Of a DNA stretch of 34,351 nucleotides, positions 1 to 34,351 are shown in pieces; position 1 is the first letter of the stretch, and each line of letters begins with the position of its first letter. The notes below the pieces were generated by a model. That model ran no database searches. It was given only the letters and a program-made list of their open reading frames with translations, and had not been told where the DNA came from. A program made the translations under genes and the position numbers. Location: positions 172,192 to 206,542 of the forward strand of contig DUBX01000043.1 in NCBI GenBank assembly GCA_012960115.1, in the 5' to 3' direction. The stretch is from Porticoccaceae bacterium. GTDB lineage: Bacteria > Pseudomonadota > Gammaproteobacteria > Pseudomonadales > Porticoccaceae.

Positions 1-648
1 GAACAAGCAAGCACGAGTGGTCACGTCCGCGTCAGTACTAGACCACCAGCTGAGGTTGTCGGCCGACTCACCAACTGCCAGAGCGCCAGCAACTGGAGCA
101 AGCTTCCAGTTACCAACCAAACCAGCAGCAGTCACTGACGAACCAACAGAAGTATCTGTAGCTTTCATTAACTTAAACTGCCATGTGTTAGCACCGTTGT
201 ACTGAATCTGAACGGTCATACTATTACCATCAGCCGCAAACTCAGTCACGTTATAGGTGATAGTCGAGACAGCATTAGCAACATCGGATATCTCTCCACT
301 ACCTGTCACCTTAGGTAAACCAAGATGTGCACCTAAACCATTAACAGTGACTTTCGAATCAGCAACGCTGTATGTTCCATCTGTGTAGCTGCCATCATGC
401 GGCGCAACTGGTGTTGCACAACCTTCAGGATCAGTTCCCTGCCATGCCTCGACCCAAGTCTCAGTCCCCATATCCTGAGAGAATGAACCATCTGAACCAA
501 ACGTATAAACATCATCGAACAAGCAAGCACGAGTGGTCACGTCCGCGTCAGTACTAGACCACCAACTGAGGTTGTCGGCCGACTCACCAACTGCCAGAGC
601 GCCAGCAACTGGAGCAAGCTTCCAGTTACCGACCAAATCCGCTGCCGT
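1..648 (-). repeat. Second family of the same module, period 516 bp, second copy cut by the window edge
   Basis: Bases 2-116 recur almost exactly at 518-632 (offset 516 bp, 172 codons), with one clear difference near position 51. The module is recognisably the same as at 2160-4113 (ADNLSWWSSTDADV, TRACLFDD, TETWVEAWQG, PVAPHDGS, GAHLGLPK) but begins G-N-W-K-LAPVAGALAVG. These are copies five and six of the protein. The last is partial. Confidence 0.9.
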
Positions 649-3600
649 CACTGCAACTGCAGCACTCACAGGGGCGCCCACAAACGTCACATCATCAAAG
701 TAATAAGTCTCTGATGACCCAACTGAACCAAAGTTAAAGAAGATAGACAACGTATCAAACACATATTCAGGATGAAGCGGATTAGTTGGATTCCCGTCGT
801 TAGTGGCTGGGTTGCTGAAGTCAAAGGTTAATGTTTCCCATGCATTGGCAACAGTTGTCACCGCATCCGTTTCAACCGTGTGAGTATTGTCACCTGACTC
901 TTCGAGCTTCAGCCTGACCGTAATACCCACCTCTGGAGAATATACACGAACAGTCATCACAGTCTCTGTCGCTGTGATGGGATAAACAATAAGACCTCTG
1001 GCGATCGTAGTACCCGCCCAAGTTTCACTGCCTTTAATAACCGAAACAACGGTATTGGTCGCATCGGTTGGATCAGCAACCAATGTACTCACATTGTTAC
1101 CAAAGTCATCCAAAGCATAAATACCAACGGTAGTTGAGTTAAAGTTAATCACCTCACCAACGTTCAACGTCGTATCACTGCCAGTCCCCAAATCACCGCC
1201 TACTGGATCTACTGGATCTACTGGATCTACTGGATCTACTGATTCAGTGGTCACACTCACATCATCAATCGATACAGCTCCTACCTCGCCACCCATATCA
1301 AACAAGACACGGCTGTTATCATCACCAAAGCCAGTCGTGGTAATGGTATAGCTAAATGTTTGCCACTCAGTGGTCAGAGCTACTGATTCTGTGACATTTG
1401 TCCAGGGATCATGATACAAGCCAAGACCGGCAAGCATCGTGCGTGCGACTGACGCCTTCGCTTTAAACGATACGGTATAAGCGGTATCAGCCACTAAAGT
1501 CATCGTCTGACTCAAGTTAACATCATATACATTGCCGGCAGCTACTACGTCGATCTCAAAGTAAGACACAACTGCAGTGTCAGCGTTGGACCAACTCGTT
1601 GAACCATTACTGAAATCACCATTTGTTAGTAACTCGACGCCATCAGAGACTAGCTTTACGCTAACATCATCAATCGAGACAGTACCAACTTCGCCACCCA
1701 TATCAAACAAGACGCGGCTGTCGTCATCACCAAAAACAACACCGTCTGCATCAGCGGTGGTTATCGTATAGGTGAATGTTTGCCATTCAGTGGTAAGGGA
1801 TACTGTTTCTGTGGCAGCATTCCAGGGACCATGGTTCAAACCAAGACCTGCAACCATTGTGCGTGCTACCGATGCCTTCGCTTTAAACGATACTTCATAT
1901 GCTGTATCAGCCACTAAAGTCATCACCTGACTTAAATTAACAGACCATACATCACCCGCACTTACTACGTCGACTTCAAAGTGCGCAAGAACCGCAGTAT
2001 CAGCGCCAGTCCAACCTGTTGAACCAGACTGGAAATCGCCATTCGTTACCAACTCTGAACCTACTGGATCTACTGGATCTACTGGATCTACTGGATCTAC
2101 TGGATCTACTGGATCTACTGGATCTACTGGGTCTACTGGATCTGTGCCACCAGAGGCATTCTTAACTAGGTTAAAGGTCCACCAAACACCTGATGCTGTT
2201 TCAACAGTAACCGTCAGGTAATTGCCGTCCCCAGTCAGTGTAAGAACGTTGTATGTAATAGAATCTGGCGCTGCGCCTGGGTCAGAGAGTTCCTGGCCAT
2301 TGACTGCCTTAGCTAGGCCTAAATGAGCACCCTTACCGGTTATGGTTAAGGTCCCTGCAGCCTCGTCGTGACTAAAGGTCGCTGCGGCACTACCATCATG
2401 AGGCGCAACTGGCGCACCACAACTTTCAGCAGCGGCACCCTGCCACGTTTCCAACCAAGTTTCTGAACCCATTACATTAGAGAATGAGCCGTCATCACCA
2501 AACTCAAAAGTATCATCAAACCAACAGGCGCGTGCTTCAACAGCTGCCGCATCGGCTGACCACCAGTCCATGTTTCCGGGGGTTGGTCCAACACCCGCTG
2601 AGCCGGCGCCGTCTAAAGACCAGCTTCCAGCAAGCGCTGAATCAGGAACCCTCACTAAATTGAAAGTCCACCAAACACCTGATGCTGTTTCAAGAGTAAC
2701 CGTCAAGTTATTACCGTCAGCCGTTAGTGTCAGTATGTTATAGGTAATAGAATCTGGCGCAGCACCGGGGTCAGATAGTTCCTGACCATTGACCGCTTTA
2801 GCTAGACCTAAATGGGCACCCTTACCGTTTATTGTTAAGGTCCCAGCTACCTCATCATGAATAAAGCTCGCTGCGGCGCTTCCGTTATGAGGCGCTACTG
2901 GCGTTCCACAGCTTTCAGCATCTGCACCCTGCCACGTTTCCAGCCAAGTCTCAGAACCCATCACATTGTTAAAGGAGCCATCTTCACCGAAGGTAAACCG
3001 ATCATCAAACCAGCACGCGCGTGCTTCAACAGCTGCCGCATCGGCTGACCACCAGTCCATGTTTCCGGGGGTTGGTCCAACACCCGCAGACCCAGCACCG
3101 TCTAATCGCCAATTACCGGCAAGTACCGATGGCGGTACTTTTGCCAAGTTGAATGTCCACCAAACGCCTGATGCTGTCTCAACAGTAACTGTTAAGTTCA
3201 TGCCATCAGCGGTGAGTGTTAAAATTTGATAGGTAACAGAATCTGGAGCTGCACCGGGATCAGATAATTCCTGACCATTAACAGCCTTTGCCAAGCCTAA
3301 ATGAGCGCCCTTACCATTAATTGTTAGTGTTCCCGCTGCCTCATCGTGACTAAAGGTCGCTACAGCACTGCCATCGTGAGGCGCTACAGGTGCGCCACAA
3401 GCATCAGCACCACCCTGCCAAGCTTCTACCCAAGTATCAGAGCCCATAACGTTAGAGAAAGATCCGTCAGTTCCAAATACAAAGCTATCATCAAACCAAC
3501 AGGCGCGCGCAGTCACAGCCGCTTCATCAGCAGACCACCAGTCCATGTTTCCGGGGGTTGGTCCAACACCTGCGGCACCTGCGCCGTCAAGTTTCCAGCT

Positions 3601-4614
3601 TCCTACAAACGGCGACACTGGCTTTTTAGCCAAGTTAAATGTCCACCAAACACCCGATGCGGTCTCAACCGTGACGGTCAAGTTCATGCCATCTGCAGTA
3701 AGTGTTAAAATTTGATAGGTAATGGAGTCTGGAGCAGCACCTGGATCAGATAACTCCTGACCATTAACTGCTTTAGCTAAGCCTAAATGAGCGCCCTTAC
3801 CATTAATCGTTAGGGTCCCTGCCGCTTCGTCCCATACCCAAGTTGCATCTGCACTACCATCGTGAGGCGCTACCGGGGTTCCACAGCTTTCAGCATCAGC
3901 ACCCTGCCAGGTCTCTAGCCAAGTCTCTTCGCCCATGACATTAGAGAACGATCCTGCTTTAGTGAAGGAAAACACGTCATCAAACCAGCATGCCCGTGTT
4001 TCAACGGCTGCCGCATCGGCTGACCACCAGTCCATGTTTCCGGGGGTTGGCCCAACACCGGCTGCACCGGCTCCGTCAAGCATCCAATCACCAACGAGAG
4101 GATCTTCGACTGGGGCAACGCAACCCTCGGCACAATACTGTACACGGCTACCATCGGTTGTTTCAGAGACATCTACTCCGACCTCACCACTGGTATCGCT
4201 GAATGAAATGTTAAACGTTACATAACCATCCACGTCGGAGTCAGTCATTTGACGAGAAGCTGACCAGTCGCCAATTTTCCCTTCTAGGGATGCTGATACA
4301 CCATTAATCGTAACCTCAGGGGTCATCAATGCTTCAGAGGCCGTAAAATCAACTTTGATCGACTGACCTAATTTAGCCACGCCATCGGGACTCGAATTCT
4401 TTTCTTGCTGTTGAAGGATAGATACGCTGACCAACACAGGCGCTACTCCATCGGAGCCTGGATCAACCAAGTCATTTTCCGTGACACTGTCACCACCGCC
4501 ACCGCAGGCTGACAAGATCAATGAAAATGAGAGTGCAAGAATTGCACTAAAATGTTTGGCTTGGAAAAAAGCTTGGAACCAACCCAGATTACTAACGATT
4601 GTTTGCGAACGCAT
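1..4614 (-). CDS. Giant multi-module surface lipoprotein, C-terminus off the left edge (glycan-binding type)
   Basis: The frame is open from an ATG at 4614 to the window edge (1538 codons, no stop). A GGGGGAG ribosome site lies just upstream. Residues 20-37 form a lipoprotein signal ending in LILSAC, with Cys37 followed by GGGGD. Order after that: an Ig-like domain (about 55-160; 'VKVDFTASEAL', 'TTDGS'); four tandem copies of a ~163-residue module (about 168-818); a (VDP)9 linker; two related CBM4/9-like jelly-roll domains (about 853-1123; 'LLTNGDFSNGSTSW', 'SIDDVSV'); a (VDP)4 linker; a third, different jelly-roll-like domain ending 'YYFDDVTF'; then two more module copies of the 172-residue type. 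No catalytic domain is visible, but one could follow beyond the edge; from memory, similar modules accompany marine polysaccharide-degrading enzymes. The lipobox predicts an outer-membrane, possibly surface-exposed protein that binds or degrades polysaccharide (inference). It is transcribed away from bolA. Confidence 0.85.
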   Translation of the reverse strand, partial: MRSQTIVSNLGWFQAFFQAKHFSAILALSFSLILSACGGGGDSVTENDLVDPGSDGVAPVLVSVSILQQQEKNSSPDGVAKLGQSIKVDFTASEALMTPEVTINGVSASLEGKIGDWSASRQMTDSDVDGYVTFNISFSDTSGEVGVDVSETTDGSRVQYCAEGCVAPVEDPLVGDWMLDGAGAAGVGPTPGNMDWWSADAAAVETRACWFDDVFSFTKAGSFSNVMGEETWLETWQGADAESCGTPVAPHDGSADATWVWDEAAGTLTINGKGAHLGLAKAVNGQELSDPGAAPDSITYQILTLTADGMNLTVTVETASGVWWTFNLAKKPVSPFVGSWKLDGAGAAGVGPTPGNMDWWSADEAAVTARACWFDDSFVFGTDGSFSNVMGSDTWVEAWQGGADACGAPVAPHDGSAVATFSHDEAAGTLTINGKGAHLGLAKAVNGQELSDPGAAPDSVTYQILTLTADGMNLTVTVETASGVWWTFNLAKVPPSVLAGNWRLDGAGSAGVGPTPGNMDWWSADAAAVEARACWFDDRFTFGEDGSFNNVMGSETWLETWQGADAESCGTPVAPHNGSAAASFIHDEVAGTLTINGKGAHLGLAKAVNGQELSDPGAAPDSITYNILTLTADGNNLTVTLETASGVWWTFNLVRVPDSALAGSWSLDGAGSAGVGPTPGNMDWWSADAAAVEARACWFDDTFEFGDDGSFSNVMGSETWLETWQGAAAESCGAPVAPHDGSAAATFSHDEAAGTLTITGKGAHLGLAKAVNGQELSDPGAAPDSITYNVLTLTGDGNYLTVTVETASGVWWTFNLVKNASGGTDPVDPVDPVDPVDPVDPVDPVDPVDPVGSELVTNGDFQSGSTGWTGADTAVLAHFEVDVVSAGDVWSVNLSQVMTLVADTAYEVSFKAKASVARTMVAGLGLNHGPWNAATETVSLTTEWQTFTYTITTADADGVVFGDDDSRVLFDMGGEVGTVSIDDVSVKLVSDGVELLTNGDFSNGSTSWSNADTAVVSYFEIDVVAAGNVYDVNLSQTMTLVADTAYTVSFKAKASVARTMLAGLGLYHDPWTNVTESVALTTEWQTFSYTITTTGFGDDNSRVLFDMGGEVGAVSIDDVSVTTESVDPVDPVDPVDPVGGDLGTGSDTTLNVGEVINFNSTTVGIYALDDFGNNVSTLVADPTDATNTVVSVIKGSETWAGTTIARGLIVYPITATETVMTVRVYSPEVGITVRLKLEESGDNTHTVETDAVTTVANAWETLTFDFSNPATNDGNPTNPLHPEYVFDTLSIFFNFGSVGSSETYYFDDVTFVGAPVSAAVAVTAADLVGNWKLAPVAGALAVGESADNLSWWSSTDADVTTRACLFDDVYTFGSDGSFSQDMGTETWVEAWQGTDPEGCATPVAPHDGSYTDGTYSVADSKVTVNGLGAHLGLPKVTGSGEISDVANAVSTITYNVTEFAADGNSMTVQIQYNGANTWQFKLMKATDTSVGSSVTAAGLVGNWKLAPVAGALAVGESADNLSWWSSTDADVTTRACLF
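1200..1235 (-). repeat. Four 9-bp units encoding a (VDP)4 linker
   Basis: The same ctactggat unit occurs four times and encodes VDPVDPVDPVDP between the second and third jelly-roll-like domains. It is the same linker type as at 2061-2141 with a different copy number. Confidence 0.93.
2061..2141 (-). repeat. Nine 9-bp units encoding a (VDP)9 linker
   Basis: Nine head-to-tail units of ctactggat on the plus strand, one with a g for a (unit at 2124-2132), read Val-Asp-Pro on the minus strand. The tract separates the four WW modules from the jelly-roll domains. Near-perfect DNA identity suggests the unit number can change by slippage without breaking the frame. Confidence 0.95.
2160..4113 (-). 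repeat. Four tandem copies of a ~163-residue WW module inside the lipoprotein
   Basis: The segment encoding PTPGNMDWWSAD recurs with its DNA anchor (gtccatgtttccggg) starting at 2566, 3055, 3541 and 4030, so the period is 489, 486 and 489 bp. Each copy reads roughly: G-x-W-x-LDGAG, GVGPTPGNMDWWSAD, ARACWFDD, DGSF-x-NVMG-x-ETWLE-x-WQG, C-G-x-PVAPH-x-GS, LTINGKGAHLGLAKAVNG, ELSDPGAAPDS, then TVETASGVWWTFNL. The copies are close to identical at protein level and share long exact DNA stretches, which points to recent duplication or gene conversion. Confidence 0.9.
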
Positions 4615-4820
4615 AACTCCCCCTGACTAAGATTTTAATTATTCTTCCAGCACAGGCTGAAAGGTATTGACCGTCCGATTCTCTGCCCCCGCGGCGGCAA
4701 CCTCCAGAACAATTCGGTGAACAGGGATTTATATGCGATGAACTGCCGGCAGAATCAGTAAACCGTATAATTTAGCGAAAGGATGAGCAGAAGCCTTTCT
4801 CTAAACCTTAAAGTGAATGA
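4615..4820. other. Spacer between bolA and the giant lipoprotein gene
   Basis: This 206-bp spacer must hold the end of the oad-bolA transcript and the lipoprotein promoter. I see no convincing terminator; GAAAGG and CCTTTC near 4777-4799 could pair, but with an 11-base loop and no clear T-run. A GC-rich patch (4680-4720) sits in an open minus-strand stretch of 29 codons ending in a TAA at 4639-4641, which I do not recognise. Confidence 0.4.
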
Positions 4821-5129
4821 CTACCCACCATGGCATTTTGGAGAATCAGGTGCACTTCCTTCTTTTGCCTGCCACTCTTTAGAGGTGTAAGTATGAATCG
4901 CTAGAGCATGGACTGGGCCTGCCAATTCGTCGCGCAGCAAGGCGTAAATCATTTGATGACGTTGAACCAATCTTTTGCTTTCAAACTTTTCACTGACCAC
5001 TACAAGTTTGAAATGACTTTCCGAGCCTTCTGGAACCGAGTGCATAAAACTCTCATTGGTCACCTCAAGAGTGCTAGGATCTAAGTCTCTGGAGAGTTTA
5101 TTCACTATGGCTTGTTCGACAGGCTTCAT
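4821..5129 (-). CDS. bolA: BolA-family protein
   Basis: This 102-residue protein has the BolA-like fold signature: N-terminal helix (VEQAIVNKLSRDL), 'PSTLEVTNES', 'SHFKLVVVSEKFESKRLVQRHQMIYALL', then 'GPVHALAIHTYTSKEW'. BolA proteins partner with monothiol glutaredoxins in iron-sulfur handling and affect envelope and stress physiology; that role is family knowledge. I chose the ATG at 5129; an in-frame TTG at 5147 would add six residues but lies inside oadB. The start is four bases past the oadB stop, so translation is probably coupled and the gene is the last of oadGAB-bolA. C-terminal 'SAPDSPKCHGG' is typical of the long BolA form. Confidence 0.85.
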   Translation of the reverse strand: MKPVEQAIVNKLSRDLDPSTLEVTNESFMHSVPEGSESHFKLVVVSEKFESKRLVQRHQMIYALLRDELAGPVHALAIHTYTSKEWQAKEGSAPDSPKCHGG

Positions 5130-5133
5130 AAGA

Positions 5134-6306
5134 CTACATGTTCCCAACTAAGTTTATCATCACCCCGGCGGCTACCGCCGAACCAATGACGCCCGCAACG
5201 TTCGGGCCCATGGCATGCATTAATAGGAAGTTCTGGGGGTTGGACTCAAGACCCACCTTATTTGCCACCCGCGCCGCCATCGGCACGGCTGATACGCCAG
5301 CTGCGCCAATCAATGGATTAACCTTGTGGGTGGATACGACGTTCATGAGCTTAGCCATCAACACTCCAGACGCTGTGCCAATGCAAAACGCAACGGCACC
5401 CAAGGCTAAAATACCCATGGTCTCCGGATTCAGGAATTTTTCAGCACTCATTTTTGAGCCGACACCTAAACCTAAAAATATTGTTACTATGTTTATTAAG
5501 GCGTTTTGAGTGGTATCACTAAGACGATTAACCACACCACATTCACGCATGAGATTGCCAAAACAAAACATACCCAATAGCGGTGCGGCATCTGGCAACA
5601 ACAAGGCCACGAGCACCAGTAATGTTAATGGAAATACGATTCGCTCAGACTTGCTGACCGGCCTTAACTGCACCATTTCGATCTGGCGTTCTGCCGGTGT
5701 CGTGAGAGCCCGCATTATCGGTGGCTGAATGATCGGCACCAAGGCCATATAAGAATAAGCTGCCACAGCAATAGGACCTAATAAATCTGGTGATAATTTA
5801 CTGGTAACAAAAATAGCGGTTGGTCCATCGGCGCCGCCTATAATGCCGATTGAAGCAGCATCACGAATGCTAAAGTCTAAGATACCAAAATAGCTCAAGC
5901 CAACGGCACCAAGCACAGTCGTAAAAATACCTACCTGAGCGGCCGCGCCAAGCAATAAGGTTTTGGGGTTAGCCAGTAAAGGTCCAAAGTCAGTCATAGC
6001 CCCCACCCCCATAAAGATAATCAGAGGGAACAGGCCTGTTTCAATACCCGCATGATAAATATAGTAAAGTAGCCCGCCTGGGCTCTGCATATGACCAAGA
6101 GCATCATATACTGGGGCGGCATCAAACCCAGCGCCCGGGATGTTGGCTAAAATAGTACCAAATCCAATGGGAACCAAAAGAAGCGGTTCAAAACCCTTCC
6201 GAATGGCCAAAAACAACAATGATAACCCGACAGCCATCATCACTAATTGACCCAATTGAATCTGCGCAAGGCCCGAGCTCGCCCACAAGCTATACATATT
6301 TTCCAT
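5134..6306 (-). CDS. oadB: Sodium-translocating oxaloacetate decarboxylase, beta subunit
   Basis: This 390-residue polytopic membrane protein is the sodium-channel subunit of the biotin-dependent decarboxylase pump. It contains the family hallmark [21 protein letters not shown] with its conserved Asp, the '[16 protein letters not shown]' segment, and a C-terminal '[18 protein letters not shown] ... [18 protein letters not shown]' segment. About ten hydrophobic stretches are visible. In the family it accepts carboxybiotin from the alpha subunit and couples its decarboxylation to outward sodium export. A strong AAGGGGG ribosome site precedes the ATG at 6306, 12 bases after the oadA stop. Its length is like the methylmalonyl-/glutaconyl-CoA pump relatives; oxaloacetate specificity is inferred from the oadA neighbour. 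Confidence 0.93.
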
Positions 6307-6318
6307 AGCGAGCCCCCT

Positions 6319-8100
6319 TTAAGCCAGTGTCACGAGGAGGTCACCCACAGCACAACTATCACCACTTTGCACTTTTATAGCGACAATGGTTCCTGCATTA
6401 GGCGCACTGATAGAGGTTTCCATTTTCATGGCTTCCAAGACTATAATCGACTCACCTTCGACGACAGCTTGGCCTGGCTGCACTAGCACCTTAACAATCA
6501 TGCCCGCTAACGGAGCATTGACTGGAACAGCATTAGCGGCAGACTCCAACTGCGCGACTGCGGCTGGTTGGGCACCCGACTCTTTGATCGATGAGACATT
6601 GCCACCTGAGGCAACAGTAACATGATAAGATTTCCCTTCCACCTCAACGGTATAGGCCTCATCACCTGCCCCGCTCACTTGAGCGGCAGGTCTGCCTGTA
6701 GGAATAGGTTCAAACATGTTCGGGTCATTTCTATGCTGCAAGAACTTCAACCCTACTTGGGGGAAAAGTGCATAAGTGAGCACGTCATCGATCTCACCCT
6801 CACCCGAGGTCAGCATAAAGTCATTCTGTTGAGCGAGGCCTATCACTTCGGCTCTTAAGCTATCTAACTCGGGCTCAATATTGTCGGCAGGGCGACAGGT
6901 AATCGCCTGCTCACCCTCATCAAGCACTCGTAATTGCAGCTCAGCATTCACTGGCGCTGGCGCAGCACCATATTCGCCACGCAAAACCCCCGCAGTCTCT
7001 TTAGTGATGGTCTTATATCTCTCACCAGTTAGTACGTTAAGCACCGCCTGAGTACCGACTATCTGGGACGTGGGAGTAACGAGCGGTATAAAGCCTAAAT
7101 CTTCACGCACCTTAGGTATTTCAGCAAGCACTTCATCCAACTTGTCCTCGGCGCCTTGCTCTCGCAACTGCCCCTCCATGTTGGTTAACATTCCTCCAGG
7201 AACCTGGGCGACAAGAATGCGCGAATCAACGCCTCTTAACGAGCCTTCAAACTCTGCGTACTTTTTACGCACTGGCCTAAAGTAAGCGGCTATCTCCTCC
7301 AACTTTTCAATATTAAGACCTGTATCTCGATCAGTACCTTTAAAAATCGACACTACAGACTCTGTAGCAGAGTGGCCATAGGTCATCGACATTGACGAAA
7401 TAGCGCTATCAATATTATCAATGCCAGCCTCGACACATTTCATAATGGTACTCGTTGATAAGCCTGTGGTGGCATGAGCATGAAGCTGTATCGGAATGGC
7501 TACCGCTTTCTTTAAGCGAGTGACCAAATCAAAGCCAACATAAGGCGTTAGCAATCCGGCCATATCTTTAATACAAATTGAATCGGCTCCTGCATCCTCT
7601 ATCTGTCGAGCCTGGTCAATCCATAACTCAAGAGTATGCACAGGGCTCACCGTGTAGGAAATTGTCCCCTGAGCGTGCTTGCCAACCTGTTTTACCGCGC
7701 GTAAAGCTGTTTCTAAATTGCGCATATCGTTCATCGCATCAAACACCCGAAACACGTCAATCCCATTAACAGCTGCACGCTCAACAAATTTCATCACGAC
7801 ATCGTCTGCATAATGCCTGTAACCCAGAATATTCTGGCCCCGGAATAACATCTGCTGAGGAGTATTGGGCATGGCCTTTTTGATTTCTCGAATACGGTCC
7901 CAAGGATCCTCGCCTAAAAATCGGATGCAAGAGTCAAAAGTTGCTCCACCCCAAGACTCCATTGACCAATAACCAATTTGATCAAGCTTTCCAGCGATGG
8001 GTAACATGTCATCGATTCGCATACGCGTGGCAAACAACGATTGATGGGCATCACGCAATACAACTTCGGTTATCCCTAGTGCAGTCTTTTTCGGGAGCAT
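6319..8100 (-). CDS. oadA: Oxaloacetate decarboxylase alpha subunit (carboxyltransferase plus biotin carrier)
   Basis: The protein has 593 residues from the ATG at 8100; an in-frame TTG at 8112 would add four. The N-terminal carboxyltransferase TIM barrel begins '[16 protein letters not shown]' and carries the catalytic-lysine segment '[11 protein letters not shown]' and the metal-binding HxH of '[10 protein letters not shown]'. A conserved PYC/OadA domain follows (about 300-470). An Ala/Pro-rich linker leads to a biotinyl domain with [12 protein letters not shown], where Lys559 should carry biotin. It moves the carboxyl group of oxaloacetate to biotin in the cytoplasm, giving pyruvate; OadB then releases CO2 and exports sodium. 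No clear Shine-Dalgarno is seen. It lies 68 bp after oadG. Confidence 0.95.
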
Positions 8101-8168
8101 AAATATGTCCAACTAATTAAAAAATTTATCTTTCTGAGTTTGGCGTTCGAGTATTTAACAGTTTCCGC

Positions 8169-8411
8169 CTAACGAGCTCGGTGCTTATCAATTGCCACCT
8201 GAATTACTTTTGCGATACGTGGATCGATGGCGGCCCCAGAGGTATTAAGGGGCAAGGCTCCAGCCAACGCATCTGGCTCTGCAGGCGCTATTTTATTAAC
8301 AACCATCGACATCAGGTGGGTGACACCCACCAGTAGAGTAAGAAACGTAAATACGGTCCCCATCCCAAACAGCATGAGATCAAGACCTTGATCAATTAAA
8401 GTTGCTTCCAT
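8169..8411 (-). CDS. oadG: Oxaloacetate decarboxylase gamma subunit
   Basis: This small protein of 80 residues has a single N-terminal transmembrane helix (about 12-38, LMLFGMGTVFTFLTLLVGVTHLMSMVV) and a soluble tail ending 'DPRIAKVIQVAIDKHRAR', the usual OadG pattern. The gamma subunit anchors and assembles the alpha and beta subunits. The gene is first in the oadGAB-bolA operon and has a perfect TATAAT promoter upstream. Small OadG proteins vary a lot; the neighbourhood makes this call firm. Confidence 0.9.
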   Translation of the reverse strand: MEATLIDQGLDLMLFGMGTVFTFLTLLVGVTHLMSMVVNKIAPAEPDALAGALPLNTSGAAIDPRIAKVIQVAIDKHRAR

Positions 8412-8493
8412 TGTTCTGCCTTAAAGGAGTAATTTTGTCGTGGGCAAATTAATCTTGCGGCCTTTGACCCTTAAAACCAACTTCGCGCTAGCG

Positions 8494-8521
8494 ATTATAT
8501 CCTATGTTTAATTTTGTTACA
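8494..8521 (-). promoter_or_regulatory. Predicted sigma-70 promoter for oadGAB-bolA
   Basis: On the minus strand a perfect TATAAT (8494-8499) follows a weak TGTAAC -35 (8516-8521) with a 16-bp spacer, 82 bp before the oadG start. The spacer is AT-rich. It lies back to back with the argS promoter. Confidence 0.55.
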
Positions 8522-8592
8522 GCTAGGACGCTCTTTTGAGTAACCAAACGACAAAAACTATAGCAACAAGTAGAGTTTTTGCAAGTTGCCCT

Positions 8593-8620
8593 TTGCTTTC
8601 TGCGGCAGGAAACCTACAAT
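8593..8620 (+). promoter_or_regulatory. Predicted sigma-70 promoter for argS
   Basis: TTGCTT (8593-8598) and TACAAT (8615-8620) are 16 bp apart and end 40 bp before the chosen argS ATG at 8661. This position argues against the upstream in-frame ATG at 8586, which would start inside or before the promoter. Confidence 0.5.
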
Positions 8621-8660
8621 CCGTGTTCAGTTGCACTTCAGAACACAGGAATCATCAAAA

Positions 8661-10388
8661 ATGCGATTAAAAGCGCTCCTTACCCAGCGATTCACGGCGG
8701 CGATGCGTTCCGCAGGTATTCCCGATGATTGCTCTCCCATGCTTGCCTTAAGCGGGAAACCTCAATTTGGTGATTATCAAGCTAACGGCGCCATGGGTGC
8801 AGCTAAAAGAATGAAAGCTAACCCCAGAGATCTGGCTGCCAATATCCTTCAGCACCTAGACCTTGAGGGTATCGTTGAAAAGTTGGAAATTGCAGGCCCA
8901 GGATTTATCAACATCCATCTAAATAAGTCCTTTTTAGCAACAAGTCTTAATCATACGAAACGCGACCTAGTTGCGCCGGAAGATCAGCAAACGATCGTCA
9001 TTGATTACTCCTCGCCGAACCTTGCCAAGGAAATGCATGTAGGGCATTTGCGATCTACCATAATCGGAGATGCCCTAGCACGTGTTCTTGAATATCAAGG
9101 GCACAGTGTTAAACGACAAAATCATATGGGTGACTGGGGCACTCAGTTTGGTATGTTAATTGCCGAGCTAGAAGAACACTTAGGTAAGGGAGAGCAAGCA
9201 GAGCTCGCTTTAAACGACCTAGAACTGTTTTATCGACAGTCCAAAAAACACTTTGATGAAGATCCAGATTTTGCGGACAAGGCTCGTGAGTACGTAGTGA
9301 AGCTGCAGTCCGGCGACAAACACTGCGATAGACTCTGGCAGAAGTTTATAAAGGTATCAGTCGCCCACAGCTTAGAAATTTATCAACAGCTTAACGTGGG
9401 ACTGCTTGAAGCTCATATCCAACCTGAAAGCGCCTATAAAGACTCTCTTGCAACAGTGGTCGACGATCTTAGCCATCAAGGCATAGCGGTGGACTCTGAT
9501 GGAGCAAAGGTTGTATTTCTGCCTGAATTGGCTGACAAAAAAGGTAACCCCTCTCCAATGATAGTACAAAAATCTGGTGGCGGATTCCTCTACGCGACAA
9601 GTGATTTGGCGGCCATTCTCTATCGGATTAATGAATTGCAGGCCAACCGCATCCTATATTTTATAGACGCACGTCAGTCCTTACATATGAAACAGGTATT
9701 TATTACTGGGCGTAAAGCCAAGTATGTCCCACAGGACGTGAGCCTTGAACATCACTCCTTTGGCACCATGATGGGAAGTGATGGACGACCGTTTAGAACT
9801 CGGAGTGGTGGCACCGTAAAATTAGCCGACTTGCTTGTAGAGGCTGTTCAGAGAGCTGAAAAACTAGTCCGTGAAAAAAACAGCACCCTCAGTGAAGAGC
9901 AAATTAAAGATGTCGCTAACAAGGTTGGTATTGGCGCGGTAAAGTACGCGGACCTAAGCATCACACGCACCAACGATTATATTTTCGACTGGGAATCAAT
10001 GTTATCGTTTGAAGGCAATACGGCACCTTACTTGCAGTATGCCTACACCCGAATTTCAAGCATTTTTCGCAAGGCGGGAATAAACCCTAAAACACTTTCA
10101 GCATCGATCGATATCATTGAGAACCAAGAGAGGGCCTTAGCGCTCAAGTTAATCCAATTTGAGGAAATAATTGATCAGGTCGCTCTAGACTGCTACCCGC
10201 ACTCACTCTGCACATACCTGTACGAGCTAGCCAGTGCCTTCATGACATTCTATGAACACTGCCCCGTGTTAAAGGACAGTGTAGCCAAAGAAGTTCAACA
10301 AAGCCGCCTGAAACTTTGTGCATTAAGCGCAGAAACATTGGCCTGTGGACTAGACCTTTTGGGCATCGACGTTATGGAACAAATGTAA
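8661..10388 (+). CDS. argS: Arginyl-tRNA synthetase
   Basis: This class I synthetase charges tRNA-Arg with arginine. From the ATG at 8661 it has 575 residues, close to the usual ~577. Visible parts: the N-terminal additional domain with '[10 protein letters not shown]' (tRNA D-loop recognition); the HIGH signature as HVGH (residues 126-129, after SSPNLAKEM); the ArgRS active-site stretch '[12 protein letters not shown]'; '[17 protein letters not shown]', which takes the KMSKS place in this family; and the C-terminal anticodon-binding DALR domain ending '[10 protein letters not shown]'. The start was chosen over an ATG at 8586 because CAGGAA precedes 8661 and a promoter lies between the two. 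It converges with putP. Confidence 0.96.
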
Positions 10389-10417
10389 GTGGCTAATTGT
10401 CGACGACAATCGCCACT
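10388..10417. terminator. Hairpin between convergent argS and putP
   Basis: AGTGGC (10388-10393) pairs with GCCACT (10412-10417), and ATTGT with ACAAT inside it, leaving a CGACG loop and a small internal loop. It starts at the last base of the argS stop codon and has no T-run on either side, so termination is likely but not certain. Confidence 0.45.
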
Positions 10418-10429
10418 CTAGCGCGACAG

Positions 10430-11929
10430 TTACTTAATCGACGCGCTTCTCACCTGCTCTTCCATAAGATTAAACTGACTAGCCACTATCTGATTCTCAG
10501 GCTTTTTATCGAGGACTGAAACTAGCCCGATAGTGATTAGAGACAATACAAATCCTGGCACTAGAGCATAAAGATCAAAGATTCCACCCTCTAGCTGAGA
10601 CCAACCAATTACTGTCAGACCACCCACCACTATTCCAGCCAAAGCTCCTGATGAGGTCATTTTCTTCCAGTACAAACTGACTAATATAGCCGGCCCCACC
10701 GAAGCGCCCAAGCCTGCCCAAGCATAAGAGACAACATCAAGGACCTTACCGTCTGGTTGCATCGCTAGAAGCGTTGCACAGAGGGCCAACACAACCACGG
10801 CTATGCGCCCTATCTGCAACCTATTTTCAGTAGTCAGCTGTTTTTTAACCATCAACGGATATAGGTCCTCAGCCAGAGACGATGAACAGACTAACAGCTG
10901 AGAGTCCACCGTACTCATAATGGCCGCAAGAATAGCCGCCAACAATATACCGGCAATGAAGGGGTGAAAAATCAAGCCTGTTAGGGCAATAAATACTTTC
11001 TCTGAATCAGGCAATAGATCTGGTAAATAGGCAACACCACTAAGCCCCACCATGATCGCGAGCAGATAACATACTGCTGCCCAAAAGACGCCTATGCTGG
11101 CAGCTTTGCTGGTCTCTGAGGCGGATCTCAGTGCCATAAATCGAGCCAATATGTGCGGTTGCCCGAAATAACCTAACCCCCAACCCATCGTACTAACAAT
11201 AACCATCAGGCCTAGAGCATCTCCATTAGCATCAGTAAACATATTGAGTAACTCAGGGTTTGTTTGGTTAATTCCAGAGGCAAATTCGCCGCCGCCACCC
11301 GCCTGCGATATGACCATAACTGGAACGCAGGCCAGCGCTAACAACATTAGCAGCCCCTGGAAAACATCGGTCCAAGAGACGGCTAAAAACCCGCCAAATA
11401 GGGTATAGACCAGAATCAAGGTGACGCTAACAAATACCGCTATATGGTAGTCGAATCCAAACACTTCATTAAATAGTTTTCCGCCAGCGATCAAACCAGA
11501 TCCCACATAAAACAAGAAAAACAATAAAATACTGATACTGGCAATTACCTTCAGCCATGGCGTTTTATCAGCAAAACGCCGTTGCAAAAAAGTAGGCAAG
11601 GTAACAGCATCGTCGAGTAGCGCGCTGTAGATACGTAGTCTTTTGGCCACCAGCATCCAATTTGCGGCAACCCCGATGACGAGTCCAATAGATATCCAAG
11701 CCGCCTCTAATCCGGCCAAGTAGGCATACCCAGGCAAACCTAGCAGTACCCAACCACTCATGTCCGATGCACCGGCGCTAATAGCTGATACAACAGGTGA
11801 TAATTCTCGCCCCCCCAGAAAATAATCTGTGGCATTCTTAGTTTTTAAGTACGCGTAAAAGCCGATACTGAGCACGATAGCCACATAGGTCATAAAGGCT
11901 ACAATGGTAGACACAGACAATTCAGACAT
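10430..11929 (-). CDS. putP: Sodium/proline symporter (SSS family)
   Basis: This 499-residue protein of the solute:sodium symporter family imports proline with sodium across the inner membrane. Family markers: 'DYFLGGRELSPVVSAISAGASDMSGWVLLGLPG' near residues 35-67 (the PutP sodium/proline site region), 'FGGFLAVSWTDVFQGLLML', 'LGYFGQPHILARFMALRS' and 'ILAAIMSTVDSQLLVCSSSLAEDLY' (TM9-type sodium site). About 13 hydrophobic helices are seen and the length matches E. coli PutP (502). Its ATG lies two bases past the stop of the DoxX gene, and the ribosome site GCGAGGAAT overlaps that stop, so the two are co-translated. With oadGAB nearby, sodium-coupled transport fits a marine lifestyle. Confidence 0.95.
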   Translation of the reverse strand: MSELSVSTIVAFMTYVAIVLSIGFYAYLKTKNATDYFLGGRELSPVVSAISAGASDMSGWVLLGLPGYAYLAGLEAAWISIGLVIGVAANWMLVAKRLRIYSALLDDAVTLPTFLQRRFADKTPWLKVIASISILLFFLFYVGSGLIAGGKLFNEVFGFDYHIAVFVSVTLILVYTLFGGFLAVSWTDVFQGLLMLLALACVPVMVISQAGGGGEFASGINQTNPELLNMFTDANGDALGLMVIVSTMGWGLGYFGQPHILARFMALRSASETSKAASIGVFWAAVCYLLAIMVGLSGVAYLPDLLPDSEKVFIALTGLIFHPFIAGILLAAILAAIMSTVDSQLLVCSSSLAEDLYPLMVKKQLTTENRLQIGRIAVVVLALCATLLAMQPDGKVLDVVSYAWAGLGASVGPAILVSLYWKKMTSSGALAGIVVGGLTVIGWSQLEGGIFDLYALVPGFVLSLITIGLVSVLDKKPENQIVASQFNLMEEQVRSASIK

Positions 11930-11931
11930 GC

Positions 11932-12327
11932 TTATTCCTCGCTATCACTGCTAGCCTGCCCCATGTTGATTGCCGCTAAGAGCAACAAGCCTGCAAATAT
12001 CCCCATGTTTTTAACAAAATTCTGGATTTCATGTTTGGCGTCAACACCCTCATAAACATTCCAAAAATCATGTAAATTTAGGTTAATAAGTAAAACCATC
12101 GCCGCTAAACCAAGCGCACAGATAACAACCTGTTTATTGATCAAAAGAAAAATGCTCGCGCCAATTTGAATAATCCCGGCAATCGCCAGCAGCGCCGGAA
12201 CCATGATCATGCCATGGGTTTCCATAAGCGTCACATGCATGTCCCATGCGGCGAACTTATTAATTCCCGGCAACAGAAAATACAGCGCCAGCAATACTCG
12301 ACCAATATGTATTAATGCAGATTTCAT
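11932..12327 (-). CDS. DoxX-family membrane protein
   Basis: The protein has 131 residues and four hydrophobic helices. It starts 'IHIGRVLLALYFLLPGINKF' and ends 'NFVKNMGIFAGLLLLAA', both typical of the DoxX/DoxD family (inner-membrane proteins whose role is mostly unknown). I chose the ATG at 12327; a TTG at 12333 would add two residues. It is directly upstream of putP with a two-base gap, so the two form one transcript. Whether it aids proline uptake is unknown. Confidence 0.82.
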   Translation of the reverse strand: MKSALIHIGRVLLALYFLLPGINKFAAWDMHVTLMETHGMIMVPALLAIAGIIQIGASIFLLINKQVVICALGLAAMVLLINLNLHDFWNVYEGVDAKHEIQNFVKNMGIFAGLLLLAAINMGQASSDSEE

Positions 12328-12506
12328 AACCAACTTCTGTTGTTTTTATTTTAAGACTTCTCCGATCCATGCATGCCAAATCAGCGCTGAATTATGCCCT
12401 ATCATCATCGCTATATGCTACCAACAAACCTCAGATTGCATTACTTAATAACAACGGGTAAGGTTTTTTTAGGTCTTTGTGCTGGTAATGGATATCAATC
12501 GCAGAT

Positions 12507-13361
12507 CTAAACATTAATCGCCTGAATCAAGGATTCAATTTCAACATGCTTGCTCTCGTCTATGTCTAGCACTCCCCGTGTCAAACCGGCAAAATTAAAT
12601 AACTCTGTATCTGCAAGCTGTGAAGGGGCTACATTTTTAATCGCCCCAAAGATTGCATCAATACGCCCGGGGAATTGTCGCTCCCACTGCTTCAGCATAT
12701 CCTTTACAGCATTGCGTTGGAGGCCTGCTTGTGAGCCACAGAGATTGCATGGAATAATTGGGAATTGCTTAAGTTCAGCCAGCTCAATTAAATCGGATTC
12801 TCGGCAGTAAGCAAGTGGTCGAATCAGCACATTTTTCTTGTCATCTGACAACAACTTAGGCGGCATCGCCTTAAGTTTGCCCTGATAAAACATGTTCAAG
12901 AACAATGTTTCAACAATATCATCACGGTGATGACCTAAAGCAACTTTGGTTGCCCCAATTTGCTCTGCGAAACCATACAATGTACCGCGTCGTAATCTAG
13001 AACAGAGGCTACAGTAGGTCTTACCCTCGGGAATTTTACTGGTGACAATACTGTAAGTATCTTTTTCCAAAATATGATATTCAATATCAAGATTATCAAG
13101 ATAAGCAGGTAACACATGCTCGGGGAATCCAGGCTGCTTTTGATCCAAGTTAACCGCTATGAGCTCAAATTGAATCGGCGCATTTTTCTGCAGATTCATA
13201 AGGATGTCCAGCATCGCGTAGGAATCTTTGCCACCAGAGAGGCATACCATAATTCGATCGCCTTCCTCAATCATGCGGTAATCTGCTACGGCTTTACCGA
13301 CATTACGCCGCAAACGTTTTTGCAGTTTGTTCGACTCTAATTGATTTTTCTGTAGCGACAT
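12507..13361 (-). CDS. ttcA: tRNA 2-thiocytidine(32) synthetase
   Basis: This 284-residue protein thiolates C32 of certain tRNAs using ATP and a [4Fe-4S] cluster. It contains the PP-loop SGGKDS (residues 42-47), the paired-cysteine motifs '[11 protein letters not shown]' and 'PCNLCGSQ' that bind the cluster, and the family stretch '[29 protein letters not shown]'. Start: the ATG at 13361; a GTG at 13373 would add four residues. A promoter-like pair lies just upstream. It is monocistronic here, with a 180-bp gap before the DoxX gene. Confidence 0.95.
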
Positions 13362-13389
13362 TTTATGGCCCACTTATCTTGGTGCGCGC

Positions 13390-13419
13390 AGTATAGTGGC
13401 TGGATGCTCTCATCAGCAA
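13390..13419 (-). promoter_or_regulatory. Predicted promoter for ttcA
   Basis: On the minus strand TTGCTG (13414-13419) and TATACT (13390-13395) are 18 bp apart, ending 28 bp before the ATG at 13361. Confidence 0.45.
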
Positions 13420-13476
13420 ATGGCGAAGCGTCATTTACGTAACAAGTAATTTTTATCGACAACTAGAAAGACAGCC

Positions 13477-14373
13477 CTACAACCTCATCCCCAAAAGATA
13501 ATTAACCAATTCTTTAAGCTCTTCGGGTGGATTGTCATCATCAAATGTCGCACTCCTATGTGTTTTGCCCTCTGACTTTATAGCTAATGAGGTGACCATG
13601 GCTCCATCAAACTGATGGCGTTTAGAAGGCGCCTGGAGATCCTCGATAGCAGTCACATCTAAGCCCGCTAAAATCGCTCCCAAGACATTGAGATTGGTCT
13701 TAGTTAAAAGAGTTTGGAGTACTTTTTTATCATTTAAAAAGTAGCTATACCTACCCTTGTGCACAACGATTAGCTCCGATTTTCCTCGAGTAATTGCCGA
13801 GTATTCAATCTTTTCAAAGCTTGTCACCTGCAAGGGTGCAGGCCGTTTTACAATCTTATGTGCTGCCTTCTGTAACAGTGCAGTGTCATAACCCAACGAC
13901 CTCACCTGGGATACTAACTCACCATAGTCTTCATCAGAAATTTGCGCTGTCCGCGCCATAATCCAAACATAGTCACGACTGGTACGCCCAATAATTGTTT
14001 GCTGGTAATTGTCATCCAAGTACACAATTCTGTAGTCAGCCTTAATAGGCCAGATAAATTGCATCCCCCAAATCGCGTTATTGCTATTCTCAGCGACAAA
14101 GCCCCGCGGACGATAGATCTTCTGCTCTCCATCAAGGCTACCATCGTTAAAGGTGAAGGTGGTTGCAATAGTGCCATCAGCATCCCTTTGGTACGATTCC
14201 ATCGGATTGTATGCGTCCTTTTCAAGAAAAGTAGGAATGTTAGCAATCACATACCAGTCACCCATGAAACGATTCAAGTCCACAGCATCCACTACAGGCA
14301 TTGACGCTGGCGTACTGCAGGCAACACCCGTTAGTACCATTGTGATGAGTAAGGTAACTCTAAATACTCGCAT
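13477..14373 (-). CDS. Blc-like lipocalin with an extra C-terminal domain
   Basis: The N-terminal half (about residues 30-170 of 298) is a Blc-type lipocalin: 'DLNRFMGDWYVIANIPTFLEKDAYN' carries the G-x-W signature, and 'VYLDDNYQQTIIGRTSRDYVWIMAR' is the conserved Blc strand pair. Bacterial Blc proteins bind fatty acids or lysophospholipids at the outer membrane. Residues 1-19 form a signal ending TGVAC, an imperfect lipobox. The last ~120 residues ('SFEKIEYSAITRGKSELIVVHKG' onward) are not part of a normal lipocalin and I do not recognise them with confidence. The ATG at 14373 follows GGAGGGAG; an ATG at 14394 lies upstream of that ribosome site and is rejected. The start overlaps the end of the upstream gene by 14 bases, so the two are coupled. 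Confidence 0.85.
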   Translation of the reverse strand: MRVFRVTLLITMVLTGVACSTPASMPVVDAVDLNRFMGDWYVIANIPTFLEKDAYNPMESYQRDADGTIATTFTFNDGSLDGEQKIYRPRGFVAENSNNAIWGMQFIWPIKADYRIVYLDDNYQQTIIGRTSRDYVWIMARTAQISDEDYGELVSQVRSLGYDTALLQKAAHKIVKRPAPLQVTSFEKIEYSAITRGKSELIVVHKGRYSYFLNDKKVLQTLLTKTNLNVLGAILAGLDVTAIEDLQAPSKRHQFDGAMVTSLAIKSEGKTHRSATFDDDNPPEELKELVNYLLGMRL

Positions 14374-14995
14374 TTGATTCTCCCTCCGATTCATAGATCC
14401 GTTCGTATCTTAGTTTCCCGGCAACTTTCACGTCAGATTCCAATGATTGCCACGCGCCTGATTCACTATATTGCAGACGGATATCGGTCTTTGCTAGTCC
14501 AAGCGTTTTATGCGTCATTCCCGTACTCGAGTCCTGTTGTGACTCACTCGTAATCGGCGTGTATTGACCCGTTTCTACATTGAGTAAGAATTCACTTTCG
14601 AGCCATTCGGGTCGCCAATAGGCAAAACTTTTTATACAGCCATTAAGACTCACGTCAACACCCGCCCTGGTCACTACAAACTTGCCGGCTATTATTTTGG
14701 CGCTGATCGTGGTGCTTTTATTGTTACGTTGGGTAGAGCTTTCTACACTTTGCAAACAGCCATCTTTCCAGACTTCTTGGGCCACATGTCTATATTTAAT
14801 TTTTTTAACCAACAATACCTTAAAGTCCATTGAGGCCTGTGAAGTAACACGAAGGTCACTCCCATCCTCAGTCAGGGTAAAGCTGTGTTGCCCAACCTCT
14901 TGATCATTGAGAAACATTTTAAATCTAATTATCTCGCTATCAGCTCTACAAATGCCTGTCGGTATTAATAGTAATAAAAACAGTAACTGATACAT
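14360..14995 (-). CDS. Exported DUF6134-like protein
   Basis: This 211-residue protein has a signal peptide (residues 1-18, cut after GICRA). The mature part starts 'SEIIRFKMFLNDQEVGQHSFTL' and contains 'KIKYRHVAQEVWKDGCLQSVESST'. This pattern (a short deduced 'lipid-like' beta-rich protein with YRH...W-x-DGCL) matches what I recall of the DUF6134 family, function unknown. A good AAGGAAA ribosome site precedes the ATG at 14995. Its end overlaps the start of the lipocalin gene, so a joint periplasmic or outer-membrane lipid role is likely (inference). Confidence 0.7.
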   Translation of the reverse strand: MYQLLFLLLLIPTGICRADSEIIRFKMFLNDQEVGQHSFTLTEDGSDLRVTSQASMDFKVLLVKKIKYRHVAQEVWKDGCLQSVESSTQRNNKSTTISAKIIAGKFVVTRAGVDVSLNGCIKSFAYWRPEWLESEFLLNVETGQYTPITSESQQDSSTGMTHKTLGLAKTDIRLQYSESGAWQSLESDVKVAGKLRYERIYESEGESNASI

Positions 14996-15135
14996 GGCAA
15001 TTTCCTTTGCTATAACTATTTAATGACTGATCTAGACAGCGAATCAACGTGGCGACAAACGCTGCACGGTTATTGACCGATGAGCGTCTTACGTTAAGTC
15101 TTTCAGAAAAAGATCACAAAGCGACGTTAGTAGAC

Positions 15136-15765
15136 TCAACGTTTCATGCGCTTAGCTTGATTAATTTTATCTGTAGTCTCTCTGCGAGCGGAGCTATCTT
15201 TTTTAACCAGAATATAAGTAGCGCCGACTCCTCCGTGCGTTTTTTTAGCGCTATGAAAAGCCAGTACCTGATCAAATTGTCGCAACCAATGATTAACGCA
15301 ACTTTTCAGGCGGGCAGGTTGTTCTCTACCTTCGCCTTTACCGTGCGTCACCAAAGCGCACCTTACCCCATGTTTGTGACAATCGTCGACGAAGTGCCAC
15401 AACGCATTACGGGCCTGCTCGACGGTATGCCGATGCAAATCAAGGCGCGATTGAATCTCATATTTCCCCAAGCGTAAGTTTTTGTACACCCCATGTTGAA
15501 CACCCGGTCTCACAAACTCTAGATACGCAAGGGGATCTACCTGCTCAATGATACTCACTGGATCAAGAATATTGGACTCAGCAACCACCTCTTTCTGTGC
15601 TGCTTTACGTCTCTCCAAAACGCCTGGCGTAATCTGGACCGGCTTGGCCATATGCGCAGAACCCTTGCCGCTCAACGGCTGGATGTCATCTCCAACCATA
15701 TCAACAAACTGCTTATCACTTAGCTCGCCTGATTCTAATTTTTCTCGACCATCTGTCGATGACAT
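15136..15765 (-). CDS. smrA: Smr-domain protein (SmrA/YdaL type)
   Basis: The protein has 209 residues. The N-terminal ~85 are charged and poorly conserved. The C-terminal Smr domain reads 'RLDLHRHTVEQARNALWHFV', 'CALVTHGKGEGRE', 'VNHWLRQFDQVLAFHSA' and 'HGGVGATYILV'. LDLH and THGKG are the Smr catalytic motifs; in the family they give nicking endonuclease or RNA-cleaving activity. The full protein resembles E. coli SmrA, not a MutS2 tail. I chose the ATG at 15765, preceded by AGGATAAG; a TTG at 15789 was rejected. It diverges from slyD. Confidence 0.88.
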   Translation of the reverse strand: MSSTDGREKLESGELSDKQFVDMVGDDIQPLSGKGSAHMAKPVQITPGVLERRKAAQKEVVAESNILDPVSIIEQVDPLAYLEFVRPGVQHGVYKNLRLGKYEIQSRLDLHRHTVEQARNALWHFVDDCHKHGVRCALVTHGKGEGREQPARLKSCVNHWLRQFDQVLAFHSAKKTHGGVGATYILVKKDSSARRETTDKINQAKRMKR

Positions 15766-15864
15766 GTTGCTTATCCTAGTCTTGATCAACTGAAATTAAA
15801 ACTTGGGTAGTCGCTGAGAGACTCATGGTTGATGTATTATACCCGCCCCCTAAAGGAGTCCACC

Positions 15865-16350
15865 ATGCACGTTTCCGCCCACCACGTTATTAGCGTTCAC
15901 TATACCCTCACCGATGATAATAATGCATTGATTGACTCAACTTACGATGACAAAAAGCCAATGGTTTACCTTCATGGTCGAGGGCAGATGATTATTGGCT
16001 TTGAGCAGGCAGTCGCGAAGGCTGAAGTAGGTGACAAAAGGAATTTTACTGTAGCCCCCAATGAGGGTTATGGCTTACGAAATGTTAATAATACACAACG
16101 TATTCCCATTAAATACCTTAAACACGAAGGGAAATTGTCGATCGGTAAAGCCATACATGTCAATACTGACAATGGTGTTAAACCAGGTACGGTCATTAAA
16201 GTCGGACGTTTCAATGTCGATGTCGACATGAATCATCCCCTCGCGGGGAAAAACCTTACCTTTGAGGTCGAGATTGTAGATATTAGAAAAGCGACCAAAG
16301 AAGAGACCGACCATGGCCATGTTCACGGCGACCAAGGTTGCAACCACTAA
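15865..16350 (+). CDS. slyD: SlyD-type FKBP peptidyl-prolyl isomerase
   Basis: This 161-residue cytoplasmic protein has an FKBP domain split by an insert-in-flap chaperone domain: 'HHVISVHYTLTDDNNALIDST', 'MVYLHGRGQMIIGFEQAVAKAEVGDKRNFTVAPNEGYG', then 'VDVDMNHPLAGKNLTFEVEI', the SlyD signature. It isomerises X-Pro bonds and aids folding. The C-terminal 'HGHVHGDQGCNH' is a short form of the metal-binding tail (nickel/zinc). The ATG at 15865 is preceded by AAAGGAG. The upstream in-frame ATGs at 15829 and 15832 lack this. It overlaps the next gene by one base (TAATG). Confidence 0.94.
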   Translation: MHVSAHHVISVHYTLTDDNNALIDSTYDDKKPMVYLHGRGQMIIGFEQAVAKAEVGDKRNFTVAPNEGYGLRNVNNTQRIPIKYLKHEGKLSIGKAIHVNTDNGVKPGTVIKVGRFNVDVDMNHPLAGKNLTFEVEIVDIRKATKEETDHGHVHGDQGCNH

Positions 16351-17129
16351 TGGAGTTGTACTGGTACCAATACGTCCTGATTGCAGTGGTCTTTACCTGG
16401 AGTGGCTTTGTGCGCTCTGGGCTAGGGTTTGGCGGGGCACTATTTACCATCCCTTTTTTGCTACTGATTCACGATGATCCGGTATTTTTTCTACCTATCA
16501 TCTCTATCCATTTACTATTTTTTGCCCCTTTGACTATCTTACTTAGCAAACAAAAAGCACCTGATGCTGAATGCAACCCTGTTACAGATGTCCATCGTAT
16601 TAACTGGCGCTTTGTGCGCTTTGCGCTGACGATTATGTTTATACCCAAATTGGCCGGCGTCATCGGTCTCATCGTGTTACCGACAGATCTGATGAATAGT
16701 ATTATTTTCTTGCTGATCGCTGGTTACTCCATGACCTACATCTTGGGTCGCCCGCTACAAAGTAGCAGTCAAACACTCGATATTGTGTTTTTGATAATTG
16801 GTGCCTATATCAGCGGGACATCACTGGTGGGCGGGCCAATGGTTATTGCCGTTGCTCTTCGTCACATTAAGCCTTTTGAGTTTCGTGACACCCTGTTTGT
16901 TATTTGGACTGTTCTGGTGAGTATAAAATTAGCAGCCTTTGCCTGGGTCGGTGTCAGCCTTAATCTCGTTCCTGCTCTATATCTTCTGCCCTTCGCAGGT
17001 ATCGGTCACTTTATTGGCTTGGGTGCCCATGAAAAGTTACTGCGCCAAGATAGTAAAAAATTCTATCAAATACTGGGGTCAATATTGCTCTGTGCCTCCG
17101 GTGCGGGGTTGTACCAAGTACTGAACTAA
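16350..17129 (+). CDS. TauE/SafE-family membrane transporter
   Basis: This inner-membrane protein of 259 residues has about eight hydrophobic helices. The first repeat has 'SGFVRSGLGFGGALFTIPFLL', which is the TauE/SafE (formerly DUF81) signature G-x-G-G-[AS]-x-x-x-x-P; the second half has 'GAYISGTSLVGGPMVIAVALRH'. The family exports or imports sulfonates, sulfite or other anions; the substrate here is not visible. The ATG at 16350 overlaps the slyD stop as TAATG, so translation is coupled. A TTG at 16338 inside slyD was rejected. It converges with the acyl-CoA dehydrogenase gene. Confidence 0.88.
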   Translation: MELYWYQYVLIAVVFTWSGFVRSGLGFGGALFTIPFLLLIHDDPVFFLPIISIHLLFFAPLTILLSKQKAPDAECNPVTDVHRINWRFVRFALTIMFIPKLAGVIGLIVLPTDLMNSIIFLLIAGYSMTYILGRPLQSSSQTLDIVFLIIGAYISGTSLVGGPMVIAVALRHIKPFEFRDTLFVIWTVLVSIKLAAFAWVGVSLNLVPALYLLPFAGIGHFIGLGAHEKLLRQDSKKFYQILGSILLCASGAGLYQVLN

Positions 17130-17160
17130 AAAAAGAGCGCTATGATCATTCTCATAACAC
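17128..17160 (-). terminator. Intrinsic terminator after the acyl-CoA dehydrogenase gene
   Basis: In minus-strand RNA, GUGUUAUGA (17160-17152) pairs with UCAUAGCGC (17145-17137) with two G-U pairs, around a six-base loop, and is followed by UC and seven U (plus-strand run of a at 17128-17134). The gene it ends stops at 17194. Confidence 0.7.
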
Positions 17161-17193
17161 CCTTTTCCGGAGTAAACCTGTTTAGATTAGTCT

Positions 17194-19011
17194 TTAAGTA
17201 GCATCAAAATACTCTGTCGGCATAGCCATAACACTATCGGCACTAGCCTTCATGGTTTTAGCGTGCATATCGGCACGTGGCAGAATGCGTTCAAAGAAGA
17301 AAGTCGCGGTATGAAGCTTTTCTTGCAGAAATACGGTGTCTCCTTCTCCCGCGGCTAATTGGGCGGTCGCCACTGCACTCATTCGAGCAAACATATAGGC
17401 CATATAGGCATAACCTGAAAACATCAAAAAGTCTACCGAACCAGCGCCAACAGAGTCTGGATTCTTCTTGGCTCCAGCACCTAATTTATACGCCAGCATT
17501 CGCCAACGAATAGCCAGTTTGGCAACTTGCCACGCTTGCTTGCGAACAGTCTTATTCTTACCCGCTGCAGTCCACGGCATAAAGCCCTTAGCAAATGACA
17601 ACATTTCCCCAGTGAATACATGAAGCTGCTTAAATTTATCCATAAGTACCTTGCGGCCCACCAAATCAAGAGCCTGAATACCTGTAGTGCCCTCGTATAA
17701 AGTGGCAATACGACTGTCTCTGAGTATCTGTTCCATGCCCCATTCTTTGATATAACCATGTCCACCAAACACCTGGACACCGTGATTAGCCGCCTCAACA
17801 CCTAACTCAGTAATGAAACCTTTTAGTATTGGAGTACAGAATCCTAATCTGTTTTCCGCTGCCTTTTTTGCATCTTCTGTCTTACCGGCACGATAAACGT
17901 CGGCGAATTGGGAAGCATAGGTCACCATGGCACGACCGCCTTCGGCGATAGCACGCTGAGTTAACAGCATACGTCTCACATCAGGATGTTCGATAATGGC
18001 ATCTGCTGGACCCTCAGGATTCTTAACACCTGAAATAGAACGCATCGCCAACCGATCCCGGGCATAAGCCGATGCGCCTTGATAAGATCGCTCAGCCGCA
18101 GAGACCCCCTGACTAGCAGTGCCTATACGCGCCACATTCATGTAGGTGAACATGACATTCAAACCATCATGGGGCTCGCCGATGAGAAAGCTCTTGGCGC
18201 TGTCAAAATTCAGTACCGCTGTACCGTTACCATGAATGCCCATTTTATGCTCAATAGAGCCACATCCAACTCCATTTCTTTCCCCCACTGAGCCATCGGC
18301 GCTGGGCAAAAATTTAGGGATAATAAATAACGACAACCCTTTTGTACCTTTGGGCGCATCGGGTAACTTGGCCAATACAATATGGACAATATTTTCGGTG
18401 AGGTCATGCTCGCCAGCACTGATGAAAATCTTAGTCCCATCGACGCTGTAACTTCCATCTTCATTAGGCACGGCTTTGGTCTTCATCTGCCCCAAATCGG
18501 TTCCGCAGTGGGGCTCAGTCAAGCACATAGTGCCACTCCACACGCCGCTGATTAGCTTGGTCAGGTAATCGCTCTTCTGCTGCTCTGTACCATGATCTTC
18601 CAAGGTCGCAATAGCACCTTCACTAAGGCCGGGATACATTGCCCAGGCCCAGTTAGCCGTCGTTATCATCTCAGCAACCGCTAGCCCAACAGATGACGGA
18701 AGATGCTGACCACCCGATTCTTCACTGCCCGTCAGAGATGTCCAACCTGCTTCTATGTAGGTCTTATAGGCTTCTTTGAAGCCTGCAGGAGTGTTCACTA
18801 CACCGTCATCCCAAACACAACCTTCATCACCAGATTGGTAGAGTGGTGCTAGTTCATTCTCACTGAACTTTGCTCCCTCGGCAAAAATAGCTTCGATCAT
18901 ATCGGGGGTCGCTTGATCACCCCCCTCTACTTGCTGATATAGGGTTTGCATGTCAAAGACTTTGTTGAACAAAAACAACACGTCTTTCATGGGAACTTTA
19001 TAGTTAAGCAT
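17194..19011 (-). CDS. Acyl-CoA dehydrogenase, large (~600-residue, DmdC-like) family
   Basis: This FAD enzyme of 605 residues makes the trans-2-enoyl-CoA in acyl-CoA oxidation. The N-terminal extra segment 'YKVPMKDVLFLFNKV' marks the long family (with DmdC, 3-methylmercaptopropionyl-CoA dehydrogenase). FAD/substrate loops: 'MCLTEPHCGTDLGQMKTKA' (~162-180), 'IKMGIHGNGTAVLNFD'-type region (~255-270), 'VFGGHGYIKEWGMEQILRD' (~414-432); the catalytic base is Glu440 in LYEGTTGIQALDLVG. The C-terminal extra helical domain (about 460-600) is present. Substrate cannot be told: DmdC and medium/long-chain acyl-CoA members look alike at this level. The ATG overlaps the MaoC-like gene's end by eight bases; they form one operon for fatty acyl-CoA metabolism. 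A terminator follows at 17128-17160. Confidence 0.9.
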   Translation of the reverse strand: MLNYKVPMKDVLFLFNKVFDMQTLYQQVEGGDQATPDMIEAIFAEGAKFSENELAPLYQSGDEGCVWDDGVVNTPAGFKEAYKTYIEAGWTSLTGSEESGGQHLPSSVGLAVAEMITTANWAWAMYPGLSEGAIATLEDHGTEQQKSDYLTKLISGVWSGTMCLTEPHCGTDLGQMKTKAVPNEDGSYSVDGTKIFISAGEHDLTENIVHIVLAKLPDAPKGTKGLSLFIIPKFLPSADGSVGERNGVGCGSIEHKMGIHGNGTAVLNFDSAKSFLIGEPHDGLNVMFTYMNVARIGTASQGVSAAERSYQGASAYARDRLAMRSISGVKNPEGPADAIIEHPDVRRMLLTQRAIAEGGRAMVTYASQFADVYRAGKTEDAKKAAENRLGFCTPILKGFITELGVEAANHGVQVFGGHGYIKEWGMEQILRDSRIATLYEGTTGIQALDLVGRKVLMDKFKQLHVFTGEMLSFAKGFMPWTAAGKNKTVRKQAWQVAKLAIRWRMLAYKLGAGAKKNPDSVGAGSVDFLMFSGYAYMAYMFARMSAVATAQLAAGEGDTVFLQEKLHTATFFFERILPRADMHAKTMKASADSVMAMPTEYFDAT

Positions 19012-19909
19012 TGGTTAAATCCTGTGAAATAGAACCTTCTAAGTGAGCATGCTCACCCGTTTGGTTAAAAAGTGAAAACTGGGTCTGCCCCTGACTTTGT
19101 TTAGTATAAAACAAGACCTTTGAAGGCAAAAATAATGGGCGATGAAAATTGACATCAACCGTATATCCGTCATCCGGTAAATGCTCAGCGAGCATAGCGA
19201 GGCAACGTGCCTTGCTCCACATGCCGTGGACTATGGCTTTTTTGAATCCAAATAGTTTAGCCGTAACATTGGCTAGATGAATAGGATTGTAATCGCCAGA
19301 AACTTTGGCATAGCGTCGCCCCATATTGCTTTTTACTAGCCAATCCTGTGAGGCACCCTCCTTCATCACTGGCGTTTTTAGCTCTCGGTCTATGTCAGTT
19401 TTACATCGATGTAACATCGTAGAAATAGAAGACCAGACTATTTCATTATCAACTTTCACTGATCCCTCAACTGTCCACTCAAGCCCTCTCGAGGTTACTT
19501 GGCTTTCTCCTATCCTTGAGCACAAATTCATCGACTGCCTGACATCAAAGCACCGATGAACGGTTATTTTATTCGCCAGGTGGACCTGCCCCATAGCTTT
19601 CATGGGGAATTTTGCATGAGTCATAAGGTTCAACACCATGGGAAAAGTCAGCATATTTAGATAGGTGGCTGGTAACTTTTCGCCCACATGGAAACCGCAC
19701 AAAACTTGGTAGGCTCGCAGGTGTTTTTGATCAATATAAACATCATCTACTGAATTGCCTAGAAGAGGTATTCCATGGCCTAGCTGGTACCTATCGGCTT
19801 TAAATGCTGCCTTACCGAACAAGCCAACCATACCGGGCAATCGATCTAATTGTGCGGTCAACAAATGATCGTAAGCGTCGGGCGTAGATGTGTTCTTTAC
19901 TTTATTCAT
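19004..19909 (-). CDS. MaoC-like (R)-enoyl-CoA hydratase / acyl dehydratase
   Basis: This 301-residue protein looks like a double hot-dog hydratase. The C-terminal fold has the hydratase-2 motif 'YAKVSGDYNPIHLANVTAKLFGF' (SGDYNPIH at 204-211) with the catalytic Asp and His; the N-terminal hot dog is degenerate ('HLRAYQVLCGFHVGEKLPATYLN'). It probably hydrates enoyl-CoA to (R)-3-hydroxyacyl-CoA. It is upstream of, and overlaps by eight bases, the acyl-CoA dehydrogenase gene, so it may use that enzyme's product. First gene of the pair. Confidence 0.85.
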   Translation of the reverse strand: MNKVKNTSTPDAYDHLLTAQLDRLPGMVGLFGKAAFKADRYQLGHGIPLLGNSVDDVYIDQKHLRAYQVLCGFHVGEKLPATYLNMLTFPMVLNLMTHAKFPMKAMGQVHLANKITVHRCFDVRQSMNLCSRIGESQVTSRGLEWTVEGSVKVDNEIVWSSISTMLHRCKTDIDRELKTPVMKEGASQDWLVKSNMGRRYAKVSGDYNPIHLANVTAKLFGFKKAIVHGMWSKARCLAMLAEHLPDDGYTVDVNFHRPLFLPSKVLFYTKQSQGQTQFSLFNQTGEHAHLEGSISQDLTNA

Positions 19910-20060
19910 GTACTAACAGTAAACATCTCGTCAGTGTAAGTCACTAGCTATAAAAATCACAGTTTTGTCATTTGGGTCAATTGTGTATGATGCTACCCTA
20001 GATACCTCAATAAAGGATAGCCGATCTCCTTATTAACTTGATAAATAGGAATGCAGTTTA

Positions 20061-20156
20061 ATGGTATCAGAAGTGTTAGTTGTAGATTACTTGAACCCTC
20101 AGCACGCTGCGGATATGGTGTTTTTGTTGGATAGCTATGTCAATAGGTTTTTTTAA
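20061..20156 (+). pseudogene. N-terminal fragment of a GNAT acetyltransferase
   Basis: The reading frame gives 31 residues, 'VVDYLNPQHAADMVFLLDSY' and then VNRFF and a stop. The YLNPQHAADMVFLLDSY part matches the start of a common gammaproteobacterial GNAT acetyltransferase (which continues ...DPMGGG). The match ends at DSY and the frame stops six codons later, so the gene was cut, not merely mutated. An AGGA lies 11 bases before the ATG, so a remnant peptide could still be made. The rest of the gene is not in this window. Confidence 0.65.
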
Positions 20157-20190
20157 ATTGGGGATCATAATCGGTCATTGAGAACATCAA

Positions 20191-20289
20191 GATCGCAAAG
20201 CAGAAAAACTAGCGGCAACAGGCCATAAATCAAGGCAGATGCTAGAGATTTATGACAAGTCAATTGCCAGGGTAAAAACCCCAAAATAG
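20191..20289 (+). pseudogene. C-terminal fragment of a tyrosine recombinase (integrase)
   Basis: The frame GAT at 20191 to TAG at 20289 encodes 32 residues including 'LAATGHKSRQMLEIYDKSI'. This is the last catalytic box of tyrosine recombinases: GH (His at 20224-20226), then nine residues on the nucleophile Tyr (20251-20253). An in-frame TGA at 20179 and no homology before that show the rest of the gene is missing. It ends 75 bp from the 3' end of tRNA-Lys, the usual place for such an integrase. A phage, island or other tRNA-targeting element was probably here; only this tail is left. Confidence 0.75.
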
Positions 20290-20325
20290 GGCTTGAATGT
20301 ATGGGGGAATGTATGGAGATCACTA

Positions 20326-20349
20326 GAGGTTAGTGACCACTATCACCTC
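20326..20349. repeat. Hairpin beside the tRNA-Lys 3' end
   Basis: GAGGT-TAGT, GACC loop, ACTA, a two-base bulge (TC), and ACCTC. It lacks a T-run on either strand, so I do not call it a terminator. It may be part of tRNA processing or of the old attachment region. Confidence 0.4.
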
Positions 20350-20364
20350 AAGGTACAGTAAAAA

Positions 20365-20440
20365 TGGTGGGCCGTCCGCGACTCGAACGCGGGACCAATT
20401 GGTTAAAAGCCAACTGCTCTACCAACTGAGCTAACGGCCC
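20365..20440 (-). tRNA. tRNA-Lys (anticodon UUU)
   Basis: The minus strand begins GGGCCGTTAGCTCAGTTGG. The acceptor stem GGGCCGT pairs with ACGGCCC, the D arm is GCTC-AGTTGGTA-GAGC, and the anticodon arm TTGGC-TTTTAAC-CAA has anticodon UUU. The T arm GCGGG...CCCGC includes GTTCGAGTC. Discriminator A and an encoded CCA (20365-20367) finish it, 76 nt in all. It sits just after queC. Confidence 0.97.
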
Positions 20441-20455
20441 TCAGAGGAGGTGCGT

Positions 20456-20483
20456 ATCATACTGACCAGATAGCAAAATTCAA
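20456..20483 (-). promoter_or_regulatory. Predicted promoter for tRNA-Lys
   Basis: Minus strand TTGAAT (20478-20483) and TATGAT (20456-20461), 16 bp apart, end 15 bp before the tRNA 5' end. The -35 overlaps the queC stop codon, so the tRNA can be made without reading through queC. Confidence 0.55.
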
Positions 20484-21160
20484 GCGTTATTTTGATATCT
20501 GGTGGGGTCTTTTATACCTGCCTCGCTAAAACCCTGAATACGGAGTCGGCAGCTGTCACATTTGGCGCAGGCAAGACCTTGAATGCTCGCCTGATAGCAA
20601 GAAATCGTATCACTATAGTCCACGCCCAAAGCAAGGCCCGCGTTGATAATCTGGGCTTTAGTGAGGTCAATCAAGGGCGCCTTAATCGACAGACGGCTAC
20701 CTTCAACCGCAGCTCTTGTTGCTAGGTTAGCCATCGCTTCAAAACTGCTTAGATATTCTGGCCGACAATCCGGGTACCCAGAGTAGTCCACTGCATTAAC
20801 GCCCAGAAAAATAGTGCTCGCACCTAGCACCTCAGCCCAACCAAGCGCGATGGATAGGAATACGGTATTGCGTGCAGGAACGTAAGTCACTGGAATGCCA
20901 TCCGTTGCGTGCTCTGGAATATCCATTGACGCGTCGGTCAGTGCTGAGCCGCCTATGGTCCCAAGATCTAATTTAACGACTTTGTGCTGCGTAACGTTCA
21001 TCAACTGTGAGACGCGGCTTGCCGCCTCTAATTCTGAACGGTGACGCTGGCCATAATCAAAACTTAGCGTATAGCAGTCGTAACCCTGGTTAATCGCCAT
21101 AGCGAGTACGGTAGTCGAATCAAGACCACCGGACACTAGGACAACGGCTTTTTTAGACAT
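20480..21160 (-). CDS. queC: 7-cyano-7-deazaguanine (preQ0) synthase
   Basis: This 226-residue enzyme converts 7-carboxy-7-deazaguanine to preQ0 with ATP and ammonia in the queuosine pathway. It has the PP-loop SGGLDS (residues 10-15), '[14 protein letters not shown]', '[20 protein letters not shown]', '[16 protein letters not shown]', and the zinc ligands CYQ...CAKCDSC near the C-terminus. It lies downstream of cpoB with an 18-bp gap, a common gammaproteobacterial order, and just before tRNA-Lys. Confidence 0.95.
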
Positions 21161-21177
21161 AGTAGGGGGGCCTTTCT

Positions 21178-22017
21178 TTAAAAGTTTTTATCTAGGTAGC
21201 TCTGCGCCTTACTAGCTACACCACCAGAACTAGCGGCCGCCTTTTTAAGGAATCGACGAGCCCGCTTAGTTTGACCAAGCTGAAAATAGATTTTCCCCAA
21301 TTTGAAATTAGAATCCATCACCTTTTGGTGATTAGGGTGCTGTTCAACAATAGTGGTAAATGATTGTCGGGCTAACTCATCCTTACGCTGCAAAAGATAA
21401 ATTTCACCCAACCAATAATGCGCATTTGCGGTGTAGGGACTCGCTGGATACTTATCCAAGTGCACTTGCAAAGCGGTCGCGGCACCATCAATATCACGGC
21501 CCTTTAGCAATTTATTTGAAGCCGCCTCGTAATCTGTTTTCACAGTGCCGTCGCCTGCAGTCGACAAGACAAGTCCATCGATACTCGACTCACCAGATCC
21601 CTGTTGTAATGACGACGCACCATATAAAGGCGTGGTAGCTGAGTCGGCTGTGGTTGGGCGGGGCTGAACATCAGAATCAACTTTGTCGTCGGCAAGTGCT
21701 TGAGATCCAAGGCGCCGATCAATGTCTAAGTAATCGTCTAGCTGACGTTGTTTTACTTGCTGTAGTTCGTGTTTTAGCTCTTCGACCATACCTCGGAGTA
21801 ACCTGACTTCATCGCGAAGCCCTTGCATGAGATCGTAACGACTCTCAGCCATCTTTGATTCAGCACTAGGCTTATAGGGTTTTGGTTTGAAACTCTCCTC
21901 CACAACCTTGGCTGCTGACGCCGACATACTCATATCAACGATAGGTACTAGGTCTTGCGCTACAGATATTGCAGGTAGCGCTAGCAACCCTAAACATAAC
22001 CCGGTATTAAAATTCAT
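21178..22017 (-). CDS. cpoB: Cell division coordinator CpoB (YbgF), Tol-Pal system
   Basis: This 279-residue periplasmic protein links peptidoglycan synthesis to Tol-Pal at the division site. It has a signal peptide (1-20, cut before QDLVP), a coiled coil ('[26 protein letters not shown]', about 70-105) used for trimerisation, a Ser/Thr/Asp linker, then three TPR-type repeats: '[31 protein letters not shown]', '[29 protein letters not shown]' and '[12 protein letters not shown]'. It follows pal, as in the standard tol operon. Confidence 0.93.
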
Positions 22018-22123
22018 AACAGTCCACTACTATTAATCAATCAAAACGAAAACGGCCAGAGTCATCGAAACCCCAACCGCGTCGTAACAGCATACTTAAA
22101 GACACTACTTTAAAAGAGAGGGT

Positions 22124-22630
22124 CTACTTTAACTCAACGCGACGATTCATACTCCATGCAGCGTCACTACTGCCAAACGAGGCTGCTTGCTCTTCACCAT
22201 AGCTAATAACTTCGATCATGCTGGGGGAAACACCTTGTAAAACCAAGAATTCTTTCACAGCATTACCTCGGCTTTCGCCTAAAGCCATATTGTATTCACG
22301 AGTACCTCTCTCATCAGCATGGCCTTCCAAGCGAATTGATCGCGGGTTCTCCATGAGAAACGCGGCATGCTCAACAAGCGCGGCACGAGACTCTGTTTTA
22401 AGTAGGGCTTTGTCAAAATCAAAATAAAACACAGTCGCAGCGGACATGATGGGTTCTACTGGCGTTTCTTCCACTACTGTCGCCTCAGCTTCCATCTCAA
22501 CTTCCACAGTCTGAACCGTCGTATCTTCAATATCCGACATGGTTTCCTCAACAGGCGTCGAACTACAACCTGCAAGAACCAACGAGAGGCATAGTGCTGA
22601 CAAGCCAGTCTTAGTTACGGAAATGTTCAT
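22124..22630 (-). CDS. pal: Peptidoglycan-associated lipoprotein
   Basis: This 168-residue outer-membrane lipoprotein has the lipobox LAGC (Cys22), an acidic Glu/Thr/Val linker (about 28-62), and an OmpA-type peptidoglycan-binding domain with 'VFYFDFDKALLKTESRAAL' and 'IRLEGHADERGTREYNMALGESRGNAV', which carries the Asp and Arg that bind diaminopimelate, then 'VISYGEEQ' and 'NRRVEL'. It anchors the outer membrane to peptidoglycan and is bound by TolB. The ribosome site TAAGGAG lies seven bases before the ATG. Confidence 0.96.
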   Translation of the reverse strand: MNISVTKTGLSALCLSLVLAGCSSTPVEETMSDIEDTTVQTVEVEMEAEATVVEETPVEPIMSAATVFYFDFDKALLKTESRAALVEHAAFLMENPRSIRLEGHADERGTREYNMALGESRGNAVKEFLVLQGVSPSMIEVISYGEEQAASFGSSDAAWSMNRRVELK

Positions 22631-22684
22631 TTAAAGCTCCTTATATTATGGTTTTTTACAATTTAAATTTATATGACTTTAACG

Positions 22685-23989
22685 CTAACGCAAAAATGGA
22701 GACCACGCCGGCTCTCTAACATCCCCTATTTTAGCGGGAAGAAAATACTTTACCCCAGCATCAAGCGACACTGCAGACAAAACACCCCGACCAGCCTGCT
22801 TTGTTGCATAGATAAGCATGGCACCATTTGGCGCGACGGTGGGTGACTCGTCCAACCTGGTTTCTGTTAATTCTAGCATACGTCCAGTTTTAAGATCGAG
22901 CGTCGCAATATGAAAAACACTAGATTCTCGATGCACCACCACTAGAGTTCTACCATCTGGCGCTAGACTTGGCCTAGCATTGTAATTACCTTTGAATGTT
23001 ATGCGCTCAACAGCGTTTGATGCAATAGTTAATTTATAAATTTGTGGAGTACCTCCCCTATCAGATGTAAAAAGTAGGTTTTTCCCATCAGGCGTCCAGG
23101 TTGGTTCGGTATCAATCGCAAAATGACGCGTTAAACGAGACAGCTTATTTGAAGTAAGATCCAATAAATAAATTTCTGGATTACCATCTTTAGATAGCAC
23201 CAATGCTAGCATACTGCCGTCAGGTGACCAGGACGGAGCTCCATTCAGGCCCGAAACATTAGTGAGCTGTATACGCTGCCCACCTACCAGGCGCTGGCGC
23301 CATATTGCCGGCCGTCCGGTTTCGAAGGAGACATAAGCTAATTCATCGCCTTTTGGCGACCACGATGGCGACATAATGGGCTGCGTCGACTCAAGCACCA
23401 GCTGCTCTCTTGCCCCATCAGAATCTGACACATTTAATCTATAGGTAAATTTATTATCGTTTAGCTCTGCGGTTACATAAGCTAACCTGGTGCTGAATAC
23501 ACCGCGAATACCGGTGATTTCTTTGTAAACCTTGTCGCTAACCAGATGAGCTAAATCTCTGATCTGAGCCTCAGTACCGGTCACCCGATGCTTAAAAACC
23601 GTTTTTTGTGCGGTGACATCAAGTGCGGGGGTTGGCTCATCAGCAATCAGTAATTTGGCACCAATAACTAAATACTCACTGCCCAACAACCGCCAATCGC
23701 GATAATAGACATCATCAAGATGTTGCGGGAACGCCAGCATATCTTGCCTAGGAATAATTTTAAATAAACCACTGCGCAAAAGGTCAGATTCTACAATTGC
23801 ACTGATATCTTCTAATACCTGTATGCCATTTGTCGACATTGGCGCTACCGCGATCATCGTCGGCTTATCGTTGCCCTGTGTGACACGAATAACTAGCTCG
23901 CCCCAAGCTGCAACTGGTGTAAAGACTATCACCATCGAAACGACAATGATGTGGAAGGTTTTTGTTGTCATTAACGATCTAAATAGCAT
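22685..23989 (-). CDS. tolB: Tol-Pal periplasmic beta-propeller protein TolB
   Basis: The 434-residue protein has a signal peptide (about 1-29, AAWG) and the N-terminal '[21 protein letters not shown]', which holds the TolA-binding part. The two-part fold follows: an alpha/beta domain (about 40-160) and a propeller with repeats of the '[12 protein letters not shown]', '[17 protein letters not shown]' and '[12 protein letters not shown]' type. TolB binds Pal and TolA to hold the outer membrane in during division. GGAG is seven bases before the ATG at 23989. Ends before pal with a 54-bp gap. Confidence 0.95.
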
Positions 23990-24003
23990 TGGGGCTCCAT
24001 GGA

Positions 24004-24732
24004 TTATAATCTGAGATCTTGAGGACTAAACGCCACATCAACTTGACGAAATTTCTTTTCAAACAAAACTGGTGACATGCTTTGAAGTTCAATAAATTGG
24101 CCAGCCTTAAAGGCTGCCTGCTCTACTGATCGATCAAAAGCAGCGTCGCCACTTGACTTCAAGACGGTTACCCCGACGATACGGCCCGTTGGAACAAGCT
24201 GTAATCTTATTGTGGTTTCCATCTCTCGTCTCGCACTAGGCGGACGGTTCCAGTTTTCTGACAATCTTCGCTGGATTAGCTGACGATAACTGTTAGCGGC
24301 TATTTCGTCCTCTTGCGCATTAATCAAAGACTGCTCTGCTGCAATAGCATCAGCAAACTCAGTTTCGATCAGTTGTCGCTGTCGCTCTGCCTCTTCTAAG
24401 CGCTTTTTTTCAGCCGTCAAACGTTCTTGCTCTTTTCGATCATCTTCAGCTTTACGCCGTCGCTCCTTTCGCGCTTGTTCTTTTCGTTTTTCATTCTCAA
24501 GACGCTTTTGTTTTTCTCGTTTTTTCTGTGCAGCATTACTGGAAGGCTTTTTGAGGTTCTTAACCACTTTTTTCTTAGGGGCCAACTGAACCAACTTAGC
24601 TTCAATATACTGGGGCTGAATCACTACCTGCTGTGTCATTGGCTGCCAGCCAATGACGAGAGCCCATAGCACTAGCCCATGCACAGTCAAGCTAAAGAGA
24701 ATGCCTATACCATAGCTCAGGGAGTCTCTCAT
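24004..24732 (-). CDS. tolA: Tol-Pal energy-transducing protein TolA
   Basis: This 242-residue protein spans the periplasm from the inner membrane. Domain I is one transmembrane helix (about 7-28; '[22 protein letters not shown]', with the Ser-His of TolA/TonB TM helices). Domain II is a charged helix rich in [11 protein letters not shown]-type repeats (about 60-130). Domain III ('[37 protein letters not shown] ... [15 protein letters not shown]') is the TolA/TonB C-terminal fold. It is shorter than the ~420-residue E. coli protein because domain II is short. The ATG is one base past the tolR stop. Confidence 0.92.
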
Positions 24733-24733
24733 A

Positions 24734-25159
24734 TTACTGGCGAGGAGGTTCCGTGACGAGGCCTACCGAAGGAGCGCCTGCCAACTGCAACTCACTCATC
24801 AAGTTAACCACGGAGCCATAGTCAACGTTGGCATCGCCCCAAACAAGTACCGGGGTCTGTGGCTTCTGACGGAGGACTTTAGCAACGCGATCTTTGACGT
24901 CTCCCAGGGATGTTGCGACGTTATCACCCTTTTGATCAACCCAATAACTGCCATCACTTTTAATGGACACGATAAAGGGCTCTTGCTCTTTGGTATCCAT
25001 AGGCGCTGAATTAGCCACAGGCAACTCAACCTTAACGCCCTGAATCAATAGTGGCGCGGTAATCATAAACACAACCAACAGTACGAGAGTCACGTCAATG
25101 TACGGAACAACATTGATTTCTGCGACTAATTTACGTTTTACTCTTTTACGCTTTAACAA
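24734..25159 (-). CDS. tolR: Tol-Pal protein TolR
   Basis: The protein has 141 residues: a basic N-terminus, one transmembrane helix (about 17-37) with Asp22 in 'NVVPYIDVTLVLLVVFMITAPLL' as the proton-carrying residue, and a periplasmic ExbD/TolR domain ('GVKVELPVANS', 'VWGDANVDYGSVVNLMSELQLAGAPSVGL'). TolQ-TolR is the proton-driven motor for TolA. The start is a TTG at 25159, supported by AGGAGG five bases upstream and no nearby ATG. Confidence 0.93.
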   Translation of the reverse strand: MLKRKRVKRKLVAEINVVPYIDVTLVLLVVFMITAPLLIQGVKVELPVANSAPMDTKEQEPFIVSIKSDGSYWVDQKGDNVATSLGDVKDRVAKVLRQKPQTPVLVWGDANVDYGSVVNLMSELQLAGAPSVGLVTEPPRQ

Positions 25160-25184
25160 CCTAGCCTCCTAAAGTCGATGCTTG

Positions 25185-25874
25185 TTATCGCGAATGAACT
25201 TGGCGATGCAAAATACTCGAAAACTCATCAGAGAAAGTTTCGTAGCTGCTGTTAAGAGCCTCCACCTTCGCTGCATAACGGTTGTAGGCAATGACAGCAG
25301 GAATAGCTGCGAAGAGCCCCATCGCGGTAGCAATAAGCGCCTCAGAAATACCAGGAGCAACTGTTGCCAGAGTAGCCTGCTGCACCATGGCCAGCCCCCT
25401 AAATGAATTCATAATTCCCCAAACTGTGCCGAACAAGCCGATGTAAGGACTAACTGAGGCGACACTGGCTAAGAAAGGCAAGTTTATGCTTAACTTCTCA
25501 TCCTCTCGGGACAGGGCAACACGCATTGCCCGATCAGTCCCTTCCATCACGGCATCAGGGTCTGCTTTATCCGATTGAGACAGCCGGCTAAATTCTCTGA
25601 AGCCCGCACGAAACACATTGTCAATACCATCGGTCACCCCTACCTCTTTAGCTCTTTCCGTGAGCTCATGATAATAATCAGCCAAATCGATACCCGACCA
25701 GAACGTGTCTTCAAATAGTCTAAAGCTAGTCTGAGCATTACTAAGGAAAAGTCCCCGCTGCACTATCATTACCCAAGACATCACTGAAGCGACCAAAAGT
25801 ATCACCATCACAGCCTGAACTAACACACTGGCATTCATTATTAACGCAAGTATTGATAAATTTTCTTCGTTCAC
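25185..25874 (-). CDS. tolQ: Tol-Pal proton channel protein TolQ
   Basis: This 229-residue MotA/TolQ/ExbB inner-membrane protein has three transmembrane helices (about 14-36, 133-155, 165-190). The third carries 'VAPGISEALIATAMGLFAAIPAVIAYNR' with the Thr conserved in the proton path, and the second 'VASVSPYIGLFGTVWGIMNSF'. Its partner is TolR. Start is a GTG at 25874 after TGGGAG; homologous TolQ proteins begin at this point. It starts four bases past the ybgC stop. Confidence 0.94.
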   Translation of the reverse strand: MNEENLSILALIMNASVLVQAVMVILLVASVMSWVMIVQRGLFLSNAQTSFRLFEDTFWSGIDLADYYHELTERAKEVGVTDGIDNVFRAGFREFSRLSQSDKADPDAVMEGTDRAMRVALSREDEKLSINLPFLASVASVSPYIGLFGTVWGIMNSFRGLAMVQQATLATVAPGISEALIATAMGLFAAIPAVIAYNRYAAKVEALNSSYETFSDEFSSILHRQVHSR

Positions 25875-25878
25875 AAAT

Positions 25879-26283
25879 CTAAACTCCCATCTGGCTAGTG
25901 AGGTGCTGAAACATGGCCTTGGGGATTGCCGCAGGGCGCTTATTGTCAGCGTTAATACAGGCTACTCTGACAGAGCCTTCAACCAGCAGTAGATCACCGA
26001 GGTATACTGCTTGGGACATTGAAAATGTTACTTTTGTCAAACCTGTTAACTTTGCCAAAACTACAATCTCATCATCAAGCCTTGCTGGTTTGTGATATTT
26101 TAATTGTAAATCGTGGACCACCAATTGCAATCCATCAAAGAGCGCGACTTTGCCGTAACCAAGACTGCGCATATATTCGGTTCGCGCGCGCTCCATAAAT
26201 TTCAGGTAGTTGGCATAATAAACAATACCGCCGGCATCAGTGTCTTCAATATAGACACGCATTGGCACACTAAATTCAGTCAT
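25879..26283 (-). CDS. ybgC: Acyl-CoA thioesterase YbgC (Tol-Pal-associated)
   Basis: This 134-residue hot-dog thioesterase has the signature '[28 protein letters not shown]' with the catalytic Asp. It hydrolyses short-chain acyl-CoAs in related species. I chose the ATG at 26283, which overlaps the ruvB stop by eight bases; an ORF start upstream at 26367 lies inside ruvB. It is first of the ybgC-tolQRAB-pal-cpoB set and likely co-transcribed with ruvCAB. Confidence 0.93.
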
Positions 26284-27313
26284 CCATGATATCCATCTGC
26301 TGCTGAATTCGTTTAGGGCTTTTAAGACCAAAATGCTCGTAGGCCATTCGTGTTGCCACTCGACCACGAGACGTTCTCATTAAATAGCCCTGCTGAATCA
26401 AATAGGGCTCGATGACATCCTCTATCGTGCCCCTCTCTTCGCTGAGCGCTGCCGCCAGACTATCAACCCCGACTGGTCCACCATCGAACTTCTCTATTAA
26501 ACTAAGTAACAATCGTCGATCAAGGTGATCAAATCCACTTTTATCAACGTTTAACATGTTCAATGCCGCATCAGCGACCGATTTGGTAATTGTGCCATCT
26601 GCCTTCACTTCAGCATAGTCACGAACTCGGCGTAGTAGCCGATTAGCAATGCGCGGCGTACCACGCGCACGGCAAGCGATTTCGCGTGCGCCCTCGTCGT
26701 CTATTTTGACATTGGTAATGCCACTAGCTCTCTTAACGATACTGCCCAAGTCTTCCTCTGAGTAAAACTCAAGCCTTTGCACGATGCCAAACCTGTCTCT
26801 CAAAGGAGAGGTAAGTAAACCTGCACGAGTCGTCGCGCCAACCAGCGTAAAAGGAGGCAAATCTAACTTTATTGAACGCGCGGCAGGCCCTTCTCCGATC
26901 ACGATATCTAATTGATAGTCTTCTAAAGCGGGATACAGAATTTCCTCGATCACTGGGCTCAAACGGTGAATTTCATCGATAAATAAGACGTCGCCAGACT
27001 CAAGGTTAGTTAGCAACGCAGCAAGATCGCCGGCTTTTTCCAGCACGGGACCAGACGTAGTTTTGAGGTCTGCTTGCATTTCATGAGCGATGATATGCGC
27101 CAAGGTCGTTTTACCCAACCCTGGCGGGCCAAAGACCAATGTGTGGTCAAGGGGCTCCGATCGCCTGCGAGCCGCCTCAATAAAGATCTCTAGCTGCTCC
27201 TTAACAGCCGGCTGGCCTACGTATTCATCAAGAGTTACAGGCCGTAAAGCACGGTCATAACGCTCTTCAGAGGCAGAAATATCGGGTGAAATTAAGCGAT
27301 CAGGCTCTATCAT
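26276..27313 (-). CDS. ruvB: Holliday junction branch migration ATPase RuvB
   Basis: This 345-residue AAA+ hexameric motor drives Holliday junction branch migration with RuvA. It has '[18 protein letters not shown]', Walker [10 protein letters not shown], Walker B '[15 protein letters not shown]', sensor '[10 protein letters not shown]', arginine '[16 protein letters not shown]', and a winged-helix C-terminus ('[18 protein letters not shown]'). I chose the ATG at 27313; a TTG at 27328 was rejected. It follows ruvA after about 100 bp. Confidence 0.96.
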
Positions 27314-27410
27314 TGGGTAGCATCTCAAGTTTAGCTACAAGCATACAGTGGTGCCGTTACTTTTTCACTAGAAGAGCAATGAAACGCATCGTATTTATGC
27401 TCTAAGCAGC

Positions 27411-28007
27411 CTATCTCGAAACCATATTTTTTAGTGCACGCCTAATCAACTGCTCGGTACTAGTAATCTCTTCGTCCGACACGCGGCTAATCATCTTAGC
27501 GGCGTCCTGAGGCTTATAACCCAGTGCGGTCAATGCACTTTCCGCCTCCTGCTTAATATCTGGGTGCTTACCTGCCGTCGCACTCCCAAAATCGTTAACC
27601 TGAGCAATATCAACCTTGTCACGCATTTCAATCACTAATCGTTCAGCCGTCTTTTTACCTACCCCAGGTAATTTAACTAGGGTTGCAATATCGTTGTTGT
27701 GCACTGCTTGTGCAAACTCAGTTGCAGACATTCCAGACAGGATTGCCAACGCCATTTTGGGACCAACACCATTGACCTTAATTAACTGTCGAAATAGTGC
27801 CCGCTCTTCCAAGGTCGCAAAACCAAATAAAAGCTGAGCATCGTCACGAACGACAAAGTGGGTATGCAATGTGACTGCGCCCCCGATCTCAGGGATGTCA
27901 AAAAAGGTCCCTAGAGAGACTAGCACCTCATAGCCGATACCTTGTACATCAATCAGCAGATCCGGAGCTTGCTTCGCTATAATAATGCCTTTAATTTGTC
28001 CGATCAT
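27411..28007 (-). CDS. ruvA: Holliday junction DNA-binding protein RuvA
   Basis: This 198-residue protein forms tetramers on four-way junctions and loads RuvB. It starts 'MIGQIKGIIIAKQAPDLLIDVQGIGYEV', has the acidic-pin region 'FGFATLEERALFRQLIKVNGVGPKMALAILSG', helix-hairpin-helix 'LVKLPGVGKKTAERLVIEMRDK', and the RuvB-binding C-terminal domain 'EAESALTALGYKPQDAAKMI'. It lies 33 bp after ruvC. Confidence 0.96.
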   Translation of the reverse strand: MIGQIKGIIIAKQAPDLLIDVQGIGYEVLVSLGTFFDIPEIGGAVTLHTHFVVRDDAQLLFGFATLEERALFRQLIKVNGVGPKMALAILSGMSATEFAQAVHNNDIATLVKLPGVGKKTAERLVIEMRDKVDIAQVNDFGSATAGKHPDIKQEAESALTALGYKPQDAAKMISRVSDEEITSTEQLIRRALKNMVSR

Positions 28008-28040
28008 ATTGTATAAATCTCTTCTATTGGTAGCTGGATG

Positions 28041-28568
28041 TTATTTAAGTCTACCACGCGCAAACCCAGTCACTCCGCTACTCGCAAAGACTGCCTGAGA
28101 GCGCATACTATGACTATGACAGATCGCCACGGCTAGTGCGTCAGCGGCATCTTCAGAGGGAGACTGAGGTAATTTTAAGAGTTGGGCAACCATCATCTGC
28201 ACTTGCTTTTTATCAGCTGCGCCCGTCCCTACCACGGCTTGTTTAACACTTCTGGCTGAATATTCTCCAACCTTTAAGTCCGCATTGACGCCTGCCACGA
28301 TAGCCGCCCCCCGAGCCTGGCCCAGCTTCAGCGCTGCTCGTGGGTCTTTTGCAAAAAACACCTCTTCAATCGCCATCTGTTCTGGATTGTATTCACCGAT
28401 AATTTGACTGACGCCATCAAATATTATTTTCAATCGATCGGGAAGCGACTTTTCGGGTAACCGAATAATACCGCTAGTAACGTATTTTAGCTTCCCACTC
28501 TCAAAGTCAATTATTCCATAACCGGTGCGGCGCGATCCTGGGTCAATTCCTAAAATTCGAGTCATCAT
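28041..28568 (-). CDS. ruvC: Crossover junction endodeoxyribonuclease RuvC
   Basis: This 175-residue resolvase cuts Holliday junctions with RuvAB. Active-site acids are visible: Asp in '[15 protein letters not shown]', Glu in '[25 protein letters not shown]', and the Asp pair in '[15 protein letters not shown]'. The start could be the ATG at 28568 or the next one at 28565. First gene of ruvCAB; a strong terminator separates it from the upstream gene. Confidence 0.96.
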
Positions 28569-28628
28569 TAATTTTGGTAGTAACTGTCATGTGAGTGTTG
28601 CAACACAGCGAGATAGAGTCAACTAATA

Positions 28629-28661
28629 AAAAGCCCCCTGGACATAATCCAGGAGGCTTTT
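28629..28661 (-). terminator. Strong intrinsic terminator between the repeat-tailed gene and ruvC
   Basis: AAAAGCC-x-CCTGGA (28629-28642) pairs with TCCAGG-x-GGCTTTT (28648-28661) around a CATAA loop, one mismatch in 14 positions. On the minus strand it is followed by TTATTAG after a T-run, so it ends the transcript of the 28689-29171 gene. The A/T ends let it work in both directions. Confidence 0.88.
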
Positions 28662-28688
28662 AGTAACACACTGATGACTACTGATTGT

Positions 28689-29171
28689 TTAGTCTTCAGT
28701 TTTCTTAGCTGGTTTAGCTTTTGGTGCTGCCTTAGCTTTTGGTGCTGCCTTAGCTTTTGGTGCTGCCTTAGCTTTTGGTGCTGCCTTAGCTTTTGGCTTA
28801 GGAGCGTCCTCAGCGACAGGAGCTTCTTCAGCGACAGGAGCTTCTTCAGCAACAGGAGCTTCTTCAGCAACAGGAGCTTCTTCAGCAACAGGAGCCTCTT
28901 CAGCAACAGGAGCCTCTTCAGCAACAGGAGCCTCTTCAGCAACAGGAGCCTCTTCAGCGACAAGAGCTTCTTCAACAGCTGCGACTTCTTCCACTGGTGC
29001 TTCTTCAACCACTGGCTCAGCAGGCATAACAGCTTTGATTAAACGTTCAGCCAATAGAATCTTGATTTTTTCGTCAGCATTGACCCAGTTTCTATTAGAA
29101 TCTTTTACAGCATAACGACCAGAACTCTTCTGGTAAACAACATAATTCTTCGTCTTTTTTATAACTTTCAT
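28689..29171 (-). CDS. Small conserved-domain protein with acidic and basic low-complexity repeats
   Basis: The 160-residue protein has three parts. Residues 1-46 form a compact basic domain ('[40 protein letters not shown]'). From memory this occurs in other marine gammaproteobacteria, function unknown. Residues about 50-125 are an acidic tract of EEAPVA units (about nine in the DNA, 18 bp each). Residues about 126-155 are basic PKAKAA units (five, 18 bp each), then PAKKTED. The tail resembles histone-H1-like or AlgP-like sequences, so nucleic-acid binding is a guess. Start: ATG at 29171 after TGAGGTAGTACCG. It is a single gene, with its own strong terminator. Confidence 0.7.
28714..28980 (-). 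repeat. 18-bp tandem repeats coding EEAPVA and PKAKAA tracts
   Basis: On the plus strand, ctt(agc)ttttggtgctgc units (18 bp, about five copies, 28714-28800) encode PKAKAA, and cttcttcagcaacaggag units (18 bp, about nine copies, 28810-28975) encode EEAPVA. Copies differ mainly at third codon positions (cttct/cctct, gcgac/gcaac). Confidence 0.9.
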
Positions 29172-29305
29172 CGGTACTACCTCATTTAATGATTACTCGT
29201 TTGAGTACTTACAGTCGCAAAATATCAACGACCATCCTTTCTTACATTTACCACTTACTACAACTACACCTTTACATATAAACCATTGATGGACCAAACC
29301 GTGTA

Positions 29306-30055
29306 TCACTCATCAAGCTGCGCGAGTATTTCGCTAGTAATTTCGGCATTAGTATATACATTTTGTACATCGTCTAAATCTTCTAGGGCATCAATAAGTC
29401 CAAGTAACTTTGCTGCGCCGTCCTTATTCATGATTACTGTCATGTCGGCAATCATCGTTACCTCAGCGTGAGCAGACTCAAAGCCTGCTTTAACCAACGC
29501 GTCTTTGACATTCAAAAACTCTTCCCAGCTAGTTTCAACATCTACAGATCCATCTTCATTTAGCGTGAGGTCGTCAGCACCGGCCTCTAACGCCGCGTCC
29601 ATGAGCCTATCTTCATCTACACCCGGCTCATAACTAAGCTGGCCAATCCGTTTAAATAAATAAGCTACCGACCCATCAGTGCCTAAATTGCCACCCCGCT
29701 TACTAAAACCATGCCTTACATCACCAACCGTACGGTTACGATTATCAGTCATGCACTCAACCAATACTGCGACACCACCTGGGGCGTAGCCCTCATAGGT
29801 GATCTCATCATAATTATCTCCCTCGCCAGCACCTGTGCCTCGCGCAACAGCCTTATCGACGGTATCACGCTTCATATTGGCCCCAAGGGCCTTATCCATC
29901 ACAGCCCGAAGGCGAGGATTATCTTCAGGGATAGGACCACCAGCCTTCGCTGCGACAACTAGCTCACGAATAACCTTAGTAAATACCTTGCCTCGCTTAG
30001 CATCTTGAGACGCCTTACGATGCTTGATATTGGCCCATTTGCTATGGCCTGCCAT
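29306..30055 (-). CDS. yebC: YebC/PmpR-family regulator or translation factor
   Basis: The 249-residue protein starts '[23 protein letters not shown]', the YebC signature, and runs through '[29 protein letters not shown]', '[23 protein letters not shown]' and '[21 protein letters not shown]'. YebC family members were called transcription regulators and, for some, help ribosomes through proline stretches; which holds here is not visible. It is 15 bp after aspS. Confidence 0.95.
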
Positions 30056-30070
30056 AAGTTATCTAGCGCC

Positions 30071-31840
30071 TTAATCTTCTTTTTTGCGTAAGCGTATATT
30101 TAACTCTCGCAACTGCGCCGCATCGACATTACTTGGCGCATCCGTTAGTAAACAGGCTGCTGATTGCGTTTTGGGGAAAGCTATCACATCTCGAATAGAA
30201 TCTGTTCCCAGCATTAACATCATTAATCGATCTAGACCAAAGGCGACACCACCGTGAGGAGGCGCACCAAATTTTAGTGCATCAAGTAAAAACCCAAACT
30301 TCTCTTGCTGCTCTGTTTCATTAATTCCCAGCACATCAAATACAACTGCTTGCATTTTTTGATCGTGAATACGTATCGACCCACCACCCAGCTCAACGCC
30401 ATTAAGAACCATGTCATAAGCTCTGGATAGCGCGTTAGCGGGATCCGACTGAAGTTCCTCAATTGAACATGAGGGTGCTGTAAACGGATGATGTAATGGT
30501 GTCAAACCACCATTATCGGTCGCTTCAAACATCGGGAAGTCGATCACCCACATAGGTGCCCACTCAGAGGTGTAAAGATTAAGATCCGCACCAACCTTAC
30601 ATCGCAATGCGCCTAAAGCTTCTGAAACCACTGCCGATTTGTCAGCCCCGAAGAATACGATGTCACCATTTTGAGCGCCCAGGCGTTCCATAATGCCTAA
30701 GGTCACATCATTACCGAGAAACTTAATAATCGGTGATTGCAAACCATCGATGCCATTTTCAATGGCATTCACTTTTATCCAAGCAAGACCCTTAGCACCA
30801 TAGATACTGACAAATTTAGTGTAGTCATCTATTTGTCTACGCGATATTTCAGATCCACCAGGCACCTTTAATGCCGCTACCCTGCATGCTGGATCATTAG
30901 CTGGACCAGCAAATACCTTAAATTCAATATCTTTCAATAAGTCTTTAATTTCAACCAACTCTAAAGGTATACGCAAGTCGGGTTTGTCTGACCCAAACCG
31001 ATCCATCGCCTCTGCGTATGTCATGCGCGGGAAAGACTGGAATTCAACACCCATATGCTCAGCGAAGATCTGAGTAATCATAGTCTCACTGGTAGACATG
31101 ATGTCTTCTTCATCAACAAACGAAGCTTCAATATCAATTTGGGTGAATTCTGGCTGGCGGTCTGCTCTAAGATCTTCATCACGGAAACACTTAGCGATCT
31201 GATAATAACGGTCGAAACCCGCCACCATTAACATTTGTTTGAACAACTGAGGTGACTGGGGCATCGCGAAAAACTGGCCCGCGTGAGTCCGCGAAGGAAT
31301 TAAATAGTCTCGAGCCCCTTCAGGCGTTGCTCTGGTCATAATAGGCGTTTCAATATCTAAAAATCCGTCACCAACCAAATAATTACGAATCGACGAGGTT
31401 ATCTTGGAGCGGAAGCGTAAACTGTTTTGCATTTCGGTACGACGCAAGTCCATATAACGATATTTGAGCCGTACATCTTCCCCAACCGTGACATGGTCAT
31501 CCAACTGAAAAGGGGGGGTTTGAGCACTATTAAGAATTTCTAGCACAGTACCGTAAACCTCGATTTCACCCGTGGCCATGTTCTTATTAACCGTTGCATC
31601 ACTTCGTGAACGAACCTTGCCGGTAACTTTTAGTACATATTCCGACCGAACACTGTCAGCAAGATCAAAAAACTCTCCTGCGTCCGAGTCAAAAACAACC
31701 TGCACGATCCCCTCTCGGTCACGTAAATCAAGAAAGATAACGCCACCATGATCGCGACGGCGATCTACCCAGCCGCTAAGCGTAATCTCTTCATCAATGT
31801 GAGAACTTCTCACTAATCCGCAATAGGTTGATCGATCCAT
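30071..31840 (-). CDS. aspS: Aspartyl-tRNA synthetase
   Basis: This class II synthetase has 589 residues, the usual bacterial length. N-terminal OB fold ('[29 protein letters not shown]'), motif 1 region ('[28 protein letters not shown]'), motif 2 '[23 protein letters not shown]', the GAD insertion (about 280-415), and motif 3 '[16 protein letters not shown]'. It loads Asp on tRNA-Asp. It is 26 bp after fmdB. Confidence 0.97.
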
Positions 31841-31866
31841 TAGTATTTTATTCCTGCTAGTAAAGT

Positions 31867-32175
31867 TTATTGCGAACCCGAGGTTACGCTTGACGTGGAA
31901 CTACTCTTATCAGCACCGCTTTTATCGCTTGCTGTCGCCGCAGACGCACTGCCTGAGTCTGACGACTGTTCGCCACTTATGTTTTTTTTGTTACCACTTT
32001 TAAAATCAGTCTCGTACCAGCCGGTTCCACTAAGCCTAAAACCCGCTGCAGATATCTGTTTTTTTAGTTTAGCCTGACAACACTTAGGGCAATCCACCAG
32101 TGGGGCATCGCTCATTTTCTGCAAAGCCTCCATCTTATGCGCACATGATTGACAGAGATATTCGTAAATCGGCAT
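31867..32175 (-). CDS. FmdB-type zinc ribbon protein
   Basis: The 102-residue protein has the FmdB-type N-terminus '[21 protein letters not shown]' and a second CPKC, so a four-Cys zinc ribbon (C-x2-C ... C-x2-C). The motif '[17 protein letters not shown]' follows and then a Ser/Ala/Asp-rich tail. Function is unclear; it usually sits next to aspS, as here, and is first gene of fmdB-aspS-yebC. Confidence 0.9.
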
Positions 32176-32244
32176 AACCTGAATTCCTACCTAGTCATTG
32201 GTTAATATCTATCTGGGCTAATAAGCCCTACAAAAACGCGGCGA

Positions 32245-32273
32245 AGTATACATCAGCAGTGCCTCTGTGAGAA
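32245..32273 (-). promoter_or_regulatory. Predicted promoter of fmdB-aspS-yebC
   Basis: Minus strand TATACT (32245-32250) with a weak TTCTCA -35 (32268-32273) and a 17-bp spacer, 70 bp before the fmdB ATG. Confidence 0.45.
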
Positions 32274-32331
32274 TGGCATTAACCAACCAGATTATATATA
32301 CACATATAATGTCAGGAAAGCTCATTAATTA

Positions 32332-32361
32332 TTGGCAAGAGATAGGATCAGCGTCTATAAA
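32332..32361 (+). promoter_or_regulatory. Predicted promoter of the HU-family gene
   Basis: TTGGCA (32332-32337) and TATAAA (32356-32361), 18 bp apart, 75 bp before the ATG at 32437. The 32176-32436 spacer is AT-rich and holds nothing else I can name. Confidence 0.4.
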
Positions 32362-32436
32362 TAGAGAACATAATCACGGAATTAACCTGTGAAATTGACT
32401 TAACTACATATGTGCTAACAATTAAAGAACTAATAA

Positions 32437-32811
32437 ATGCTAACTAAAACTCCTAAAGCCCATTCCTCATCGAAAGATATGTCGCCGATTACTCATCGAT
32501 ACCATAAACAAGACATCATTAGCGACCTCGCCGAAAATTCAGGCTTAACCAAGTCTCAGATCAATACGGTGCTCGATGACCTTACAACCTTAATCCAGAG
32601 GCATCTTATGGAAGGGTCTGTCGAAGAATTCATTCTCGCTGGACTCGTTAAGATCGACACGACTAAAAAAGAGGCCAAAGAAGCCCATACCGGAGTCAAT
32701 CCTTTCACGGGTAAAACGATTGAATTCAGCGCTCAACCCGCCAAAACTGTCGTCAAGGTGCATGCCTTGAAAGGCCTAAAGGATATGGTTAGATATACGA
32801 GAGCAATCTAA
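32437..32811 (+). CDS. HU-family DNA-binding protein with an N-terminal extension
   Basis: The protein has 124 residues, some 30 more than usual HU. The ~20-residue N-terminal extension is rich in Ser, Thr and Lys. The core has 'HKQDIISDLAENSGLTKSQINTVLDDLTTLI', 'FILAGLVKIDTTKKEAK', and the DNA-contact arm as 'TGVNPFTGKTIEFSAQPAKTVVKV', with NPFTGK in place of the NPxTGE motif. This variant is common in marine bacteria. It probably bends or packs DNA. The gene is alone, converging with the HIT gene. Confidence 0.85.
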   Translation: MLTKTPKAHSSSKDMSPITHRYHKQDIISDLAENSGLTKSQINTVLDDLTTLIQRHLMEGSVEEFILAGLVKIDTTKKEAKEAHTGVNPFTGKTIEFSAQPAKTVVKVHALKGLKDMVRYTRAI

Positions 32812-32866
32812 GGGCTTTGTTGCAAGAGAAAACATTTTTTTAACTACCTCACCTGACCTAATTAAT

Positions 32867-33289
32867 CTAGCTGCTGGTTAAGCCACAGGATATCAGCTGG
32901 CCGCTCACACCCCTGATAATAGTTGCAATCTCAGCATTCGTGTACGCAGTCGCTGGAACCTGACCCCACACTGGCTTTGGCCAGCATGCGTCATTACGAT
33001 ACCTGCACACATGGTGCATATGCAGTTGAGGCACCATATTGCCAATGGCTGCAATATTGAGCTTGTCGGGACTAAACAGACTCACGAGCGCCCTTGATAA
33101 GCTATCAGATTCTTGTGTTAACTGGTAACGATCATCAGCAGAGAGCTGATACAACTCCTCAATACCACATCGTTTTGGCACCAATATCAGCCAAGGATAG
33201 TTGGCATCTTTGCTTAGTAGCAATAAGGATAGTGGTAATTCGCCTATTTTTACCGTATCTAACTCAAGTGTTGGGTGTAATTCAAACAT
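32867..33289 (-). CDS. HIT-domain protein (variant motif)
   Basis: The 140-residue protein resembles the HIT-like (histidine-triad) phosphohydrolase/transferase fold. 'NMVPQLHMHHVCRYRNDACWPKPVWG' carries His90, His92 and His93, so the spacing is H-x-H-H, where the canonical triad is H-x-H-x-H. This variant is seen in a bacterial subfamily. Substrate unknown. ATG at 33289 after AAGGA. Divergent from proS. Confidence 0.82.
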   Translation of the reverse strand: MFELHPTLELDTVKIGELPLSLLLLSKDANYPWLILVPKRCGIEELYQLSADDRYQLTQESDSLSRALVSLFSPDKLNIAAIGNMVPQLHMHHVCRYRNDACWPKPVWGQVPATAYTNAEIATIIRGVSGQLISCGLTSS

Positions 33290-33290
33290 T

Positions 33291-33320
33291 TTGCATCCTT
33301 AAAGAGCTTTACTGTATACC
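33291..33320 (+). promoter_or_regulatory. Possible promoter for proS
   Basis: TTGCAT (33291-33296) and TATACC (33315-33320), 18 bp apart, 60 bp before the proS ATG. Confidence 0.35.
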
Positions 33321-33380
33321 GCCACGATTCTGCATCGTAAAATGATATCATTAGTCACCAGCCAATATTTAAGAGAAACC

Positions 33381-34190
33381 ATGCGCGCCAGTCAATATTT
33401 AATAACAACTAAGAAAGATTCCCCCGCAGATGCTGAAGTCATTAGCCATAAACTAATGCTCCGTGCCGGCATGATTCGTAAAGTAGCTTCTGGCCTCTAC
33501 TCATGGATGCCGCTCGGCTTACGGGTGTTTAGAAAAGTTGAAACTATCGTTCGGCAAGAAATGGACCGATCTGGAGCTTTGGAAATGCTAATGCCGGTAG
33601 TGCAGCCCGCTGACCTATGGACTGAATCAGGCCGTTGGGGTCAGTTTGGGCCAGAATTATTGCGCATCAAAGATCGACATGACCGTGAGTTCTGTCTTGG
33701 CCCTACTCACGAAGAGGTGATCACCGATATTATTAGAAACGAGATTAGTAGTTACAAACAATTACCGGCTAATTTCTATCAAATACAAACTAAATTCCGT
33801 GATGAGCGACGGCCTCGTTTCGGAGTGATGCGCACTCGAGAGTTTTGCATGAAAGATGCCTACTCTTTCCATAGCAACCCAACTTCTCTGCAAGAAACAT
33901 ACGATGTAATGCATAAAACCTATTCCACTATCTTCGAGCGAGTTGGTTTAACTTTTCGCGCGGTACTCGCAGATACCGGCAGCATTGGCGGCAGCCATTC
34001 CCATGAGTTTCACGTTCTTGCAGAGTCTGGGGAAGATGCCATTGTATTTTCAAGTGAGGGTGACTACGCCGCTAATATAGAAAAAGCAGAAGCGCTAGCC
34101 CCAAAGGGAGTCGTCCCTAGCCCGCAATTAGAACTGACTGAAATCCCAACCCCCGGAGTTCATACTATTGCTGATCTTATGTTACAATAA
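33381..34190 (+). pseudogene. proS: Prolyl-tRNA synthetase, cut short (269 of about 570 residues)
   Basis: From the ATG at 33381 (after AGAGAAACC) the protein follows bacterial ProRS exactly: '[20 protein letters not shown]', motif 1 region '[17 protein letters not shown]', '[23 protein letters not shown]', motif 2 '[26 protein letters not shown]', and '[21 protein letters not shown]'. It then enters the start of the insertion (editing) domain at '[13 protein letters not shown]' and stops at TAA 34188-34190. The rest of the editing domain, motif 3 and the anticodon-binding domain are missing, so the product cannot charge tRNA. Either the true gene continues after a disruption, there is another copy, or the contig is wrong. 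An upstream in-frame ATG at 33342 has no ribosome site. Confidence 0.9.
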
Positions 34191-34351
34191 GCCATTGCAT
34201 TTATGAAAAGTTTTTGACAGTGTAATATTAATCTTTCCATACTACTAAACAATGCACACAAAGTATCTACATATTTGAAATTTTCAAAGTCAAAACCCTC
34301 CAGTTTCAAACTCCAAACCTTCCATTTTCGAAGTCCAAACCTCACATTTTC
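34191..34351. other. AT-rich tail after the cut proS
   Basis: 161 bp without a recognisable gene. In none of the three forward frames do I see a clear continuation of ProRS. The last 71 bases are the 22-bp tandem repeat. Confidence 0.6.
34281..34351. repeat. 22-bp tandem repeat running off the right edge
   Basis: Units 34281-34302, 34303-34324 and 34325-34346 are each exactly 22 bp, and a fourth starts at 34347 (TTTTC). Consensus: TTTTCAAAGTCCAAACCTTC plus CA. Each unit carries one to five changes. The period is not a multiple of three, so it is not coding in a constant frame. There are no spacers, so this is not a CRISPR array. Confidence 0.88.

Follow-up and report, generated by a model that had tools for sequence, protein, structure and literature searches.

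The gene and its modules

The window analysed here is a stretch of 34,351 nucleotides that forms the end of contig C43 (positions 172192-206542 of 206542 bases) in a 2.43-Mb Porticoccaceae genome; the three genomes that match it best, all metagenome-derived and bearing the title SAR92 clade or Porticoccaceae, do so at 94% identity. A single open reading frame of 1538 codons with an ATG start spans positions 1-4614 on the minus strand, and its product carries the lipobox LSA-C37. No stop codon closes the frame within the window, since a 201-N scaffold gap (L001:14992-15192) begins directly outside position 1, inside the sixth copy of a repeated module, here called the WW module. The earlier note had proposed extending the sequence past this edge, and doing so revealed the final 56 residues of module 6 followed by a stop codon. 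If module 6 is built as in the intact orthologue L003, the part lost amounts to 189 nt, close to the gap length; scaffold gap sizes are estimates, and further module copies could lie in the gap in the window's genome. Since the window edge is the gap edge, repeat collapse during assembly is possible. Chance or an assembly artefact as the source of the repeats was ruled out, the identical domain order being intact in L003, which has 1661 codons from stop to stop and exactly six modules. From N to C terminus, the protein comprises a beta-sandwich, four type A WW modules, a Pro-Val-Asp linker, two CBM4/9-like domains, a second Pro-Val-Asp linker, a third domain resembling PDB entry 8qx6 and two type B WW modules (Table 1).

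Table 1. Parts of the protein encoded at window positions 1-4614
Feature	Residues	Window position	Strand	Basis or remark
Signal peptide and lipobox LSA-C37	1-36	4507..4614	-	sequence
N-terminal beta-sandwich domain	37-173	4096..4506	-	AlphaFold pLDDT 82.2 on 14 rows
WW module 1 (type A)	174-336	3607..4095	-	motif and profile search
WW module 2 (type A)	337-498	3121..3606	-	motif and profile search
WW module 3 (type A)	499-661	2632..3120	-	structure predicted; row 1 of alignment A2
WW module 4 (type A)	662-824 (last few residues enter Pro-Val-Asp linker)	2143..2631	-	
CBM4/9-like domain 1	about 854-991 (end inferred)	1642..2055	-	Pfam CBM_4_9; PDB 1gui
CBM4/9-like domain 2	about 994-1121	1252..1635	-	Pfam best stretch 994-1105
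Third beta-sandwich-type domain	about 1141-1313 (ends partly inferred)	676..1194	-	related to PDB 8qx6
WW module 5 (type B)	1328-1490	145..633	-	motif and profile search
WW module 6 (type B)	first 39 residues	1..117	-	intact in orthologue L003

The six-copy module described earlier was borne out: five copies are complete, and the sixth continues in frame for 39 residues up to the scaffold gap. The modules start at residues 174, 337, 499, 662, 1328 and 1500, and their WW motifs at residues 193, 356, 518, 681, 1348 and 1520; spacing is 162-163 residues, with 172 for the final pair. Modules 2, 3, 4 and 5 share 82, 82, 81 and 46% protein identity with module 1, and DNA identity among modules 1-4 is 73-82%. 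Judged from these identities alone rather than from a chance model, the repetition is plainly more than coincidence. The motif set given in the earlier note as conserved holds for modules 1-4 but not for modules 5-6, a second, diverged type (B) with NLSWWS, TRACLFDD, ETWVEAWQG and GLGAHLGLPK and without the terminal WW. A DNA pattern search of the window's own genome for the module gave 0 matches, whereas a profile search did locate modules.

Among the accompanying domains, the N-terminal one gave mostly Ig-like matches in Foldseek, none at E <= 0.001, and is probably an Ig-like spacer. The CBM4/9-like neighbours, also named earlier, were recovered by Pfam as CBM_4_9 (E 2.1e-21, in three stretches). 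PDB entry 1gui (laminarinase 16A), which we take to be the CBM4 module of the Thermotoga enzyme, matched residues 887-1121, between modules 4 and 5, at E 9.6e-13. Entry 8qx6, which we guess to be CBM102, matched the third domain over residues 1214-1309 (phmmer, E 4.7e-6). Weak Pfam matches to PilA4, PPR, WxL and DUF7604, all under their own cut-offs, and PDB matches of residues 436-513 to designed or pentatricopeptide proteins were taken as chance or repeat effects.

Kinship of the WW module to a glucan-binding barrel

Above cut-off, Pfam found nothing in the window protein but CBM_4_9, leaving the modules unnamed, and NCBIfam gave no match to this protein. We aligned 74 diverse WW modules (alignment A2; profile of 162 positions, mean column identity 51%); none of them matched NCBIfam at 0.01, and no usable name resulted. 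A description of the module was likewise not found in the portions of the literature searched. Several Trp together with Arg, Asp and His are kept in all or nearly all of the 74 modules, and two Cys are invariant in every one.

The structure of a lone module (module 3) was predicted with a pLDDT of 96.8. Structure comparison of the module model revealed a fold shared, across the domain, with the C-terminal beta-barrel of BfSGBP-B. The A2 profile matched no PDB sequence even at E <= 10, so the kinship to BfSGBP-B must be distant. An intermediate family, A3, consisting of 10 BfSGBP-B-like domains encoded near WW loci, linked the two: A3 matches BfSGBP-B (7kv5) at E 2.9e-26, and hhalign of A2 with A3 gave a probability of 96.9 and E 1.5e-10. 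By this profile route through A3, the WW module is homologous to the BfSGBP-B barrel. A match to a characterised non-glycan domain had also been looked for; the match obtained is instead to a characterised glycan-binding domain. The candidate new domain of the earlier note thus keeps its lack of a name above Pfam and NCBIfam cut-offs and loses part of its novelty through the tie to a solved structure: it is a branch, often multi-copy, of a known beta-glucan-binding barrel and not wholly new. The glucan-binding C-terminal domain of a Vibrio GH17 enzyme was set apart, since it is described as a beta-sandwich (PMC9026390), a different fold.

Gene surroundings and spread of the module

In its own genome the module gene stands outside any classical locus: no SusC/SusD, transporter or GH16 gene was found beside it, and of the 26 ORFs listed for the window, the 19 others that were scanned mostly have housekeeping functions. 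About 3.3 kb away is a GH3 gene whose product has an Exop_C domain, and two GH16 genes stand side by side on contig C3 of the same genome. Between the module gene and GH3 are genes that we named, from sequence, as a LytTR-type response regulator and a histidine kinase (L001:11921-13912), and L003 keeps the order module gene, regulator/kinase, GH3. Elsewhere in the window, a Pfam Lipocalin_2 protein (13477-14394, minus strand; E 2.1e-37) adjoins a DUF6134 gene at 14360-14995.

A scan of species genomes yielded 225 candidate stretches, 171 of which encode a relative; the best 80 of these 171 gave 75 loci, so the sample leans to near relatives. By title, 52 loci are from Bacteroidota, 21 from Pseudomonadota and 1 from Fidelibacterota, with 1 lacking a phylum. 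Neighbours were labelled by phmmer (E 1e-10) with seed sequences that for the most part had Pfam names, and GH149-like and GH2C-like labels, which lack a firm Pfam name, were left out. A TonB receptor was labelled in 48 of the 75 loci, SusD in 37, GH16 in 36 and GH3 in 17, many loci being cut short. In the 39 loci flanked by 4 kb or more on either side, the counts were 31 for TonB receptor, 28 for GH16, 25 for SusD and 32 for any of the three. Each marker occurred in 24/31 well-flanked Bacteroidota loci, at least one in 25/31, and SusD and GH16 together in 23/31. The well-flanked Pseudomonadota loci had a TonB receptor in 7/8, GH16 in 4/8, SusD in 1/8 and at least one in 7/8. All three were missing from 7 of the 39, including L003.

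The position directly upstream (same strand, less than 400 nt) was assessed in the 64 loci with at least 1.5 kb upstream. It held SusD in 29, a TonB receptor in 5, GH16 in 3 and none of these in 27; SusD accounted for 28 of 45 Bacteroidota loci, and among Pseudomonadota-titled loci a TonB receptor was found in 5/18 and none of the three markers in 12/18. In Bacteroidota, the genes most often follow one another as regulator, SusC, SusD, module gene, GH16 and others. A SusE-like placing directly behind SusD is seen in relatives and not in the window's own genome. In 12 isolate genomes (47.2 Mb; 163 SusD and 39 GH16 matches), picked after the neighbours of their module genes were already known, the modules occurred at a single place in every case, and the SusD and GH16 matches beside them lay no more than 1.7 kb and 5.1 kb away, respectively; by arithmetic from these genomes, a 16-kb stretch would contain GH16 by chance in about 1.3% of cases and SusD in about 5.5%.

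Some loci deserve separate mention. Nine loci titled as Gammaproteobacteria groups (L006, L007, L009, L010, L012, L013, L014, L018 and L021) have tryptophan-halogenase-like genes and a TonB receptor beside the module gene. In L031 (6569-8447), the module gene is split into two overlapping frames with 1 and 2 modules, and sequencing errors are likely, since the TonB receptor and SusD labels are doubled too. L027 is titled Rhodobacteraceae and yet has the SusC, SusD and three-module order of Flavobacteriaceae; it is probably the sole SusD case among Pseudomonadota-titled loci, and both points make a mis-binned contig likely.

Modules were found in 20 of 56 relatives with the own genome counted, all 20 within its own genus (35 genomes), and in 2/274 genomes of its own class, itself included. 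The class of L016, a Bacteroidota locus, had them in 14/295 genomes including that of L016, two at E > 1e-5 only. This patchy spread fits transfer and loss equally well. A module tree of 110 rows, from 36 of the 75 loci and the window (quick method, SH-aLRT supports only), mostly keeps Pseudomonadota and Bacteroidota modules apart and has three changes per label; neither a direction nor a recent event of horizontal transfer is evident from it. Type A modules 1, 2 and 4 of L003 each group with the module at the same position in the window protein (supports 99, 94 and 89), so the type A array seems older than the split of the two; for module 3 this pairing was not recovered in the tree. The type B modules fall in a clade (support 95) with modules from two other Porticoccaceae records. 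In many proteins the modules cluster by protein, which points to repeated separate expansions or gene conversion.

A proposed laminarin-binding arm and its known relatives

Laminarin is an algal storage sugar and food for many ocean bacteria. Predicted structure, profile homology and genome context give good support to the carbohydrate binding proposed earlier, and the listed ligands (laminarin, alginate, pectin and similar glycans) are narrowed by inference to beta(1,3)-glucan. With good confidence we infer that the window protein works at the cell surface as a multivalent binder of laminarin-type beta(1,3)-glucan, the inferred parts being ligand, binding site, surface exposure and avidity. 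The lipoprotein probably sits in the outer membrane. Each WW module, a predicted lipocalin-like beta-barrel homologous to the glucan-binding barrel of BfSGBP-B, would probably bind a short glucan stretch in a shallow aromatic canyon; the six copies suggest multivalency. Six barrels and three CBM-like domains on Pro-Val-Asp linkers would form a long multivalent arm holding soluble laminarin near the cell, where GH16 and GH3 enzymes and a TonB-dependent transporter could then process it.

Ten host proteins of relatives were scanned for their architecture. L048 has two WW modules preceded by two PKD stretches and an 8qx6-like domain; L068 combines the module with CBM_4_9, CBM9_1 and a secretion tail, and L073 with Ig-like and HYR repeats. 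L035 unites a GH5 domain, three CBM6 stretches and one WW module, and this, with the fold predicted for a lone module, agrees with the definition of a CBM as an independent fold within a carbohydrate-active enzyme. Very large module proteins of 1668-1770 residues are encoded at L035:4518-9791 and L037:4503-15000, L037 having two in succession, of which the second contains a strongly diverged module. In four of the ten hosts (L026, L047, L059 and L076) the module is accompanied by CBM_48/AMPK1_CBM-like matches and a secretion tail, and in L055 by CBM48/CBM20-like matches; such pairing may mean another glucan in some relatives. Together with the GH5 and CBM6 domains of L035, it would fit a module that binds a different glycan (alpha-glucan or another beta-glucan), with laminarin-type loci as part of its range. 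We consider this unlikely, because CBM48-like matches can be generic E-set domains (those in L047 fall under Pfam cut-offs), GH16 lies near the module in 36 of the 75 loci from the best 80 of 171 matches, including the four just named, and the closest relative of known structure, determined with laminaritriose, is reported to be a laminarin binder.

Binding of laminarin-type glucan by the modules themselves is likewise preferred to a stalk that merely distances the CBM4/9-like domains from the cell. The repeats are tandem and closely spaced, and modules of one protein often cluster in the tree, as those of repeat stalks may, but the retention of Trp, Arg, Asp and His across 74 modules from records titled three phyla exceeds what a spacer would appear to need, and the module is the main domain of some proteins, such as that of L016, whose 617 residues hold three modules and no further domain that passes its cut-off; a stalk role is thus very improbable. 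Equally hard to credit is a true lipocalin with a small hydrophobic ligand inside instead of a surface sugar. In its favour, lipocalins and lipocalin-like proteins occupy most lower rows of the structure comparison, and Pfam Lipocalin_4 (PF13648) weakly matches 4/74 modules at E <= 0.1 (best 0.0018) and the L016 protein exactly at the cut-off (22.4 bits against 22.4); the Pfam scan of the window protein gave no Lipocalin_4 match.

Evenly poised is our wider proposal, that the WW module represents an unregistered family of calycin-type barrels that bind beta(1,3)-glucan. Bacteroidota would use it, in one to six copies, in capture arms encoded in their laminarin loci, and Gammaproteobacteria would do so with other TonB receptors replacing SusC/SusD, so that SAR92-type bacteria would own a functional counterpart of SusE/SusF. 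Unnamed in Pfam and NCBIfam and yet in the binding-protein slot of many laminarin-type loci, the module would be a useful marker and test object, and the WW protein is a concrete candidate for laminarin capture without SusD in SAR92-type Gammaproteobacteria. Laminarin clusters were predicted in 6 of 22 SAR92-type species, according to PMC8371827.

With bacterial lipocalin-like proteins (Pfam Lipocalin_4 and others), the WW module has the calycin-type beta-barrel in common. In the window protein, it is the accompanying domains rather than the WW module that resemble the 1gui CBM. CBM102 and CBM103 are reportedly laminarin-binding families of Christiangramia forsetii; in marine Bacteroidota such binding is ascribed to a surface protein with several modules and to a GH16_3 enzyme. 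The matches of 8qx6 are to the third window-protein domain and to the L048 domain before the modules, with none to the WW module. The A3 domains occur in the same loci as WW modules and are homologous to them by profile, but they are single copy (before GH16 in L048 and L075, the other eight in ORFs of 286-322 residues; a PKD domain precedes that of L048 in a weak match), longer (187 versus 162 profile positions) and less conserved (mean column identity 41% in 10 rows versus 51% in 74). The nearest solved relative is the C-terminal beta-barrel of BfSGBP-B from Bacteroides fluxus (PDB 7kv5, 7kv6 and 7kv7), reportedly described in its structure paper as a distinct beta-barrel with a shallow binding canyon. 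BfSGBP-B binds laminarin and barley mixed-linkage glucan (PMC7157763), and a similar domain is present in a Maribacter GH16_3 (PMC11345257). Compared with BfSGBP-B, to which it is about 25% identical, the WW module occurs in up to six copies per protein, has its two invariant Cys and the PVAPHDGS and GxGAHLGL segments, and is found also in Gammaproteobacteria, there as a rule without SusD.
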